64,000 nt of DNA, taken from assembly GCF_025245835.1 (NCBI RefSeq), contig NZ_JAOBWS010000002.1:1-64000 (forward strand), in the 5' to 3' direction. The position numbers and the translations under genes were made by a program. The notes under the pieces were generated by a model. That model made no database searches, was not told the origin of the DNA, and was given only the letters and a program-made list of their open reading frames with translations. The stretch comes from Rheinheimera sp. 4Y26. Lineage in GTDB: Bacteria > Pseudomonadota > Gammaproteobacteria > Enterobacterales > Alteromonadaceae. Positions 1 through 64,000 of the stretch are shown piece after piece (the stretch's first letter is position 1; each line of letters opens with the position of its first letter).

Positions 1-83
1 TGCTTCTGCTTCTGCTTCTGCTTCTGCTTCTGCTTCTGCTTCTGCTTCTGCTTCTGCTTCTGCTTCTGCTTCTGCTTCTGCTT
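1..83. repeat. TGCTTC hexanucleotide tandem repeat (13+ copies)
   Basis: Thirteen uninterrupted copies of TGCTTC plus a partial copy, starting at the first base of the window, so the array may continue to the left. A six-base unit keeps any reading frame, so copy-number change would lengthen or shorten a protein rather than switch it off. Read on the minus strand it encodes alternating Glu-Ala; read on the plus strand in frame 2 it encodes alternating Ala-Ser. Confidence 0.95.
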
Positions 84-174
84 TGCAGGCATCACTAAAA
101 CCTGGCAACAGTGCCGGTTCTGCCAGGGGGATGGGCGGCACTTTACTGCAAACCAAAATAAAACTCAAACGCAT
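1..174 (-). CDS. Partial ORF with a Glu-Ala repeat, running off the left edge
   Basis: From an ATG at 174 on the minus strand there is an open frame of 58 codons to the window edge. It begins with a short hydrophobic start (MRLSFILVC), passes a Pro/Leu-rich stretch and enters a (Glu-Ala)n tract made by the hexanucleotide repeat. It is open to the edge and starts with a plausible but weak leader. No family can be named. The alternative is plus-strand frame 2 (Ala-Ser repeat, stop at 176-178), which would be the 3' end of a gene lying to the left. Neither is proven and the array may be noncoding. Confidence 0.3.
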   Translation of the reverse strand, partial: MRLSFILVCSKVPPIPLAEPALLPGFSDACKAEAEAEAEAEAEAEAEAEAEAEAEAEA

Positions 175-286
175 ATGAGAGTAATTAGCGTTTATATACC
201 TTTGATGGGTAATTATATTGTGTTATTTATCAATGCATTAGGTTTATGAAGAAAAAAATTGGTTCATTTTTGCTAAAAACGCATGT

Positions 287-305
287 GATAATAATTCTTA
301 TTTGC
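287..305. promoter_or_regulatory. Candidate Fur box upstream of siderophore receptor
   Basis: Nineteen bases starting GATAATAAT and ending ATTTGC match the 19-bp Fur consensus (GATAATGATAATCATTATC) at about 13 positions by eye. The site lies 20 bases before the ATG of a siderophore-type receptor, where iron repression would be expected. Confidence 0.45.
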
Positions 306-325
306 AGCATATTGAGAGTTAAAAA

Positions 326-2509
326 ATGTCCAGACTAAACCAGGTTCCCTCGTTGTTTTTATTGTCACCTTTGTTATTAAGCGGCCTGGCCGCGGCGGAA
401 AATGCTGTAGACAACGTTGTGATGAACAGCAGTGTGATGGACAACAGCGCTGTTGAGCGTATTGAAGTGACCGGAAGAGCGCTGAATCAGGGTTATCTGG
501 TGGATGAAAACAGCAGTGCCACCAAACTGGATTTAACGGTAAAAGAAACACCACAGGCCATCAGCATTATCAGTACTGAGCAGCTGACCGACTTTGCCTT
601 GTCCAATATCAATCTGGCGCTGGATCAGGCAACAGGTGTGCAGGTTGAGCGGATAGAAACCGATCGCACTTATTACAAAGCCCGTGGTTTTGACATTACG
701 AACTTTCAGGTCGACGGCTTAGGTTTGCCTTTTACCGGTGGTGGTATTGAAGGTGATTTAGACACCGCCATTTATCAGCAGGTGGAAGTGGTGCGCGGCG
801 CCAACGGCTTAATGTCGGGCGTCGGTAATCCGTCGGCAACGGTAAACATGGTGCGCAAAAGACCAGGCCGTGAATTTGCCGCAAAAACACAATTCAGTTA
901 TGGCTCCTGGCAAGACCAGCGGCTGGACGCTGATGTGCAGGGTGAATTAGGCGAAGGTTTAGCAGCCCGCGCTGTGGCGGTGAAGCAGGATAAAAACTCT
1001 TATCTGGACCGTTATGCTCACGACAAAACTTTAGGTTATCTGGTGGTAGACGCAGAGCTTAGCGACAACAGCACTGTGGTGTTTGGCCATAGCGGTCAGC
1101 ACAGTGAAGGCAAAGGCGGCATGTGGGGTGCATTAAATCTGTTTTATGGCAATGGCGAAGCTATTGAATACAGCCGTTCTGCCAGCACTTCGGCTGACTG
1201 GTCTTACTGGCAGGTGAAAGATCACCGCTCTTTTGTCGAGCTGCAGCACAAACTGAACGACAACTGGGCGTTAACCGCCAGCTATCAGCTGATGCAAATC
1301 GACCAGCAGGGTGATTTGTTTTATGTGTATGTGAGTGGCGCCAATGGCATAGACCCTGTCACCGGCCTTGGCACCACAGGTTATGGCAGTTTTTACGGCA
1401 AAGAAGAGCAAACCCAGCTGGCTGATTTGTACCTGCAAGGCAAATTTGATCTGGCAGGCCGGCAGCATGAGCTGGTGGCTGGTTTGAATATCAGCGACCG
1501 GGATTACACTGATATTTCTTTATATGACTTCAGCACTGGCGCGGGTTTTCCGGCTATGCCAGCCCCGGCAGTCTGGAATGGCAACACAGCCAAACCTGTG
1601 TTTAAAGATGGCCAAAGTGGCAGTGACGTCAATGCCAAACAACAGTCGGCATACAGTGCTGTGCGCTGGGATTTGGCTGACAGCCTGAAACTTATTACAG
1701 GAGCCCGTTGGATCAAAGCCGAAGTGGCAGGTTTATCTTATGGCGTGGATCAAAGCACTGAAGATAAAAAAGCCGTGCCTTATGTCGGCGCTGTGTATGA
1801 CTTAACCAGCGATATCAGCCTGTACAGCAGCCATACCGCTATTTTCCTGCCGCAAAACGAACGGGATGCCAACCGGCAGTTGCTAAAGCCGGTGCAGGGC
1901 AAAACGATGGAGTTTGGCGTGAAAGCAGATTTATTTGCCGATAAAGCGTTGTTATCGCTGGCGGTGTTTGACATTCAGCAACAAAACATGGCGGTGTTTG
2001 ACAAAGATATCGTCGATCCTGTGGCCGGTTTATTTAAAGCTTATAAAACCGCTGAAGAAATTAGCAGCAGCGGTGTGGAGCTGGAACTGGCTGGTGCAGT
2101 GACCGAACAATTGCAGTTGTCAGCGTCGCTGGTGCAGCTGAATATTGACGGTGACAAACTGGTGGAAGCTTATACACCTAAGCGCACGATGAAACTTTCT
2201 GCTGTGTATCAGCTGCCACAACTGCCCGGTTTAACTGTTGGGGTGAACTACCGCTGGCAGGATGATATTTCGCGGGTGCAGGGCAAAGTTGCCGCCATTT
2301 ATGCCAATGCCGGTCAGGATATTGTCACCCGGCAGGACGCTTATGGTTTGCTTGGCTTGATGGCCAGTTATGACGTCAACAGCCAGTGGCAAATTCAGCT
2401 GAATGCCGACAACCTGACTGATGAAAAGTACCTGAACAGCCTGTATTGGGCTCAGGCTTATTACGGTGCGCCCGCCAACTATAGATTAGGCGTAAGTTAC
2501 CAGTTCTGA
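326..2509 (+). CDS. TonB-dependent siderophore receptor (FhuE/FpvA-like)
   Basis: Outer-membrane receptor for TonB-driven uptake of a ferric siderophore. The 727-residue protein has a signal peptide (about 1-24, ending LAAAEN), a TonB-box-like ERIEVTG at 44-50, a plug domain with the family-typical VKETPQAISIISTEQL at about 70-85, a long beta-barrel, and a C-terminal YQF with terminal Phe as needed for barrel assembly. The plug motif and the RGFDITNFQVDG segment are typical of hydroxamate/pyoverdine-type receptors, but the ligand cannot be told from sequence. A candidate Fur box lies just upstream. No siderophore biosynthesis or ABC permease genes are nearby, so it is probably used for scavenging. 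Confidence 0.88.
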   Translation: MSRLNQVPSLFLLSPLLLSGLAAAENAVDNVVMNSSVMDNSAVERIEVTGRALNQGYLVDENSSATKLDLTVKETPQAISIISTEQLTDFALSNINLALDQATGVQVERIETDRTYYKARGFDITNFQVDGLGLPFTGGGIEGDLDTAIYQQVEVVRGANGLMSGVGNPSATVNMVRKRPGREFAAKTQFSYGSWQDQRLDADVQGELGEGLAARAVAVKQDKNSYLDRYAHDKTLGYLVVDAELSDNSTVVFGHSGQHSEGKGGMWGALNLFYGNGEAIEYSRSASTSADWSYWQVKDHRSFVELQHKLNDNWALTASYQLMQIDQQGDLFYVYVSGANGIDPVTGLGTTGYGSFYGKEEQTQLADLYLQGKFDLAGRQHELVAGLNISDRDYTDISLYDFSTGAGFPAMPAPAVWNGNTAKPVFKDGQSGSDVNAKQQSAYSAVRWDLADSLKLITGARWIKAEVAGLSYGVDQSTEDKKAVPYVGAVYDLTSDISLYSSHTAIFLPQNERDANRQLLKPVQGKTMEFGVKADLFADKALLSLAVFDIQQQNMAVFDKDIVDPVAGLFKAYKTAEEISSSGVELELAGAVTEQLQLSASLVQLNIDGDKLVEAYTPKRTMKLSAVYQLPQLPGLTVGVNYRWQDDISRVQGKVAAIYANAGQDIVTRQDAYGLLGLMASYDVNSQWQIQLNADNLTDEKYLNSLYWAQAYYGAPANYRLGVSYQF

Positions 2510-2885
2510 TATTGCTGTTTTATCACAGCGACCCCGGCAGCGAGTGGCTGGGGTCGCATTCTCTGACTGCGTTATTTTTCGGCAGCTGTTATAAATTCAC
2601 AGCAAATTGTGGCAGCTTTTGCCAAAGTTCGTTGTTTGTTTTGGTGCTTATCGGCAAAAAATGGGCTCTGACCCGCCAAAACTACAGGCCAGCTTTGCCG
2701 ACGCCAATATCTATGCTAGATTGCGGGCAAACGAGAAAAATAGTTCTTGGGTTTCCCTGGCAATACGGCCGCGAATAAACTGCTGTTACCATCACTTCAT
2801 TGTTGTTTTTGAGGTAGGTTCTTAAGTTTTCCTGTTGTACTTGCCGGAAATCTGCATCAACCAATCAGTTCCTGGGGATATTCTG
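2510..2885. other. Intergenic region between receptor and DUF819 gene
   Basis: Apart from the hairpin at 2528-2557 I see no conserved gene here. The open frames present (up to 88 codons) have no recognisable domain and no convincing ribosome site. The DUF819 promoter must lie in the right-hand part, but I cannot pick a -35/-10 pair with confidence. Confidence 0.5.
2528..2557 (+). terminator. Hairpin after the siderophore receptor
   Basis: Eight-base arms GCGACCCC and GGGGTCGC flank a 14-base loop 19 bases after the stop codon. The tail is only weakly T-rich, so this may be a weak or Rho-assisted terminator. Confidence 0.4.
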
Positions 2886-4136
2886 ATGTCAGAATCAACC
2901 GCTTTAATTACCAACGATGCCGTGGTGCTGGGGTTACTCGCCCTGATCCTCGGTTTTGTGTTTCATACCAGTCACAGCAGCCATCCGGGCTGGCAGAAGT
3001 TTTATCGTTATGTGCCTTCCATTCTGCTGTGTTATTTCATTCCGGCGTTATTTAACAGCTTTGGCATTATTGATGGCGAAAAGTCTGAGCTGTACAAAAT
3101 GGCGTCGCGTTATTTATTGCCGGTTTGTTTGGTGTTATTAACTTTAAGCATTGATTTTAAAGCCATTCTTGGCCTTGGCCCTAAGGCATTGATCCTGTTT
3201 TTAACAGGTACAGCCGGTGTGGTGATTGGCGCTCCTATTGCACTCTTTACTGTGGGTCAGTTTTTCCCGGAACAACTGGGTGGTGAAGGTGCCAATGCTG
3301 CCTGGCGTGGTATGTCGACTGTTGCCGGCAGTTGGATTGGTGGTAGCGCCAACCAGGCCGCAATGAAAGAAGTGTTTGGCGTGGGTGGCGATATTTTTTC
3401 AGTGATGATCACAGTTGACGTGCTGGTGGCCAATATCTGGACAGCTGTGTTGTTATGGATGGCGGCCAATGCTGCGCGGCTGGATAAAGCCAATGGTGCA
3501 GATACCTCAGGTATTGAAGTTCTCAAAGCAAAAATTGAAAAGTATCAGGCGGAAAACTCCAAAAACCCAACCACCAGCGATTTAATGCGTTTGGTGGCCA
3601 TAGGTTTTGGTGCTGCCGGTTTGTCCCATTTATTAGCCAACTGGATTGCGCCCTGGATTGAAACCCATGCACCAGAACTTGCCATGTACAGTTTAACCAG
3701 CAGCTTTTTCTGGTTGGTGGTGATCGCCACTACTATCGGCTTATTGTTATCGATGACCAAAGCTCGTGAAATGGAAGCGGTTGGTGCTTCTAAAGTGGGT
3801 TCGGTGTTTATTTATATTCTGGTGGCCACCATTGGTATGCATATGGATGTGACCGCAGTGATGGATTATCCGGTGATGTTCCTGGTGGGTATTGTCTGGA
3901 TCAGCATCCACGCCGGTTTGTTATTGCTGGTAACCCGGTTAATTAAAGCGCCGGTATTTTTTATGGCAGTGGGCAGTCAGGCCAATATTGGCGGTGCCGC
4001 TTCGGCGCCTGTGGTGGCGTCGGCTTTTCACCCGTCTTTAGCACCTGTGGGTGTATTGCTGGCGGTATTAGGTTATGCGCTGGGTACTTATGGTGCTTAT
4101 ATTGCGGCCATGATGATGCAGGCAGTTTCGCCTTAA
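2886..4136 (+). CDS. DUF819 family integral membrane protein (YjcL-like)
   Basis: A polytopic inner-membrane protein of 416 residues with about ten hydrophobic segments. The motif GMSTVAGSWIGGSANQAAMK (about residues 140-160) is characteristic of the DUF819/YjcL family. Transport of a small substrate is suspected for the family, but no function is established. The ATG at 2886 is preferred over an in-frame TTG at 2835 because a CTGGGGA ribosome site stands eight bases before it and the protein then begins just ahead of the first membrane helix. It has its own terminator and stands between an iron receptor and the convergent nagR gene, so context does not fix its substrate. Confidence 0.8.
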   Translation: MSESTALITNDAVVLGLLALILGFVFHTSHSSHPGWQKFYRYVPSILLCYFIPALFNSFGIIDGEKSELYKMASRYLLPVCLVLLTLSIDFKAILGLGPKALILFLTGTAGVVIGAPIALFTVGQFFPEQLGGEGANAAWRGMSTVAGSWIGGSANQAAMKEVFGVGGDIFSVMITVDVLVANIWTAVLLWMAANAARLDKANGADTSGIEVLKAKIEKYQAENSKNPTTSDLMRLVAIGFGAAGLSHLLANWIAPWIETHAPELAMYSLTSSFFWLVVIATTIGLLLSMTKAREMEAVGASKVGSVFIYILVATIGMHMDVTAVMDYPVMFLVGIVWISIHAGLLLLVTRLIKAPVFFMAVGSQANIGGAASAPVVASAFHPSLAPVGVLLAVLGYALGTYGAYIAAMMMQAVSP

Positions 4137-4160
4137 CCCGGCTATTGCCGAGCTGAATAA

Positions 4161-4192
4161 AAAAGCCCTGAGCAGTGCTCAGGGCTTTTTTT
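4161..4192. terminator. Rho-independent terminator after DUF819 gene
   Basis: AAAAGCCCTGAGCA and its complement form a long GC-rich stem followed by a run of T. The A-rich left side means it could also serve the convergent nagR gene. Confidence 0.9.
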
Positions 4193-4280
4193 ATTGTCAA
4201 TTTAAAACCACAACTTATGGCGGTGGTTTTTTAGCTGCAGCTTGTCGCGTCATACGGCAAAGCTCATTGCAGGCAGCGGC

Positions 4281-5309
4281 TCAGGCCGGGCAAGCGGCAG
4301 TGGATTCGCGCACCAGCAGCTCCGGAATAAACACCGGTTGTTCGGCAGAAATACCCTGTTGCTGGCCCGGACGGCTTCGGCGGAACAAGAGTTCTGCCGC
4401 CTGCATAGCGATGGTGCTGTTGGGCTGATGCGCTGTGGTCAGTGGTGGCCAGGTTTGGCGCGAGAAAGGGCTGTTTTCAAATCCCACAATAGAGAGTTGC
4501 TGCGGAATTTCTACCTGCGATAAACGCGCACTAAATAAAGCACCGGCGGCAATTTCGTCGTTACAGGCAAAAATGGCGGTGGGTTTATGCACCAGCTCCA
4601 GTAAATATTTGGCACCTTTTACCCCGGATTCAAAGGAATAACTGCCCGGCACTATATATTTCGGGTTGGGGGTGATGCCCCTTTTGGTTAAAGCGGCTTT
4701 AAAACCGGCCAGACGTTCACCGCTGGAGCTGTGCTCTTCATCACCACATAAAAATGCAATGTCGGTATGGCCCAGTTCCAGCAAATGATTGGTAATTTTA
4801 AAAGCGGCGGTAAAGTCGTCCACCAGCACACAGTTGGTCAGCTTGGGCGATGGGGTGGAGCCGGAAATAATCCTCACAAAATCAACGCCAATCCGCTCCA
4901 GCGCTTCGGCAATTTCCGGCATTTCAGAAAAGGGTGGGGTTAACACTAAACCCGCCAGCCGGGCGTGCTGCACTAAATCTATCACTTCCTGCACTATCTG
5001 CGCCGACTTGGCGTTGGTGGGGTGAATTAGCAACTCGTAACCGTGTTTACGGCAGGCTTCCAACAAACCTCTTTGCATATCAATGACATAATAAGCGTTT
5101 GGGTTGTCGTAGATATAACCGATGCTATAAGAGCGGGTGCCGGCCAGATTGCGGGCAGCCGCATTGGGCTGATAGTTCAGCTCGCTGATAGCCGCTGACA
5201 CTTTCTCCTGGGTGGCCTTTTTGACCGAAGGCTCGTTATTCATCACCCTGGACACTGTTTTAATCGAAACGCCGGCCAGCCTGGCAACGTCATTAATAGT
5301 TACTTTCAT
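4281..5309 (-). CDS. nagR: LacI-family transcriptional regulator, probable NagR
   Basis: A 342-residue LacI-family repressor. The N-terminal helix-turn-helix (about 4-24, TINDVARLAGVSIKTVSRVM) and hinge region are followed by a periplasmic-binding-protein-like effector domain ending near residue 335. It is transcribed divergently from a large TonB receptor. Three copies of a LacI-type palindrome occur in the window (5701, 9732, 15149), all at amino-sugar genes, which makes this the likely repressor of the chitin/GlcNAc regulon. LacI-type NagR is established for Shewanella and relatives, where a GlcNAc catabolite acts as inducer. The family call is secure; the name rests on context. Confidence 0.82.
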   Translation of the reverse strand: MKVTINDVARLAGVSIKTVSRVMNNEPSVKKATQEKVSAAISELNYQPNAAARNLAGTRSYSIGYIYDNPNAYYVIDMQRGLLEACRKHGYELLIHPTNAKSAQIVQEVIDLVQHARLAGLVLTPPFSEMPEIAEALERIGVDFVRIISGSTPSPKLTNCVLVDDFTAAFKITNHLLELGHTDIAFLCGDEEHSSSGERLAGFKAALTKRGITPNPKYIVPGSYSFESGVKGAKYLLELVHKPTAIFACNDEIAAGALFSARLSQVEIPQQLSIVGFENSPFSRQTWPPLTTAHQPNSTIAMQAAELLFRRSRPGQQQGISAEQPVFIPELLVRESTAACPA

Positions 5310-5664
5310 CGCTTTACCCTAAGCAGAATTTCTGGTCTGGTCCCGTGTAATTGGCTGAATATAAAGTTGTTATCAGAGCCCGGGGCCAGGAATTTGGTTA
5401 TAAATGACAGCGGTGGTCAATTTGTAACTGAATTTGAGTAAATGGATACATCGTTTTTGTCTAAACGGCAATTGTTTATTTATCAAAAAATAACCAACCC
5501 AAAGCAGTCATAAACAAGCTTTGCTATTAATTGCTAATTTTACAATAACTTATATTTAATTGTTGGCGTTATGTAGAAATTTACCACGATGAAAGGCCGG
5601 CAAATTTATTTTCCGGCCAGGCCGGCGTTTACAAAAATGCGGCTAAAATTTCAGCGAAAGGGGT

Positions 5665-5693
5665 TTGCAAATCAAAATTTTTTTGTGTATGTT
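5665..5693 (+). promoter_or_regulatory. Sigma-70 promoter of the chitin/GlcNAc TonB receptor
   Basis: A -35 TTGCAA (5665-5670) and a -10 TATGTT (5688-5693) are separated by exactly 17 bases. Transcription would start near 5700, inside the NagR operator. Confidence 0.55.
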
Positions 5694-5700
5694 GAATTTT

Positions 5701-5718
5701 AATGACAACGCTGTCATT
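5701..5718. promoter_or_regulatory. NagR operator 1
   Basis: AATGACAACGCTGTCATT: seven-base perfect arms AATGACA/TGTCATT around ACGC. It sits at the predicted start site, 57 bases before the receptor ATG, so bound repressor would block initiation. Confidence 0.8.
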
Positions 5719-5774
5719 GCAGGACAAAAAAATTCATCGCACAAGATCAAAAAAAACAGGAATGGGAGAAGCTC

Positions 5775-8471
5775 ATGTCGCACACTAAAATGAATAAATG
5801 TGCATTGGCAGTTAAGCTCGGTTTAGTGGTGGGAGCTGCGGCATTATCAATGCCAGCCCTGGCTCAGCAAGCCAACGCAAAACCAGCCGGTGCCAAAGAA
5901 CAACAAGTCGAAGTGATTGAAATTCGTGGTATCCGCGCTTCACAGCAAGCAAACTTAAATGCCAAACGTTTTAGTGACTCTATCGTTGATGTGGTAACGG
6001 CAGAAGATATTGGCAAATTCCCTGATAAAAACGTCGCTGAATCGCTGTCACGTATCACTGGTGTGGGTGTGAGCCGTGAATTTGGTGAAGGTGAAAAAAT
6101 TACTGTCCGCGGTGCCAGCTCTGCAACTAACCGTACTTTATTAAATGGTCAGACCGTTGCCACTGCTGACTGGTTTATTCTGGACAATCCGGGCCGCAGC
6201 TTTAACTACACCATGCTGCCATCAGCGCTGGTACGCGATCTGGAAGTTTACAAATCACCGGAAGCCCGTATTGATGAAGGTTCTATCGGTGGTACCGTGA
6301 TCCTGAAAACCCGCCGTCCGCTCGATATGGATGCCAACAGCCTGAACCTGTCAATTGAAGGTCAATACTCTGATTTATCAGACAAAACTGATCCGCAATT
6401 AGGTGCTATGTATTCCTGGAAAACCGACGACGAGCGTTATGGTGTGCTGGTTTCTGCGCTGAAACAGGACCGCAACCTGGTGCGTGAAGGTTTTGAAGTA
6501 TTGTCATGGCCGGTGGGCGCCGATGGTGTGTCTTACCCTGGTTTGATGGGCGTGCCACGTTTTGTGCAAAAACGTGAACGTGAAACCGGTTTTGTCTCTT
6601 TCCAGGCGCGGCCAACAGATGCGCTGGAAATGACACTGAATGTGCTGAAATCCAAAGTGGATGCCGACAACCACAACGCCAACTATCTGGTGTGGACCGG
6701 CAACGACGTGGTTGCTAATAAAGTGACTAACAAAGCTGTTGTCGACAATGCGCTGCTGGCTGGCAAAGTGGCGGCAGGCCAGATTGGTTACAACTTTATC
6801 AACCGGGTGGCATCCACTGAAACCCAATCTGTTGATCTGGACATCAACTATGATGCCGGCAACTTTAAAGTGCATGGTCAGCTTGGCCGCACCGACGCTG
6901 AAGGCGGCACTTTACGTGAAACCTCATGGGAATATATCAACACAGCTTCAGGCTACGATTTTGATTTAAGAGGTGGTAAGCCAACAGTCAATACTGCGGT
7001 CAGCGGCGCTGATGGCAGCAAGTTCAGCCCTGGCTGGATCTGGGGTGGTGAAAAACCAACCACAGATGAAGAAACCTATGCTCAGCTTGATTTTGAAATT
7101 CCGGTGGATGCCGGTGTGTTTAACAGCGTGAAAACCGGCGTGAAGTTGCGTCAGGCCGAGCGCACCCAGGACCGTATCGCCTACAGCTGGCATGGTCCTA
7201 ATACGTTAAAAGATCCGTCTAAAGCGCCGTCATGGCCTGTGTATCTGCAATACATTTTTGACCAGTGCTCTGATTTAACCAAATGTGGCCTGACTACAGG
7301 TACGGTGAATGTCGATGGTCTGGTGAATGGTTCCCTGGCCAATCAGGTACTGCATGATCGCAACAGAATGGAAGAAATTGCTTTTGTTGGCCTGAACGGT
7401 GTGCCAGCCGATTATGCCCGTTCACGGGTACTGGATGAAAACTGGGCAGTGGAAGAAGACATTACCGCACTGTATGTGCAGGGTGATTTTTCCGGTGAAG
7501 GATTCCGCGGCAACATCGGCGTTCGTTATGTCGACACAGCCCAGACTTCAGGTGGTTGGGAGCATAGCGGTACCGACTACTGGGGTTTCCACACTCTGGA
7601 TCGCGCCTGGTTAAAACCAACGCTGCTGAACTGGAAAGAAGTGGACAACGACTACAGCGAAGTGCTGCCAAGCATTAACGTGGCTTTTGATTTATCTGAA
7701 GACACTATTATGCGGGTAGGTGCTGCTCGGGTGATGGCTCGTCAGAACTGGAACGATGTTTCTTCATCCTCAAGCTACGGTTCACTGAATGTGTCTAACC
7801 CAACAGGTGTGGCCAACAACCCAATGTTAAAACCGCAGCTAGTGGATCAATTTGACCTGAGCTACGAGTGGTACTTCAACCCTTCATCTATTCTGGCTGC
7901 CACTTACTTCTTTAAAGATGTAAAGAGCTACCGTGGTTTCAGCACCTTTGTGGATGAGCGTTTCTGGGAGCAGGGCAATACCATGGTGGATGTAACTTTC
8001 ACCCGTCCTGACAATGGTCCTGGCGGCACCACCAGCGGTATGGAACTGAGTTATCAGCAAAGTTTTGGTCAGTTTGGTGTGATGGCCAACTACACCTACA
8101 CCGAAGCGGATCGGGATGAAACCAGAGATATCTTAAAACCGGGTTCAGGTCTGGTGGAAGGCACGTCCAAGCATATGGTGAACCTCAGCGGTTATTATGA
8201 AGATGACACTTACAGTGCCCGTCTGATGTATAACTTCCGCACCGATTGGTACAAAGGCCTGCACTGGAGTGGTTCTGAGATTTGGAACGACGATTACGGC
8301 CAGCTGGATGCCAGCTTTGGTTATAACCTGACTGAGTCTGTGACCTTAACGGCAGAAGCAGTGAACCTGACCAACGAAGAAGTGGTTGAGTTTAACACCG
8401 ACAAAAACCGTCTGTTCTCTTTGTATCAGAACGGCCGCCGTTATGTGTTAGGTGTGCGGATGGCATTCTGA
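5775..8471 (+). CDS. TonB-dependent receptor for chitooligosaccharides/GlcNAc
   Basis: Outer-membrane TonB-dependent transporter, 898 residues, of the large carbohydrate-type (Xanthomonas/Caulobacter) class. It has a signal peptide (cleavage after PALA near residue 30), a TonB-box-like VEVIEIRGIR (about 45-54), a plug with the class-typical DIGKFPDKNVAESLSRITGV, and ends RRYVLGVRMAF with a terminal Phe. The operator and promoter upstream place it under NagR, and the neighbouring GH20, NagK, NagA and NagP genes make chitin oligomers or GlcNAc the likely cargo. The class call is from sequence; the ligand is inferred from context. Confidence 0.87.
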   Translation: MSHTKMNKCALAVKLGLVVGAAALSMPALAQQANAKPAGAKEQQVEVIEIRGIRASQQANLNAKRFSDSIVDVVTAEDIGKFPDKNVAESLSRITGVGVSREFGEGEKITVRGASSATNRTLLNGQTVATADWFILDNPGRSFNYTMLPSALVRDLEVYKSPEARIDEGSIGGTVILKTRRPLDMDANSLNLSIEGQYSDLSDKTDPQLGAMYSWKTDDERYGVLVSALKQDRNLVREGFEVLSWPVGADGVSYPGLMGVPRFVQKRERETGFVSFQARPTDALEMTLNVLKSKVDADNHNANYLVWTGNDVVANKVTNKAVVDNALLAGKVAAGQIGYNFINRVASTETQSVDLDINYDAGNFKVHGQLGRTDAEGGTLRETSWEYINTASGYDFDLRGGKPTVNTAVSGADGSKFSPGWIWGGEKPTTDEETYAQLDFEIPVDAGVFNSVKTGVKLRQAERTQDRIAYSWHGPNTLKDPSKAPSWPVYLQYIFDQCSDLTKCGLTTGTVNVDGLVNGSLANQVLHDRNRMEEIAFVGLNGVPADYARSRVLDENWAVEEDITALYVQGDFSGEGFRGNIGVRYVDTAQTSGGWEHSGTDYWGFHTLDRAWLKPTLLNWKEVDNDYSEVLPSINVAFDLSEDTIMRVGAARVMARQNWNDVSSSSSYGSLNVSNPTGVANNPMLKPQLVDQFDLSYEWYFNPSSILAATYFFKDVKSYRGFSTFVDERFWEQGNTMVDVTFTRPDNGPGGTTSGMELSYQQSFGQFGVMANYTYTEADRDETRDILKPGSGLVEGTSKHMVNLSGYYEDDTYSARLMYNFRTDWYKGLHWSGSEIWNDDYGQLDASFGYNLTESVTLTAEAVNLTNEEVVEFNTDKNRLFSLYQNGRRYVLGVRMAF

Positions 8472-8496
8472 GCCATTTAAGCTAACCGCTTTATTT

Positions 8497-8533
8497 AAAA
8501 GAGCTTATGCTTCGGTATAAGCTCTTTTTTTAT
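8497..8533 (+). terminator. Terminator after the chitin receptor
   Basis: Twelve-base arms AAAAGAGCTTAT / ATAAGCTCTTTT around an eight-base loop, followed by more T. It separates the receptor from the cupin gene, which therefore needs its own promoter or readthrough. Confidence 0.92.
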
Positions 8534-8611
8534 CGGCTTTTTCCGCTCTGACATGCTTAAGTGGGTCATTGACTTTCATCAGGGCAGGACAAATAAAGGA
8601 TAAACACAACA

Positions 8612-9640
8612 ATGCAGCAAATCGCCAGAATCAACACAAAAGCCCCGGGTTTTGACTTTGATGCGCTGATAGCACAAGGCCAGCCTGCAGTATTAACCGG
8701 CTGGGTTGAGCACTGGCCGGCGCTTCAGGCATCCAGGCAAGGGCCGGCGGCGCTGACACAATATCTGCATCCTTTAGACAACAACAACGAAATGGACACC
8801 CTGTTGCTGGCGGCTGACACCCAGGGCAAAGTGGGTTATGCCGGCGCTGACTTACAGCAGTTTAATTTTGAACGGCGCCGTTATCCGGTGTGGGCGGTGC
8901 TTAAACAACTGCTGCGACAGATGCAGCAACCCGATGCAGTACGTATTGCGTTACAAAGCGCCAGGCTCGACAGTTGTTTGCCGGATTTTAGCCGGCACAA
9001 TCCAATGCCGGGCCTGTCGCCCGATGTGGTAGGGCGGGTCTGGATCGGCAATCAAACCATAGTGCCGGCACATTTTGACCACAGTAACAACCTGGCTTGT
9101 GTGCTGTCAGGCCGCCGCACTTTTACGCTGTTTCCGCCTGAGCAGGCGGTAAATCTGTATATAGGGCCTTTGCAAAGTGCACCCACAGGGGCGCCGGTGA
9201 GCCTGGTGGATATACTATCGCCCGACTTTCAACGTTTTCCGCGTTATGCCAAAGCACTGGAAGCAGCGCAGCAAGCCACGCTGGAGCCTGGAGATGTGCT
9301 GTTTTTGCCGGCGCTGTGGTGGCATCAGGTGCAGGCCACTACTGCTTTTAATCTGCTGGTGAATTATTGGTGGGGTGGCTCTGTTGGCTCTGATGCCAAC
9401 GCCGTCTCCCCTTATAACGCCTTGTTACATGCTCTGGTTGCGCTGAACGGCTGCAGCAATACCGAGCGCAGCCAGTGGCAGGCATTGTTTAATTATTTTG
9501 TGTTTCATGAAGATGCCGGCAATTTTGCCCATATTCCAGCCAATACACCAGCCATTCAGCGCGAAGTGAACAGCAAGGATCAGCAGGCCATCTGCACCTG
9601 GCTATTACAGGAACTGACTAAGCAGGTTCCCGGCCATTAA
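8612..9640 (+). CDS. Cupin_8/JmjC-like (Pass1-type) 2-oxoglutarate oxygenase
   Basis: A 342-residue protein of the cupin-like JmjC-related fold. It shows the metal-binding H-x-D (AHFDHSNNLACVLSGRRTF, about residue 150) and the distal histidine in FLPALWWHQV (about 233-242), so the Fe(II)/2-oxoglutarate site looks intact. No signal peptide is seen, suggesting a cytoplasmic enzyme. Proteins of this type (often with tryptophan-halogenase-like genes) recur next to carbohydrate TonB receptors in proteobacteria, but the substrate is unknown. It follows the NagR-controlled receptor, with a strong terminator between them. A ribosome site AAAGGA precedes the ATG. Confidence 0.75.
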   Translation: MQQIARINTKAPGFDFDALIAQGQPAVLTGWVEHWPALQASRQGPAALTQYLHPLDNNNEMDTLLLAADTQGKVGYAGADLQQFNFERRRYPVWAVLKQLLRQMQQPDAVRIALQSARLDSCLPDFSRHNPMPGLSPDVVGRVWIGNQTIVPAHFDHSNNLACVLSGRRTFTLFPPEQAVNLYIGPLQSAPTGAPVSLVDILSPDFQRFPRYAKALEAAQQATLEPGDVLFLPALWWHQVQATTAFNLLVNYWWGGSVGSDANAVSPYNALLHALVALNGCSNTERSQWQALFNYFVFHEDAGNFAHIPANTPAIQREVNSKDQQAICTWLLQELTKQVPGH

Positions 9641-9705
9641 AACCGGGATCGGGATGTGCAGGCATGTTACCGGCCAGTTCCGGCACAGGTTTGCCGCAGG
9701 TTAAA

Positions 9706-9734
9706 TTGCGTAAAAAAACTACAAAAAACATAAT
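9706..9734 (+). promoter_or_regulatory. Candidate sigma-70 promoter overlapping NagR operator 2
   Basis: A -35 TTGCGT (9706-9711) and a -10 CATAAT (9729-9734) are separated by 17 bases. The operator begins inside the -10 hexamer, a typical repressor placement. Transcription would start near 9741. Confidence 0.5.
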
Positions 9735-9749
9735 GACAACGTTGTCATT
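9732..9749. promoter_or_regulatory. NagR operator 2 (perfect palindrome)
   Basis: AATGACAACGTTGTCATT is a perfect 18-bp palindrome, the strongest of the three operators in the window. It is not positioned for any annotated neighbour: the nearest downstream conventional gene starts 446 bases away, beyond a terminator. Confidence 0.85.
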
Positions 9750-9790
9750 TATTGCTAGCATCAGTGCCGAGGTGGTTGTTGCAGGGTGCA

Positions 9791-9892
9791 ATGTTTTTTC
9801 TGACAGCGCATTTTGTTTACCCGCAGGAACCGGCGTGCTGGGGCTGGTTGCTGATCTCCCTGTTGCAGATGATTATTATTGGTAGTTGGTAA
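9791..9892 (+). CDS. Candidate 33-residue Trp-rich membrane peptide in the NagR regulon
   Basis: An ATG with an AGGG ribosome site five bases upstream opens a 33-codon frame ending TAA at 9890. The peptide starts MFFLTAHFVYP, has a short polar middle (QEPAC), then WGWLLISLLQMIIIGSW, enough for one membrane span; tryptophans sit at positions 17, 19 and 33. It lies between a perfect NagR operator/promoter and a strong terminator, and is the best coding candidate in that unit. I recognise no family. Alternatives are a noncoding RNA of about 240 nt, a remnant of a longer membrane protein (the frame is open upstream from 9737), or the overlapping frame from 9733. Confidence 0.4.
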   Translation: MFFLTAHFVYPQEPACWGWLLISLLQMIIIGSW

Positions 9893-9958
9893 TAATTATC
9901 CACCAGCGCACATGGATGTGACCTGTTATTTGCCAAATCCTTATCCAAGGGTCTTTAT

Positions 9959-9990
9959 CAGGATGCTGTTATCAGCGTCCTGTTTTTTTA
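9959..9990 (+). terminator. Strong terminator closing the NagR-controlled short unit
   Basis: Ten-base stem CAGGATGCTG / CAGCGTCCTG (one G-U pair) with a TTAT loop, followed by seven T, A and three T. With the promoter at 9706 it defines a transcript of about 245 nt. Confidence 0.88.
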
Positions 9991-10194
9991 TTTGCGGTGC
10001 GCAGGAGTTTTATAAGCTTTGTGCAAGGAGCACAAGCTGCCGTCATCGTGATAAGTGCTGGTGCCAGGGTCTGCTGCTGCATATACTGATCACAAAGTCA
10101 CCCTTTGTAGTGCAACCAGGTACGGGAACAGAGCCGCTTTAATTGCGCTTTTCAGGGCTGGAGTTGTATTGCTGAACAATGATCCGGGTAAGTT

Positions 10195-11025
10195 ATGCAG
10201 TCTTTTTTTCTGATGATGTTGTTGTGTTGTTCCGTCACTGTGGCGGCAGCCACTGAACTGAGGCTGATCAGCAGTGAAAAAATGCCTTACAACTACACCA
10301 CAGAGCAGCAGTTTGTTGGTCTGACGGTGGATGTAGTGAAAGACTTGCTGGCACCCAAACAACCGGATATCGAAGTGATGCCCTGGCCGCGCGCTTTTGA
10401 AATTGCCAGAACCACACCCAATGTGCTGCTGTTTACCATGGGTAAAACCAAACAGCGGCTGGCGCAGGGGTTTCAATATATTGGTCCTGTTTCAACCCGG
10501 CAGCTGGCGTTTTATACCCTACAGGACGAATTCACCACTTTAACCAGTCTTGCTGAGATACGACAAAAAAAGCTGGTGATTGTTGGTTTACGAGGTGGCT
10601 GGTTTAGCGAGCAGTTAAAGCAGCAAGGTATTGAGATCCTGGAAGTGGGTGATTATCACCAGGGCGTGTTGATGCTATTGCGTGACAGAGCACATCTTTG
10701 GGTTTCTACCGATTTGGAAGCGCAGATGCACCTGAATCAAACGGGTGAACATGCCAAATTAAAAATAGCGCTGCGCCTGCAATGTGCCGAAAATTACCTG
10801 GCCTTGTCGCCAGGCTCAGATGCAAAGCTGTACCAGCAGCTGCAACAGGATTATCAACGCTGGAGTCAAAGCAAAAAACCAGCGGCTATTGCGAAAAAAT
10901 GGCAGCAGCAGCTGGGTGTCACACTTAAATTTAATCAAAAACGTGGTTTTAGCGACAGTGAATTGCAGACCAGCGATTGCCCGTTACAAACTGAACCTGG
11001 CGCATTCACACTAAGCGCAAAATGA
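10195..11025 (+). CDS. Periplasmic solute-binding protein (SBP_bac_3-like), orphan
   Basis: A 276-residue exported protein. A signal peptide (MQSFFLMMLLCCSVTVAAATE, cleavage near residue 19) is followed by a type-3 solute-binding fold recognisable from KMPYNYTTEQQFVGLTVDVVKDLL and MPWPRAFEIARTTPNVLLFTM. Family members bind amino acids or similar small solutes, but no permease or ATPase gene is adjacent, so a transport role is not supported here. Its stop overlaps the start of the next gene by four bases (ATGA), implying translational coupling with a sugar-type oxidoreductase. The ligand is unknown. Confidence 0.7.
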   Translation: MQSFFLMMLLCCSVTVAAATELRLISSEKMPYNYTTEQQFVGLTVDVVKDLLAPKQPDIEVMPWPRAFEIARTTPNVLLFTMGKTKQRLAQGFQYIGPVSTRQLAFYTLQDEFTTLTSLAEIRQKKLVIVGLRGGWFSEQLKQQGIEILEVGDYHQGVLMLLRDRAHLWVSTDLEAQMHLNQTGEHAKLKIALRLQCAENYLALSPGSDAKLYQQLQQDYQRWSQSKKPAAIAKKWQQQLGVTLKFNQKRGFSDSELQTSDCPLQTEPGAFTLSAK

Positions 11026-12110
11026 CCATGACAAATCAGATAATCAGCAGCAACACAGAACAGCACCTGAGACCCGGCACAGGTCAGCCACTGCGCTGGG
11101 GCATTATTGGTTGTGGTGCTGTGACCGAAGTCAAAAGTGGCCCGGCTTATCAGCAGGTGCCTGGTTTTGTATTGCAAGCCGTCATGCGCCGTGATGCCGC
11201 CAAAGCCGAAGATTATGCCCGCCGCCATCAGGTGCCGCTTTGGTTCAGCGATGCCGACTTATTAATCAACCATCCTGAAGTAGACGCCGTTTATATTGCC
11301 ACGCCGCCTGACAGTCATTTGTTTTATGCGCTGAAAGTGGCCGCCGCCGGCAAAATTTGTTGTGTGGAAAAGCCGATGGCGCTCAATAGCGCAGAATGTA
11401 AACAGATGAATGCCGCTTTTGCCAAAGCCGGCAAACCTTTGTTTGTGGCTTATTATCGCCGCTCATTACCGCGGTTTTTACAAGTGAAAGATTGGTTGCA
11501 GCAGGGCGCTATTGGCACAGTGCGACATTTACACTGGAGTTTCAGCCGGCCGCCGAATGCGGCAGATGTGGCAGGGCAGGCCAATTGGCGCACCGATCCT
11601 GCCAAAGCCGGCGGGGGTTATTTTGTAGACTTAGCCAGTCATGGTCTGGATTTGTTTGCGTATTTGCTGGGTGATATTGTTGATGCCAAAGGTATTGCCC
11701 TGAATCAGCAGGGTTTGTATCAGGCCGAAGATGCGGTTAGCGCCTGCTGGCGTTTTGCCATCGGTGCTGCAGGCGCTGGGGTTGAAGGTGCAGATGATAA
11801 CGCTGTGCCTGATGCCACCGGCTCTGGTTACTGGAACTTTGCTGCTTTTGAGCGGCGCGACCAGGTCGAAATTATCGGCAGTGCCGGTCGGATTGAATTT
11901 TCGGTATTTGCCGAAGCGCCGCTGGTGCTGACCACAGCAACCGGGCGTACTGAAAGTTTTATCGACAATCCGGCCCATATTCAGCTGCATCATGTGGCAA
12001 ATATGGCGCGTCAGCTAAGCTCAGGTGAGCCGCATCCGTCCAGCGGTGAAACGGCCATGCACGCCACTCTGGTGATGGAGCAGATTTTACAAAACGCCAT
12101 CGCTAACTAA
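11022..12110 (+). CDS. Gfo/Idh/MocA-family NAD(P)-dependent oxidoreductase
   Basis: A 362-residue dehydrogenase of the glucose-fructose oxidoreductase / inositol dehydrogenase / MocA family. The N-terminal Rossmann motif is GIIGCGAVTEVKSGPAYQQV (about 27-46), the family-defining EKP appears in CCVEKPMALN (about 113-122), and a C-terminal substrate domain follows. The substrate is probably a sugar or sugar acid; its position inside the amino-sugar locus hints at an amino-sugar derivative, but no NagR operator directly precedes it. Translation is coupled to the solute-binding protein gene; a second ATG six bases later could be the true start. Confidence 0.8.
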   Translation: MTMTNQIISSNTEQHLRPGTGQPLRWGIIGCGAVTEVKSGPAYQQVPGFVLQAVMRRDAAKAEDYARRHQVPLWFSDADLLINHPEVDAVYIATPPDSHLFYALKVAAAGKICCVEKPMALNSAECKQMNAAFAKAGKPLFVAYYRRSLPRFLQVKDWLQQGAIGTVRHLHWSFSRPPNAADVAGQANWRTDPAKAGGGYFVDLASHGLDLFAYLLGDIVDAKGIALNQQGLYQAEDAVSACWRFAIGAAGAGVEGADDNAVPDATGSGYWNFAAFERRDQVEIIGSAGRIEFSVFAEAPLVLTTATGRTESFIDNPAHIQLHHVANMARQLSSGEPHPSSGETAMHATLVMEQILQNAIAN

Positions 12111-12214
12111 CCGCTATTGAAGTCGCTGTAAAAGTCAGCGCAAAAATTCGTCCAGACAGCGCCCACGCTGCAAATGCTCCAGAGCAATCTCCTGCCAGAC
12201 AACGACGCAAAGAA

Positions 12215-12256
12215 AATACCGCCAGCAAAGCCTGGCTTTGCTGGCGGTATTGTTTT
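12215..12256. terminator. Bidirectional terminator between convergent oxidoreductase and hexosaminidase genes
   Basis: A perfect 16-base stem (12215-12230 with 12236-12251, core CCGCCAGCAAAG) around a CCTGG loop, followed by GTTTTTA on the plus strand. It lies between two convergent genes. Confidence 0.92.
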
Positions 12257-12270
12257 TAATCTGTAGGCGC

Positions 12271-12298
12271 GGCAAGCAGGCAAGCAGGCAAGCAGGCA
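12271..12298. repeat. Short tandem repeat GGCAAGCA x3
   Basis: Three head-to-tail copies of the octamer GGCAAGCA plus a partial copy, lying just past the end of the hexosaminidase gene. Eight bases is not a codon multiple, and the array is noncoding. Confidence 0.85.
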
Positions 12299-12323
12299 GC
12301 TGCCGCTTTATCTGCGGCTGCAA

Positions 12324-14933
12324 TTATTCAGTTTCAGTTATTCTGCTGACCTTGCCGCTAACAGATTTGGTGCGCAGCAGTACCTTGCCCTGACTCAGTG
12401 CCGGGCTTTTAACCCGAACCCCTTCGCCATTGGCCGGGTAGGCTAACCAGCTTTGGCCCTGATCCAGACTGTATTCAATGGCAAGGCCGGGGTAAGCCAC
12501 ATTGGCCAGCAGCAAGTCGCCGTTAAGTGTGGCGCCAGGTGGCGGCAGATAATAAGCCACACCGGCTTTATCCAGTTTCGGCAGCTCGCGTTTGGTCATC
12601 ACTCTGGCAAACTGTTGCCAGTCGCTGTCGCGGCGTTTTTGCTCAGCTTTTTTGCCTTCCCAGCTGGCTTGATGCCAGGCGCGTTCGGCCAGTGGCAATA
12701 ACCTGGGGTATATCATTTGCTCCAGTTGCTCTGCAGTGCGCACTGTTTCAGACCAAAGCTGGCCTTGCATACCAATGATATTTTCCGGTTTTTGCAGTGT
12801 TGGCAAAGCGCGGCCGAGCAATGCTTCCAAATCATCAATAGCGCGGCCAGTGCGGGTGCGGTCGGCATTGGCGTATAAATCAGCAGGCGCATAAGCAAAT
12901 ACCCGGGCGGCATCTGTGTAGCGGGTGGCCCAATAATAACCACGTTCTTCCGGGTGGGCTTCATTTGGATGGTCAAAATACAAATGGGTACCGTGTGATA
13001 ACACCACCTGATATCCGGCATTGGCCAGACGATAAGCTCTGTCACCCACACCCCATTCCCAGATATTGTCCCAGACGTTGGCAATCACTGTTTTATTGGC
13101 AAATAAAGCGCGGTTAAAAGGATTGATGGGGTCGTACATCAGACCATCTTCCCAACCGGCCAAAGCCAGCTGCCGTTGCTGCAAAATAGCCGCAACTTTG
13201 CCGACAAAATAAGGTTTTAAATCGGCAACGCCTGCTACACCAGGCAAACCTTTGGCAATCAGTGCCTGACAGGCCGGTGAACCTTGCCAGCTACCTGCGC
13301 CTACTTCGTCACCGCCCATATGATAAGTCGACAGACTCAAACCCGCTTCGCGGTACATTTGCGACAGCTCATACACCACTTTATCAATAAAGGCGTAACT
13401 GGAGTCGAGGCAGACATTCACTGAGTTGTCGTTGTAGTTTTGCACTGTCAGATAACTGGATTTGTCTGCCAAATCCGACAATAAATATTGCCGGGCTGCT
13501 GCTTCATCCCCTTGTTTTTTCAGGCGATGATAACGCGCTTCCATGGCTTTGACCGCAGCTCTGGCATGGGCTGGCATATCAATTTCCGGGATCACTTCAA
13601 TATGACGGGCAGCGGCAAATTTTAAAATTTCAATAAAATCCTGTTTGCTGTAATAACCATTGCCGGAGCCTGTGCGGTGCGGCCCCGTGCCGAGCTGGGT
13701 GAGCAGGCAACGTTGTTCGGTTAAATCAAAGCAGCGGTGGGCGCCAATATCGGTGAGTTCCGGCAAACCAGGAATTTCCAGCCGCCAGCCTTCGTCTTCG
13801 GTCAGATGCAGATGCAGTTTATTCAGCTTATACCGCGCCATTTGTTCAATCAGCCGCAATGTCACGGCTTTACCGTGGAAATTACGCGCCATATCGTAAT
13901 GCATGCCGCGCCAGGCAAACCTTGGGCTGTCGTTGGCCGTCAGTTGTGGCAGCGGGTATTTCTGTGCGCTGATGCTGGCCGGTAACAAGCTGAGTAACGA
14001 CTGAACACCATAAAAAGCGCCGGCATTGTCGTGGCCGCGGATCACAATGCTGTTATCGTTGATCTGCAGCTGATAACCTTCGCTACTCTCTACTTTGGCG
14101 TCCACCAGCAGCACGATTTTTTGCTGCAGTTGTTCGTTTACCCCAGCCTGACTTTGCAGCGTTAAACCTTTGTCTTTGAGCTGTTGCTGTAAATAACCCG
14201 CTTCGCCCGCCAGCCGGCCCTGATACACAATTTGCCACTGTGCATTCAGTTCAGTACGACCACGCTGATAACTCACCTCGCGTGGGCTTGGCAGAATTTT
14301 GTCCTGCAGCGCCTGAGTGTCAACAGAACCGGCGTTCACCACCAGGTTCTGCTGATAACGGCTGGTTGCATTGGCAATAGGGTGCAGATCCGGCTCAGGC
14401 TGCTGATAACGCAGCAGTTGTTCCGGCCTGTGAAAAGGCGCAACAAAACGGCTTAGCTCTTCGGTATTGGTATTGGCAAAAATTTCCGGTTTGAGCGATG
14501 AGGCAACAATAAATGCCCTGGGCATAAAGTCGGTATAACTCACCATATGCGCATTGCCACTGTATTGAATTTCCACGGTTTTACCCGGCTGTAGGCCGGC
14601 AAAATTGTGGCTGGCGCTCAGGCGGTGTAAATCCCCTTGCACATGTTCGAGCTGCAAACCAAATTGTTCGGCAGCGCTTAGTTTGCGGATAGAGTGCAGG
14701 TAAATTTGCCAGTTGCCGGGGCCGGCGCCAAGGGGCAGTTGCGATAAATTGCTGAGTTTGAGCCTGCCTGTGGTGCCGGTGTTGCTGACAAAGTTGCTGA
14801 CCACGGCAAATTCAAGCCGGCTTTGGCTGGCAAAGCTGTGCAACTGTGATTGTTGCTGAAAGTTTGTCGCCGCCAGTGGTGGGCAGGCCGATAACAGCAG
14901 CAAAGTTGCCAGACGTCTCAGCTTGATATTCAT
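12324..14933 (-). CDS. Family GH20 beta-N-acetylhexosaminidase (chitobiase), likely lipoprotein
   Basis: Releases GlcNAc from chitobiose and longer chitin oligomers. The 869-residue protein has, in order, an export signal, an N-terminal chitobiase carbohydrate-binding-like domain (about 25-175), a GH20b domain (to about 345), a GH20 TIM barrel and a short C-terminal Ig-like domain. The catalytic Asp-Glu pair is in HMGGDEVG (about 541-542), and FAWRGMHYDMARNFH marks the barrel start. The start is taken at 14933 (ribosome site AGGGGAAG); the frame extends to 15020 without a signal peptide. LLSAC at residues 13-17 is a lipobox, so it may be membrane-anchored. It is divergent from nagK with a NagR operator between them. 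Confidence 0.92.
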   Translation of the reverse strand: MNIKLRRLATLLLLSACPPLAATNFQQQSQLHSFASQSRLEFAVVSNFVSNTGTTGRLKLSNLSQLPLGAGPGNWQIYLHSIRKLSAAEQFGLQLEHVQGDLHRLSASHNFAGLQPGKTVEIQYSGNAHMVSYTDFMPRAFIVASSLKPEIFANTNTEELSRFVAPFHRPEQLLRYQQPEPDLHPIANATSRYQQNLVVNAGSVDTQALQDKILPSPREVSYQRGRTELNAQWQIVYQGRLAGEAGYLQQQLKDKGLTLQSQAGVNEQLQQKIVLLVDAKVESSEGYQLQINDNSIVIRGHDNAGAFYGVQSLLSLLPASISAQKYPLPQLTANDSPRFAWRGMHYDMARNFHGKAVTLRLIEQMARYKLNKLHLHLTEDEGWRLEIPGLPELTDIGAHRCFDLTEQRCLLTQLGTGPHRTGSGNGYYSKQDFIEILKFAAARHIEVIPEIDMPAHARAAVKAMEARYHRLKKQGDEAAARQYLLSDLADKSSYLTVQNYNDNSVNVCLDSSYAFIDKVVYELSQMYREAGLSLSTYHMGGDEVGAGSWQGSPACQALIAKGLPGVAGVADLKPYFVGKVAAILQQRQLALAGWEDGLMYDPINPFNRALFANKTVIANVWDNIWEWGVGDRAYRLANAGYQVVLSHGTHLYFDHPNEAHPEERGYYWATRYTDAARVFAYAPADLYANADRTRTGRAIDDLEALLGRALPTLQKPENIIGMQGQLWSETVRTAEQLEQMIYPRLLPLAERAWHQASWEGKKAEQKRRDSDWQQFARVMTKRELPKLDKAGVAYYLPPPGATLNGDLLLANVAYPGLAIEYSLDQGQSWLAYPANGEGVRVKSPALSQGKVLLRTKSVSGKVSRITETE

Positions 14934-15110
14934 TGGACTTCCCCTGTGACAATGGCCGGTCTGCAATACCGGCTGTAATTGTTTTTTGTAAGCGCTGGCC
15001 AGAACACAACAATGCGCCAATTTGTAATTCTAAGCTACTGAATTTAGTCAGTTATTTGTTCATGCCCTTTGTTTTGTGACAAATTTCAGTTTGATTTTTA
15101 AACAAGGGTC

Positions 15111-15138
15111 TTGTTATTTGTCAAAATTATTATATGCT
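15111..15138 (+). promoter_or_regulatory. Candidate promoter of the nagK operon
   Basis: TTGTTA (15111-15116) and TATGCT (15133-15138) are separated by 16 bases, placing the start site at about 15145, immediately before NagR operator 3. The match is moderate and other AT-rich hexamers nearby are possible. Confidence 0.35.
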
Positions 15139-15148
15139 GAACCTGAAA

Positions 15149-15166
15149 AATGACAACGCTGTCAAT
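15149..15166. promoter_or_regulatory. NagR operator 3 (hexosaminidase / nagK divergent region)
   Basis: AATGACAACGCTGTCAAT differs from operator 1 only at one outer base. It lies 93 bases before nagK and 216 bases before the GH20 gene, so one site could control both directions or mainly the nagK operon. Confidence 0.78.
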
Positions 15167-15258
15167 TTTGCTTAATGTACATTTTTTCAACATTAAAATG
15201 CAAGCAAAAACACCGGCAGCACAGGGGCAACCCTGCATGACGTAACGAGGTTGGGCGG

Positions 15259-16179
15259 ATGACAATAAGTTCAGGGCAGCAGGGGCCATTGTATCTTGGC
15301 ATTGATGGTGGCGGCAGCAAGTGCCGGGTGGTGATCGTCAATGCTGATAATCAGCTGCTGGGTGAAGGCCTGGGCGGGCCGGCCAATCCGCTGCGGGGCA
15401 TGAAAATCGCCACTGATTCTATTTTAACGGCCACCCAACAAGCGCTGACCGCTGCCGGTATGACCTTTAACGATATGTCGCGTCTGATCGCAGGTGCGGG
15501 TTTGGCCGGTGTCAATATGCCGCAATATTTCCGGTTATTTTCCGAGTGGAAACATCCATTTGCGGCTTTTTATCTGACCACGGATTTGCATATTGCCTGT
15601 ATTGGCGCCCATAACGGCGGCGACGGTGCTGTGATTATTGCCGGCACCGGCTCTTGTGGCCTGGCCGATGTCAAAGGCCGCCTGCTGGATATTGGTGGTC
15701 ATGGTTTTCCTTATGGTGACAACGGCAGCGGCGCCTGGTTTGGCATGCAGCTGGTGCATCATGCGCTGTTGCAGCAGGATGGGTTGGAACCCTCCACTTT
15801 ATTGTCCAGTCTGTTGTGTCAGGAGCTTTGTGTCAGCAACAGCCTGGATATCGTCAGTCACTTTATGCACGCCACCCCCACAGTGTACGCCAGATATGCA
15901 CCTTTGGTGTTTAGTGCTGCCGAGCAGGGAGACGCGACAGCTCTTGCCATAGTGGCGCAGGGTGCCGCTTTTATTAATGAAATTGCGCTGAAGTTATTTG
16001 AACTGTCGCCGCCGCGCTTTTCGATGATAGGTGGCCTGGCTTATAAGCTGGTGCCTTATCTCGATAGCAAAGTACAGCAGGCTTTAACGCCGGCACTGGC
16101 CGCGCCTGAATATGGTGCCGTCTGGTTTGCCCGGCAGCAACAAGCTTTATTAACTGCCGCAGTGGCGGCTCAGTCTTAA
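15259..16179 (+). CDS. nagK: N-acetylglucosamine kinase (BadF/BadG/BcrA/BcrD ATPase fold)
   Basis: Phosphorylates cytoplasmic GlcNAc to GlcNAc-6-phosphate. The 306-residue protein has the family's phosphate-1 loop LGIDGGGSKCRVVIV (about 13-27) and the ATP-binding signature VIIAGTGSCG, and it is close to the usual family length. It heads the kinase-deaminase-deacetylase-permease series and is preceded by NagR operator 3. This non-ROK type of GlcNAc kinase is the form found in Alteromonadales nag loci; sugar specificity here is inferred from that context. The ATG at 15259 has a GAGG ribosome site upstream. Confidence 0.88.
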   Translation: MTISSGQQGPLYLGIDGGGSKCRVVIVNADNQLLGEGLGGPANPLRGMKIATDSILTATQQALTAAGMTFNDMSRLIAGAGLAGVNMPQYFRLFSEWKHPFAAFYLTTDLHIACIGAHNGGDGAVIIAGTGSCGLADVKGRLLDIGGHGFPYGDNGSGAWFGMQLVHHALLQQDGLEPSTLLSSLLCQELCVSNSLDIVSHFMHATPTVYARYAPLVFSAAEQGDATALAIVAQGAAFINEIALKLFELSPPRFSMIGGLAYKLVPYLDSKVQQALTPALAAPEYGAVWFARQQQALLTAAVAAQS

Positions 16180-16236
16180 AGCAGAGCCCTAAAACAGAAT
16201 CCTGAAATCTAAGCCTGAAACAGAAGTGAGTAGCAG

Positions 16237-17235
16237 ATGAACAGTACCATTATGGCGCAGGAAGCCGCCGAAGCCCCACAACGAATCCGTGAACAGCTGG
16301 CCGCCAACAGCAGCACCATAACCACCATAGTGCAGCAAATTGGCAAGCGTGCGCCAAAGTATGTTTATATGGTGGGCCGCGGTTCGTCCGATCACGCCGG
16401 GGTTTTTGCCAAATATCTGATTGAAATAGAACTGGGTTTACCTGTGGTCGCTGCAGCACCTTCTATTGCCAGCGTGTATCACAAACAGCTGCAATTGCAG
16501 GACGCGCTGGTGCTGGTGATTTCGCAGTCGGGCCGAAGCCCGGATATTCTGGCACAGGTTGAAATGGCCAAAGCGGCCGGTGCTTATGTGGTGGCTTTGG
16601 TGAACGACACCAGCTCACCGCTGGCCGAACAAGCTGATGCTGTGGTGCCACTTTTTGTCGGACCGGAAAAAGCTGTTGCTGCAACTAAAAGCTATCTGGC
16701 AACTTTAAGTGCCTTGTTACAACTGGTGGCCCTATGGTCGGCACAGCCGCAGTTATTGGCGGCGGTGGAATCTTTACCGGCTTTATTAGAGCAGGCGCAG
16801 CAGTTACCGGCGCAGTTAACACCGGCATCTGTGGCCACAGTAAAACATGGTGTGGTACTGGGTCGTGGCCCTGGTTATGCCATAGCGCGCGAAATAGCGT
16901 TAAAACTGAAAGAAGTCTGTGGCATTCATGCCGAAGCTTTTTCCAGTGCCGAGTTTTTGCATGGCCCTGTGACTTTAGTCAAAGACCAGTTTGCCATTAT
17001 TGATGTATCTGTTGCCGACGAAGCGCTGGCAGCACATAAAGCTCAGGTTACTGAAGTGCAAAACCGTGGCGCCGCCGTGGTGCAGTTAAATCATGGTGCT
17101 TTAACTTCTCATCCAAGGGTGTTGCCACTTTTGGTATTACAGCGTTTTTATCTGGATGTGGAAGCAGTGGCGCGCAGCCGTGGTGTGAATCCGGACGCAC
17201 CACCGGGTTTAAATAAAGTCACCAAAACAGTGTGA
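16237..17235 (+). CDS. nagB-II: Glucosamine-6-phosphate deaminase, SIS-domain type (NagB-II)
   Basis: Converts glucosamine-6-phosphate to fructose-6-phosphate and ammonia, the last step of GlcNAc catabolism. The 332 residues form two SIS domains like the isomerase half of GlmS but without the glutaminase half: MVGRGSSDHAG and SQSGRSPDI in the first, GRGPGYAIAREIALKLKE and AEAFSSAEFLHGP in the second. It lies 57 bases after nagK in the same direction. SIS-type NagB-II replaces classical NagB in Shewanella-like bacteria, which fits here. Confidence 0.9.
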   Translation: MNSTIMAQEAAEAPQRIREQLAANSSTITTIVQQIGKRAPKYVYMVGRGSSDHAGVFAKYLIEIELGLPVVAAAPSIASVYHKQLQLQDALVLVISQSGRSPDILAQVEMAKAAGAYVVALVNDTSSPLAEQADAVVPLFVGPEKAVAATKSYLATLSALLQLVALWSAQPQLLAAVESLPALLEQAQQLPAQLTPASVATVKHGVVLGRGPGYAIAREIALKLKEVCGIHAEAFSSAEFLHGPVTLVKDQFAIIDVSVADEALAAHKAQVTEVQNRGAAVVQLNHGALTSHPRVLPLLVLQRFYLDVEAVARSRGVNPDAPPGLNKVTKTV

Positions 17236-17286
17236 TGTGCTGCTCACACAGCAACTGGTAGCAAAAACAACAACAGTAAAACTTGG

Positions 17287-17312
17287 GGCAGCCTTGCGGT
17301 GGCTGCCAGTTT
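17287..17312 (+). promoter_or_regulatory. Intra-operon hairpin between nagB-II and nagA
   Basis: GGCAGCC and GGCTGCC pair around a seven-base loop, followed by AGTTTTAA. It may be a weak terminator or an mRNA-stabilising stem 20 bases before the nagA start codon. Confidence 0.35.
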
Positions 17313-17333
17313 TAACATGCAGGTAGGTAACAA

Positions 17334-18455
17334 GTGACAATACAACATCTGGCGGTGGCAAAGCTGTTTGACGGTGAAGACTGGCTGCACAATGTGCAGT
17401 TAAGCATCATCGATGGCCATATTGCGGATATCACAGCCGCTGATGCTCAAGCTGTATTACCCCTGACGCTGGCCCCCGGTTTTATTGATATTCAGGTCAA
17501 TGGCGGCGGCGGCGCTTTGTTTAATACAGCACCTACTTTAAACACACTTCGCACCATGGTGCGCGCACACGCCGGTTTTGGCAGTACAGCTTTATTGCCA
17601 ACTGTGATCACCGACTCAGTTGCCGTGATGCAACAGGCCGCTGACGTGATAGCGCAGGCTATTGCCAACAACGAGCCTGGGGTATTGGGGGTACATTTTG
17701 AAGGCCCGCATTTGTCACTGCCGAAAAAAGGTGTGCATCCAGAGCAGCATATCCGGCCTTTAACTGAGGCAGAGCTCGCTATATACCGCCGCACCGACCT
17801 GGGCGTGAAGTTAGTGACAGTGGCGCCTGAGCATGTCAGCACTGCCCAAATCCGTCAGTTGGTGGAGCTTGGTGTGCTGGTGTTTCTCGGCCATTCCAAT
17901 GCCGATGCTGCCACTGTGAATGCCGCGTTGAAGGCCGGCGCCTGTGGTTTTACTCATTTATATAACGCCATGTCACCGCTCACCTCGCGTGAACCCGGTA
18001 TGGTGGGTGCTGCTTTGGCAAGTGCTGACGCCTGGTGTGGCATTATTCTCGATGGTCATCATGTTCATCCGCTGGCGGCCAAACTGGCGCTCTGTGCTAA
18101 ACCGCGCGGTAAATTGCTGCTGGTGACAGATGCGATGTCGCCTGTGGGCACTACCGACACCGAATTTGCCTTTTTTGACGGCAAGGTGTTTCGGGATGGC
18201 AATAAACTCACCATCGAAACCGGTCAGCTGGCAGGTTCAGTGCTGGATATGGCGGGGGCAGTGCACTATGCCGTCACTGAGCTGGGTGTGGCGCAGGGTG
18301 AAGCGCTACGGATGGCGTCTTTGTATCCGGCGCAGTGTATTGGTAAAGCACAGCAAATGGGGCGTATTGCACCGGGTTACCGTGCTGATCTGGTGCTGCT
18401 GGATGAGCAAGGTAAAGTGCAACAATGCTGGATTTCAGGCCAGCCGCAGCTATAA
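17334..18455 (+). CDS. nagA: N-acetylglucosamine-6-phosphate deacetylase
   Basis: Hydrolyses GlcNAc-6-phosphate to glucosamine-6-phosphate and acetate. The 373-residue amidohydrolase shows the entry motif GFIDIQVNGGGG (about 51-62), the metal-binding glutamate in HFEGPHLS, the histidines in FLGHSNADA and CGFTHLYNAM, and the catalytic aspartate in LVTDAMSPVGT. Translation starts at GTG with an AGGTAGG ribosome site; no better ATG is available. It is the third gene of the nag series, 98 bases after nagB-II. Confidence 0.93.
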   Translation: MTIQHLAVAKLFDGEDWLHNVQLSIIDGHIADITAADAQAVLPLTLAPGFIDIQVNGGGGALFNTAPTLNTLRTMVRAHAGFGSTALLPTVITDSVAVMQQAADVIAQAIANNEPGVLGVHFEGPHLSLPKKGVHPEQHIRPLTEAELAIYRRTDLGVKLVTVAPEHVSTAQIRQLVELGVLVFLGHSNADAATVNAALKAGACGFTHLYNAMSPLTSREPGMVGAALASADAWCGIILDGHHVHPLAAKLALCAKPRGKLLLVTDAMSPVGTTDTEFAFFDGKVFRDGNKLTIETGQLAGSVLDMAGAVHYAVTELGVAQGEALRMASLYPAQCIGKAQQMGRIAPGYRADLVLLDEQGKVQQCWISGQPQL

Positions 18456-18579
18456 GCTGTTGCTGTCTGCAGTAAAAAATATTTATAAATATCAAAAGCA
18501 TAAACAACATTAACAACAAAAAGTCCGGCACCTGCAAAGGCGACCGGATCTCTGACCGCAACAAACAACAGAGGTAGAT

Positions 18580-19902
18580 ATGGAAATGGCGATAAACAAA
18601 GTGCAGAGCCGAAGCACAGTGTTGCCGATGCTAATCATCGGGACCTTATTTTTTGTGTTTGGCTTTGTCACCTGGCTAAACGGCTCATTAATACCCTTTT
18701 TAAAAATTGTCTGTGATCTCAATGAGTTTCAGGCGCTGTTAGTGACTTTTGCTTTTTATATCGCTTATGTAGTGATGGCTATTCCGATGTCGATGGTGCT
18801 GAACCGTATTGGTTATAAAAACGGCATGGTGGCAGGACTTGGCATTATGGCGGTGGGGGCAGTGCTCTTTATTCCGGCGGCACAAAGTAGCTATTATGCG
18901 TTGTTTTTAATAGCTTTGTTTACGCTCGGCACTGGTCTTACTATTTTGCAGACGGCCTCTAACCCTTACATTGTTTGTATTGGCCCGCGTGAAAGTGCCG
19001 CCATGCGCATCAGCTGTATGGGCCTGGTGAATAAAGGCGCCGGTATTGTGGTGCCGCTGGTATTTACCGCCTTAATTTTAACCGGCATGGACCAGTTTAC
19101 CCCTGAAGCTTTAGCTGCTTTAACGGCCGAAGAAAAAGCCAGCCGTATTGCTGAGTTATCGAATCGTCTGGTGCAACCTTATATCTACATGACAGCCGCT
19201 CTGGTGGCGTTAATGGCTTTTGTAAAATTTTCGCCGCTGCCGGAGCCGGATCTGGAAGAAACGATGATGGGCGATGTTAAAACCCAGCCTCAGACCTCAG
19301 TGTTGCAATTTCCGCAGCTGGTGCTTGGCGTGGTGGCGTTGTTTTTTTATGTTGGCGTGGAAGTCATTGCCGGTGACACCATTGGTTTATATGGTCAGAA
19401 CCTGCAAGTGGCAAATTTTGGTACTTTAACTTCTTATACCATGGCCTTTATGGTGCTGGGTTATCTGGTTGGGGTCAGCTGTATTCCAAAATATCTGTCC
19501 CAAGCGCGCGCTTTACAAGGCTCGGCCATTTTTGGTTTGTTGTTCACTTTAGGGGTGATGTTTGGCTCCAGCGACAGCCATGCCATAGCAGAGCTGTTAT
19601 TTGGCTGGACTGGTATTCCAACAGTGCCCGACACTGTGCTGTATCTTGCCATGTTAGGTTTTGCCAATGCGCTGGTGTGGCCTGCAGTCTGGCCTCTGGC
19701 GCTGGATGGTTTAGGTAAATTTACTGCCACAGCCTCGGCATTACTCATTATGGGCATAGCAGGTGGCGCGCTGTTGCCGCTGGTGTACGGTTATTTTGCC
19801 CATAGCTCAGGCGATAGTCAGCTGGCGTATTGGGTGATGTTGCCTTGTTATGCTTTTATCCTGTTTTATGCTTTTAAAGGCCATAAAATCCGCCAGTGGT
19901 AA
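18580..19902 (+). CDS. nagP: N-acetylglucosamine permease, FucP-type major facilitator
   Basis: An inner-membrane sugar:proton symporter of 440 residues with about twelve membrane helices. The first helix GTLFFVFGFVTWLNGSLIPF and the segment GTGLTILQTASNPYIV are typical of the FHS/FucP branch to which NagP belongs. The preceding gene encodes NagA and the following one NagX, the same set found in Shewanella-type nag loci, so GlcNAc is the expected substrate. A ribosome site AGAGGTAG stands before the ATG. Confidence 0.88.
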   Translation: MEMAINKVQSRSTVLPMLIIGTLFFVFGFVTWLNGSLIPFLKIVCDLNEFQALLVTFAFYIAYVVMAIPMSMVLNRIGYKNGMVAGLGIMAVGAVLFIPAAQSSYYALFLIALFTLGTGLTILQTASNPYIVCIGPRESAAMRISCMGLVNKGAGIVVPLVFTALILTGMDQFTPEALAALTAEEKASRIAELSNRLVQPYIYMTAALVALMAFVKFSPLPEPDLEETMMGDVKTQPQTSVLQFPQLVLGVVALFFYVGVEVIAGDTIGLYGQNLQVANFGTLTSYTMAFMVLGYLVGVSCIPKYLSQARALQGSAIFGLLFTLGVMFGSSDSHAIAELLFGWTGIPTVPDTVLYLAMLGFANALVWPAVWPLALDGLGKFTATASALLIMGIAGGALLPLVYGYFAHSSGDSQLAYWVMLPCYAFILFYAFKGHKIRQW

Positions 19903-19915
19903 CATTTTTGTCGGC

Positions 19916-19949
19916 ACAACAACGCCAGTGTTTTCACTGGCGTTGTTGT
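19916..19949 (+). promoter_or_regulatory. Large hairpin between nagP and nagX
   Basis: A perfect 15-base stem (core AACGCCAGTG / CACTGGCGTT) with a TTTT loop begins 14 bases after the nagP stop. There is no T-run after it, so it looks like an mRNA 3'-end protector or processing site rather than an intrinsic terminator, and could lower nagX expression relative to nagP. Confidence 0.6.
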
Positions 19950-20038
19950 ATTTAAAGCTGGCTGCTTTGGCACTGTTTTGTTCACGCCAGCTTTGTTAAA
20001 ACCAGCTTTAGCCTCATGTTTAGAAAAGAGAAGATGTA

Positions 20039-21160
20039 ATGGCCACCACACGTTTTGTTGCGCTGGACGCCCTGCGCGGTTTAATTCTGGCGCTGATGAT
20101 TCTGGTGAATACACCAGGCTCCTGGTCGGCAGTGTACAGCCCTTTGTTACATGCCAAATGGCATGGTTTTACCTTTGCTGATCTGGTATTTCCGGGTTTT
20201 TTATTTGTGGTGGGCGCGGCGATGTTTTTTGCGCTGAAAAACCAGCAGTGGGGGGCGGCTTCAATACAAAAAGTGTTGCGCCGTACCTTGCTGATGTTTG
20301 TGCTGGGTCTTGGCCTGAATTTTTTATGGACACCGGATTTAAGCCAGATGCGGCTGATGGGGGTATTGCAGCGTATTGCCCTTTGTTATGGTGTGGCGGC
20401 TTTATTGGTGCTGGCGTTAAAACCTTTTTTTACGGGCGCTCAGCAGCAGTATGGCATGCCGTTATTGTCGGCTTTGCTGTTAGGGTTTTATTGGGGCTTA
20501 TTGCAGCTCGGCACTGAGCCTTACAGCTTGTCAGGCAATATTGCCGGTGTAGTTGACCGTGCTGTATTGGGTGAACACAGGTTATATCAGGGGTTTGGCA
20601 TGCCCTTTGACCCCGAAGGTTTACTCAGCACTTTAGGCGCTGTGGTCAATGTGCTGCTCGGTTATTGGGTGGCGGGGGAGCTCAGCAAACGTCAGCCCAA
20701 AGCCGGTATGTTGTGGTTATTGGCGGTGGGCGTGCTGATGTTGGTATTGGCGCAGTTCACAGCGTTATTTTGGCCGGTGAATAAAGCTTTATGGACAGGC
20801 AGTTATGTGCTGCAAAGCACCGGCTTGTTGTTATGGCTGTTGGCGTTGATGGTCTGGTTGGTGGATATCCGCTGTTATCGGGCAATTTGTGAACCACTGC
20901 GGGTTTATGGCTCTAACCCTTTGTTTATTTACATTTTATCCTGGTGCTGGACAGTGCTGCTTAGCAAAGTATTGGTGTGGCAGGTGGCTGAAGGTGCCAG
21001 CGGCAATGTTGATATTTCTGCCTACCAATGGTTGTATCAGCAGTTGCAAACAGTGCTCGCCGATAAACCGGCATCGTTGCTGTTTGCGTTATTGCATGTT
21101 GGTTTATTCTGGCTGATTGCTTATGGGTTATACCGCAGGCAGATTTTTATCAAAATTTAA
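20039..21160 (+). CDS. nagX: NagX-type membrane protein (DUF5009, heparan-acetyltransferase-like)
   Basis: A polytopic inner-membrane protein of 373 residues. The N-terminal RFVALDALRGLILALMILVNTPGSW and FTFADLVFPGFLFVVGAAMFF are characteristic of the DUF5009 family, related to human heparan-alpha-glucosaminide N-acetyltransferase. NagX is a recurrent partner of nag genes; proposed roles are transport or trans-membrane acetylation of aminosugars, but the exact reaction is not established. It is the last gene of the nag series, followed by a terminator. Confidence 0.85.
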   Translation: MATTRFVALDALRGLILALMILVNTPGSWSAVYSPLLHAKWHGFTFADLVFPGFLFVVGAAMFFALKNQQWGAASIQKVLRRTLLMFVLGLGLNFLWTPDLSQMRLMGVLQRIALCYGVAALLVLALKPFFTGAQQQYGMPLLSALLLGFYWGLLQLGTEPYSLSGNIAGVVDRAVLGEHRLYQGFGMPFDPEGLLSTLGAVVNVLLGYWVAGELSKRQPKAGMLWLLAVGVLMLVLAQFTALFWPVNKALWTGSYVLQSTGLLLWLLALMVWLVDIRCYRAICEPLRVYGSNPLFIYILSWCWTVLLSKVLVWQVAEGASGNVDISAYQWLYQQLQTVLADKPASLLFALLHVGLFWLIAYGLYRRQIFIKI

Positions 21161-21166
21161 CCAAGC

Positions 21167-21192
21167 AAAAGGCGCTTTTAAAGCGCCTTTTT
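21167..21192. terminator. Terminator after nagX (bidirectional)
   Basis: AAAAGGCGCTTT pairs with AAAGCGCCTTTT and is followed by T. It lies between convergent nagX and wzi-like genes. A second stem, TTGCCAGG/CCTGGCAA at 21201-21222, stands between it and the minus-strand gene. Confidence 0.88.
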
Positions 21193-21223
21193 ACTGAGTG
21201 TTGCCAGGCTTTAACCTGGCAAA

Positions 21224-23139
<1,916 letters not shown>

Positions 23140-23252
23140 CTATGGCTGGGAGCTGTTGCCTGTGACTTGCTGTGATTGCCAGCAGGCTGCGACTAGAGTT
23201 TTTCATCGGTTTGGCGTTACTATATCAAAATAATTCCAAAAAAAATAAGCCC

Positions 23253-23924
23253 ATGCCGGATATGGACAAGAAGCTACGCACCAAAGATAAAATTCTGCAG
23301 GCCAGTATTGAACTGTTTAATCAACAGGGCGAACGGCAGGTCACCACCAATCATATTGCGGCTCATCTTGGCATCAGCCCGGGGAATTTGTATTACCACT
23401 TCAGGAACAAAGAAGACATAGTGCGGCATATTTTTAAAGAATATGCCAAGTTACTCGACAGCAGATTACAACCGCCAAGCCGGCCTTCCGAAGCTTTAGA
23501 TGCTTTGGCGCAGTATCTGGATGTGGTGTTTGAACTGATGTGGCGTTTTCACTTTTTTTACGCCAACTTACCGGACATTTTAAGCCGCGACGATGCGTTG
23601 CAGCAGGATTATCTGCAGGTACAAAAAGGTGTGCTGAATAAAGTAATTTCGGTGCTGAATGCACTGAAAAATGCCGATGTCATTGCTATTGATGACGCTG
23701 ATGTGCCGAATTTTGCCCATACCATCAAGCTGGTGGTGACTTTTTGGATCAGTTATTTAAAAACCCAGGCGCCGCATGCGGCTATTGATCAACAACAGGC
23801 TTATCAGGGCGTGCTGAAAATTCTGTTGTTATTTAAACCTTATGCCACAGCCCAGGCCATGCCGCGCATCGATAAATTGCAGGCTCATTATCAGCAGCTG
23901 GCGGGGCACCCGCTGTTAGCTTGA
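23253..23924 (+). CDS. TetR-family transcriptional regulator
   Basis: About 223 residues. The N-terminal TetR helix-turn-helix is clear: LRTKDKILQASIELFNQQG followed by TTNHIAAHLGISPGNLYYHF (about residues 7-47). The C-terminal part is a divergent ligand-binding domain with the look of the YfiR/DUF-type TetR group. The start at 23253 (or the Met three codons later) is preferred over an upstream in-frame start at 23172 because TetR proteins begin a few residues before the first helix. Targets are unknown; kbl-tdh lie downstream behind a terminator. Confidence 0.85.
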   Translation: MPDMDKKLRTKDKILQASIELFNQQGERQVTTNHIAAHLGISPGNLYYHFRNKEDIVRHIFKEYAKLLDSRLQPPSRPSEALDALAQYLDVVFELMWRFHFFYANLPDILSRDDALQQDYLQVQKGVLNKVISVLNALKNADVIAIDDADVPNFAHTIKLVVTFWISYLKTQAPHAAIDQQQAYQGVLKILLLFKPYATAQAMPRIDKLQAHYQQLAGHPLLA

Positions 23925-23943
23925 TAGGGTTCGTTAATAGCGC

Positions 23944-23992
23944 AACTTCAGGTTTAGCTGGCGATGGCTGACCTGAAGTTTGGTGTTTTTCC
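23944..23992 (+). terminator. Terminator after the TetR gene
   Basis: AACTTCAGGT (23944-23953) pairs with ACCTGAAGTT (23971-23980), with an inner AGC/GCT extension, followed by TGGTGTTTTT. Confidence 0.75.
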
Positions 23993-24157
23993 CGTTTTCC
24001 CATCCAGACTTCCGCTTTTCTCAGCAGCAGCTTTGCCTGCTGCTCCGACCTTTGACAAAAATTCAGCATTGTCTGAAATAAAGGCAGCAAAACAATGCTT
24101 TCACTATTACAATGGCGGCGTTTTTTCTGACAGCCTCAACCCCCTACAGGAGGGCTT

Positions 24158-25354
24158 ATGCGAACGACCTCTTTCCTTACTCATATCCAACAACAAATTG
24201 ATGATGTAAAAGCCGAAGGTTTATACAAAGCCGAACGTATTATTACTTCACAACAATTTTCAGACGTGACAGTTGCTGGCCAGCAGGTGTTAAACTTCTG
24301 TGCAAACAACTACTTAGGCTTAGCCAATTCCAAAGAACTGATTGAAGCGGCGCAGCATGGCCTCGACAGCCATGGTTTTGGTGTGGCTTCAGTACGTTTT
24401 ATCTGCGGTACCCAGGACATTCACAAACAACTCGAAGCGAAAATCAGTGAATTTTTAGGCACCGAAGATACCATTTTGTATTCCAGCTGTTTTGATGCCA
24501 ACGGTGGTTTATTTGAAACCATTTTAGGCGCTGAAGATGCGGTGATTTCTGACGCCTTAAACCACGCTTCTATTATTGACGGTGTGCGGTTATGTAAAGC
24601 CAAACGTTACCGTTATGCCAATAACGATATGGCCGAATTAGAAGCTCAGCTGAAACAAGCCGATGCCGACGGTGCCCGTTATAAGTTAATTGCCACCGAC
24701 GGTGTGTTTTCAATGGACGGCGTCATTGCCGACTTAAAATCCATTTGTGATTTAGCCGACAAATACAACGCCATTGTGATGGTTGATGACAGCCATGCTG
24801 TTGGTTTTGTGGGTAAAAAAGGCCGCGGCACCCACGAATATTGCAACGTGCTAGACCGCGTTGACATTATCACCGGTACTTTAGGCAAAGCTTTAGGTGG
24901 TGCCTCAGGCGGTTACACTTCAGGCAAAAAAGAAGTGATTGAGTGGCTGCGTCAGCGCTCAAGGCCGTATTTATTTTCGAACAGCCTGGCCCCTTCTATT
25001 GTCACTGCTTCGATTAAAGTGCTGGACATGCTGGCGCAAGGTGACGAACTGCGCGCTAAGCTGTGGGATAACGCTGCATATTTCCGGGAAAAAATGTCGG
25101 CAGCGGGCTTTACGCTGGCCGGTAAAGACCACGCCATTATTCCGGTAATGCTGGGTGATGCCAAAGTGGCGTCAGAGTTTGCCCGCCGTATGCTGGAACA
25201 AGGCATTTATGTGGTGGGATTCTCTTTCCCTGTGGTGCCAAAAGGTCAGGCGCGTATTCGCACCCAGATTTCGGCGGCACATACAAAAGAACAGCTGGAT
25301 AAAGCCATCAACGCTTTTATCCGTATTGGTAAAGATATGGGCGTGATTGCCTGA
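24158..25354 (+). CDS. kbl: 2-amino-3-ketobutyrate coenzyme A ligase (glycine C-acetyltransferase)
   Basis: A PLP enzyme that cleaves 2-amino-3-ketobutyrate with CoA to glycine and acetyl-CoA, the second step of threonine degradation. At 398 residues it matches the family. [20 protein letters not shown] (N-terminal), [20 protein letters not shown] and [19 protein letters not shown], which includes the PLP-binding lysine (about residue 245), are all present. It is followed nine bases later by tdh, the usual operon. The ATG has an AGGAGG ribosome site. Confidence 0.96.
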
Positions 25355-25363
25355 GGTAACAGC

Positions 25364-26389
25364 ATGAAAGCATTAGCAAAGTTAAAAGCAGAACTGGGCA
25401 TTTGGCAAACCGAAGTGCCAATGCCTGAGGTTGGCCCTAATGATGTGCTGATTAAAATTAAAAAAACCGCCATTTGTGGCACCGACGTGCATATCTATAA
25501 GTGGGATGAGTGGGCGCAAAACACTATTCCACACGGTATGGTGGTGGGGCACGAATATGTTGGTGAAGTGGTTGGTATGGGCTCGGAAGTGCGTGGTTTT
25601 GCAATCGGCGACCGGGTTTCAGGTGAAGGTCATTTAGTCTGTGGCCATTGCCGTAACTGCCGCGCCGGCCGGGTGCATTTATGCCGCAACACTATTGGGG
25701 TTGGCGTCAACCGTCAGGGCAGTTTTGCTGAATATCTGGTGATCCCGGCTTTTAACGTTTTTAAAATTCCGGACAATATCCCTGACAGCATCGCTGCTAT
25801 TTTTGACCCTTTTGGCAATGCAGTACACACAGCTTTATCTTTTGATTTAGTGGGTGAAGACGTGCTGATCAGCGGTGCCGGCCCCATCGGCATAATGGCT
25901 GCTGCTGTAGCGCGCCATGTTGGTGCCCGTCATGTGGTGATCACTGACGTGAACCCGTTCCGGTTAGAACTTGCCAAAAAAATGGGTGCCACCCGTGCAG
26001 TGGATGTCAGCAAAGAAGACTTAAAAACTGTGATGCTTGAGCTTGGCATGACTGAAGGTTTTGACGTGGGCCTGGAAATGTCTGGCGTGCCTTCAGCCTT
26101 CCGCTTAATGCTGGATACCATGAATCATGGCGGTAAAATTGCCATGCTGGGTATTCCACCATCAGATATGGCGGTGGACTGGAACAAAGTGATTTTTAAA
26201 GGCCTGGTGATCAAAGGCATTTATGGTCGCGAAATGTTTGAAACCTGGTACAAAATGGCCAGCTTAATTCAGTCAGGTTTAGATTTAAGCCCGATCATCA
26301 CCCACGAAATGCCAGTGGCAGACTTCCAGCAAGGCTTTGACATTATGTGTTCAGGCCAGTCTGGTAAAGTGGTTTTAAACTGGGCATAA
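25364..26389 (+). CDS. tdh: L-threonine 3-dehydrogenase
   Basis: NAD-dependent zinc dehydrogenase that oxidises threonine to 2-amino-3-ketobutyrate, the substrate of the upstream kbl product. The 341 residues carry the catalytic zinc ligands in [16 protein letters not shown] and [10 protein letters not shown], the structural-zinc cysteines in [17 protein letters not shown], and the Rossmann segment [19 protein letters not shown]. The pair gives the threonine-to-glycine plus acetyl-CoA route. Confidence 0.97.
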
Positions 26390-26428
26390 CAGCAACGTTT
26401 TTTATAACGCAGCTCAAGCTCAAAATGC

Positions 26429-26455
26429 AAAAGCAGCCGCAAGGCTGCTTTTTTA
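26429..26455. terminator. Terminator after tdh
   Basis: AAAAGCAGCC and GGCTGCTTTT around a GCAA tetraloop, followed by more T. It lies between convergent genes and can act in both directions. Confidence 0.92.
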
Positions 26456-26480
26456 CTTTTGTCGCAAGCAATGCTGCTTT

Positions 26481-26915
26481 TTACATTTGTGTTGTTTCTG
26501 ATGTCACAGGCTCAGTCAAAGCCGCTTTAAGTTCTATGATATTGCCTTGTGGGTCGCGCACATACACCGAAGGACCAAAACCAGTGGCGCCATAACGGAC
26601 TTCAGGCGCTTCGATATCAATAGCAAACCGGGCAAAATGTTGTTGTAACTCAGCAGGTTCAAATGGGCTAATCAATAAACAAAAGTGCGCCAGATTATGG
26701 CCTTCAGTGCCAGGCGCTTGGCCACCTTCTTTGCCTAGCTTGCCATCCACACTAATTAAATCAATCAGTTGTTGCCCGGCTCTGAGCTGATATAAGCCAA
26801 GCTCTGGCAGGCTTCGTTCCAACGTGCAACCCAGCGCCTGTTGGTAAAACTGCAGCATCAACTGCAGGTTTTGTACCCTGAGTACCAGGTGATCAAGTTG
26901 GGTGATTTGAAACAT
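26481..26915 (-). CDS. VOC (glyoxalase/bleomycin-resistance fold) family protein
   Basis: A 144-residue vicinal-oxygen-chelate protein with one paired beta-alpha-beta-beta-beta unit: ITQLDHLVLRVQNLQLMLQF at the start and VYVRDPQGNIIEL near the end. Possible metal ligands are His9 (LDHLV), the histidine in HNLAHFCLL and the terminal glutamate in IIELKA. The family includes lyases, dioxygenases and resistance proteins, so the reaction cannot be assigned. The ATG at 26915 is taken; a TTG one codon earlier is possible. Confidence 0.8.
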   Translation of the reverse strand: MFQITQLDHLVLRVQNLQLMLQFYQQALGCTLERSLPELGLYQLRAGQQLIDLISVDGKLGKEGGQAPGTEGHNLAHFCLLISPFEPAELQQHFARFAIDIEAPEVRYGATGFGPSVYVRDPQGNIIELKAALTEPVTSETTQM

Positions 26916-27004
26916 CAAGCCGCACTCCGTCAGCCTTGTTGTATCCGGTAGTGTAGTGAGCTGGCTGCGTTGTTGGCAAAACGCAGCTGTTCAAAGGCAG
27001 AATT

Positions 27005-29101
27005 TTAGCTGTCGGCGTTATTTTTATGCGGTCCTTCTACCAAAGCCACATCCACACTGCCTTCTTTAATAGCTTCCGATAAATCGGTTTCCAGCTGGGT
27101 GGCAATATCGGCATAAGGTTTATTCAGCTGTACCAGGCCATATGCGCGGTTGCGGCCATGTACTTTGCCCAGATACAACGCCATATCAGCCAGCTGCAGT
27201 GCTTTGGCCCAGCCCATGGTCTGTTCATTCAGGTTGGCAAAAGGATAAGTTAAAAAACCGGCCGACGCTGTGACGCGAATTTGATGTTCACCAAAAGTCA
27301 CAGGCGTGTTGCCGATGGTATCAAGCACCCGTTGGGTAAAAGCGGCCAAAGATTTAATATCCACCCGGCGTAATAAAATCAGAAATTCTTCACCACCCCA
27401 GCGCAGCACCATGTCGTCATTGCGGGTCAGTTTGGATAATCTGTTGGCAATTTCAACCAGCACTGCGTCACCGGCGGCATGGCCAAAGTGATCGTTCACA
27501 TGTTTAAAAAAGTCGACATCCAGCAGAATAAAACCATCAGTGGTTAAGGCGGCAAGCTGGCGCCTTTCCACCTGACGCTGACGTTTGTCCATTTGCTCCT
27601 GGAAAGAACGGCGGTTAAACAAACCTGTTAAAGGGTCGCGTAATGACTGATATGCCAGCTGATCATTGGCTTCTTTGAGCTTCTGATTGGCAGTTTGCAC
27701 CTTGCGATACAACAAATACAATAAAATGGCCGCCAGAATGACCACCACACCAATCAGTAAGGTGACATCCTGTTGTAGTTTTTGCCGTTCAATTTCCACT
27801 GCTTTGAGTTGGTTCTGTTGTTTTAAGCCGGCAATTTCTTTGCTTTTTTCTTTGGCGGAAAATTCTTCCTGCAGCTGATTGATCTGGCGTTCACGTTCCT
27901 GCTGAAAAATTTCTTTGGCAAGGGCGGCATGTTCACGCAGGGTTTTGGCTTCTTGTTGGTGCATGCCAGCCAGCTGGAAAGCGTCGGCCAGCTCAGCCAG
28001 GTATTCCAGAGTTTCTGACTGGGCGCCGGCTTCTTTGGATAAATCCACTACGTTTTGCATCGCGCTCAGGCCGTCGGCAAATTGCCCTTCCTGCACCTGA
28101 ACATAACCCAGATTAAAACGGGCTAAATCTTCGGTTGCCTTGTTTTTTTGCTCTATGCCAAATCTCAGGGTTTGTTCAAAATATTGCCGTGCTTCTGGCA
28201 GTTTGCGCTGGCGCAAGGCGATATCGCCCAAATTATTTAGTGCCGTGATTTCGGCATAAATCATATTGCGTTTTTTCGCCCATTTCAGCGCTTCCAGATT
28301 GGCTTTGGCGGCTCCATCCAAATCCTGTAGCTCGACCAGATTAAAAGCCAGCTGGATATAAATATCCGGTAAAAAGCCTTCTAACTCAGGGTTTTGCAGT
28401 GCTTGTGGCAGCACTTCCTCTGCCATTTGGTTGGATTTTTCAAAATTTTTCAGACTGGATTGCAGATTCGACATCCGCAATGCCAGATTCATCCGGCGAA
28501 AAGTAGTTCTGGGGTGTTCGTCTTTTGCTATTGAGTCATAAGCGGCATGGTAAGCTTGCAGCGCCTGATCATATTTACCACGCCAGCTCTCAAAATTGCC
28601 CGCAAGGTTAAAAGCATAATAACGTACCCGGCTCTGAGTGGCTTGCTGGGCATAGAGCAGGGTTGGTTCCAGATAGCTAATGGCTTTGCCAAATTCACCT
28701 TTATCCCAATATTGCACCAGCATTTCGGCGTTAATTTCAGCCAAAACATCAGGATCCTGAGTGATTTGAGCCAGTTCCTGTAGTAGTTCCAGGGTTTCAT
28801 CAACACCTTTTTTGTCTTTTAATCTGTGTTGTTCCGACACTTTGTACACGTAATAACGCACTCTGCTATTGAGCGGCGTTAAGGCGGAAACGTCTTTTTC
28901 CAGTGCCAGTAAAAATTGCCCGGCTTCATCTTGATCCTGAGTTGATTTCTGCAGATATTGATCAAGTTGTTGCTCGAGCTCAGTGTCCAGTTCTACTGCT
29001 GCGGCTACAGCAAAGCTGCCCAGCAACAAAAACAGCATGGCCGTTTGGCGCAGGATGTGGCTGTAATTAATAAGGTAGAGCAGGGAACCAACTACATTCA
29101 T
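27005..29101 (-). CDS. TPR-containing membrane diguanylate cyclase
   Basis: A 698-residue signalling protein that should make cyclic di-GMP. The N-terminus has a hydrophobic segment (about 15-35), then a long periplasmic TPR-like region (about 100-390), a coiled coil, a second membrane helix (VTLLIGVVVILAAILLYLLY, about 445-465) and a C-terminal GGDEF domain. The active site is GGEEF (about 567-571), and an RNDD five residues earlier fits the RxxD inhibitory I-site, so it is probably active and product-inhibited. The TPR part suggests sensing through a protein or envelope ligand. It is transcribed alone and divergent from the next gene. Confidence 0.9.
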   Translation of the reverse strand: MNVVGSLLYLINYSHILRQTAMLFLLLGSFAVAAAVELDTELEQQLDQYLQKSTQDQDEAGQFLLALEKDVSALTPLNSRVRYYVYKVSEQHRLKDKKGVDETLELLQELAQITQDPDVLAEINAEMLVQYWDKGEFGKAISYLEPTLLYAQQATQSRVRYYAFNLAGNFESWRGKYDQALQAYHAAYDSIAKDEHPRTTFRRMNLALRMSNLQSSLKNFEKSNQMAEEVLPQALQNPELEGFLPDIYIQLAFNLVELQDLDGAAKANLEALKWAKKRNMIYAEITALNNLGDIALRQRKLPEARQYFEQTLRFGIEQKNKATEDLARFNLGYVQVQEGQFADGLSAMQNVVDLSKEAGAQSETLEYLAELADAFQLAGMHQQEAKTLREHAALAKEIFQQERERQINQLQEEFSAKEKSKEIAGLKQQNQLKAVEIERQKLQQDVTLLIGVVVILAAILLYLLYRKVQTANQKLKEANDQLAYQSLRDPLTGLFNRRSFQEQMDKRQRQVERRQLAALTTDGFILLDVDFFKHVNDHFGHAAGDAVLVEIANRLSKLTRNDDMVLRWGGEEFLILLRRVDIKSLAAFTQRVLDTIGNTPVTFGEHQIRVTASAGFLTYPFANLNEQTMGWAKALQLADMALYLGKVHGRNRAYGLVQLNKPYADIATQLETDLSEAIKEGSVDVALVEGPHKNNADS

Positions 29102-29366
29102 CAGGGATCTCTTTCACTTGGCAGTTTTATAGTAGTTATTGCGACAAGCTTAGCAGCCAGAACCAAAACAGGGCTGTCATTCACAGTGCCGGTGAAATTT
29201 AAGACATTCTGCGCATAAAATAACTGATAGAGCAGTAAACTTCAAAAAATATTAGTGAATCTTCATACAAGGTTTTGTCGCTAAGGATGTTGATAAAAGC
29301 TTGTCGCAGATAGAAAAGCTTCTGGTAAGATAACCACTTTCATTTGATTGAGACTTGGCAGCACTG

Positions 29367-30680
29367 ATGAAAGCTGTGCATCATTTATTCCGGCAATTGC
29401 TGACATTGTTGTTGGTGCTGCTCACCACTCTGTGTTTTGCCGGCTGGTTGTTGCTGGACCCTGTGCCTTTATTAACTCTGTCCGGCCAGATGAACGCCGA
29501 CACTGTGCGCCACAGCAAACAACTATTGAATAACCTCAATCAGTCGATAAAAAATCCGGATGGCACTCCCTGGGTGATTGCCGCCAATGCTGACGAACTC
29601 AATTCCGCTTTTCATCTGGCCAGTCGCACTTTACCCGGTTTTCAGGGCCAGGCAGAGGTGACAGCTTCAGGTTTAACCAGCTTAATGACAGTACCGGTGC
29701 GGTTGCTGGGGCAACAGTATTATCTGAATGCAACTGTACAAATCAGCCCATCCAGCGGCCCTTTGCAGATAGATAAAGTGAAAATTGGCATGCTGACGCT
29801 GCCTGGTGGTGCTGCTTTAACTCTGGTGGGTTCGGCGGCCGATCAAATGTGGGGCGCTGGCACTGGTGCTGAATTATTGGCCATGGTGCGTTCGGTACAG
29901 TTTGAAGAAAATGAAGTTAAAGTTGAGCTGAATAAGCCCAGCGGCTGGAATTTACAAAAGCTGAAAGAGTCTGGTTTGTCGGTATACCGCGATTTATTCA
30001 GCTCACCACAGCAGCGTGCCGATATTGAATTTTATTATCAGATTGCCCTTGCGCATGCCGGACAACAACAGGGTAGCGCTAGTCTGGTTAGTTATCTGCA
30101 AATCTTATTTCAGCAAGCGGCAATTCGCAGTGCGGCAGATCCGTCAGTGGCTGCGCGTGAGAATCAGAGTGCTTTGTTGGCGCTGGCGCAGTTGTTGGGT
30201 GGGCAGAATTTGCAGTTGCTGGTCAATGAAGTCAAAAGGCCCAGTGGCGTGAAAGCGCCGCGTGTCACGCTGGCGCGCCGGCCTGATCTGCAACAGCATT
30301 TTATTTATTCGGCGGCCATTCATTTGCTGACCAGCCACAATGTCAGTAATACAGTGGGCGAGGCCAAAGAGTTACTGGATTCGATTAAAGGCGGCAGCGG
30401 TTTTAGTTTTGTTGATTTGTTGGCCGACAGAGCCGGTGTGCGTTTTGCCCGTCTTGCTACAGCTTCAACTGCCTCTGCCATCGCGGTACAGCAATTTTTT
30501 CAGCGGCAGCGCGAAGAAGCAGAAATTTTCCCCAGCAAAGCCCGTTTACCTGAAGGATTATCCCAGCAATTATTTGAGCAGCGCTATCAGTCAGTGGATT
30601 CTGAGGTATATCGGCAAATGGTGCAGGAAATTGACAGACGGCTGAGCGCCTTACCGCTGTATCAGATTAAAACCGAATAA
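29367..30680 (+). CDS. Hypothetical exported/membrane-anchored protein
   Basis: A 437-residue protein with a strong N-terminal hydrophobic segment (LLTLLLVLLTTLCFAGWLLL), likely a signal anchor, followed by a soluble, presumably periplasmic region. The visible stretches MTVPVRLLGQQYYLNATVQI and FVDLLADRAGVRFARLATAS do not match a family I recognise by name. The C-terminal half looks like a peptidoglycan- or assembly-related helical domain only in a vague way, so I give no function. The ATG at 29367 is preferred over an in-frame TTG at 29355. It is divergent from the TPR-GGDEF gene. Confidence 0.65.
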   Translation: MKAVHHLFRQLLTLLLVLLTTLCFAGWLLLDPVPLLTLSGQMNADTVRHSKQLLNNLNQSIKNPDGTPWVIAANADELNSAFHLASRTLPGFQGQAEVTASGLTSLMTVPVRLLGQQYYLNATVQISPSSGPLQIDKVKIGMLTLPGGAALTLVGSAADQMWGAGTGAELLAMVRSVQFEENEVKVELNKPSGWNLQKLKESGLSVYRDLFSSPQQRADIEFYYQIALAHAGQQQGSASLVSYLQILFQQAAIRSAADPSVAARENQSALLALAQLLGGQNLQLLVNEVKRPSGVKAPRVTLARRPDLQQHFIYSAAIHLLTSHNVSNTVGEAKELLDSIKGGSGFSFVDLLADRAGVRFARLATASTASAIAVQQFFQRQREEAEIFPSKARLPEGLSQQLFEQRYQSVDSEVYRQMVQEIDRRLSALPLYQIKTE

Positions 30681-30711
30681 AACCGGCGGCCGCTTAACGC
30701 AGCCGCTGGTT
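30681..30711. terminator. Possible hairpin terminator at the 437-aa protein / DUF2789 junction
   Basis: AACCGGCGGC pairs with GCCGCTGGTT (one mismatch) immediately after one stop codon and inside the last codons of the convergent gene. There is no clear T-run. Confidence 0.3.
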
Positions 30712-30921
30712 CAGTTGGTCTATCACTTCCACCCAGTCGGCATCCTGCTGATAGCTTTCCCGCAAAAATGCTGCCTGGGCTGGCGTCCAGAAACTGGCTT
30801 TAGATAACGCCTGATCGGCATCCAGTCTGTGCTCTTTGATAAATTTTTCAATACTGCTGCTGTCACTGCGAAGGCCCAGTTGGTCAAACAACTGGCTGAA
30901 AGAATGGTAACTGCTGTTCAT
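30694..30921 (-). CDS. DUF2789 family small protein
   Basis: A 75-residue cytoplasmic protein. The N-terminal FSQLFDQLGLRSDSSSIEKF and the WTPAQAAFLRESYQQDADWV segment are those of the DUF2789 family, small helical proteins of unknown role common in gammaproteobacteria. It is convergent with the upstream gene and seems to be a single-gene unit. Confidence 0.82.
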   Translation of the reverse strand: MNSSYHSFSQLFDQLGLRSDSSSIEKFIKEHRLDADQALSKASFWTPAQAAFLRESYQQDADWVEVIDQLNQRLR

Positions 30922-31147
30922 GGCAAGGCTCCTCAGATGGTGGACTCTGCTGCTTAACTGCTACAGTCGGGTGCTGGCGTAGTGCAGCCCCCTGTTATTG
31001 CAGTATAGAGCAGTGCAGCGAGCTTTTGCCCGGGACGCATGCTGAAGCCTTTGTTGCAACTTTGCTAAATTATCCGTTGTGCCATTCGGCATTTGTGGCA
31101 ATTGCCAGCTATGCTCAGTTATTGCTGTGATTTCTGGAACTGGCATT

Positions 31148-31909
31148 ATGCGAAACCGCTTTGTTGTCATTTTGCTGATGTTCTGTGCTTGCCCTGTATT
31201 TAGCCTGTCAGCCCAAGCGCTGCAGGTGTTGGTGGGCATGAACAAACCCCCTTATATTCAGATTGAAACTGCCGATGGTTACGAAATTGAGCTGCTGCGT
31301 GCTTTGGTCAAGCGGATGGGGGCTACCGCAGAATTTACCCATGTGCCCAATAAACGTATTCAAAGTTTATTGCAGCAAAATATTGGGGATATGGCGACTT
31401 TGCAGCCGCTAAAAGCCAATGAACCCGGTCTTTATTATTCCTGCCCTTATATCCGTTATCAAAATGTGGTGGTGAGCCTGGAAGTGCAGCAGTTGGTGAT
31501 CGATCAGATTTCCGATCTCAACAATCTGTCCGTACTGGCTTTTCAGAATGCCAGTGCTGCTTTGGGCGATGAATTCCGCGATATGGCCAAACAGTCTTTT
31601 AAATACCGTGAAACTATTGAGCAGCGCACTCAGGTAGAGTCTTTACATAAAATGCGGGTACAGGCGGTAGTGATGGACATTAATATTTTTTATTACCATC
31701 ACGATAAAATTGATCCGCCACAACAGGTGCAGGTGCACCCGTTATTTACCCCCAGTTATTACCGGGTGGCTTTTCGCGACAAAAAACTGGCCGATGCTTT
31801 TAATCAGGCATTACAGCAGTTCTGGCAAAGTCCTGAGTATCAGCAGCTGCAGCAAAGGTATCTGATCAGCGACCAGTCCAGTGTACAGGCGCTGTGTCCG
31901 GTGAGTTAA
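31148..31909 (+). CDS. Periplasmic solute-binding protein (SBP_bac_3-like), orphan
   Basis: A 253-residue exported protein. After a signal peptide (MRNRFVVILLMFCACPVFSLS, cleavage near ALQ) come MNKPPYIQIETADGYEIELLRALVKRMGA and VPNKRIQSLLQQNIGDMA, the N-lobe of type-3 solute-binding proteins. As with the protein at 10.2 kb, no ABC permease is adjacent. Such orphans are numerous in Alteromonadales and may feed distant transporters or sense ligands. The ATG at 31148 directly starts the signal peptide, so the upstream in-frame extension to 31079 is rejected. Confidence 0.75.
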   Translation: MRNRFVVILLMFCACPVFSLSAQALQVLVGMNKPPYIQIETADGYEIELLRALVKRMGATAEFTHVPNKRIQSLLQQNIGDMATLQPLKANEPGLYYSCPYIRYQNVVVSLEVQQLVIDQISDLNNLSVLAFQNASAALGDEFRDMAKQSFKYRETIEQRTQVESLHKMRVQAVVMDINIFYYHHDKIDPPQQVQVHPLFTPSYYRVAFRDKKLADAFNQALQQFWQSPEYQQLQQRYLISDQSSVQALCPVS

Positions 31910-31922
31910 ATAGTGGATTGTT

Positions 31923-31960
31923 GATAAAACTAACCCGGCTTTAGCCGGGTTAGTTTTATC
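31923..31960. terminator. Strong bidirectional terminator
   Basis: A perfect 18-base stem (core AACCCGGCT / AGCCGGGTT) with A-rich and T-rich flanks sits between the convergent solute-binding and GH31 genes. Confidence 0.93.
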
Positions 31961-32011
31961 TGCGATTGCCTCAACCTGGTAAAGGACGAGCGCAGCACAA
32001 CTGTCAGCTTG

Positions 32012-35000
32012 TTATAGCGCCTTGTGGCCAAGATTACCGGCTTTATCGCCGGCAAAACCAATCAGTGAAGCATTGGCCCAGTTGGCGCACACTTTGTTGC
32101 TGCCGGCTACTGTGCGCAGGCTCAGCAGTTTGATGCCACGGATATCCAGCTCAGGTTTTACTACTGCGGGCGCTTTGATGGTGCCTGAGTCAAATAGCAG
32201 TTTGTTGTCGCCATAAATCTGGAATTGCACAGAGCCATGCTGGCGGCAGCTGTCGTTAATGCCGACATCAGCGCGGAATAATTGCCAGTGCCCGGCGAGC
32301 TGATAATCAAACCTGCTTTCACCTGCCACAGTAAAACCCTGACGAAATTTCAGGCCATTCATTTGCATCGGCGCTGTAAGGTTGATTTTGTGTTGACTCA
32401 CCACAGCATCAACATCCGATAAATACAGCTGCTGGCGCTCTGCTTTTGGTAAAGGCTGCTCCAGCACTTTAAATTCCGAAATAGTAATAGGGGTCACTTG
32501 TTTCGGTAGCAATGCATTAAAAGCTTTGGCCACTGTGGTGTTCGCTGGGTCAGACTGTGCTGTGGCATCTGCTGCTGTCACCATAGGATCAAGCGCTGTG
32601 CCATCTGGGGCCTGATCCTGAGTGCTTAACACCCGAAACCGGAATAAAGTACCGGCTTTGGCCGCAAACTCCACTTTTTGCAGTTTGTCCGACAGTTTCA
32701 GCTGGCCTGTGTGCGCCGGCTCGCCCCATTCACCGTTGTTGTCGGCAATATAGACTTCATAATCACGCACCTGACCATATTTCCAGTGCTGGTCATTTCG
32801 GGGGGCTATTTCAAAACCATTCACCATTCGGCGCTCCCCCAGTGCCAGGGTAAATTCATGGGCGCCGGTTTTCAGCGCCTGATCTCTTTTGGTACGAAAC
32901 CAGCTGGTTGGGTTGTCGTCAAAAGCATTTTCCAGCACATGGCCTGGCTCTTCCGCCGGACGGTTTAATACCAGCAAACTGTCGGCGGCGATGGCGTTAC
33001 CCAGCTCTGGTGCTTTGGGATAACCCGCTGTTGGCGTAAGTGCCAAAGCGCTGTTAATGCTGATATCAAATTGCAACGTTTGCCGGATGGAGGTTTTTGG
33101 TGTTTTTACCAGAATAACACCGTATTTTTCCGGGCTGAAAAGCCAGCCGCTGTTGGCTTTTTCAAAAGCCGCCTGGTCTTTTAACGCTGTTAAGTTCTGG
33201 CCTGCCAGTTTCACCTGCTCTGGTTTGACTCTGCTGTGAATGTGCAGCTGATACACCCGCGCAAGTTCCTGGCCCTGGTATTCGCCAGTTACAGCGCCAA
33301 TAGTGACGCTGATATCGCCGGCTTTCCCTTCTGGTGCTGTCACTTTAAATTCTTGCTGGCTAAATTTGCCCTGCTGATACTGGCGCGTATTGCCATCGTC
33401 CTCATACATCAGATAACTGCTTTGGCCATAAGGATAAATATCCAAAGTCAGCTCATCTTTTGGTTTTTCACCGTCATATAAAGCCGCAGGGTACATCGGC
33501 AAAATAGCCCCGGCACGGACAAAGACCGGGATGGTTTTTAAATCGACTTTGTAATCCAGGCTGATGCCATCAGCTGGTGCATCCACCACCCGGCCATCCC
33601 AATAATCAATCCATTGACCTTGTGGTAAATACACATCGGTACGCCAGCCTTTAGTCGCTGCCATCGAGCGGTACACCGGCGCTATCAGTAAATCTTTACC
33701 CAGCAAAAACTGGTACTTATGGGTTTCGGCTAGCGCAGTTTTATCCTTTGCATAATCCCACATCAGGCCCCGCACTATAGGCGCGCCTGTGGTTTCGGCC
33801 TGATAAGCCGTGCTGTACATATAAGGGGTTAACCGCATTTTTAACTTCAGATAATCGCGGTTGATGCTGCGGTACGGCTCGTCATACCACCAGGGATGTT
33901 TACGCGCCGCTTTGGCCCAGCCCGACATGCCCATCAGCACAGGGGTAAAGGCTTTCCACTGTAAATCACGGGTATAGGTTTCGGAGCTACCGCCAAAAAT
34001 AGCGTCGACATCACCTGTGGCATAAGCCTGACCGGATAAACCAGAGCCTATCAGGGTAGGGATATGCCAGCGGATATAGTCCCAGCTGGCGGATTGGTCT
34101 CCTGTCCAGGTCACGGCGTAACGCTGAATACCGGCCCAGCCCATCACCGTCCATAAAAATGGCCTGGAATCTGAGTTATTGAAGATGCCGTCAGCCGCCG
34201 CTTTATTGGCGTCCAGCGCAAACTGATAACCCTGACCTGTCCAGGCCACATCCAGTTTTTGCGCACGTGAACCTGCAGTGCCCACTTCCCAGGCTATTTT
34301 ATCCACACCGTTTTCAGTCCAGAGGCCGGTTTTAAAGCCATATTTGGCAAGGCCAGCTACTACTTTGGGTAAATCGGTGTAACCACAACCATAACCGTCG
34401 TTGGGTAAAATCCAGCCGCCCGGCATGTCGTGTTCACGGTATTTTTTAGCAACTGTTTCAATCACATCTGGTGTGGTGCCGGTTGGGCCATCACTCCAGC
34501 CATCCGGTACTGTGCCCGGTTTTTTAATATTGTCACCGTCGTTGTAACAGTCGGCGTCACCATATTCAAAAGCCCAGCGTGGAATAAGGCGGGCGCGGCC
34601 TGTTAGTGCAGTGTAATCGGCGAGTACCTCTTTGATGGATTGGCCGACAAAATAATAAGCGTCAAAGCGGGCTTCGTTATGGCTGAGCTGAATATAGTCG
34701 CTGGAGCGAAAATCATAACTGCCGTTGGCCCAGCTGTTACGCAGCACGCCATAACCTTGGCTCGACATATAAAAAGGCGCCGGACTTGGTCTGTCGCCTT
34801 CTTCCCAACCACCTGAATACGAAATTTCCATGGTTTTGCCTTTAAATTCAAAGGCACCGTTTTGCTGACCACCACCAAAAAAACGCTCGGCCGGATCTGT
34901 GCTCAAAGTCTGAAAACTTTGTTCTTTGCCAAGCTCCAGCGGCTGCAGCTCCTGCATAATCAGCTGTTGGTTGTCGGCTTGATAAAGCGCAAATTTCAGC

Positions 35001-35344
35001 GGTTTGGCGTAAATGCGCAGTGCAAATTTTTCTGTTTGTAATAACTGATAGTCGCCCTTGTCGCTTAGCTGAAATTCAACCTGGGTTGGCGTTTGTGGCA
35101 ACACAATAGCGGCTGCTTTGTTGCCGGGTTCGCTCAGCTTGCCGTTTAAGCCGGCCTGAAGGCGGAACAAATCGTCCTGCAGCAGCTGGATTTGCAGCAG
35201 CACCTGCTGATCTGTAGTGATATCCAGTTGATTATTGCTGGCCCGGATAGACGTCAGATTCCCCACAGGAGCAGCCAACACTGAGCTGGCAAAGCAGCAG
35301 GTCAGGGCGCTGGCCAGAGCTGCACGGAAAAAAGGAAGGCGCAT
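32012..35344 (-). CDS. Large secreted GH31 glycosidase with discoidin-like C-terminal domains
   Basis: A 1110-residue exported enzyme. A signal peptide (cleavage after VLAA near residue 25) is followed by an N-terminal beta-sandwich, a GH31 TIM barrel, a DUF5110-type beta domain, a discoidin/F5-8C-like domain (about 740-880) and a C-terminal NPCBM-like domain. The probable nucleophile is Asp in KLDVAW (about 364) and the acid/base Asp in WTGDQ (about 415). The barrel motifs WTENGVDKIAWEVG and GDVDAIFGGSSETYTRDLQW differ from ordinary alpha-glucosidases (no WxDMNE) and recall GH31 alpha-N-acetylgalactosaminidases, so host-glycan or exopolysaccharide GalNAc could be the target. The family is sure; the specificity is a hypothesis. 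Confidence 0.85.
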   Translation of the reverse strand: MRLPFFRAALASALTCCFASSVLAAPVGNLTSIRASNNQLDITTDQQVLLQIQLLQDDLFRLQAGLNGKLSEPGNKAAAIVLPQTPTQVEFQLSDKGDYQLLQTEKFALRIYAKPLKFALYQADNQQLIMQELQPLELGKEQSFQTLSTDPAERFFGGGQQNGAFEFKGKTMEISYSGGWEEGDRPSPAPFYMSSQGYGVLRNSWANGSYDFRSSDYIQLSHNEARFDAYYFVGQSIKEVLADYTALTGRARLIPRWAFEYGDADCYNDGDNIKKPGTVPDGWSDGPTGTTPDVIETVAKKYREHDMPGGWILPNDGYGCGYTDLPKVVAGLAKYGFKTGLWTENGVDKIAWEVGTAGSRAQKLDVAWTGQGYQFALDANKAAADGIFNNSDSRPFLWTVMGWAGIQRYAVTWTGDQSASWDYIRWHIPTLIGSGLSGQAYATGDVDAIFGGSSETYTRDLQWKAFTPVLMGMSGWAKAARKHPWWYDEPYRSINRDYLKLKMRLTPYMYSTAYQAETTGAPIVRGLMWDYAKDKTALAETHKYQFLLGKDLLIAPVYRSMAATKGWRTDVYLPQGQWIDYWDGRVVDAPADGISLDYKVDLKTIPVFVRAGAILPMYPAALYDGEKPKDELTLDIYPYGQSSYLMYEDDGNTRQYQQGKFSQQEFKVTAPEGKAGDISVTIGAVTGEYQGQELARVYQLHIHSRVKPEQVKLAGQNLTALKDQAAFEKANSGWLFSPEKYGVILVKTPKTSIRQTLQFDISINSALALTPTAGYPKAPELGNAIAADSLLVLNRPAEEPGHVLENAFDDNPTSWFRTKRDQALKTGAHEFTLALGERRMVNGFEIAPRNDQHWKYGQVRDYEVYIADNNGEWGEPAHTGQLKLSDKLQKVEFAAKAGTLFRFRVLSTQDQAPDGTALDPMVTAADATAQSDPANTTVAKAFNALLPKQVTPITISEFKVLEQPLPKAERQQLYLSDVDAVVSQHKINLTAPMQMNGLKFRQGFTVAGESRFDYQLAGHWQLFRADVGINDSCRQHGSVQFQIYGDNKLLFDSGTIKAPAVVKPELDIRGIKLLSLRTVAGSNKVCANWANASLIGFAGDKAGNLGHKAL

Positions 35345-35578
35345 GTGATAACCTCATGATGAATATGCGAAAAATGCTGCCTGAAAAGCCAAGCCATCAC
35401 AAGGAGGCTAAGCGCAATAACACAGTTGTTGGTCGTGGAGTGTTGCGGTGGTAACAAAGCGCTGCAGCGGATTGACCTTAACACAGTAGGTTTTTTATTT
35501 GGTCAGACAAGTGCGGCAGTGGGGTTTTTCACCACAGCTGGTTTTTTACCCAGGTGGGCGGCGTGATAAAAGCTGTTG

Positions 35579-36352
35579 TTAAGGTTTGTGGTTGCCCACT
35601 TTATCCATAATGCTCTGATACAAAGCCGCATCGGCATCATCGCCGCAGCTGACGGGTTTCATACTGGCAATATCACGGCGCAGGTCGGCGCCATCTTTGG
35701 CCTGATAACAATAATCGCCGATTTTTTCGATAAAACTGCCATCTTTCATCACTTCCAGCACATTAGCGGCGGCATAAGCGGGTTTAGGCCCACTGCGAGT
35801 CACCGAAATTGCTTTATCCGGTAGCGCTTTTTGCTGCAGCGCCTGAATTTCGGCACTACTGAGTTCAGTTGCCCTTTGCTGCTGTTGGGTCGCCACTGTG
35901 GCTAAAATCCTATCGGCAAGGCCGGGAGTTACAGTTGCCGCCTCTGCTGTGTCTGGCTGCAGCTTGGCTGGCTCCGTTTTTTGTTGTGAGTTTTGCTGCC
36001 GGGCAATCTTTGCTTTGGGCGCTGTAACAGCAGTTGCTGCAGTTTTTGTGGTGTTGTTATTTTTAGGCACTGCGGTCTTTTTAATTGGCGCAGCCGCAGC
36101 GCTGTGGTTTGTTTTGTTATTTTCCGCAGCTGTTGTGCCTGTGGTTGTTGCCTGCGCCTTGATGTTTTCCTTGCTGCTGTTTGCGACTGCTGCTTTGGGC
36201 TTTGGCCTGTTGATAATTTGTACTGTCAAAGGTGCTGACTTCGCGGTGTTTTTTGCCGGCACAGGCGCGGGCTGCAATAACAACAGCGCCAGCAATAACA
36301 GATGCAGCAGCAAAGAAAGTGCAATGGCAACAGATAAACGGGAATACAACAA
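35579..36352 (-). CDS. TonB-like protein with an N-terminal anchor and Ala/Lys/Thr-rich linker
   Basis: A 257-residue protein laid out like TonB/TolA: an N-terminal membrane anchor (about 6-28, rich in Leu), a long low-complexity periplasmic linker rich in Ala, Lys, Thr, Asn and Gln (about 30-150), and a compact C-terminal domain with two cysteines (GDYCYQAKDG and KPVSCGDDAD). The C-terminal part is not a recognisable TonB domain and no exbB/exbD genes are adjacent, so energy coupling is unproven. The start appears to be TTG at 36352, because no in-frame ATG exists before the anchor. Low-complexity composition makes database matching unreliable. Confidence 0.55.
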   Translation of the reverse strand: MLYSRLSVAIALSLLLHLLLLALLLLQPAPVPAKNTAKSAPLTVQIINRPKPKAAVANSSKENIKAQATTTGTTAAENNKTNHSAAAAPIKKTAVPKNNNTTKTAATAVTAPKAKIARQQNSQQKTEPAKLQPDTAEAATVTPGLADRILATVATQQQQRATELSSAEIQALQQKALPDKAISVTRSGPKPAYAAANVLEVMKDGSFIEKIGDYCYQAKDGADLRRDIASMKPVSCGDDADAALYQSIMDKVGNHKP

Positions 36353-36527
36353 AGGCAGGCTTAAAACTGATGAAAATGATGCAGATACAGACTAAGGCTG
36401 CATGATGAAGTTCCGGTGTTTTTCAGAAAAACCGCCGCAGCCTGGTGATCGGAATTCCTGCAGCCTGCTGCGCCATCTTAGCGCTAAGATCGTGATTTGG
36501 GCTCTGTCGCACAGGTTATCGCGCTTA

Positions 36528-37412
36528 TCACAGCGCATTTTCAATAAGTTCAGCGCTTAACCACTGGGCAAATTCACGCATAGCACCTGTTTCCGGCCGG
36601 GATTGCAGCCGGGTTAACCAATAACTGCCCAAGCTAATTTCTGTGCTAAAAGGCCGTTGAATTCTGCCATTTTGCAGCAAATGGCCGAACATCCGTGCCG
36701 GCGCTATCGCAATGCCAATGCCACTTTGAGCGGCTTCCAGCATAGTGACGCTGGAATCAAATACCATCACCGGATGGGTGGGTGGAAGCACAGGCCCGCC
36801 GGCTTGTTGTAACCAGGCCGCCCATTCGTCGCGCCGGTAAGAGCGCAGCAGCATAAAGTTCAGTAAGTCAGCCGGTTGGCTGATGTTGGCCGCCAGTTCA
36901 GGTGTGCATAAAGGCGTCAGTGGACTGTCACATAAATACATGGCCGCAGTGCCATGCCAGGCGCCACTGCCAAAACGAATGGCGTAATCCAGCCCTTCGG
37001 CGGCCAGATCCACCCTGTTGTTATTGGTGGAAATTTGCAGTTCGATATGGGGGAATTTTTGATAAAAGGCCGCTAAACGTGGCAACAAAAAGCCAGTGGC
37101 AAAGGTGCCAACCACCCCAATGTGCAGTTTTTCCTGCACTTTGCGACTGGCAAAATAATCTAACAGCTGGGCAATACGGTCAAAAGATTCATTTAATACT
37201 GGCAGCAGCGCTTCACCTTCAGGCGTGAGCATCAGGCCACGTGGGATCCGCAAAAATAATGGGCAATGTAGCTGATCCTCCAACAGTTTTACCTGCTGAC
37301 TCACAGCCGAATGGGTGACATTCAGTTCTATAGCGGCATGGGTAAAACTTAAATGCCGGGCTGCAGCTTCAAAAGCGCGCAAAGATTTTAATGGGATATA
37401 ACGACGGGTCAT
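36528..37412 (-). CDS. ampR: LysR-family regulator AmpR
   Basis: A 294-residue LysR-type regulator. The winged HTH is near the N-terminus (LKSLRAFEAAARHLSFTHAAIELNVTHSAVSQQVKLLE, about 8-46), with a substrate-binding-like effector domain behind it. It is divergent from a class C beta-lactamase across a 141-base gap, the classical ampR-ampC arrangement, and that gap has a sequence resembling the known AmpR site. AmpR responds to muropeptides released under beta-lactam stress. The ribosome site AGGAAG precedes the ATG. Confidence 0.88.
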   Translation of the reverse strand: MTRRYIPLKSLRAFEAAARHLSFTHAAIELNVTHSAVSQQVKLLEDQLHCPLFLRIPRGLMLTPEGEALLPVLNESFDRIAQLLDYFASRKVQEKLHIGVVGTFATGFLLPRLAAFYQKFPHIELQISTNNNRVDLAAEGLDYAIRFGSGAWHGTAAMYLCDSPLTPLCTPELAANISQPADLLNFMLLRSYRRDEWAAWLQQAGGPVLPPTHPVMVFDSSVTMLEAAQSGIGIAIAPARMFGHLLQNGRIQRPFSTEISLGSYWLTRLQSRPETGAMREFAQWLSAELIENAL

Positions 37413-37445
37413 GCGGCTTCCTGCAACTTCTGTAAGTTTTTCTAA

Positions 37446-37473
37446 CAGCTGCTATACAAATTAACCTTTTGTC
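37446..37473. promoter_or_regulatory. Candidate AmpR-binding site
   Basis: The stretch begins CAGCTGCTA, continues AAATTAACC and ends TTTTGTC. From memory this is close to the AmpR operator upstream of Citrobacter/Enterobacter ampC (GCTGCTA, AATT, AACC, TTTGTC in the same order). It lies about 80 bases before ampC and 34 bases before ampR. Confidence 0.55.
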
Positions 37474-37553
37474 CGGCGAAGTCAACTCAGGCAAGCTAGT
37501 GAAGTGCGGGCCCGGCACTTTGACATAACCCTCTCGTTTGCAAAGGAACATTG

Positions 37554-38774
37554 ATGCATTTATTCACAACCCAAGTGGCCTGGTCGCTCAAAGCGGCGCT
37601 GGCCTTAACGCTGTTCAGCTCAGTACCGGCGCTGGCACAAAACGGCGCAACTCATCACGGCATTCAGCAGAAAATTTCGAGTGAAGCTGCGTTAAAAGCG
37701 GCTGTTGGCAACGAAGTTCAGCAGCTGATGCAGCAACAACAAATCCCGGGTATGGCGGTGGCCGTGCTGTGGCAGGGCAAAACTTTTTATTACAGCTTTG
37801 GTAAGGCCGACATCAGCAATCATATTGCCGTGACACCTGACACGCTGTTTGAGCTGGGTTCGATCAGCAAAACCTTTGCCGGTGTTATTGGAGCTATGGC
37901 GCTGCAGCGGGGTGATATCAAACTGACGGATAGTGTTGCAACCCACTGGCCGGCGCTGACGGCAAAACCATGGCAAAACATCAATATGCAACATCTGGCC
38001 ACTTACACCGCAGGCGGCCTGCCCATGCATTTCCCAAAGGAAGTGACTGACGAAGCCAGTTTGCTGCAGTATTACCAAACGTGGCAGCCGGCGTATGCTC
38101 CTGGCACACAGCGGGTTTATGCCAACACTAGTATTGGTTTGTTTGCCCATTTAGCCGTGGCCGCCGGTGGTCACAAGTATACTGATGAATTTAGTCAGTT
38201 AACCGCCACATTACAGTTAAACAGCACCTATTTGCAGGTACCTGCAACAGCGCAGTCGCACTATGCCTGGGGGTATGATGAAGGGAAACCGGTGCGGATT
38301 GGTAAAGGTGTACTGTGGGACGAAGCCGGTGGTGTAAAAGCCAGTGTGCGCGATGTTGCCAGCTGGGTGCAAACCAACATGCAGCCGCAGCAGGTCGAAG
38401 CGCCGCTGCTAAAAGCCGCTCTTGTCAGTTCGCAGCAGCCTTATGCCAAAGCCGGTCAGATGTATCAGGGCCTGGGCTGGGAAATGCTCGACTACCCGCT
38501 GCAGCTGCAAGCGCTGGAAGCGATGACAGATCCAGGCTTTGTTAGTGGCAGCCCTGCCAGTTTAATGAAGCAGCCTGCTGCTGACACAACAACCGGAAAA
38601 ACTGTTGGTAAAACAAGCCACTGGATACATAAAACCGGCGCCACCGGCGGTTTTGGTGCTTACGCCGCTTTTATTCCGTCGCGCCAGGTTGGCATTGTGC
38701 TGCTTAGCAACAAACGTTATCCCAATGCACTGAGGGTAAAGCTGGCTTACCAGATTTTAGAAGGCTTGCAGTAG
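37554..38774 (+). CDS. ampC: Class C (AmpC-type) beta-lactamase
   Basis: A periplasmic serine beta-lactamase of 406 residues hydrolysing cephalosporins and penicillins. The signal peptide is cleaved after VPALA (about 28). All class C motifs are present: SISK at 103-106 (nucleophile Ser103, general base Lys106), YAN in RVYANTSIGLFAH, and KTG in HKTGATGGFGAY. It is slightly longer than the usual 380 residues. The start is the ATG at 37554 (ribosome site AAAGGA); the frame also opens at a TTG just before. Being next to ampR, it is probably inducible; as a chromosomal core-like pair there is no sign of mobilisation. Confidence 0.93.
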   Translation: MHLFTTQVAWSLKAALALTLFSSVPALAQNGATHHGIQQKISSEAALKAAVGNEVQQLMQQQQIPGMAVAVLWQGKTFYYSFGKADISNHIAVTPDTLFELGSISKTFAGVIGAMALQRGDIKLTDSVATHWPALTAKPWQNINMQHLATYTAGGLPMHFPKEVTDEASLLQYYQTWQPAYAPGTQRVYANTSIGLFAHLAVAAGGHKYTDEFSQLTATLQLNSTYLQVPATAQSHYAWGYDEGKPVRIGKGVLWDEAGGVKASVRDVASWVQTNMQPQQVEAPLLKAALVSSQQPYAKAGQMYQGLGWEMLDYPLQLQALEAMTDPGFVSGSPASLMKQPAADTTTGKTVGKTSHWIHKTGATGGFGAYAAFIPSRQVGIVLLSNKRYPNALRVKLAYQILEGLQ

Positions 38775-38814
38775 CAGGGCCGTTTTAAAGCCTGAGGTGT
38801 GATGTTCTGTGCAA

Positions 38815-38852
38815 AAGCCCCGTTATGTTGCATGGCATCACGGGGTTTTTTA
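38815..38852 (+). terminator. Terminator after ampC
   Basis: CCCCGT and ACGGGG arms, extended inward by ATG/CAT, flanked by AAAA and followed by six T. Confidence 0.8.
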
Positions 38853-38973
38853 TGGGGTTGTTGCATTGTCAGGTTTGGTATTTTGTCTGTTGCTAAAGGG
38901 GGTTGCTGCTTGCTTTTGCGCCTGAGCTGGCATGTAATGGCGCCGTTTTTGCGTTTGATTTAAAGGAAAACAC

Positions 38974-39420
38974 ATGCAAAAGGTTGTCAGAGATATTGGG
39001 TTGTTTGCCGTTGCGCCTGTTGTGATCCTGGGCGCGCTGGTCGCCTGGATGTTTGCGGCCACCACAGCATCCTGCACTAATGGCATCACAGCGCAGCTTG
39101 CTTCACCTGATGATCAATTTAAAGCTGTGGTATTTGTCCGCAGTTGCAATAATGCCCCCGGTTTTAGCAGCAATATTTCCATTCTGGCCAAAGACGGCAT
39201 GCTGGCGGATGGCCCTGGTAATTTGTTTGTCACCGAAGGCCACCCGGAACAGCTTGGAATTAAAATAACCTGGCAAAGCATCGATAAAGAGCGTTTACAG
39301 CTGAATGTTGCCAGCCAAAACCGTGGTGCATTGATACAGGCCGATCCGGTCTGGTCGGCCAATGCCAATATCACCGCGACTTATCAGTTAGGCACTTTGC
39401 CCGTTCAATCCGGGCAATAA
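38974..39420 (+). CDS. DUF5412-like membrane-anchored protein
   Basis: A 148-residue protein with an N-terminal hydrophobic anchor or uncleaved signal (DIGLFAVAPVVILGALVAWMFA, about 7-28) and a small beta-rich domain. The pair ASCTNGITAQLASPDDQFKA and FVRSCNNAPGFSSNISIL, with two cysteines likely to form a disulfide, resembles the DUF5412 type. The function is unknown. A TAAAGGA ribosome site precedes the ATG; it is separated from ampC by a terminator. Confidence 0.65.
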   Translation: MQKVVRDIGLFAVAPVVILGALVAWMFAATTASCTNGITAQLASPDDQFKAVVFVRSCNNAPGFSSNISILAKDGMLADGPGNLFVTEGHPEQLGIKITWQSIDKERLQLNVASQNRGALIQADPVWSANANITATYQLGTLPVQSGQ

Positions 39421-39535
39421 TGCAGCAGGCAGCTGCCTTTGATGCTTTGGCGTGAGCTTGCGCCCTGCTGTTGCAGCTTGGAAATTTAGCTGCGTGTTAT
39501 CACATCAGGCACTATCTGGCTGTTTGAAAAGCACT

Positions 39536-39558
39536 GGGTCAGGTCTAAGACCTGACCC
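39536..39558. repeat. REP-like 23-bp palindrome
   Basis: Eleven-base arms GGGTCAGGTCT and AGACCTGACCC flank a single A. The GGTCAGGTC core is what I associate with interspersed palindromes mobilised by REP-associated tyrosine transposases; no transposase is present here. It lies between the DUF5412-like gene and lepB. Confidence 0.5.
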
Positions 39559-39585
39559 TAATGGTTTGCTTAGGTGGGTATAATC

Positions 39586-39607
39586 AGCCCCGTTAACGGG
39601 GCTTTTC
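39586..39607 (+). terminator. Hairpin with short T-run before lepB 3' end
   Basis: AGCCCC-GTTAAC-GGGGCT followed by TTTTCT. It could terminate plus-strand transcription from the DUF5412-like gene, or be part of the repeat element beside it. Confidence 0.6.
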
Positions 39608-39626
39608 TAAGTGACTGATATTTGCA

Positions 39627-40307
39627 TTAATGTTCTGAGTAAAGTGATTTTGCGAATCTGTCTGTCCGTGGCAGATAATAATTGTCGTAGTCCATGGAGA
39701 AAGCGATGTAAGTGGCTTTGCCCAGTAATTCATGCCGTGGCACCAGACCATAAACACGTGAGTCTGCGCTTTGCCGGCGATTGTCACCAAGCACTAAATA
39801 GTAGTCCTCGGGGATGGTGATGGCGTTAAAGTTAGCAAGAACTGCTGGCCGGGATTTATCCCATTGAACCTGATGCGCCAGCTCGCCCAATTGTTCGGTC
39901 GCTGTGGTTAATAAGTTGGTGTCGTCTTCCTGCCGATAAGCCAGTGGCTTGCCGTTAAGCAGTAACACCTCGTCCTGCATCTCGACGGTATCCCCTGGTA
40001 AACCAACAACACGTTTTATCAGGCGATTTTGCGCCGCGTTGGAATCAAACACCATAATATCGCCGCGAGCGGGTTCACCGGTTCGCAGCAGTACCTGTTT
40101 GCTAAAGGGTAGCCGCAGGTCGTAGGCCATTTTATTCACTGTGACCCTATCGCCAATATGAATGGTTGGCTGCATAGAGCCGGTGGGAACTGTATACCAG
40201 TCAGCACAAGCGCTGCGAAACACCAACATCAGGCTAATAAAAACGATAAAACTACGGGTGGCTTTAAAAAAACTGGCGAGCTGAGTTAAAAAAGGCGTTT
40301 TGCCCAT
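39627..40307 (-). CDS. lepB: Signal peptidase I
   Basis: A membrane-bound peptidase of 226 residues that removes signal peptides. One N-terminal membrane segment (about 18-34) precedes the catalytic Ser44 in PTGSMQPT and the general-base Lys98 in RLIKRVVGLPGD; the conserved LVLGDNRRQSADSRVYG box (about 185-201) is also present. It is shorter than E. coli LepB (one anchor, no large insert) and stands outside the usual lepA-lepB-rnc operon, so it may be an additional copy. Confidence 0.9.
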   Translation of the reverse strand: MGKTPFLTQLASFFKATRSFIVFISLMLVFRSACADWYTVPTGSMQPTIHIGDRVTVNKMAYDLRLPFSKQVLLRTGEPARGDIMVFDSNAAQNRLIKRVVGLPGDTVEMQDEVLLLNGKPLAYRQEDDTNLLTTATEQLGELAHQVQWDKSRPAVLANFNAITIPEDYYLVLGDNRRQSADSRVYGLVPRHELLGKATYIAFSMDYDNYYLPRTDRFAKSLYSEH

Positions 40308-40744
40308 TATTCAATCCTTATATTGTCGCTTTGCTGCTTGTTTGGAATGACTAGGAGTTTGCAGTTCGAGCTTTGTATTGTTATTTAGTTCGGGAAGCGA
40401 GCCAGGCAAATGTAAACAAATATTACCTGTTATTTGTAAGCTGCTTAAAAGTTCAGTGAGTTATGCCACATTCAGAATATGTCTTTAATGTGACTGACAG
40501 GCTCTGACAGCTGCGCGTCTGTTCCGGCTGGCTGAGCACCTGAGACCTGGTGCAATGCCAGGAGCCGGTTTCAGCATTACCTAAACCGGTGCTGTGATTA
40601 AAAATGGCTATTTGGCGCCATTGCCGATTAAAAGCTCAGGTTTTGTTAAAAATAAAGTCCAAACCGCTTTGAGCGACGTTTATAGCTGCATAAGTTTTGT
40701 GCTTCACATTAAATTGTCGGCGTGAAAAAGCAGAAGGTGCCATT
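40308..40744. other. Intergenic region lepB / DCC protein
   Basis: 437 bases with no gene I can support. A few small imperfect stems (for example CCTGG...CCAGG near 40545) are present without a T-run. Promoters for the two divergent genes are expected here but none is convincing. Confidence 0.45.
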
Positions 40745-41119
40745 TTGAGTCACTCAGGATTAACAGTGTTATACGACGGCAGTTGCCCTTTATGCAGCAG
40801 GGAAATTGCCTATTATCAAAAGCTGCAGGCGCGGGAACCGCTGCTGTTTATTGATGTATCCAACAGCTTGCAAGCTTTGCCGGACGGTATCAACAGGTGT
40901 GATGCGCTTAAACGTTTCCATCTGGTGGGCCGAAACGGCCAGGTGTGGCAGGGCGCCCGGGCTTTTTTACGCTTGTGGCGGGCCTTACCTGGCTGGCGGT
41001 GGCTGGGTTATCTGGGGGCTGTGCCACCTTTGCCCTGGTTAATGGAAGCTGCTTACCGGCTGATATTGCCGCTTAGGCGCAAACTGGCGCGGTTTTTTCG
41101 CAAGGCCGGCAAGGTCTAA
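40745..41119 (+). CDS. DCC (DUF393) thiol-disulfide-like protein
   Basis: A 124-residue protein of the DCC family. It carries the name-giving D-x-x-C-x-x-C as LYDGSCPLCSREIAYYQ near the N-terminus, a thioredoxin-like redox motif, and a basic C-terminus (LPLRRKLARFFRKAGK). A TTG start at 40745 is chosen because AGAAGG stands about nine bases upstream and the product begins close to the first strand; an in-frame GTG at 40697 would add 16 atypical residues. The physiological partner is unknown. Confidence 0.78.
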   Translation: MSHSGLTVLYDGSCPLCSREIAYYQKLQAREPLLFIDVSNSLQALPDGINRCDALKRFHLVGRNGQVWQGARAFLRLWRALPGWRWLGYLGAVPPLPWLMEAAYRLILPLRRKLARFFRKAGKV

Positions 41120-41121
41120 AG

Positions 41122-41156
41122 AGACAGTGCCAGCATAGGGTGTTGCTGGCTTGTCT
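41122..41156 (+). terminator. Hairpin after the DCC gene
   Basis: GCCAGCA/TGCTGGC with an outer AGACA/TGTCT extension across a small internal loop, just past the stop codon. The T-run is poor. Confidence 0.45.
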
Positions 41157-41213
41157 TAGTCATCCGGACTTATTGGCTTCGCTCCTTTTGGCTTTGGTAA
41201 CAACACAAGGCTG

Positions 41214-41249
41214 AGCCAAAAAACAAAGCCCGCAATATGCAGGCTTTGT
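41214..41249 (-). terminator. Terminator of the ECF sigma operon
   Basis: On the minus strand ACAAAGCC and GGCTTTGT pair around an 11-base loop and are followed by six T (41217-41222), 34 bases past the end of the coiled-coil gene. Confidence 0.85.
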
Positions 41250-41282
41250 CGTAAGAAACGGCCTATTCCGCTTTATCCAACA

Positions 41283-42215
41283 TCAATACTGATAATAATC
41301 GGCTTTTTTCAGCAGGGTTTCGGCTTTTAACTTACCGCTAACACACTGATTAATATCCGACTTTTTAAACACCCAGTAGATGTCTTTACTATCGCGCCCC
41401 TGCGAGGTTTCCAGCTGTAACGACACAAACTCACTGTCTTTAATTTCGCGCAGGCTGGCACCGTAATCACACAAAGTATTCGCAAAATTAACGCTGATAT
41501 TGGTGATCAGCTCCGCCTGTTTTTGTGCGGCTAATTTAGCCTGTTCGGCGCGTTTTTTCTGGAAATCCTGCTCCCAGGCGGCATATTTTTGTTTAATGTC
41601 GGCCAGGCGTTTTTGCAGTTCGGTGTTTTTGCTGTTGAGCTGGTTCAGTTGTTTTTGTTGCTCAGCATCTTCTTTACCCACCTTACGGGCAAATTCAATA
41701 TCACGTTTTTCCCGTTCTATGTCTCTGAGCTCACGTTCTAAATCGCGGCTTTGCTCCCTTAGTTCGCGCATCTGATCCTGCATTTGCTCCTGCTGTTCCA
41801 TCATTTGTTCGGCCTGAGCTTCGGCCTGTTCGGCAATATCTTCAATATCGGATTCAGAAATATGACCACCGGCCAGAGCAGCATTGGCTGCGGCTGAAGC
41901 GCGGGCGCTGATAGCGGCAATTGCAGCCTGATCAATAGGCGGCATAGGCGCAGCCGGTGGCATAGGCGCCATGGCAAAATAATGACCAAACTGGCCGCGG
42001 GTGCTGGTGCGGAACAATACACCCTGGCCTGCCAGATAACTGTGGCTGATGCGGCTTACATTGGTATTCTGGCTTTGCTCTAACGAGGTTTGCAGAATAT
42101 TGCGCATAATTTCCAGGTTCTGTTTCAGCTTAGGGCTCACTTCAGTGGCGGCCAGGCTGTTGCCGCTAAACAGCAGTGCGGCAAGGGCGCTAACATAAAA
42201 ATTCAGTTTCATCAT
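41283..42215 (-). CDS. Exported coiled-coil protein in ECF sigma operon
   Basis: A 310-residue protein with a signal peptide (about 1-23, ending SLAAT), a Pro/Met/Ala-rich patch (MAPMPPAAPMPPIDQA, about 82-97), and a long charged coiled coil rich in Glu, Gln, Arg and Met (about 125-245) before a small C-terminal domain with two cysteines. I recognise no named family. It starts three bases after the anti-sigma-like gene (two successive ATGs at 42215 and 42212) and closes the operon, so it is likely regulated by, or works with, that sigma system in the envelope. Confidence 0.68.
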   Translation of the reverse strand: MMKLNFYVSALAALLFSGNSLAATEVSPKLKQNLEIMRNILQTSLEQSQNTNVSRISHSYLAGQGVLFRTSTRGQFGHYFAMAPMPPAAPMPPIDQAAIAAISARASAAANAALAGGHISESDIEDIAEQAEAQAEQMMEQQEQMQDQMRELREQSRDLERELRDIEREKRDIEFARKVGKEDAEQQKQLNQLNSKNTELQKRLADIKQKYAAWEQDFQKKRAEQAKLAAQKQAELITNISVNFANTLCDYGASLREIKDSEFVSLQLETSQGRDSKDIYWVFKKSDINQCVSGKLKAETLLKKADYYQY

Positions 42216-42218
42216 GGT

Positions 42219-42860
42219 TTACTCCGGTTGGGTTCGGTTCGGCAGATAACTGCGGCTACTGTAATCAAGCCTGGCTTGGCTTGGCTGGGCGTTGTCCTGC
42301 CAGTATTGCCAGTCGGCCTGTCGTTGTTGATTCAGATATTCCACCAGCTCCAGCATGTCGCTGCGTCTGGCTTTTTGTTCATTTTCAGACAGATAGTCTT
42401 TAAGCATCACCAGTTGAGTGGCTTGCTGCTGTTGCTGAATTTGCAGTTGCTGCTGCAGATATTGCTGTTGTTGCTGCTGAAAACCAGCCAGCATGGTATT
42501 GAACTGTTGTTGCTGCGCAGCGGCATCAAAGTTGTCCCAGCGCAGCGCCAGCCCACCACCATGTAGCTGCAGTTGCAAAGGCGACATGCTGATAATGAGT
42601 GCCATGGCCGACATACCGACACTGAGTTTGGGCCACCAGGCGGTTTTTGCGGTTTTGTGGCCCCATTGCTGGCGGAACAGCTGGCTGGTGTCTATGTCTG
42701 GAACGCTGTCAAACATTGGCGCTCTGGCATCCTGACGGATGTTTTGGGCGGCGAGAAAACGGCCGTACCATTGATTGTCTGAACGAAGTTGTTGCTCACA
42801 TTCAGCAGCGGTGATTTTGCCCGCGAGCCAGGCTTCAAAAATTTGCTGATTGTCCAACAT
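42219..42860 (-). CDS. Probable anti-sigma factor (membrane, Gln-rich)
   Basis: A 213-residue single-span protein. The cytoplasmic N-terminus (about 1-76) is followed by one membrane helix (about 77-96) and a periplasmic glutamine-rich coiled coil (about 115-165). Its start overlaps the end of an ECF sigma gene by 26 bases, the classical position of an anti-sigma factor. It has no zinc-binding HxxxCxxC motif and no clear RseA-type domain, so the role is inferred from position and topology. Confidence 0.68.
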   Translation of the reverse strand: MLDNQQIFEAWLAGKITAAECEQQLRSDNQWYGRFLAAQNIRQDARAPMFDSVPDIDTSQLFRQQWGHKTAKTAWWPKLSVGMSAMALIISMSPLQLQLHGGGLALRWDNFDAAAQQQQFNTMLAGFQQQQQQYLQQQLQIQQQQQATQLVMLKDYLSENEQKARRSDMLELVEYLNQQRQADWQYWQDNAQPSQARLDYSSRSYLPNRTQPE

Positions 42861-43398
42861 TGGCTACCTCCAACTGCACACGCAGTTTATCTAATGCCGC
42901 ATAAAATCTTGATTTGACTGTATTACTCGACAGCGCCAGCTGATCGGCAATTTCGTCAAAAGTAAATTGCTGATAAAACCTCAGTTCCACCACCAGCCGT
43001 TGTTCCGGTGGTAAGGTACGCAATTGTTGCTGTACCAGTTTTTGTGTCTGGGCGCCGTACAGCTGTTGCTCGTGGCTTTGTTCGTCTTCGTTATACAGCT
43101 CTGGTATATCGTCCAGATCCTGGCTGGGTTTGCGCTTGCGCAGCATATCCATAGCGCGGTAGTTGGCAATGCCAAACAACCAGGTTTTAAAGCTGCTGTC
43201 GCCGCGAAATTGCGCCAGATTGCGGCACAACACCATGCACACGTCCTGCAGCAGATCACGGGCGTCGTCCGGGTTTCCCATCAGGCGCAGGCCGTAATAA
43301 TACAGCACGGACTGATACCGACTGACGAGCTGCTGCCAGGCGCGTTCGTCGCCATTCAGCGCTTTGTTGATTAAAGATTCGTCACTGCGTTTAAACAC
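42835..43398 (-). CDS. ECF-type RNA polymerase sigma factor
   Basis: A 187-residue group 4 sigma factor. Region 2 (about 25-95) includes DARDLLQDVCMVLCRNLAQF and WLFGIANYRAMDMLRKRK, which contact the -10 element. Region 4 (about 125-180) includes LPPEQRLVVELRFYQQFTFDEIADQLALSSNTVKSRFYAALDKL. It is first in a three-gene operon with an anti-sigma-like gene and an exported coiled-coil protein. ECF sigma factors are usually autoregulated, but I could not identify a matching promoter pair upstream. Confidence 0.93.
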   Translation of the reverse strand: MFKRSDESLINKALNGDERAWQQLVSRYQSVLYYYGLRLMGNPDDARDLLQDVCMVLCRNLAQFRGDSSFKTWLFGIANYRAMDMLRKRKPSQDLDDIPELYNEDEQSHEQQLYGAQTQKLVQQQLRTLPPEQRLVVELRFYQQFTFDEIADQLALSSNTVKSRFYAALDKLRVQLEVANVGQSANF

Positions 43399-43656
43399 TT
43401 TGTTTTTATTCTCAGGTTCTGATGTGCATTGGTCGGGCCCTGGCGGAATTTAGTTGGCTGTGATGGCTAAAAAAATTAAATATTTTTTAATACTAATTCA
43501 GTTCTTTGAATTTATTCATAATTTTATTTTTTATTGGTGGCTATCGCTGATTTTGAGTGAGGCCAACAACAAAAAGAGTGAAACACCCCGCCTGTTAAAT
43601 CCAAAAACTGCCTGACGCCGTATATATCAGTATCTCAATGAGGATGGACGAGCAGA

Positions 43657-44280
43657 ATGCGCAAAACTTTATGTTTAAGTTTGTTTGCTTTATTTGGCTG
43701 CAGCCAGTCAGTACAGGATTATCAGGCCATGACACCGAATTTACAGTTGTCGCAGTTTTTTGTCGGTTCCAGTGAAGCCTTTGGTGTGATGCACGATTGG
43801 CGCGGCAAACAAAGCCTGCATTTTACCGCTGAGCTTTGTGGTCAGTGGCAAGGCAATAGCGGCGATTTATACGAAATTTTCAGTTTTAGTGATGGCCGAG
43901 TTGATAAAAGACATTGGCAGCTCAGTCAGAACAACCAGGGGGAAATTTCCGGCAAAGCCGAAGATGTAGTGGGGCAGGCGACAGGGCAGCTGGCCGGTAA
44001 TACCTTGTATTGGCAATATGTGCTGCGTATCCCCAAGGCAGATGATGCCGGTAACAAGGCTGCGCAAAGCAGCGATTATATCGACGTGACGGTCAAAGAC
44101 TGGTTGTATCTGGTCAGCCCAACCCAGCTGATTAACCGCTCAACTTTGCATAAATTTGGTTTAACAGTGGGTGAGCTGACGCTGGCCATTCGCCAGCTGG
44201 ATAAAACTGCCGACTGCGCTGCTTTTATCCGTCGTTATGAAGCTACCGAGCGGACTGTGCCCCTGGCGCCACAAAGCTAA
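43657..44280 (+). CDS. Putative lipoprotein of unknown function
   Basis: A 207-residue exported protein. MRKTLCLSLFALFGCSQSVQ has a lipobox-like LFGC at residues 12-15, so it is probably lipid-anchored. The rest is a soluble beta-rich domain containing SLHFTAELCGQWQGNSGDLYE and DVTVKDWLYLVSPTQLINRS. DUF3833-like proteins have similar segments (lipocalin-like beta structure), which I consider the best guess. It is divergent from the ECF sigma gene with 258 AT-rich bases between. An AGGA ribosome site precedes the ATG. Confidence 0.65.
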   Translation: MRKTLCLSLFALFGCSQSVQDYQAMTPNLQLSQFFVGSSEAFGVMHDWRGKQSLHFTAELCGQWQGNSGDLYEIFSFSDGRVDKRHWQLSQNNQGEISGKAEDVVGQATGQLAGNTLYWQYVLRIPKADDAGNKAAQSSDYIDVTVKDWLYLVSPTQLINRSTLHKFGLTVGELTLAIRQLDKTADCAAFIRRYEATERTVPLAPQS

Positions 44281-44400
44281 TTTTGTTGCTGTATTATTTT
44301 TTGTTTTACCATAGCGAATAACAAAGACCTGAACAAACTCAGGCCCTTTAAGGTGTTGTAATTTCGTTTTTTTTGGGATTTATACTGGATTTTTAACAAA

Positions 44401-45948
44401 CTACTGTAAATCAGGATAAGCGTCGCGGATGGCAATAAATTCATCCAGATGACTCAGCAGAATATCCACCAGTACAGGGTCAAACTGTTTGCCTTTTTCT
44501 TCGGCTAAATATTGCAGCACTTTGGGCATTGGCCAGGCTTCTTTATAACAACGTTCACTGGCCAGCGCGTCAAAAACGTCGGCCAGCGCGGTAATACGGC
44601 CGGCAATATCAATTTCTTCACCGGCTAAACCCCGTGGATAACCCTTGCCGTCCCAGCGCTCGTGGTGTTCATAGGCAATAATGGCGCCTTGCTGCAAAAT
44701 TTCATTCTGTGATTTTTGCAAAATCTGATAACCAATCTCAGCATGCTGACGCATGATCTCCCACTCGGCGGCGTCGTGTTTGCCCGGTTTATTCAGAATA
44801 TGATCCGGAATGGCAATTTTACCGACATCGTGTAAAGGCGAGGCTAGTTTGATTTTTTCGGCGTCGTAGTTGGATAAACCATATTTCAGCGCCAGTAAAA
44901 AACTGAAGTTGGCCACCCGTTTTACGTGGCTACCGGTTTCTTTTGATCGTTTTTCTACCGCTTCACCCAAAATATAAGACAGTTCACGCTGGCTTTCTTT
45001 AATCAGCTCTCTGAGCCTGATATTTTCATAAGCCACGGCAATATTGCTGGCAAAATAACTGAGCAGATGATGATCAACCTGATCAAACTTGCTGTCTTTA
45101 CTGACGTACAACAGGTTTTCCAGACCACGGCTGGTGGTGAAATAACCAACAAAATAATCGTCACCATGGAAGGTGTGTTTCAGTTGATGCACTTTTTTCA
45201 GCCGCTCTACCACATCGTCCGGCAGATTGTGATCGGGGGCGGTGTCCTGGCCTGTTGCAGCTATCACATCCAGCTGCAGTTGTTGCTGGCGCGGGTCGCC
45301 GGTGGCGGCACAACAATAAATCTGCTGATGATCAAGCCCCAGTAAATGTGCGGCCTGCGCCAGAATATTAGAGGCAAATTCGGTCAGGCTTTCACATTCA
45401 AGAAAACTGACAGTAGAACCGATAATTTTTTCCAGGCCTTTTTTATTGTCATCAATAATGCAAATGTCGCGGTAGGAACGTAACGACGAATACAACAGAG
45501 TTTTCAGTTTAATGGCGGTGACTTCGGTTTTATTTTTATAGTCGTTAATGTCGTAATCGCGGATCACACTTTCTTCCGGCGCCTCACCAGGTTGACCGGT
45601 ACGCAAAATCAGCCGGATTTGATGTTGATTCAGCTCAGAGCGGATGGTTTTGATGAGATCCAGCCCCGCATGATTGGTTTCCATCACTACGTCAATAATG
45701 GCAACGGCAATATTGGGGTTGGTCTGTAATACAGCACGCGCCTCACGGGCGCTGTACACATGAATAAGTTCTACATTGCGGTGTTCAAACTGAAATCCAC
45801 GCAGCACCAGACTGGTGATTTGATGAATGCTTTCGTCATCATCCACAATCAGTACCTGCCATGGTTTTTGACCGGTTACAGATGGGGCCGTTTCAGTTGC
45901 CCAACTGATGGCAGTGTCCTGACTGAATAAAAAGTCTTGGTTGCTCAT
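44401..45948 (-). CDS. Response regulator with DUF3369 and HD-GYP domains
   Basis: A 515-residue cyclic-di-GMP phosphodiesterase-type regulator. The receiver domain (about 30-150) has the acidic cluster VDDDE (36-38) and the phosphoacceptor Asp86 in AIIDVVME. A DUF3369 sensor-like region (about 160-330) and an HD-GYP domain (about 340-500) follow. The catalytic motifs SPLHDVGKIAIPD and HHERWDGKGYPRGL are complete, so hydrolysis is likely. No histidine kinase is adjacent. The gene is single and ends before an AT-rich gap. Confidence 0.92.
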   Translation of the reverse strand: MSNQDFLFSQDTAISWATETAPSVTGQKPWQVLIVDDDESIHQITSLVLRGFQFEHRNVELIHVYSAREARAVLQTNPNIAVAIIDVVMETNHAGLDLIKTIRSELNQHQIRLILRTGQPGEAPEESVIRDYDINDYKNKTEVTAIKLKTLLYSSLRSYRDICIIDDNKKGLEKIIGSTVSFLECESLTEFASNILAQAAHLLGLDHQQIYCCAATGDPRQQQLQLDVIAATGQDTAPDHNLPDDVVERLKKVHQLKHTFHGDDYFVGYFTTSRGLENLLYVSKDSKFDQVDHHLLSYFASNIAVAYENIRLRELIKESQRELSYILGEAVEKRSKETGSHVKRVANFSFLLALKYGLSNYDAEKIKLASPLHDVGKIAIPDHILNKPGKHDAAEWEIMRQHAEIGYQILQKSQNEILQQGAIIAYEHHERWDGKGYPRGLAGEEIDIAGRITALADVFDALASERCYKEAWPMPKVLQYLAEEKGKQFDPVLVDILLSHLDEFIAIRDAYPDLQ

Positions 45949-46031
45949 AGGCTCAGCTCAATACAATGTTCAGGTTAACTATGGCTGACAATTAACATAT
46001 TGGCAGCTGTTGTATCGCAGAAAAATGGTTT

Positions 46032-46418
46032 TCAGCGATTTTCCAGTGATTCCAGTTCGATATTAATAGCGTGACAGGAGATCTGAATTTCATATAACGA
46101 AATCAACAGGCTTAACATCAGGCAGACTAAACTGGCACCAAAACACCATTGACCGGCCAGGGTCCAGTTTAAAAATAAACTGAACATCGACAAAGTACAA
46201 AGTACAAAACTAATCACCCCCCAGCGCTGCATCGAGCGGATCAGCACAATACGCTGACGCAGATTTTCAATTTGTCTTTTTGCTAAGTCCCGCACCTGAT
46301 CGCCTTCGCGTTCGTTCAGCTGGCGGATCAGTTGAGCTAACACCAGAAACCTGTTGGTATAAGCCAGCAGCAATAACGAGATGGCAGGAAATAACAAAGC
46401 CGGGGTGGTGAGGGTCAT
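46032..46418 (-). CDS. DUF2721 family membrane protein
   Basis: A 128-residue inner-membrane protein with three hydrophobic segments (about 6-24, 73-92 and 95-113) and a charged stretch between the first two (RQLNEREGDQVRDLAKRQIENLRQR), the hallmark of the DUF2721 family. The function is unknown. It lies between the HD-GYP regulator and divergent marC. Confidence 0.82.
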   Translation of the reverse strand: MTLTTPALLFPAISLLLLAYTNRFLVLAQLIRQLNEREGDQVRDLAKRQIENLRQRIVLIRSMQRWGVISFVLCTLSMFSLFLNWTLAGQWCFGASLVCLMLSLLISLYEIQISCHAINIELESLENR

Positions 46419-46537
46419 GTGTCTGCTCCAATGGTGCTTAACTTTGCAGCTAAATCACTGCAACAATTTGATTCGCTTGAAATCTGAACTCATATTACAC
46501 TGACTTCAGCCAAATAAAACCGCCCCGGAGGTGCAGC

Positions 46538-47134
46538 ATGGCCGTTGATTTATGGAGTGCGATGCTGACATTGTTTTTGATCATGGACCCTTTAGGCAAT
46601 CTGCCGATTGTGGTGGCTATTTTAAAAGACTTAAAACCCGAGCGCCGCCGTATCGTTTTAATCCGTGAACTTATTTTGTCGCTGATTATTTTATTAATGT
46701 TTTTATACGGTGGGCAGAGCTTTTTGGCCCTGCTTGGGGTCAAAGAAGAAGCGGTTAGTATTGCTGGTGGTATTATCCTGTTTTTAATCGCCATCCGGAT
46801 GATTTTCCCGCCGCCGGGTGGTGTGGCCGGGTTAAAAGAAGGTGAAGAACCTTTTTTATTTCCGCTGGCCGTGCCGATGATTGCCGGGCCTTCTATTCTG
46901 GCTGCACTTATTTTGCTGGCTAACCAGCAACCCGGTCAGATGATGGACTGGACCCTGGCTTTGGTGGGGGCCTGGCTGGTGAGTTCAGCCATTTTATTAT
47001 TTGCGCCTATGCTGCACAGAGTGCTGGGCGAACGTGGTCTGACCGCGATGGAAAGATTAATGGGTATGATTTTAGTGATAATTGCAGTACAAATGTTGTT
47101 AAATGGCATCAGCCATTATTTTAAATGGGATTAA
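46538..47134 (+). CDS. MarC/YhgN-family integral membrane protein
   Basis: A 198-residue protein with about six membrane helices. LFLIMDPLGNLPIVVAILKD at the start and FLFPLAVPMIAGPSILAALI in the middle are signature segments of the MarC family. A role in multiple antibiotic resistance was proposed for MarC but not sustained, so function is open. A perfect GGAGGT ribosome site precedes the ATG. The next gene starts three bases after its stop. Confidence 0.9.
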   Translation: MAVDLWSAMLTLFLIMDPLGNLPIVVAILKDLKPERRRIVLIRELILSLIILLMFLYGGQSFLALLGVKEEAVSIAGGIILFLIAIRMIFPPPGGVAGLKEGEEPFLFPLAVPMIAGPSILAALILLANQQPGQMMDWTLALVGAWLVSSAILLFAPMLHRVLGERGLTAMERLMGMILVIIAVQMLLNGISHYFKWD

Positions 47135-47137
47135 CAG

Positions 47138-48679
47138 ATGCAAGCCGTCGTAAAAAATAACACAGAGCAAAGTGAACAGACTCTGGTCCAAACCGCACAA
47201 CAACAACTTGAAACCGCACTGGTAGATTTTTCCGGTCAGTTATTAAGTCAACAACAACAATTGCTGGAACAGCTGACCGCCTCTGTGCGTCAGCAGGTTG
47301 AACAGCAGTGGCAACAAAAATTAGAACAACAACAGTTGCAACTGCATTCACAACAAAGCGCCGCTGATGGTGCCAGTGCCCAGCAGCAACAGCTGGAAGC
47401 TGAGTGTAGTGCGCTGAAACAGCAGCTGACTGCAGCAGAAAAGCAGCAAAAGCAAAGCCAGCAACAGCTCAGGCAGTTTCAGGATGAAAAAGAAGAAGCG
47501 CTGGCTGCGATGCAGCGCCTAGCTGTGCAGCTCAAACAAAGCCAGGACGATTTTAAAGCGGAAAAATACCGGGTGCTGGAGCTGGAAAAACAGCAACAAC
47601 AAGCCAGCGAGTCAGGTAACCAATTGCTGGAAAGCGCCTTACATCAGGTCACCTCAGAGCGTGATGCGCTGCAGCTGCAAATTCAGCAGCTGCGCACCGA
47701 ATTGCAGGATGCCCAGTTGCAGCAGGCCAGTGTCACCAGTCAGTGGCAACAACAGCTGGATAAACAACAGCAGCACAATACCCAGTTAAAAGCTGAGCTG
47801 ACACAACATCAGCAGGCATTGGCTGAAGCACAACAACAACATTCGCTACTGGTGCAGAAGCTGGCGCAGACCGAGGCCAGTTTAGAACAACTGCAGCAAC
47901 AGCAGAGTGAGCAGGCCGGCAATCTGTCGCAGCAGCTGGCAGAGCGCGACGCGCAACTGCTGGCTGCGCAGCAGCAATTACAGACTGCAGAGCAGAAGTT
48001 ACAGCAGGCAACAGCGCAACAACTGGCGTTGCAACAACAGCTGGATCAGCAGCAACAACAAACCAGTGCCTTGTGGGCTGCGCAACAACAAACCGCCGAA
48101 GAAACCCTGCAACAGGCATTGGCACAACAAGCCACAAGCCATCAGCAGGAAATGGCGCAACTGCAGCAGCAGCTCGATCAATACCAGCAACAGGTGAATG
48201 CAATGGCTGTGCAGCTGAATCAAATCACTGTGATTGATCAGCAACTGCAGCAGGAACTGAAAATCCGCTTGCAGCAATTTGAACAGCTGGAACAGGAAAA
48301 ACAGCAGCTCAGTGCCAGCCTGGCCGAACAGCAACATCAGCAGCAGTCAGCTTCTGCCGAACTGACCCAGGCCGCCGCCGCGCTGGCCGACACCCGACAA
48401 CAATTGCTGGCGTTACAGGAAAAAGAGCAGGAATGGTCGGCCTTACAGCATAAATTGGAAAGTCAGTTATTCCGTGCTCAGACCCGGCAGCAGGCGCTGG
48501 AGGAGCGGCAACAAAATGAAGGCGATCAGTCCAGAGAAACCATCAGAGTGTTGCGTCAGCAGCTGCAGCAGCTGGAGCAGGACAGTCTGCAACAACAGCA
48601 GACGCTGGAGCAGCAGCTGACCGAATACCGGCTTAAGTTTGAGTATGCCCAGCGTCAGCTCAATGCAACTTCAGGTTGA
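47138..48679 (+). CDS. Glutamine-rich coiled-coil protein
   Basis: A 513-residue protein that is almost wholly a coiled coil, with glutamine making up roughly a third of residues by eye, arranged in heptad-like repeats with Leu, Ala and Glu. There is no signal peptide, no membrane helix and no globular domain, and no family is recognisable because composition dominates. Codons are mixed CAA and CAG, so this is not a simple microsatellite. It starts three bases after marC and is probably co-transcribed; a structural or scaffolding role is the only guess sequence allows. Confidence 0.75.
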   Translation: MQAVVKNNTEQSEQTLVQTAQQQLETALVDFSGQLLSQQQQLLEQLTASVRQQVEQQWQQKLEQQQLQLHSQQSAADGASAQQQQLEAECSALKQQLTAAEKQQKQSQQQLRQFQDEKEEALAAMQRLAVQLKQSQDDFKAEKYRVLELEKQQQQASESGNQLLESALHQVTSERDALQLQIQQLRTELQDAQLQQASVTSQWQQQLDKQQQHNTQLKAELTQHQQALAEAQQQHSLLVQKLAQTEASLEQLQQQQSEQAGNLSQQLAERDAQLLAAQQQLQTAEQKLQQATAQQLALQQQLDQQQQQTSALWAAQQQTAEETLQQALAQQATSHQQEMAQLQQQLDQYQQQVNAMAVQLNQITVIDQQLQQELKIRLQQFEQLEQEKQQLSASLAEQQHQQQSASAELTQAAAALADTRQQLLALQEKEQEWSALQHKLESQLFRAQTRQQALEERQQNEGDQSRETIRVLRQQLQQLEQDSLQQQQTLEQQLTEYRLKFEYAQRQLNATSG

Positions 48680-48774
48680 ACCGGCCTTGATGCTGGTTCT
48701 GCATGTCTGCCTTGTGTATCATAGCTGCCCTGAAACAGCCCTCAGGGCAACCGCTTGTCAGATAAGAGAATTGC

Positions 48775-49392
48775 ATGAATTCAAAAGCCAATAATTTCCA
48801 GCGCATGCGTGATTTAAGCTTCTATCAGCAAGGCGCTGTGGCGGCCACTTTGCTGGAAAGAATGATCCCAAGTTATCAGCTGTTTGCCGAAGTCACCTCT
48901 TTTGGTGATGCGGCTTTACCACGCCATGTACTGGATTTGGTCTGGGAATGGCTGCAGGTAAAAAGAGCCAAAATTAACTTTGACCGTTTGCAGGAAGAGC
49001 TGGAACTGGTAACCCCTGAAGTCAGTCATTTTGATATTTTTGGTGTTTATCCGGCGTTGGATGCCATTACCGCGCTGGATATGATGCTCAGCGGCATTAC
49101 CCAGCAAGACAGCACTGAATTTATTAATGTAGCCAAAATCTCTCAGGCATCGGTCGCACGGCTGATCGAACATGAATCGGCTGATTTGGATATCACCTCG
49201 GAAGCCGAGCTGAAAAAGGTGGTACGCGAGCACGAACTGATGTGCTACGAAATGGATTGTCTGGCTGAATTGATTGATATCTGTAGTGAAATCAGCGAGT
49301 TTGGCCGTACTGAAGTTCAAAAGTTAAAAGGCTGGGTGGCAGAGCAGGGGGTCACTAACCTTGGCATGGAACTAAACCCGGCGCAAAGTTAA
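48775..49392 (+). CDS. yjaG: YjaG family protein (DUF416)
   Basis: A 205-residue cytoplasmic protein of the DUF416/YjaG family, conserved in gammaproteobacteria and helical throughout. LPRHVLDLVWEWLQVKRAKI, HFDIFGVYPALDAITALDMM and VARLIEHE are family segments. The function is unknown (in E. coli yjaG lies next to hupA). It begins 95 bases after the coiled-coil gene and probably has its own promoter. Confidence 0.88.
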   Translation: MNSKANNFQRMRDLSFYQQGAVAATLLERMIPSYQLFAEVTSFGDAALPRHVLDLVWEWLQVKRAKINFDRLQEELELVTPEVSHFDIFGVYPALDAITALDMMLSGITQQDSTEFINVAKISQASVARLIEHESADLDITSEAELKKVVREHELMCYEMDCLAELIDICSEISEFGRTEVQKLKGWVAEQGVTNLGMELNPAQS

Positions 49393-49402
49393 CACCTGCG
49401 CC

Positions 49403-49427
49403 GTCACCGGAGCCATGCTCCGGTGAC
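49403..49427. terminator. Hairpin after yjaG
   Basis: A perfect 11-base stem GTCACCGGAGC / GCTCCGGTGAC around CAT, 10 bases after the stop codon. It has no T-run, so it is perhaps an mRNA 3' stabiliser or Rho-assisted. Confidence 0.55.
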
Positions 49428-49720
49428 AAAGTGTGACATCTCAATATTTATGCTGCTGTCGTTTTTGTGTTGTCGCAAACAGCTGCAATGCAAAGTCGCA
49501 AAAACAACCCTTCTTTATGCGGGGCAACTCCGCTGTAAACTTGCTGCCGATAGTTTCAGGCCGACACATTCGATTCCTGTACCGCAGTTCTAACCGACTA
49601 AAGCAGCCACTTTGATACGCATTTTTTTATTGTTGTTCCAGCCACCTCGAACTTATGAATCAACTGTTTAAAAATCAGGAAAAATGTACCTTTTTGTGAT
49701 TTTTATGCGTCAAAATGTTT

Positions 49721-49742
49721 TACAATAAATTTTCACATTGTA
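49721..49742. promoter_or_regulatory. Inverted repeat, candidate activator (enhancer) site
   Basis: TACAAT and ATTGTA separated by ten AT-rich bases, centred about 88 bases upstream of the start site predicted from the sigma-54 element. That is a normal position for a sigma-54 activator such as PrsR, but the assignment is a guess. Confidence 0.3.
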
Positions 49743-49793
49743 GTTTATCTTATTTTATATGTTTTAAATCAATGATTTAAAGTTAAAAATAGT

Positions 49794-49809
49794 TGGCCTT
49801 ATTTTTGCT
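49794..49809 (+). promoter_or_regulatory. Sigma-54 (RpoN) promoter for the PEP-CTERM-like gene
   Basis: TGGC (GG at -24) and TTGCT (GC at -12) occur with the correct spacing of the TGGCAC-N5-TTGCW consensus; only the two bases after TGGC deviate. A start near 49820 would give a 125-base leader. A second, poorer match (TGGCAC-N5-TTGGT) lies at 49899-49914. Confidence 0.55.
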
Positions 49810-49944
49810 AATAGAGCGCAGCGCAGGATGATTGGAGGCTGACATAAAACGGTTAAGTCAGACTCTGGCTGCAATACCTGCGACCCGGTCAGCACTGCTG
49901 GCACATTGCTTGGTGTAATTCAAAAAGTTCTGGAGAACTTCAAC

Positions 49945-50571
49945 ATGACGTATAACTTTGGGAAATTGTTTGCTGGTTTTGCCGCTGCGATCGCTTTAAT
50001 GTCTTCTGCTGCTATGGCTGCGCCAATCACTGATGTGCAGGAATACGGCAACAACAGCGCAACTGAATATTTTGTTGATTCTGATGGCAATAAATACAAC
50101 CAGCCGTTTTACCGCGAGCAGAATCAGGATTGGGAGTGGATCCACAACCCACTGGCTGGTCTGTTCAGCAATATCAAACTGAGTATTTCTGCGTTTGACG
50201 TGGACTTTAACTCGGGTGAGCTGGACGCTATTTCGGTATTTGACGGTACTTCATGGCTGAGCCTGGGTTACCTGGCCGGCGCAAGCGACATCTGGGCTTT
50301 TACTGATTTTGATTTAACTGGTTATAGCTGGGCACAAAGCCAGGTAAATGCCGGTTTAAAAGTACGGATGAATATTGACCAGAACAACGCTGGCTGGTTA
50401 GTCACTTTAGGTAAAGCAACCTTAACCGTAAACGGTGGTGACTTAGCTTGTGTACCAACACCGGGTGTTCCTTGTACTCAGATCACGGTTTCTGAGCCAG
50501 GTGTATTTGGTCTGTTCGGTCTGGCATTTGCCGGTCTGATGCTGCGTCGCAGAAAAGCCAACAAAGCTTAA
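49945..50571 (+). CDS. Exported protein with PEP-CTERM-like sorting signal
   Basis: A 208-residue secreted protein. It has a signal peptide (cleavage after AMAA near residue 25), a beta-rich central domain with IKLSISAFDVDFNSGELDAI and FDLTGYSWAQSQVNAGLKV, and a C-terminal tripartite signal VSEPGVFGLFGLAFAGLML followed by RRRK, i.e. PEP-like motif, membrane helix and basic tail. Such tails are processed by an exosortase during export to the surface or matrix; none is encoded in the window. The ATG at 49945 with TGGAGAA is preferred over a frame opening at 49906. A sigma-54 promoter lies upstream, consistent with PrsK/PrsR-RpoN control known for this class. Confidence 0.8.
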   Translation: MTYNFGKLFAGFAAAIALMSSAAMAAPITDVQEYGNNSATEYFVDSDGNKYNQPFYREQNQDWEWIHNPLAGLFSNIKLSISAFDVDFNSGELDAISVFDGTSWLSLGYLAGASDIWAFTDFDLTGYSWAQSQVNAGLKVRMNIDQNNAGWLVTLGKATLTVNGGDLACVPTPGVPCTQITVSEPGVFGLFGLAFAGLMLRRRKANKA

Positions 50572-50576
50572 TCAAG

Positions 50577-50605
50577 CTTCAGGCGACGGTTTGCATCGCC
50601 TGAAG
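50577..50605 (+). terminator. First of two tandem hairpins after the PEP-CTERM-like gene
   Basis: A perfect 10-base stem CTTCAGGCGA / TCGCCTGAAG begins six bases after the stop codon. It is not followed by T; the real terminator is the next hairpin. Confidence 0.6.
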
Positions 50606-50610
50606 ACGAA

Positions 50611-50649
50611 AAACAAAAAGCCCGGTTCAACTGACCGGGCTTTTTGTTT
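50611..50649. terminator. Strong bidirectional terminator
   Basis: A 16-base stem AAACAAAAAGCCCGGT with its complement around TCAACTG, T-rich on both outward sides, between the PEP-CTERM-like gene and convergent rsmD. Confidence 0.94.
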
Positions 50650-50680
50650 GGTTTTTATAGGGTGGTGAGCCTGCTGCAAT

Positions 50681-51286
50681 TTATTCGGGCTGCTCGCGCT
50701 GATACAAACGATAGGCCAGCTGACCTGCGATACTTTGTTTGATGGGCCGCCAGTGAGCAGGCAACTGAGACACCGGCAGTTCTTTTTCACATTCCACATA
50801 AATCAGCGCATCGTTGCTTAACCAGGGCTGTTGTTCCAGCAAGGTGGCGCAAGGCAATAATAAATTTTGCCTAAATGGCGGGTCTAAAAACACCAAATCA
50901 TATTGCCTTTTTGGTGCCTGCTGCAGATAAACGAGGCAACTGCCCGCAATCACTTCGGCATTGTTGCACTTTAAGGTTTGCAGATGTTGTTGCAGCTGTT
51001 TTACTGCTGTTTTGTCCAGCTCCAACAGAGTGGCGAAGCTGGCGTGGCGCGACAGAGCCTCCAATGCCAGGCTGCCGCTGCCGCTGAAACAGTCCAGCAC
51101 AGTGCAGCCGGCGGTGTCCTGCATCAACCAGTTAAATAAAGTTTCTTTCACTCTGTCTGTGGTGGGTCTTAGCCCTTGTGCATTAAGCACCGGCAAACGC
51201 CGGCCGCGCCATTGACCGCTGATAATACGGACAAAACCCGGGCCATTGTGGGTAGGGGCATTTGCTGCAGGGCGACGCGCTTTCAT
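50681..51286 (-). CDS. rsmD: 16S rRNA (guanine966-N2)-methyltransferase
   Basis: Methylates G966 of 16S rRNA using SAM. Starting at the ATG at 51286 the protein has 201 residues, the normal size; the frame extends to 51610, but the additional residues are not family-like and overlap the divergent ftsY gene. Visible motifs are GFVRIISGQWRGRRLPV and RPTTDRVKETLFNWL near the N-terminus, the SAM loop VLDCFSGSGSLALEAL, and the catalytic DPPF in DLVFLDPPFRQN. It is divergent from ftsY, as in many gammaproteobacteria. Confidence 0.95.
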   Translation of the reverse strand: MKARRPAANAPTHNGPGFVRIISGQWRGRRLPVLNAQGLRPTTDRVKETLFNWLMQDTAGCTVLDCFSGSGSLALEALSRHASFATLLELDKTAVKQLQQHLQTLKCNNAEVIAGSCLVYLQQAPKRQYDLVFLDPPFRQNLLLPCATLLEQQPWLSNDALIYVECEKELPVSQLPAHWRPIKQSIAGQLAYRLYQREQPE

Positions 51287-51367
51287 CTGGTGTTTATGCC
51301 TGAATAATAAAGGTGTTAGTATAAGCGGCGATTTTACCTGAGTTTCCGTATTCTGACAGCGAACCCT

Positions 51368-52726
51368 ATGACAAAACCTAACAAACTCTTTTCCTGGCTT
51401 GGCTTTGGTAAAAAACCACAAGCGCAAGTGACAGAACAACCAGCCGCTGAATTGCCTGGCGAACAGCAGTTGGCGCAGCCAGAACCTCTTTCGGCGCAAC
51501 CGCAGCCCGCTGCACCTGAGCAGGCAACAGAAACGCCCGCAGTTGCTATCTCTGCACTGACCAGCAGCGAAGCACAGGCCGCTCAGAGTGAGCAGAGTGC
51601 ACAAAGCCATCAGATCACAGAGGTTGCTGACACTGTGCTGCAGCCTGTTTCAGCGCAGTCGGTTGCAGCAGATACAACGGCAATAAAGGCCGAAGAAAAG
51701 CTTCCGGCAGCGGAGTCTCAGGCCATCCCGGCAGAAACAGCTTTGCCGGTTGCAGCACCAGCCAGTGAGCCTTCTGCTCAGTCGCAACCCACAACAGAGA
51801 AAAAACCAGGCTTTTTTGCCAGACTCAAACAAGGCTTAAGCAAAACCAGTCAGAACCTGGGCAACGGTTTAGCCAGTTTGTTCCTCGGTAAAAAAATTGA
51901 TGACGATTTATACGAAGAGCTGGAAACCCAGTTATTAATGGCCGATGTCGGTGTGGACACCAGTCAGAAGCTGATTAAACAGCTGGTGCAACATGCCGAC
52001 CGCCGTCAGTTAAAAGACGCCGACAGCCTGTATGAAAAACTGCAGCAGGAAATGGCGGAACTGCTGGATGTGGTGGAGCAACCGCTGCAGGTTGAACACC
52101 AAGACGGTCCTTTTGTGATCTTAATGGTGGGCGTCAATGGTGTGGGTAAAACTACCACCATCGGCAAAATGGCACAGCAATTTAAACAGCAGGGCAAATC
52201 TGTGATGCTGGCAGCCGGTGACACTTTCCGTGCAGCTGCGGTTGAGCAGTTGCAGGTGTGGGGCGAGCGTAACCAAATTCCGGTGATAGCCCAGCATTCA
52301 GGTGCCGACAGTGCTTCAGTGATTTTTGATGCTTATCAGGCGGCCAAAGCGCGCAAAATTGATGTGCTGATTGCCGACACAGCAGGGCGGTTACAGAACA
52401 AAGCCCATTTAATGGAAGAGCTGAAAAAAATCGTCCGGGTGATGAAAAAAATCGACGGCGCAGCGCCACATGAAGTGATGCTGACTTTAGATGCCGGCAC
52501 TGGTCAAAATGCGTTAAGTCAGGCAAAGTTGTTCCATGAAGCTGTTGAACTGACAGGCATTTCACTGACTAAGCTGGACGGCACCGCCAAAGGCGGGGTT
52601 ATTTTTGCCATAGCCGACCAGTTTAAGTTGCCTATCCGCTATATCGGTGTGGGCGAAAGTATTGACGACCTGCGGGTGTTTAACAGCAAAGATTTTATCC
52701 GGGCTTTATTTAATAAGGAATTCTGA
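51368..52726 (+). CDS. ftsY: Signal recognition particle receptor FtsY
   Basis: SRP receptor GTPase that docks ribosome-nascent chain complexes at the inner membrane. Of 452 residues, about 1-150 form the variable, Ala/Gln/Glu-rich A domain, and the rest is the NG domain. GTPase motifs: MVGVNGVGKTTTIGKMA (P-loop), GDTFRAAAVEQL, IADTAGRLQNKAHLMEEL and LTKLDGTAKGG. It heads ftsY-ftsE-ftsX, with ftsE starting two bases after its stop. Confidence 0.97.
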   Translation: MTKPNKLFSWLGFGKKPQAQVTEQPAAELPGEQQLAQPEPLSAQPQPAAPEQATETPAVAISALTSSEAQAAQSEQSAQSHQITEVADTVLQPVSAQSVAADTTAIKAEEKLPAAESQAIPAETALPVAAPASEPSAQSQPTTEKKPGFFARLKQGLSKTSQNLGNGLASLFLGKKIDDDLYEELETQLLMADVGVDTSQKLIKQLVQHADRRQLKDADSLYEKLQQEMAELLDVVEQPLQVEHQDGPFVILMVGVNGVGKTTTIGKMAQQFKQQGKSVMLAAGDTFRAAAVEQLQVWGERNQIPVIAQHSGADSASVIFDAYQAAKARKIDVLIADTAGRLQNKAHLMEELKKIVRVMKKIDGAAPHEVMLTLDAGTGQNALSQAKLFHEAVELTGISLTKLDGTAKGGVIFAIADQFKLPIRYIGVGESIDDLRVFNSKDFIRALFNKEF

Positions 52727-52728
52727 AC

Positions 52729-53412
52729 ATGCTGCGTTTTGAGCAGGTCAGTAAAGGTTACAGTGGCGGTTTTGTGGCATTGGACAGGGTCAGTTTTGAA
52801 CTGGCCAAAGGTGAAATGGCATTTCTGACCGGCCACTCCGGCGCTGGTAAAAGTACCCTGCTTAAACTGATCAGTCTGATTGAACGCCCATCTGCCGGCA
52901 AGGTGTTTATTAACGGTGTGGATTTAAGCACGGTGAAAGCCAGGCAAATTCCTTATGTGCGCCGTGACGTTGGCATGATTTTCCAGGATCACCGGCTGTT
53001 GATGAACCACAGTGTGTTTGACAATGTGGCGCTGCCTCTGGTGATTGAAGGTTTTACCGGCCGCGAAATGGCGAAAAGGGTGCATGCTGCGCTGGATCAG
53101 GTTGGGCTGCTGGATAAAGCGCGCTGCCTGCCGGCCACTTTATCCGGTGGTGAAGCACAAAGGGTAGGTATTGCCCGGGCCGTGGTGAATAAACCGCCGC
53201 TGCTGCTGGCCGACGAACCCACCGGCAATCTGGATCCTGATCTCTCCAAAGACATTATGCGGGTATTTGAAGCTTTTAATCAGGCCGGCGTTTCTGTGTT
53301 GGTGGCCAGTCACGATTTGGGCCTGATTGCGAGGATGCGCTACCGCACTATGACACTCAAAGGCGGCAAGATGATTAACGATGGCCTGACGCATCAGGAG
53401 GACGCAGAATGA
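52729..53412 (+). CDS. ftsE: Cell division ATP-binding protein FtsE
   Basis: ATPase subunit of the FtsEX complex, which drives septal peptidoglycan hydrolysis through EnvC. The 227 residues contain Walker A GHSGAGKST (about 36-44), signature ATLSGGEAQRVGIARAV and Walker B LLLADEPTGNLDP. It starts two bases after ftsY and overlaps ftsX by four bases. EnvC, its periplasmic partner, is encoded 6 kb downstream. Confidence 0.97.
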   Translation: MLRFEQVSKGYSGGFVALDRVSFELAKGEMAFLTGHSGAGKSTLLKLISLIERPSAGKVFINGVDLSTVKARQIPYVRRDVGMIFQDHRLLMNHSVFDNVALPLVIEGFTGREMAKRVHAALDQVGLLDKARCLPATLSGGEAQRVGIARAVVNKPPLLLADEPTGNLDPDLSKDIMRVFEAFNQAGVSVLVASHDLGLIARMRYRTMTLKGGKMINDGLTHQEDAE

Positions 53413-54380
53413 GTATGCTGTTTGCCGGCCGTGCTGTCGGCGCCACTGCCAGTCAGCCCAATGTGCTGCAAAAATTGCTGCGTGGGGTGCTCACTCATGT
53501 ACGTCAGGCGATAACCAGTCTGGGTGAGTTGTGGCGCAGCCCACTTTGGGCTTTGATCACTGTGGCAGTGCTTGGCATCAGTATGACTTTGCCCACCACT
53601 TTGCATTTGCTGGTGAAAAACGTGCAGCAGGTCAGTCGCAGTTATGACGAATCTTTTGAAATCAGTTTGTTTTTAAAAAATGACGCCAGCGCCACCGATA
53701 TCGCCACGCTCGTCACTTTGTTACAAGGCGATGCCGAGGTTGCCAAAGTACGTTTGATTGATAAAGCGGCGGCTATGGCTGAGTTTAAACAGCAGTCGGG
53801 TTTTGGTGAGGCTTTAGCTTTCCTCGATCAAAACCCACTACCCGATGTGCTGTTGGTAACACCCAAGAAAAATCAGCCGGCGGCAGCTGAAGCTTTAATG
53901 CATAAGCTGGAAAAAGAACGTTTTGTCGAGCTGGCAAAACTCGACATCAGCTGGCTGGAACGGCTGGCAGCACTGATGAATCTGATGCAGCAGGCGGTGT
54001 ATACCATAGCTGTGTTGCTGCTTAGTGCAGCGCTGTTGGTGATTGGTAATACCATCCGTTTGTCGATTATGGATAAGAAGGCCGAAATTGAAGTGATGAA
54101 ACTGGTGGGCGCCACTGACGCTTTTATCCAGCGGCCATTTTTATATACCGGCATCTGGCTTGGGGTTTTTGGCGGCTTTTTGGCTTTTCTGGTGGTTGAA
54201 CTGATGCTTTGGTGGCTGCAAGGTGCCATTGCCACTGTTACCCAGTTGTATCAAAGCGATTTTGTGCTGAACTCACTGAGTTTACGTGAGTTTGGTTATC
54301 TGATGCTGATTGCGGTGACTTTGGGCCTGGTGGGTTCTTATATCGCTGTGCGTAGTCATATAAAGGCGATTGAGCCTTAA
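53409..54380 (+). CDS. ftsX: Cell division protein FtsX
   Basis: Membrane subunit of FtsEX, 323 residues with four membrane helices (about 52-74, 195-220, 245-270 and 295-315). The large periplasmic loop after the first helix is the EnvC-binding region. SLGELWRSPLWALITVAVLG and MDKKAEIEVMKLVGATDAFI are typical. Start codon ATG overlaps the ftsE stop. A hairpin terminator follows. Confidence 0.95.
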   Translation: MSMLFAGRAVGATASQPNVLQKLLRGVLTHVRQAITSLGELWRSPLWALITVAVLGISMTLPTTLHLLVKNVQQVSRSYDESFEISLFLKNDASATDIATLVTLLQGDAEVAKVRLIDKAAAMAEFKQQSGFGEALAFLDQNPLPDVLLVTPKKNQPAAAEALMHKLEKERFVELAKLDISWLERLAALMNLMQQAVYTIAVLLLSAALLVIGNTIRLSIMDKKAEIEVMKLVGATDAFIQRPFLYTGIWLGVFGGFLAFLVVELMLWWLQGAIATVTQLYQSDFVLNSLSLREFGYLMLIAVTLGLVGSYIAVRSHIKAIEP

Positions 54381-54392
54381 GGTCCATCGATT

Positions 54393-54424
54393 GCGCTCAG
54401 TCACAGACTGAGCGCTTGTTCTGG
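54393..54424 (+). terminator. Terminator after ftsX
   Basis: A perfect 10-base stem GCGCTCAGTC / GACTGAGCGC with ACA loop, followed by TTGTTCT. Confidence 0.75.
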
Positions 54425-55657
54425 TCATACTTTATCTTCTTCTCTGGCTGTTAACATCAAACCATGGGCCCAATCTACCGCTTCCAGATAAACCGGGCTT
54501 AAATCAATGGCTTTATTCAGAACCTGGCGGGTGAGCTGTTGCTGGCTATCCCAGTCGGCTCTTTCAAAAGCTTTGGCAAGTTCCAGATACTGACCGAGCT
54601 TGCCACTGTGCTCCAGCAAAGCCGATTTAATTTCCGGCAATATAGGTAAGTCCTGCAACAAACCGGCAAGCGGCTGCTCCAATAAAGCATCCACCAGCGA
54701 AAACAAGCCGGTTAAAAAGGCCGAAGGTGGGTTGAGCTCGTCCTGGTTTAAGGCGGCTAACTGGTCGCAAAACCGGGCCCGTACTACCGACATATTTAAA
54801 AGTTCACTGCCGTTATTTTCCGCCAGGTTGGCCAGCGCCAACAAAGCGATAAACTTTTTCAGTTCCGCTTCGCCCATGTACACCATGGCGTGTTTCAGCG
54901 AGCCTATTGGTTTTTCCCGGGCAAAACTGGCGCTGTTGACAAAACGCAGCAGCTTATAGGACAAACCTAAGTCGCGTTCGACGATATGCGACAAGTCGTC
55001 AAAGTTCAGTTCAACTTTGCTGGCTTCGGCAATCAGCAACATCAGGTTTAGTTTGCTGCTGCTGATATTTTTATGTTTCAGCATTTCCGGTCTTGCAAAA
55101 AAATACCCCTGAAATAACTGAAAACCCAGCTGCCGCAGTTTGTTAAATTCTTCGGCGGTCTCTACCTTTTCTGCCAGCAGGGTGACGTTATAATGTTTGA
55201 CTCTCGACACGTATTTGCTGATTTGCAGCAGATTAAATTGCTGTACGTCCACTTTAATAATGCTGATATAAGGCAGAAAAATATCCCATTTGGGGTCAAA
55301 ATCGTGATCGTCCAGCGCCAGCTGATAACCCATACCATGTAGCTGTTTACAGGCGGTCATCAGCTCTTTGCTGATGGGCACAGTTTCCAGAATTTCAATC
55401 ACCATACTTTTGGGATTAATTGAAGTTGGAAAATGATGGATAAGCGTATCTGCGGAAAAATTAATAAAGGCCAGCTGGCCGCCGGTGATTTTTTCCACCC
55501 CCATCAATAAGTGATGTTCGGTGATGAGTTTAGAGGTTGCTTCATCATCATTGATATTGGGAAAAGCATTGGACTCTCCGTCCCGGAACAACAACTCATA
55601 GCCGTATAAGTTTTTTTGCGCATCCAGAATAGGCTGGCGAGCCATATAACAATACAT
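54425..55657 (-). CDS. EAL-HDOD signalling protein with degenerate EAL motif
   Basis: A 410-residue protein of the YuxH type: an N-terminal EAL-like domain (about 1-200) and a C-terminal HDOD domain (about 200-395). The EAL motif reads EIL in MVIEILETVPIS, and the following catalytic acids are only partly kept (LALDDHDF is present), so cyclic-di-GMP hydrolysis is doubtful; binding or signalling is more likely. HDOD features include LSYKLLRFVNSASFA and KKFIALLALANL. It is a single gene between ftsX and rpoH. Confidence 0.88.
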   Translation of the reverse strand: MYCYMARQPILDAQKNLYGYELLFRDGESNAFPNINDDEATSKLITEHHLLMGVEKITGGQLAFINFSADTLIHHFPTSINPKSMVIEILETVPISKELMTACKQLHGMGYQLALDDHDFDPKWDIFLPYISIIKVDVQQFNLLQISKYVSRVKHYNVTLLAEKVETAEEFNKLRQLGFQLFQGYFFARPEMLKHKNISSSKLNLMLLIAEASKVELNFDDLSHIVERDLGLSYKLLRFVNSASFAREKPIGSLKHAMVYMGEAELKKFIALLALANLAENNGSELLNMSVVRARFCDQLAALNQDELNPPSAFLTGLFSLVDALLEQPLAGLLQDLPILPEIKSALLEHSGKLGQYLELAKAFERADWDSQQQLTRQVLNKAIDLSPVYLEAVDWAHGLMLTAREEDKV

Positions 55658-55836
55658 ACTGCAACTCCTGCTCTGCGGCGATATAGCCGGAGGCCTTGTA
55701 ATTAGCGGCTGTTAGATCTGTGGGGGCTGATAAAAGGCTGTGATTACTATTTTGAGCATATCGCAAAAATCTGAATTACCTTATGCTTTGATATTCTGAA
55801 AAACAGCTGTTTATAAGATTCAGATCTTAAAATGAT

Positions 55837-55864
55837 GGAACTTCATTTAGCACTCTCAATCAAA
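55837..55864 (+). promoter_or_regulatory. Sigma-E promoter of rpoH
   Basis: GGAACTT (55837-55843) and TCAAA (55860-55864) with exactly 16 bases between match the sigma-E consensus. A start near 55871 would lie 39 bases before the rpoH ATG. The equivalent E. coli rpoH promoter is also sigma-E-dependent. Confidence 0.8.
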
Positions 55865-55873
55865 GAGTGCTAA
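55847..55873. promoter_or_regulatory. Perfect CIRCE element (HrcA operator)
   Basis: TTAGCACTC, nine bases, GAGTGCTAA: a perfect match to the CIRCE consensus in both arms and spacing. It covers the spacer, -10 and start site of the sigma-E promoter, so HrcA binding should block it. Confidence 0.9.
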
Positions 55874-55909
55874 GATGATTCCACTTTAATCCTTGCAGGA
55901 GCTGTTTAC

Positions 55910-56770
55910 ATGACAAAAGCATCCCAACTTATGACACTGTCGGTCGCTGGTAGCGGAAGCCTGGAGGCTTATACTCATGCGGTCAGCAGTATCCAGATGC
56001 TGTCTGCCGAGGAAGAACGTTCATTAGCGGAACGCCTGCAGCAGCATGGTGATTTAGAAGCGGCCCGCCAGTTAATTATGTCGCATTTACGTTTTGTGGT
56101 GCATATCGCCCGTAGTTATTCAGGTTATGGCCTGCCAATTGGCGATTTAATTCAGGAAGGCAATATCGGCCTGATGAAAGCGGTCAAACGTTTTGACCCG
56201 ACTGTTGGCGTGCGTCTGGTTTCTTTTGCCGTACATTGGATCAAAGCCGAAATTCACGAATTTGTGCTGAAAAACTGGCGTATCGTGAAAGTTGCCACCA
56301 CCAAAGCCCAACGTAAGCTGTTTTTTAATCTGCGCAAAGCCAAGAAAAACTTAGGCTGGTTCAGCCAGGAAGAAGTCAAAAACGTGGCTGAGTCTTTAGG
56401 GGTGCCTGAATACGAAGTGCGTGAGATGGAATCGCGGATGAGCAACCATGATATGCCTTTTGATGCTCAGGACGATGATGACGAAAGCAACTTTAATGCG
56501 CCGGTATTTTACCTGCAGGATAAATCATCAGATTTAGCCAACAACTTTGAAGAAGATCAGTCCGAAGGTGCTGCCATTGAACGTCTGCAAGCTGCAGTTC
56601 GTACGCTGGATGAGCGCAGCCAGGATATTATCCGCGCCCGTTGGCTGGACAACCAGAAACTGACGTTACAGGAACTGGCAGACCGTTATCAGGTGTCGGC
56701 TGAGCGGGTTCGTCAGCTGGAAAAAAATGCGATGAAAAAGTTGCATGCCGCTATGGTTGATGCCGCTTAA
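55910..56770 (+). CDS. rpoH: Heat-shock sigma factor sigma-32
   Basis: Directs transcription of chaperone and protease genes. The 286 residues carry sigma region 2 ([24 protein letters not shown]), the RpoH box [14 protein letters not shown] (about 130-143) that distinguishes sigma-32 from other group members, and region 4 with [21 protein letters not shown]. Upstream are a sigma-E promoter and a perfect CIRCE element. GCAGGAG is the ribosome site. As in E. coli it follows ftsYEX, although an EAL-HDOD gene is inserted on the other strand. Confidence 0.97.
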
Positions 56771-56790
56771 CTGACAATATCGTACTCAGC

Positions 56791-56819
56791 AAAAAGGCAG
56801 CTTTGGCTGCCTTTTTTGT
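56791..56819. terminator. Terminator after rpoH
   Basis: AAAAAGGCAGC and GCTGCCTTTTT around a TTTG loop, with further T after the stem. Confidence 0.93.
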
Positions 56820-56952
56820 TAACACGACCTGCGCTCTGGTGCCTGGTTTTTTTGCGGTTATGCCAATTCAGTCTGTAAATAAAGTGGCACAGAGTGGCCA
56901 AGCTTAGACAGAGAAGCACAGACGCTAAGCAAAAACTGCTGCTGCGTATTCT

Positions 56953-58110
56953 TTAACGTAACAGCAATAAGCCGCCAAAAGGAATTAACTCAGTTTTAGC
57001 GGCCGGAGTGCTCAGCAAAAAACGCCATTGCGGTTCATGTGGTACATCTGCCGGTACACTAAATCCCGCTAAATCAGTGCGATAAGGCGGATGCCAAATC
57101 AGCAGTTCTGCCGGCTGAGTATCTGGCTGATGGGGTTCAGCCTTGCCTGTACTTTCTGAGGTTTCAGGGTATACCAGACTGACAGAACCAGAGCCTGCGA
57201 CAACACTATGGTTTTGTTCAGGTTTAGGCGATAACTTCAGCTGTCGTTTACCGCTTTGTGCCTGATGACCGGTAGCTGCAGACTCTGTTGTGGCTGGAAC
57301 CCCTGTGGCAGAGTCAGTTGTTGCTGTAGTTGCAACCACAGAGGTTGTGGGCTGTGTTGGCTTGTGCGCCGCAACAACTGCTGCAGGCAGTGCTAATAAC
57401 TGCGATACCGGCACCAGTTCAATGCCTTCGGCTTTGAGCCGGCTCAGGTTGCGGCGTAAATAACGATAGGTTTCAGGGTAGGGGTGGCCAATCGCAATAG
57501 CGCTGCCCTGTTGTTTGGCGAGCTTTAACAGCTGATTAAATTGCCGGTCCAGCGCCTGATAAGATTTATCGTTATCCAGGAAAATATCACGGCTGCGGCT
57601 TTTCACCTGATATTGACTCGTCGCTGGGCCAACAGCGCTGCGGTTGGTGGTTTTACTGTCGATAAAATACAGCTGGCGCTCGGCCATTACCTGCATAGTC
57701 CATAACATAGGTTCGGCCAGGCTGGTGTATAAACTGCCCATATGATTATTCACACCCACAGCCTGAGGCACTTCGGCCAGAGCTTTTTGCAGCGCCTGTT
57801 GCACCTGTGTTTTTGACATTTGTCTTCTGAGTGCACCTTTGCCGAGCAAGTGATTTTGCGCCACAGCTTCCATCGGCATATGCAACATCACTTCTTTTTG
57901 CTGGGCTCTGGCCAGCTCCGCCATTTCTTTACCCTGCGGGGTAAAAGGCATCACGGCAAAAGTGAGCTGATAGGGCAGTTTGATCAATAAAGGATCGGCT
58001 TTCTGAAAGCCGATATCGTCAATAATAATGGCAACTTTGGGCGGTAAAGTCTGGGCTTTGGCAGCCACACAGAAAAACGCCAACAGGCAGAAAAAACGGA
58101 ATTTACGCAC
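56953..58110 (-). CDS. yibQ: Divergent polysaccharide deacetylase (YibQ) with long C-terminal extension
   Basis: A 385-residue exported protein. The signal peptide (FFCLLAFFCVAAKAQT, cleavage near residue 19) leads into a divergent polysaccharide deacetylase domain (about 25-245) with VAIIIDDIGFQKADPLLI, VMLHMPMEAV and AIAIGHPYPETYRYL. Its partner position after gpmI-envC is conserved in gammaproteobacteria. Residues about 250-385 are an unusual Thr/Ala/Pro/Gln-rich extension ending in a hydrophobic, aromatic stretch; ordinary YibQ proteins stop near 250-320 residues. The substrate is not known. Confidence 0.86.
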   Translation of the reverse strand: MRKFRFFCLLAFFCVAAKAQTLPPKVAIIIDDIGFQKADPLLIKLPYQLTFAVMPFTPQGKEMAELARAQQKEVMLHMPMEAVAQNHLLGKGALRRQMSKTQVQQALQKALAEVPQAVGVNNHMGSLYTSLAEPMLWTMQVMAERQLYFIDSKTTNRSAVGPATSQYQVKSRSRDIFLDNDKSYQALDRQFNQLLKLAKQQGSAIAIGHPYPETYRYLRRNLSRLKAEGIELVPVSQLLALPAAVVAAHKPTQPTTSVVATTATTDSATGVPATTESAATGHQAQSGKRQLKLSPKPEQNHSVVAGSGSVSLVYPETSESTGKAEPHQPDTQPAELLIWHPPYRTDLAGFSVPADVPHEPQWRFLLSTPAAKTELIPFGGLLLLR

Positions 58111-58182
58111 AGAAGGTTATTTCACCGCCAAAAGGCTGCAAGGCTGCAGCAAACTAAATGATACGGGGCCTATTATGCCTGA

Positions 58183-59337
58183 CTAAGGGGCCCGCAACCA
58201 GCGTAAAGGATTGACCGCAGACCCTTTTTGCCGGATTTCAAAATAAAGTCCGGCGGCATTTTGTCCACCGCTCTGACCGACCAGCGCCAGGGTATCGCCT
58301 GATTTCACCACTTCACCCGGTGTTTTTAACAAAGTCTGATTATTGCCATACAAACTCATCAGGCCGTTGCCGTGATCGACCACTGTAACCCAGCCATAAC
58401 CTTTGAGCCAATCGGCGTAAATCACCTGACCGTCGGCTACAGCTTTTACTGCTGTGCCTGTTGGCGCTTGAATAATCACACCGCTGGCGGTCATGCCGCC
58501 GCCTTGCTGCGCACCAAACTGCTGGCTAATTGCGCCTTTCACCGGCCAGGGTAAAGAGCCGGTTTTGCCGCTGTGCTTTAACCGGCGATTGGCGGCCTGA
58601 GCTTTCAGTTTGGCAATAGTGGCTTGCAGGCTTTGTTCGTTACTCTTTAAGTATTCCAGCTGTTGTTTTTGATCCTGCAATAACGCCTGCAGTTGTTGGA
58701 CCGAAGCATGCTGATTTTTGCGGGCTGCAGCCAGTTCCTGCTGCTGTGCTGTCAGCTGCGCCAGGCGCTGTTCCTGCTCCAGCCTGTTGCTGTCGGCTTG
58801 TTGCTTCAGTGTGGCCAGTTCATCTACAGTGGTTTTCAGCGCCGTCAGCTGCTGCATTCTGGCGTTATTAAAATATTGGTAATAGGTGAGCAAACGCTCG
58901 AGTTTGCTGGCATCCTGCTGATTTAACAGCAGCTGAGTGTAATCGTGGCCACCGACCTGATAAGCGGCTTTGACCTGAGCAGCCAGCAATTGTTGCTGCT
59001 GTTGCCGTTGTTGTTCCAGTTGCTGCTGCTGTTGTTCCAGCTGCTGCTGTTGTTGCTGTAAAGTCTGCAGTTTGTCCTGTTCTGCTCTGACAGCCTGACT
59101 GGCTTCAGCCAGCACCTGGTCGGCTTTTTTCAGCTCAGCTTCAGCCCGCTTCAGCGCCTGACGCTGGTCGCGGCGCTGACGTTCGGTTTGTTTAATTTCC
59201 TGCTGCAACGACTCCAGCTCTTTACGGGCACTGGCGGTGCTTTGTTGTGCCCAGGCTGTGCTGCCATACACTGTGCTGAGCAGAATCAGGCTCAGCAGCA
59301 GTGGTACAGAAAATAACGAACGCACCGGCATACTCAA
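58183..59337 (-). CDS. envC: Murein hydrolase activator EnvC
   Basis: A periplasmic activator of the amidases AmiA/AmiB at the septum, recruited by FtsX. The 384 residues consist of a signal peptide (about 1-30), a very long Gln-rich coiled coil (about 33-245) and a C-terminal LytM domain (about 255-382). The LytM metal ligands are lost (GLYFEIR in place of HxH-type motifs), as expected for an activator rather than an enzyme. Its ATG overlaps the gpmI stop by four bases. Confidence 0.94.
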
Positions 59338-60878
59338 TTGAGTTTAAACAACAATTTGCCGGTCATTTCGGCCGGAACCGGCATGCCCATCAATTGCAGC
59401 ATGGTTGGCGCTATATCACTTAAAATGCCGCCTTCAACTGCTGTGGCACTGCGGCCAACATAAATTAATGGCACCGGGTCGCTGGTGTGCGCTGTATGCG
59501 CCTGGCCCGATTCATGGTCAACCATTTGTTCGGCATTGCCATGGTCGGCTGTGATAATACATTCACCCCCCACCTCGGCGAGTGCTTCAACCACCCGGCC
59601 GATACAGTGATCAACGGCTTCCACAGCTTTAATAGCGGCGGATAAAATGCCGGTATGGCCGACCATGTCGCCGTTGGGGTAGTTACAAATAATGACGTCA
59701 TATTTGCCACTGTGAATGGCTTCTACCAGTTTGTCGGTGAGCAAAGTGGAGTTCATCTCAGGTTGCAAATCATAGGTGGCGACCGCAGGGGATGGCACCA
59801 GAATCCGCTTTTCCCCTGGGAAGACTTCTTCTCTGCCACCACTGAAAAAGAAGGTGACGTGTGCGTATTTTTCGGTTTCTGAAATCCGCAGCTGGGTTTT
59901 CTGATGCTTAGCCAGCCATTCACCCAACACGTTATTCAGACTGGTTGGTGGATAAGCAACAGGGGCTTTGATATCGGCAGCATATTCGGTCAGCTGGACA
60001 AAAGCGGCCAATTGCGGCTGGCGGTTTCTGACAAAACCATCAAAATTGCTGTCGGTGAAAGTGCGGCTGAACTGACGGGCACGGTCGGCGCGGAAGTTCA
60101 TAAAAATCAGCGCATCACCATCCTGCAGCAGCACAGGTTTGCCATCTTTGCCCAGAATCACACTGGCTTTCACAAATTCGTCGTTTTCATCACGCTGGTA
60201 GGCTGCATTTAATGCACTGATGGCATCGTTAAACTGATAATCGGCCTTACCATCTACAATCAAATCATAAGCTTGCTGTACCCTGTCCCAGCGTTTGTCG
60301 CGGTCCATGGCATAATAACGGCCAATCACAGAGGCAATCTGACCCAAACCAAGCTCAGTAAATTTTGCGGCCACTCTTTTGAGTGAGGCTTCGGCACTGC
60401 GTGGTGGCGTGTCGCGGCCATCTAAAAAGGCGTGCAGGTAAATGGCTTTGGCGCCTTCGCGCGCGGCCAGTTCTATCATGGCAATCAGATGATCTTCATG
60501 GCTGTGCACGCCACCTGGTGATAACAAGCCCATTAAATGCACGGATTTGCCGGCCTGAGCCGCGCTGCGCACTGCGTTCACCAGCACTGCATTCTGATAA
60601 AAATCACCATCCTGAATGGCTTTAGTGATGCGGGTAAAATCCTGGTAAACCACCCGGCCTGAGCCCAGATTGACATGGCCCACTTCGGAATTGCCCATTT
60701 GGCCGTCTGGTAAACCAACGTCCATGCCAGAGCCGGAAATCAGGCTGTGCGGATAATCGCGCCACAGTCTGTCCATCACCGGGGTGTTTGCCTGAACTAT
60801 GGCGTTGTCTGTTGGATCTTCACGATAACCCCAACCATCTAAAATCAGAAGTACCAAAGGTTTCAGCGACTTTGCCAT
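59334..60878 (-). CDS. gpmI: 2,3-bisphosphoglycerate-independent phosphoglycerate mutase
   Basis: Manganese-dependent interconversion of 3- and 2-phosphoglycerate in glycolysis/gluconeogenesis. The 514-residue length is standard. [12 protein letters not shown] (metal ligand Asp near residue 14), the phosphoserine loop [14 protein letters not shown] (Ser about 62), [16 protein letters not shown] and [13 protein letters not shown] (metal ligands) are present. It heads the gpmI-envC-yibQ operon, divergent from yibN. Confidence 0.97.
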
Positions 60879-61084
60879 TACAACTCCACGTCTTGTTGCT
60901 TGATCATCATTTTGAATTCATCTTACCGAAATTTAGCTGCGACTCCAATCGTCCTTGTTCAGATATTGTGCAACCGGGGGCAAAGAGTGGCAATTTCAGT
61001 CCGGCGCGGCAGGTGCAGGGCTGTTTTTGGCCCTGAAAGCCGTTATACTCGGCGCCAAATCATCGGATAACGGAAGCTAAATTG

Positions 61085-61510
61085 ATGCAACAGTACCTCG
61101 AATTTGCCGGTAATCATCCTTATCTCAGCCTGGCTTGGGCAGGTATTTTAATTGCGCTGCTGGTCAGCTGGGTGCAGTCTTTAGTATCAAAAATTCAGTT
61201 TGTGACCCCCACAGAACTCACCATTAAAGTGAACAGAGAAGATGCGCAGCTGGTGGATATCCGCAGCGCTGACGATTTTAAAAAGGGTCATATTACCGGT
61301 GCACGCAATATGCCACTGGCACAATTTGCCAGCCAGATAACCACCCTTGAAAAAAATAAAGACGCACCCATTATTGTCATCTGTCAGGCCGGCATGTCGG
61401 CTCAGGGCGCAGCAAAACAGCTGATCCAGGCTGGTTTTAGCAAGGTTGCTGTACTGCGTGGTGGCATGGGCAAATGGCAAGAAGCTAATTTACCTGTGGT
61501 GAAAAAATAA
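61085..61510 (+). CDS. yibN: Rhodanese-like membrane protein YibN
   Basis: A 141-residue protein with an N-terminal membrane helix (about 13-35) and a rhodanese domain (about 45-135). The active-site cysteine is in IIVICQAGMSAQGAAKQL. E. coli yibN has the same position ahead of grxC-secB-gpsA, and a link to protein translocation/insertion has been proposed. ATG at 61085 is used; the frame also opens at the TTG just before it. Confidence 0.93.
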   Translation: MQQYLEFAGNHPYLSLAWAGILIALLVSWVQSLVSKIQFVTPTELTIKVNREDAQLVDIRSADDFKKGHITGARNMPLAQFASQITTLEKNKDAPIIVICQAGMSAQGAAKQLIQAGFSKVAVLRGGMGKWQEANLPVVKK

Positions 61511-61524
61511 CAGGATTTGCAGTA

Positions 61525-61788
61525 ATGAACCAAGCCAGTGTCACTATTTACACTAAAGCCTATTGCCCGTATTGTGTTCGCGCAAAAGCATTATTAACCG
61601 CTAAAGCTGTGCAGTTTCAGGAATTCAAAATTGATGAACAGCCAGAGCTTCGCCCGGAAATGATCAATAAAGCCGGTGGCCGCACTACAGTGCCGCAGAT
61701 CTTTATTGATGAACAACATATTGGTGGCTGTGACGATCTCCACGCGCTTGAAGCGCAGGGAAAACTGGACACTCTGCTTTTTAAATAA
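61525..61788 (+). CDS. grxC: Glutaredoxin 3
   Basis: An 87-residue glutathione-dependent disulfide reductase. The dithiol active site is CPYC in YTKAYCPYCVRAKALL (Cys14 and Cys17), and TVPQIFIDEQHIGGCDDL carries the cis-Pro and GG glutathione-binding elements. It lies 14 bases after yibN in a conserved operon. Confidence 0.97.
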   Translation: MNQASVTIYTKAYCPYCVRAKALLTAKAVQFQEFKIDEQPELRPEMINKAGGRTTVPQIFIDEQHIGGCDDLHALEAQGKLDTLLFK

Positions 61789-61815
61789 CAACAATCAATT
61801 CAGCTAGGACACATC

Positions 61816-62298
61816 ATGGCCGACGAACAAAACAATGTAGCTGCAGACGCGCAGCAGGCTCAGTTTGCAATTCAGCGTATTTACGTGAAAGACGTTTCAT
61901 TTGAAGCGCCAAATTCTCCGGCAATTTTCCGCAAAGAGTGGACGCCGGAAGTGAAGTTAGACCTGGACACCCGCAGCGAAAAACTGGATGACAATACTTT
62001 TGAAGTGGTGTTGTCGCTGACAGTCACAGCAACTATCGGTCAGGAAACGGCGTTTTTATGTGAAGTGCAACAAGCCGGTATTTTTTCAGTACCAGCATTA
62101 AATGATGCTCAAATGGCGCACATGCTGGCAGCATTCTGCCCGAACATTCTGTTCCCGTATGCCCGTGAAGCAGTATCAAGCCTGGTCAACCGTGGTACTT
62201 TCCCACAACTGAACCTGGCACCGGTAAACTTCGACGCCCTGTTTGCACAATATATGCAGCAGCGCCAGGCTGAAGCGCAAGCTCAGCTGCCAAACTAA
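61816..62298 (+). CDS. secB: Protein-export chaperone SecB
   Basis: A tetrameric cytoplasmic chaperone that keeps precursors unfolded and delivers them to SecA. The 160 residues include [19 protein letters not shown] (about 17-35), [14 protein letters not shown] and [20 protein letters not shown], and an acidic/hydrophilic N-terminus. It is followed closely by gpsA, as in E. coli. Confidence 0.97.
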
Positions 62299-62311
62299 TA
62301 CAGCTTTTGTT

Positions 62312-63310
62312 ATGTCTGCGGCTATCACAGTTTTAGGCGCCGGTTCATACGGCACAGCGCTGGCTATTTGTCTGGCGCGTAATGGTCACCAGACCCTGTT
62401 GTGGGGCCGCAGTAAACAAGATATTGCTGCGATGCAACAAGATCGGATCAACCATAAGTATCTGCCGGATATCAAACTGCCGGATACTTTAGCGGTAACA
62501 TCCGATCTGCCATCGGCCGTTGCAGCCAGCCAGAACGTGCTGGTGGTGGTGCCGAGTCATGCTTTTGCTGACACCTTAAAACAAATTAAACCTTATTTGT
62601 TACCACACGCCCGTGTGGCCTGGGCAACCAAAGGTTTAGAACCCGATACCGGTCGTCTGTTGCAGGATGTCGCCCGCGATATTCTCGGAGATGAGGTGTC
62701 GCTGGCGGTCTTGTCAGGCCCGACTTTTGCCAAAGAGCTGGCGCAAGGTTTACCAACGGCAATTTCGCTGTCGTCCACTGATCCTGAATTTATCACTGTG
62801 CTGTCGGATTTATTGCATTGTGGCCGTACTTTCCGGGTTTATACCAATCCGGATTTTATTGGTGTGCAGCTGGGCGGGGCAGTGAAAAACGTTATTGCGA
62901 TAGGCGCCGGCATGGCCGACGGTATTGGTTTTGGTGCCAATGCCCGCACTGCGCTGATCACCCGGGGTTTGGCAGAAATGTGCCGCTTGGGTTGTGCCTT
63001 GGGTGCTCAAAAAGAAACCTTTATGGGCATGGCCGGTTTAGGCGATTTGGTTTTAACCTGTACCGACAACCAATCCCGTAACAGACGTTTTGGTTTGTTG
63101 CTGGGGCAAGGTGCTGGTGTGGAAGAGGCAATGACTTCGATTGGCCAGGTGGTGGAAGGTTACCGCAATGCCAAAGAAGTATTTAATCTGGCTACCCGCG
63201 TTGGTGTCGAGATGCCCATTACCGAGCAAATTTATCAGGTGTTATATCAGGGTAAAGATGCCCGCGCAGCTGCTATTGACTTGCTTGGCAGGGAAAAACG
63301 CGACGAATAA
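62312..63310 (+). CDS. gpsA: Glycerol-3-phosphate dehydrogenase [NAD(P)+]
   Basis: Makes sn-glycerol-3-phosphate from dihydroxyacetone phosphate for phospholipid synthesis. From the ATG at 62312 the protein has 332 residues; the upstream in-frame extension to 62243 overlaps secB and is rejected. [21 protein letters not shown] is the dinucleotide-binding loop, [17 protein letters not shown] and the catalytic lysine in [18 protein letters not shown] are present. It ends the yibN-grxC-secB-gpsA series. Confidence 0.97.
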
Positions 63311-63346
63311 AAAAATCAGCCGTTGTACGGATGATTTTAAAGCAAT

Positions 63347-63375
63347 AAAAAACCGGCTATTTAGCCGGTTTTTTG
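63347..63375. terminator. Terminator after gpsA
   Basis: A 13-base stem AAAAAACCGGCTA / TAGCCGGTTTTTT, bidirectional. Its right arm overlaps the stop codon of the convergent EAL gene. Confidence 0.93.
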
Positions 63376-64000
63376 TGTCTGCTGCTCAATCATTAAAATC
63401 TTGCTGATTTGCCCTGCATTCTGCGCCTGGCCAAATAACAGGCCGGTGCCAAGCTGACATCCCATCACATGCAATAAATAGCCTTGCATTTCGTTATCAA
63501 TCTGCAGCGCAGACACTCTGAGCTGTTGTGATGCTGCCAGACGGATCAGGCAACTGCACAAATGGCGTTTTTGGTCGTCATTTTCCAGTTCAGCTACGGT
63601 ACTTGCCGCCAGAATAACGCCGGTCCAGTAGGGTTGTTGTAATAAAAACAGCGGGGTCTGGCCGCTGCCGAAATTCAACCACCATAACGAAAAACCGGCT
63701 TTGGCCAGTGCTTCCATTTGCTTATGGGCAAGGCCTGGTTGCTCCAGATAATAAGTTTCGTCGATCATCAGCGAAAACAACGCCGGATCCAGCGTCCATT
63801 CCTGCAGATGATGCAGCAGATAAGCCACTAAATCGGGTTGTTGTAATTGCAAAGCTGATAATTCCAGCCGGATGCCAGGCACCGTCACGCCTTGCTGGCG
63901 CCATTGCCACAGTTGCTGGCACAGTTGCTGAAATTGCCAACGTTCAATCGCCAATAACTGATGGCTTTGTGCGGCCACAGCGGCAAAATCCTCTAACCAC
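63361..64000 (-). CDS. C-terminal part of a degenerate EAL-domain protein (partial)
   Basis: An open frame of about 213 codons continues past the right edge. Residues visible at the edge (WLEDFAA) lead into an EAL-type domain: VPGIRLELSALQLQ corresponds to the EAL strand with its glutamate, but the usual DDFGTG is LNFGSG, losing the catalytic aspartates, and the metal-binding residues elsewhere are altered. It is probably a non-catalytic EAL domain, such as those acting as binding or regulatory proteins. A GTG at 63978 is inside the domain and is not the true start. Confidence 0.75.
   Translation of the reverse strand, partial: WLEDFAAVAAQSHQLLAIERWQFQQLCQQLWQWRQQGVTVPGIRLELSALQLQQPDLVAYLLHHLQEWTLDPALFSLMIDETYYLEQPGLAHKQMEALAKAGFSLWWLNFGSGQTPLFLLQQPYWTGVILAASTVAELENDDQKRHLCSCLIRLAASQQLRVSALQIDNEMQGYLLHVMGCQLGTGLLFGQAQNAGQISKILMIEQQTQKTG

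Follow-up and report, generated by a model that had tools for sequence, protein, structure and literature searches.

The window, that is, the whole stretch of 64,000 nucleotides from Rheinheimera sp. 4Y26 that was analysed, contains a GlcNAc/chitin cluster encoding NagR (LacI family), a TonB receptor, a Cupin_8 protein, a solute-binding protein, a Gfo/Idh oxidoreductase and GH20, together with NagK (BadF family), NagB-II, NagA, NagP and NagX-like genes. Between the Cupin_8 gene (8612–9640) and the gene for a family-3 solute-binding protein (10195–11025) lies a unit without a conventional gene, in which a promoter overlapped by an operator is followed by an intrinsic terminator. A plasmid search with this interval gave no match. 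The features referred to below are as follows.

4281–5309, minus strand: NagR, a LacI-family repressor and the presumed controller of the unit; the assignment is supported by its position beside NagK, NagB-II, NagA, NagP and NagX
9732–9749, no strand assigned: NagR operator, a perfect 18-bp palindrome, AATGACAACGTTGTCATT; an equivalent site precedes every copy of the small RNA (sRNA) examined
9733–9761, plus strand: sigma-70-type promoter, ATGACA-17-TAGCAT with an extended -10, its -35 hexamer inside the operator (sequence scan, conservation)
9768–9989, plus strand: predicted sRNA of about 220 nt, its 5' end inferred from the promoter (promoter, terminator, covariance model)
9791–9892, plus strand: 33-codon frame MFFLTAHFVYPQEPACWGWLLISLLQMIIIGSW of the preliminary description, not conserved in an alignment to 22 related copies
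9855–9861, plus strand: UCUCCCU, a C-rich and anti-SD-like motif shared by most Rheinheimera copies (alignment)
9857–9989, plus strand: conserved sRNA core, matched by covariance model R1 with 118 bits in 4Y26
9868–9900, plus strand: central hairpin, 14 bp in 4Y26, with a near-invariant apical AUUGGUAGUUGGU (covariation)
9910–9919, plus strand: ACAUGGAUGU, ACANGGA in most copies and similar to the CsrA consensus, a lead only (motif comparison, csrA present)
9926–9951, plus strand: UUAUUUGCCAAAUCCUUAUCCAAGGG, nearly invariant and including a small CCUU/AAGG hairpin, a likely pairing and Hfq region (alignment)
9959–9989, plus strand: intrinsic terminator, a 10-bp stem (9959–9982) followed by T7 (sequence scan; in the sister genus, pairing is maintained)

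The preliminary description had placed an unannotated NagR-controlled transcription unit in this interval, with a perfect 18-bp palindrome overlapping a sigma-70 promoter and an intrinsic terminator downstream. Each of these elements was borne out (palindrome at 9732–9749, promoter at 9733–9761, 10 bp plus T7 at 9959–9989), and the unit is kept in two genera. The proposed transcript retains its own promoter and terminator, but its length had been put at 245 nt, whereas a start site near 9768, as inferred from the promoter, gives about 220 nt. Single consensus matches in the promoter and terminator scan occur at chance frequency, and the weight of these assignments rests on conservation.

Sites of the NagR type are far more frequent here than chance would provide: with up to three mismatches, three were found in the 64-kb window against 0.05 expected. 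Near matches to the palindrome lie upstream of the TonB receptor gene and between GH20 and nagK, and the best sites genome-wide are those at 9732–9749, at the TonB receptor (5701), at GH20/nagK (15149) and at a GH18 chitinase (G000:C11:175927). The single site between the divergent GH20 and nagK genes (15149–15166) could control both. In front of the sRNA, the operator overlaps the promoter in all 23 copies examined, across two different layouts. In the first, found in nine genomes including 4Y26, the -35 hexamer falls within the operator, and the last base of the -10 is 12 nt past the operator's downstream end; in the second, found in the remaining copies, the -10 immediately precedes the operator, which covers the start site. 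The operator overlaps the polymerase site in both layouts, and each predicts repression by NagR.

The content of the transcript was originally proposed to be a GlcNAc-induced, 33-residue small membrane peptide, possibly a modulator of a transporter. In 4Y26, the 33-codon open frame does contain a hydrophobic stretch and is preceded by a weak purine run. However, a conserved start codon and reading frame for a small membrane protein were not found among the 22 related copies: an ATG stands at the aligned start in none of them, and 21 carry indels within the frame whose lengths are not multiples of three. The one remaining copy has a 36-nt deletion that takes out the start, and in the nearest relative an in-frame stop interrupts the frame midway. 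As the start is lost in 22/22 and the frame broken in 21/22, the peptide is not the conserved product. Unrelated frames of 28–63 codons are present in many relatives' copies; thus, a 33-codon frame is expected by chance. A DNA search of 60 relatives detected the unit in many Rheinheimera genomes; the best conservation was seen in the 3' part ending in the terminator rather than in the proposed frame, most of the conserved part lies 3' of that frame, and the conserved nucleotides fall in different frames between clades. As a conserved function the peptide is therefore refuted, and we consider it most improbable.

The alternative offered in the same description, a non-coding regulatory RNA, receives strong support from covariation. 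The 3' core of about 130 nt comprises a hairpin that covaries and has an invariant loop, an unpaired stretch that is likewise invariant, and the terminator. In the alignment, GGUAGUU forms the hairpin loop, and the motif UCUCCCU, the segment UUUAUUUGCCAAUCCUUAUCCAAGGG and the terminator are also seen. In a free MAFFT alignment of 17 copies, RNAalifold predicted 28 pairs, 14 of them with two-sided changes. The larger alignment of 23 copies showed two-sided changes in 19 of 27 pairs, amounting to 132 such cells compared with 44 after shuffling, a count that leans towards structure because this alignment was fitted to the model; the 17-copy count is without that bias, as it was made on the free alignment. 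In the 23 copies, 96.9% of cells were paired, versus 75% when shuffled and 30–53% when slid. Within the central hairpin, two-sided changes occur in 10 of the 13 consensus pairs. For the terminator, the structure alone is conserved: its stem has been replaced wholesale in the sister genus, with pairing kept. The unit thus combines a covarying structure and no conserved frame with what appear to be a promoter and an intrinsic terminator of its own.

Covariance model R1, built from 16 copies, recovered a 17th Rheinheimera copy that had been left out of the building (E 4e-11), and it detected one copy in each of six sister-genus genomes (6/6, E 7e-13 to 3e-17). Of the 22 Rheinheimera genomes, 17 have a single copy of the sRNA. 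Among 297 genomes of the family it was confined to Rheinheimera and the sister genus, and 395 genomes of the order yielded none outside Rheinheimera, with the proviso that diverged copies may have escaped both searches through the sampling and the stricter filters. The distribution is narrow, which counts against a wider role. The only exact core match beyond this group, in Labilibacter, was rejected as a chance hit, the surrounding core and the terminator being missing. NagR is encoded in all 22 Rheinheimera genomes, including the five from which the sRNA is absent. In one of these, G018, whose NagR is 99% identical to that of 4Y26, the nag cluster has been lost from the TonB receptor gene to most of nagX, with nagR kept, and this loss takes the sRNA along (G018:C2:1-7500). 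The other four (G015, G016, G017 and G021) keep the cluster and lack the sRNA; in G015 and G016, the two whose sequence was read, a SapC-like gene occupies the site. The sRNA is thus dispensable, and it is an accessory of the nag cluster. In L068, from a genome without the sRNA, CTTCCTTATCC...CTAAGGCTCTTTGAG occurs near the expected place (5875–5910) and may be a relic of the sRNA 3' end.

A terminator placed before a gene is an arrangement typical of attenuators, and the unit might accordingly be read as a 5' leader: transcription would start at the NagR promoter, and a riboswitch or attenuator with a regulated terminator would control the oxidoreductase gene behind it. A Gfo/Idh gene does lie downstream in most Rheinheimera genomes, on the same strand and no more than about 300 nt away, and no further NagR site was observed ahead of this gene. 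However, the downstream genes vary within the genus: the next gene is usually Gfo/Idh, with the solute-binding protein gene in 4Y26 and G012 and a GDSL-type hydrolase gene in G007, and the spacer (about 60–300 nt) is not conserved. In the sister genus, the sRNA and its operator face the 3' end of GH20 in a convergent arrangement, and the sRNA strand carries no gene directly behind. This convergence, together with the varying downstream genes, rules out a gene-specific leader as a general explanation, and the unit has no fixed leader or trailer relation to any one gene. The RNA itself also speaks against attenuation, as the terminator stem is replaced by unrelated sequence and single changes in AUCCUUAUCC, the potential partner of the terminator 5' arm, are uncompensated. 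Control of the oxidoreductase gene in this manner is thus quite improbable, and read-through into the next gene is possible in some Rheinheimera species. Slightly more credit, though still little, is due to a regulatory RNA that acts by binding a protein, for example CsrA via a GGA element. A csrA gene is present, and in most copies the invariant stretch is preceded by ACANGGA, which we take to resemble the CsrA-binding consensus and which in one sister-genus copy reads exactly ACAAGGAUGU. Each transcript has about as many GGA motifs as expected from shuffled sequences, whereas CsrB-like sponges carry many; a CsrA sponge of the CsrB/RsmY type was rejected on this lack of enrichment.

We therefore favour a NagR-repressed, GlcNAc-induced, trans-acting non-coding sRNA of about 220 nt, to which we assign a probability of roughly 0.8. 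The RNA ends in a terminator and contains an invariant stretch that is unpaired and rich in U, and both hfq and csrA are present in the genome; the simplest reading is a trans-acting base-pairing sRNA. The U-rich stretch and U tail are Hfq-compatible features. In the proposed mechanism, NagR on its operator would block the sRNA promoter. GlcNAc or chitin sugar would relieve this repression, so that the sRNA would be made alongside the TonB receptor, GH20, the nagK operon and the chitinase, its transcript ending at its own terminator. The RNA would then pair with mRNAs in trans, most likely with Hfq. The pairing region would be the unpaired invariant stretch (UUUAUUUGCCAAUCC), the loop GGUAGUU, which is also invariant, or the C-rich motif UCUCCC. 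Target contacts would be expected to leave just this pattern, in which the stems vary while the loop and the unpaired segments do not. The predicted outcome is that other genes would be damped or rebalanced during chitin-sugar use.

Several known systems invite comparison. Sugar-responsive local regulators that drive trans-acting, terminator-ended sRNAs are familiar from the SgrS type, which the Rheinheimera RNA resembles in this respect. SgrS is driven by an activator and also encodes the peptide SgrT; the Rheinheimera RNA, in contrast, has a repressor and no conserved peptide. In E. coli and Salmonella, ChiX (MicM/RybC/SroB) is an sRNA in a chitosugar uptake circuit that includes the GlcNAc repressor NagC; it acts as a repressor in the absence of chitosugar, and a decoy mRNA serves to remove it (PMC4098024). 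The likeness lies in an sRNA within a chitosugar circuit that includes the GlcNAc repressor. The Rheinheimera RNA differs in that it is itself placed under NagR, would be made with the sugar and has no Rfam similarity. In Vibrio cholerae, the sRNA TfoR is induced by GlcNAc/chitin (PMC4098024). TfoR acts on competence in Vibrio; the Rheinheimera RNA has no Rfam match and another genomic setting.

In Shewanella and other gammaproteobacteria, the LacI-family NagR is reported to control nagK, nagB-II, nagA, nagP, nagX and TonB receptors (PMC2996990; PMC5343134), and the Rheinheimera cluster fits a regulon of this type. The portions of the published reconstructions considered here give protein genes only, and an RNA member would be new relative to them (PMC2996990; PMC5343134). 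A NagR-controlled sRNA was not found described in the open-licence papers searched. Rfam gave no credible family match at the locus or in relatives, including to ChiX if it is held there; in the surrounding 6 kb there were only two sub-threshold eukaryotic chance matches, and in relatives none. The RNA family is new, although of a known kind. If the favoured reading holds, the NagR regulon of chitin-degrading aquatic gammaproteobacteria would include a regulatory RNA besides protein genes, and this sRNA, induced by GlcNAc and under the direct control of the pathway repressor, would be a ChiX counterpart whose expression logic is reversed. The sRNA occurs in culturable aquatic species, and the covariance model of the new family is usable.

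Searches for targets, by RNAduplex and by accessibility-weighted helices in 13 genomes, yielded no candidate that convincingly passed control. RNAduplex was applied to nag-cluster genes, the chitinase and glmS; of 19 tested, the largest z (-3.3) was that of the chitinase 5' UTR, and nothing was found for glmS. The accessibility-weighted comparison in 13 genomes placed the TonB receptor best among genes seen in at least five genomes, but the signal is weak, with a mean z of only -0.8. At its SD, a UCUCCC:GGGAGA pairing is available in 8/12 genomes, extending to 9 bp in one clade; the receptor leader is equally conserved in genomes without the sRNA. A search of the 4Y26 genome for the complement of the 13-mer seed, with one mismatch allowed, returned no mRNA site. 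In six relatives, the seed complement gave 48 sites beyond the sRNA itself, compared with 19 for the reversed pattern. Among the recurrent sites, codons 5–9 of rpoE contain a 12-nt perfect complement to AUUUGCCAAUCC in three of the six genomes, spanning both genera, a recurrence that protein-level conservation could explain. A complement of 11–12 nt to the invariant stretch likewise recurs in the malic-enzyme 5' UTR (3/6 genomes). The TonB receptor SD, rpoE and the malic-enzyme 5' UTR are thus candidate targets, to be taken as leads rather than results. That the sRNA serves as an outgoing arm of the GlcNAc repressor, by which the supply of chitin sugar would exert post-transcriptional control over distant genes such as rpoE, for the envelope-stress sigma factor, and that of the NADP-malic enzyme, as well as over the sugar-importing TonB receptor, is a speculative extension that we regard as unlikely.

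A further observation concerns the leader of the NagR-controlled TonB receptor gene. In the window it lies at 5719–5780, and the segment CAGGAAUGGGAGA..AGCUUAUG, together with the first codons, is strongly conserved, while the receptor encoded behind it differs from genome to genome (35–90% identity), as if receptor genes had been swapped behind a fixed leader.
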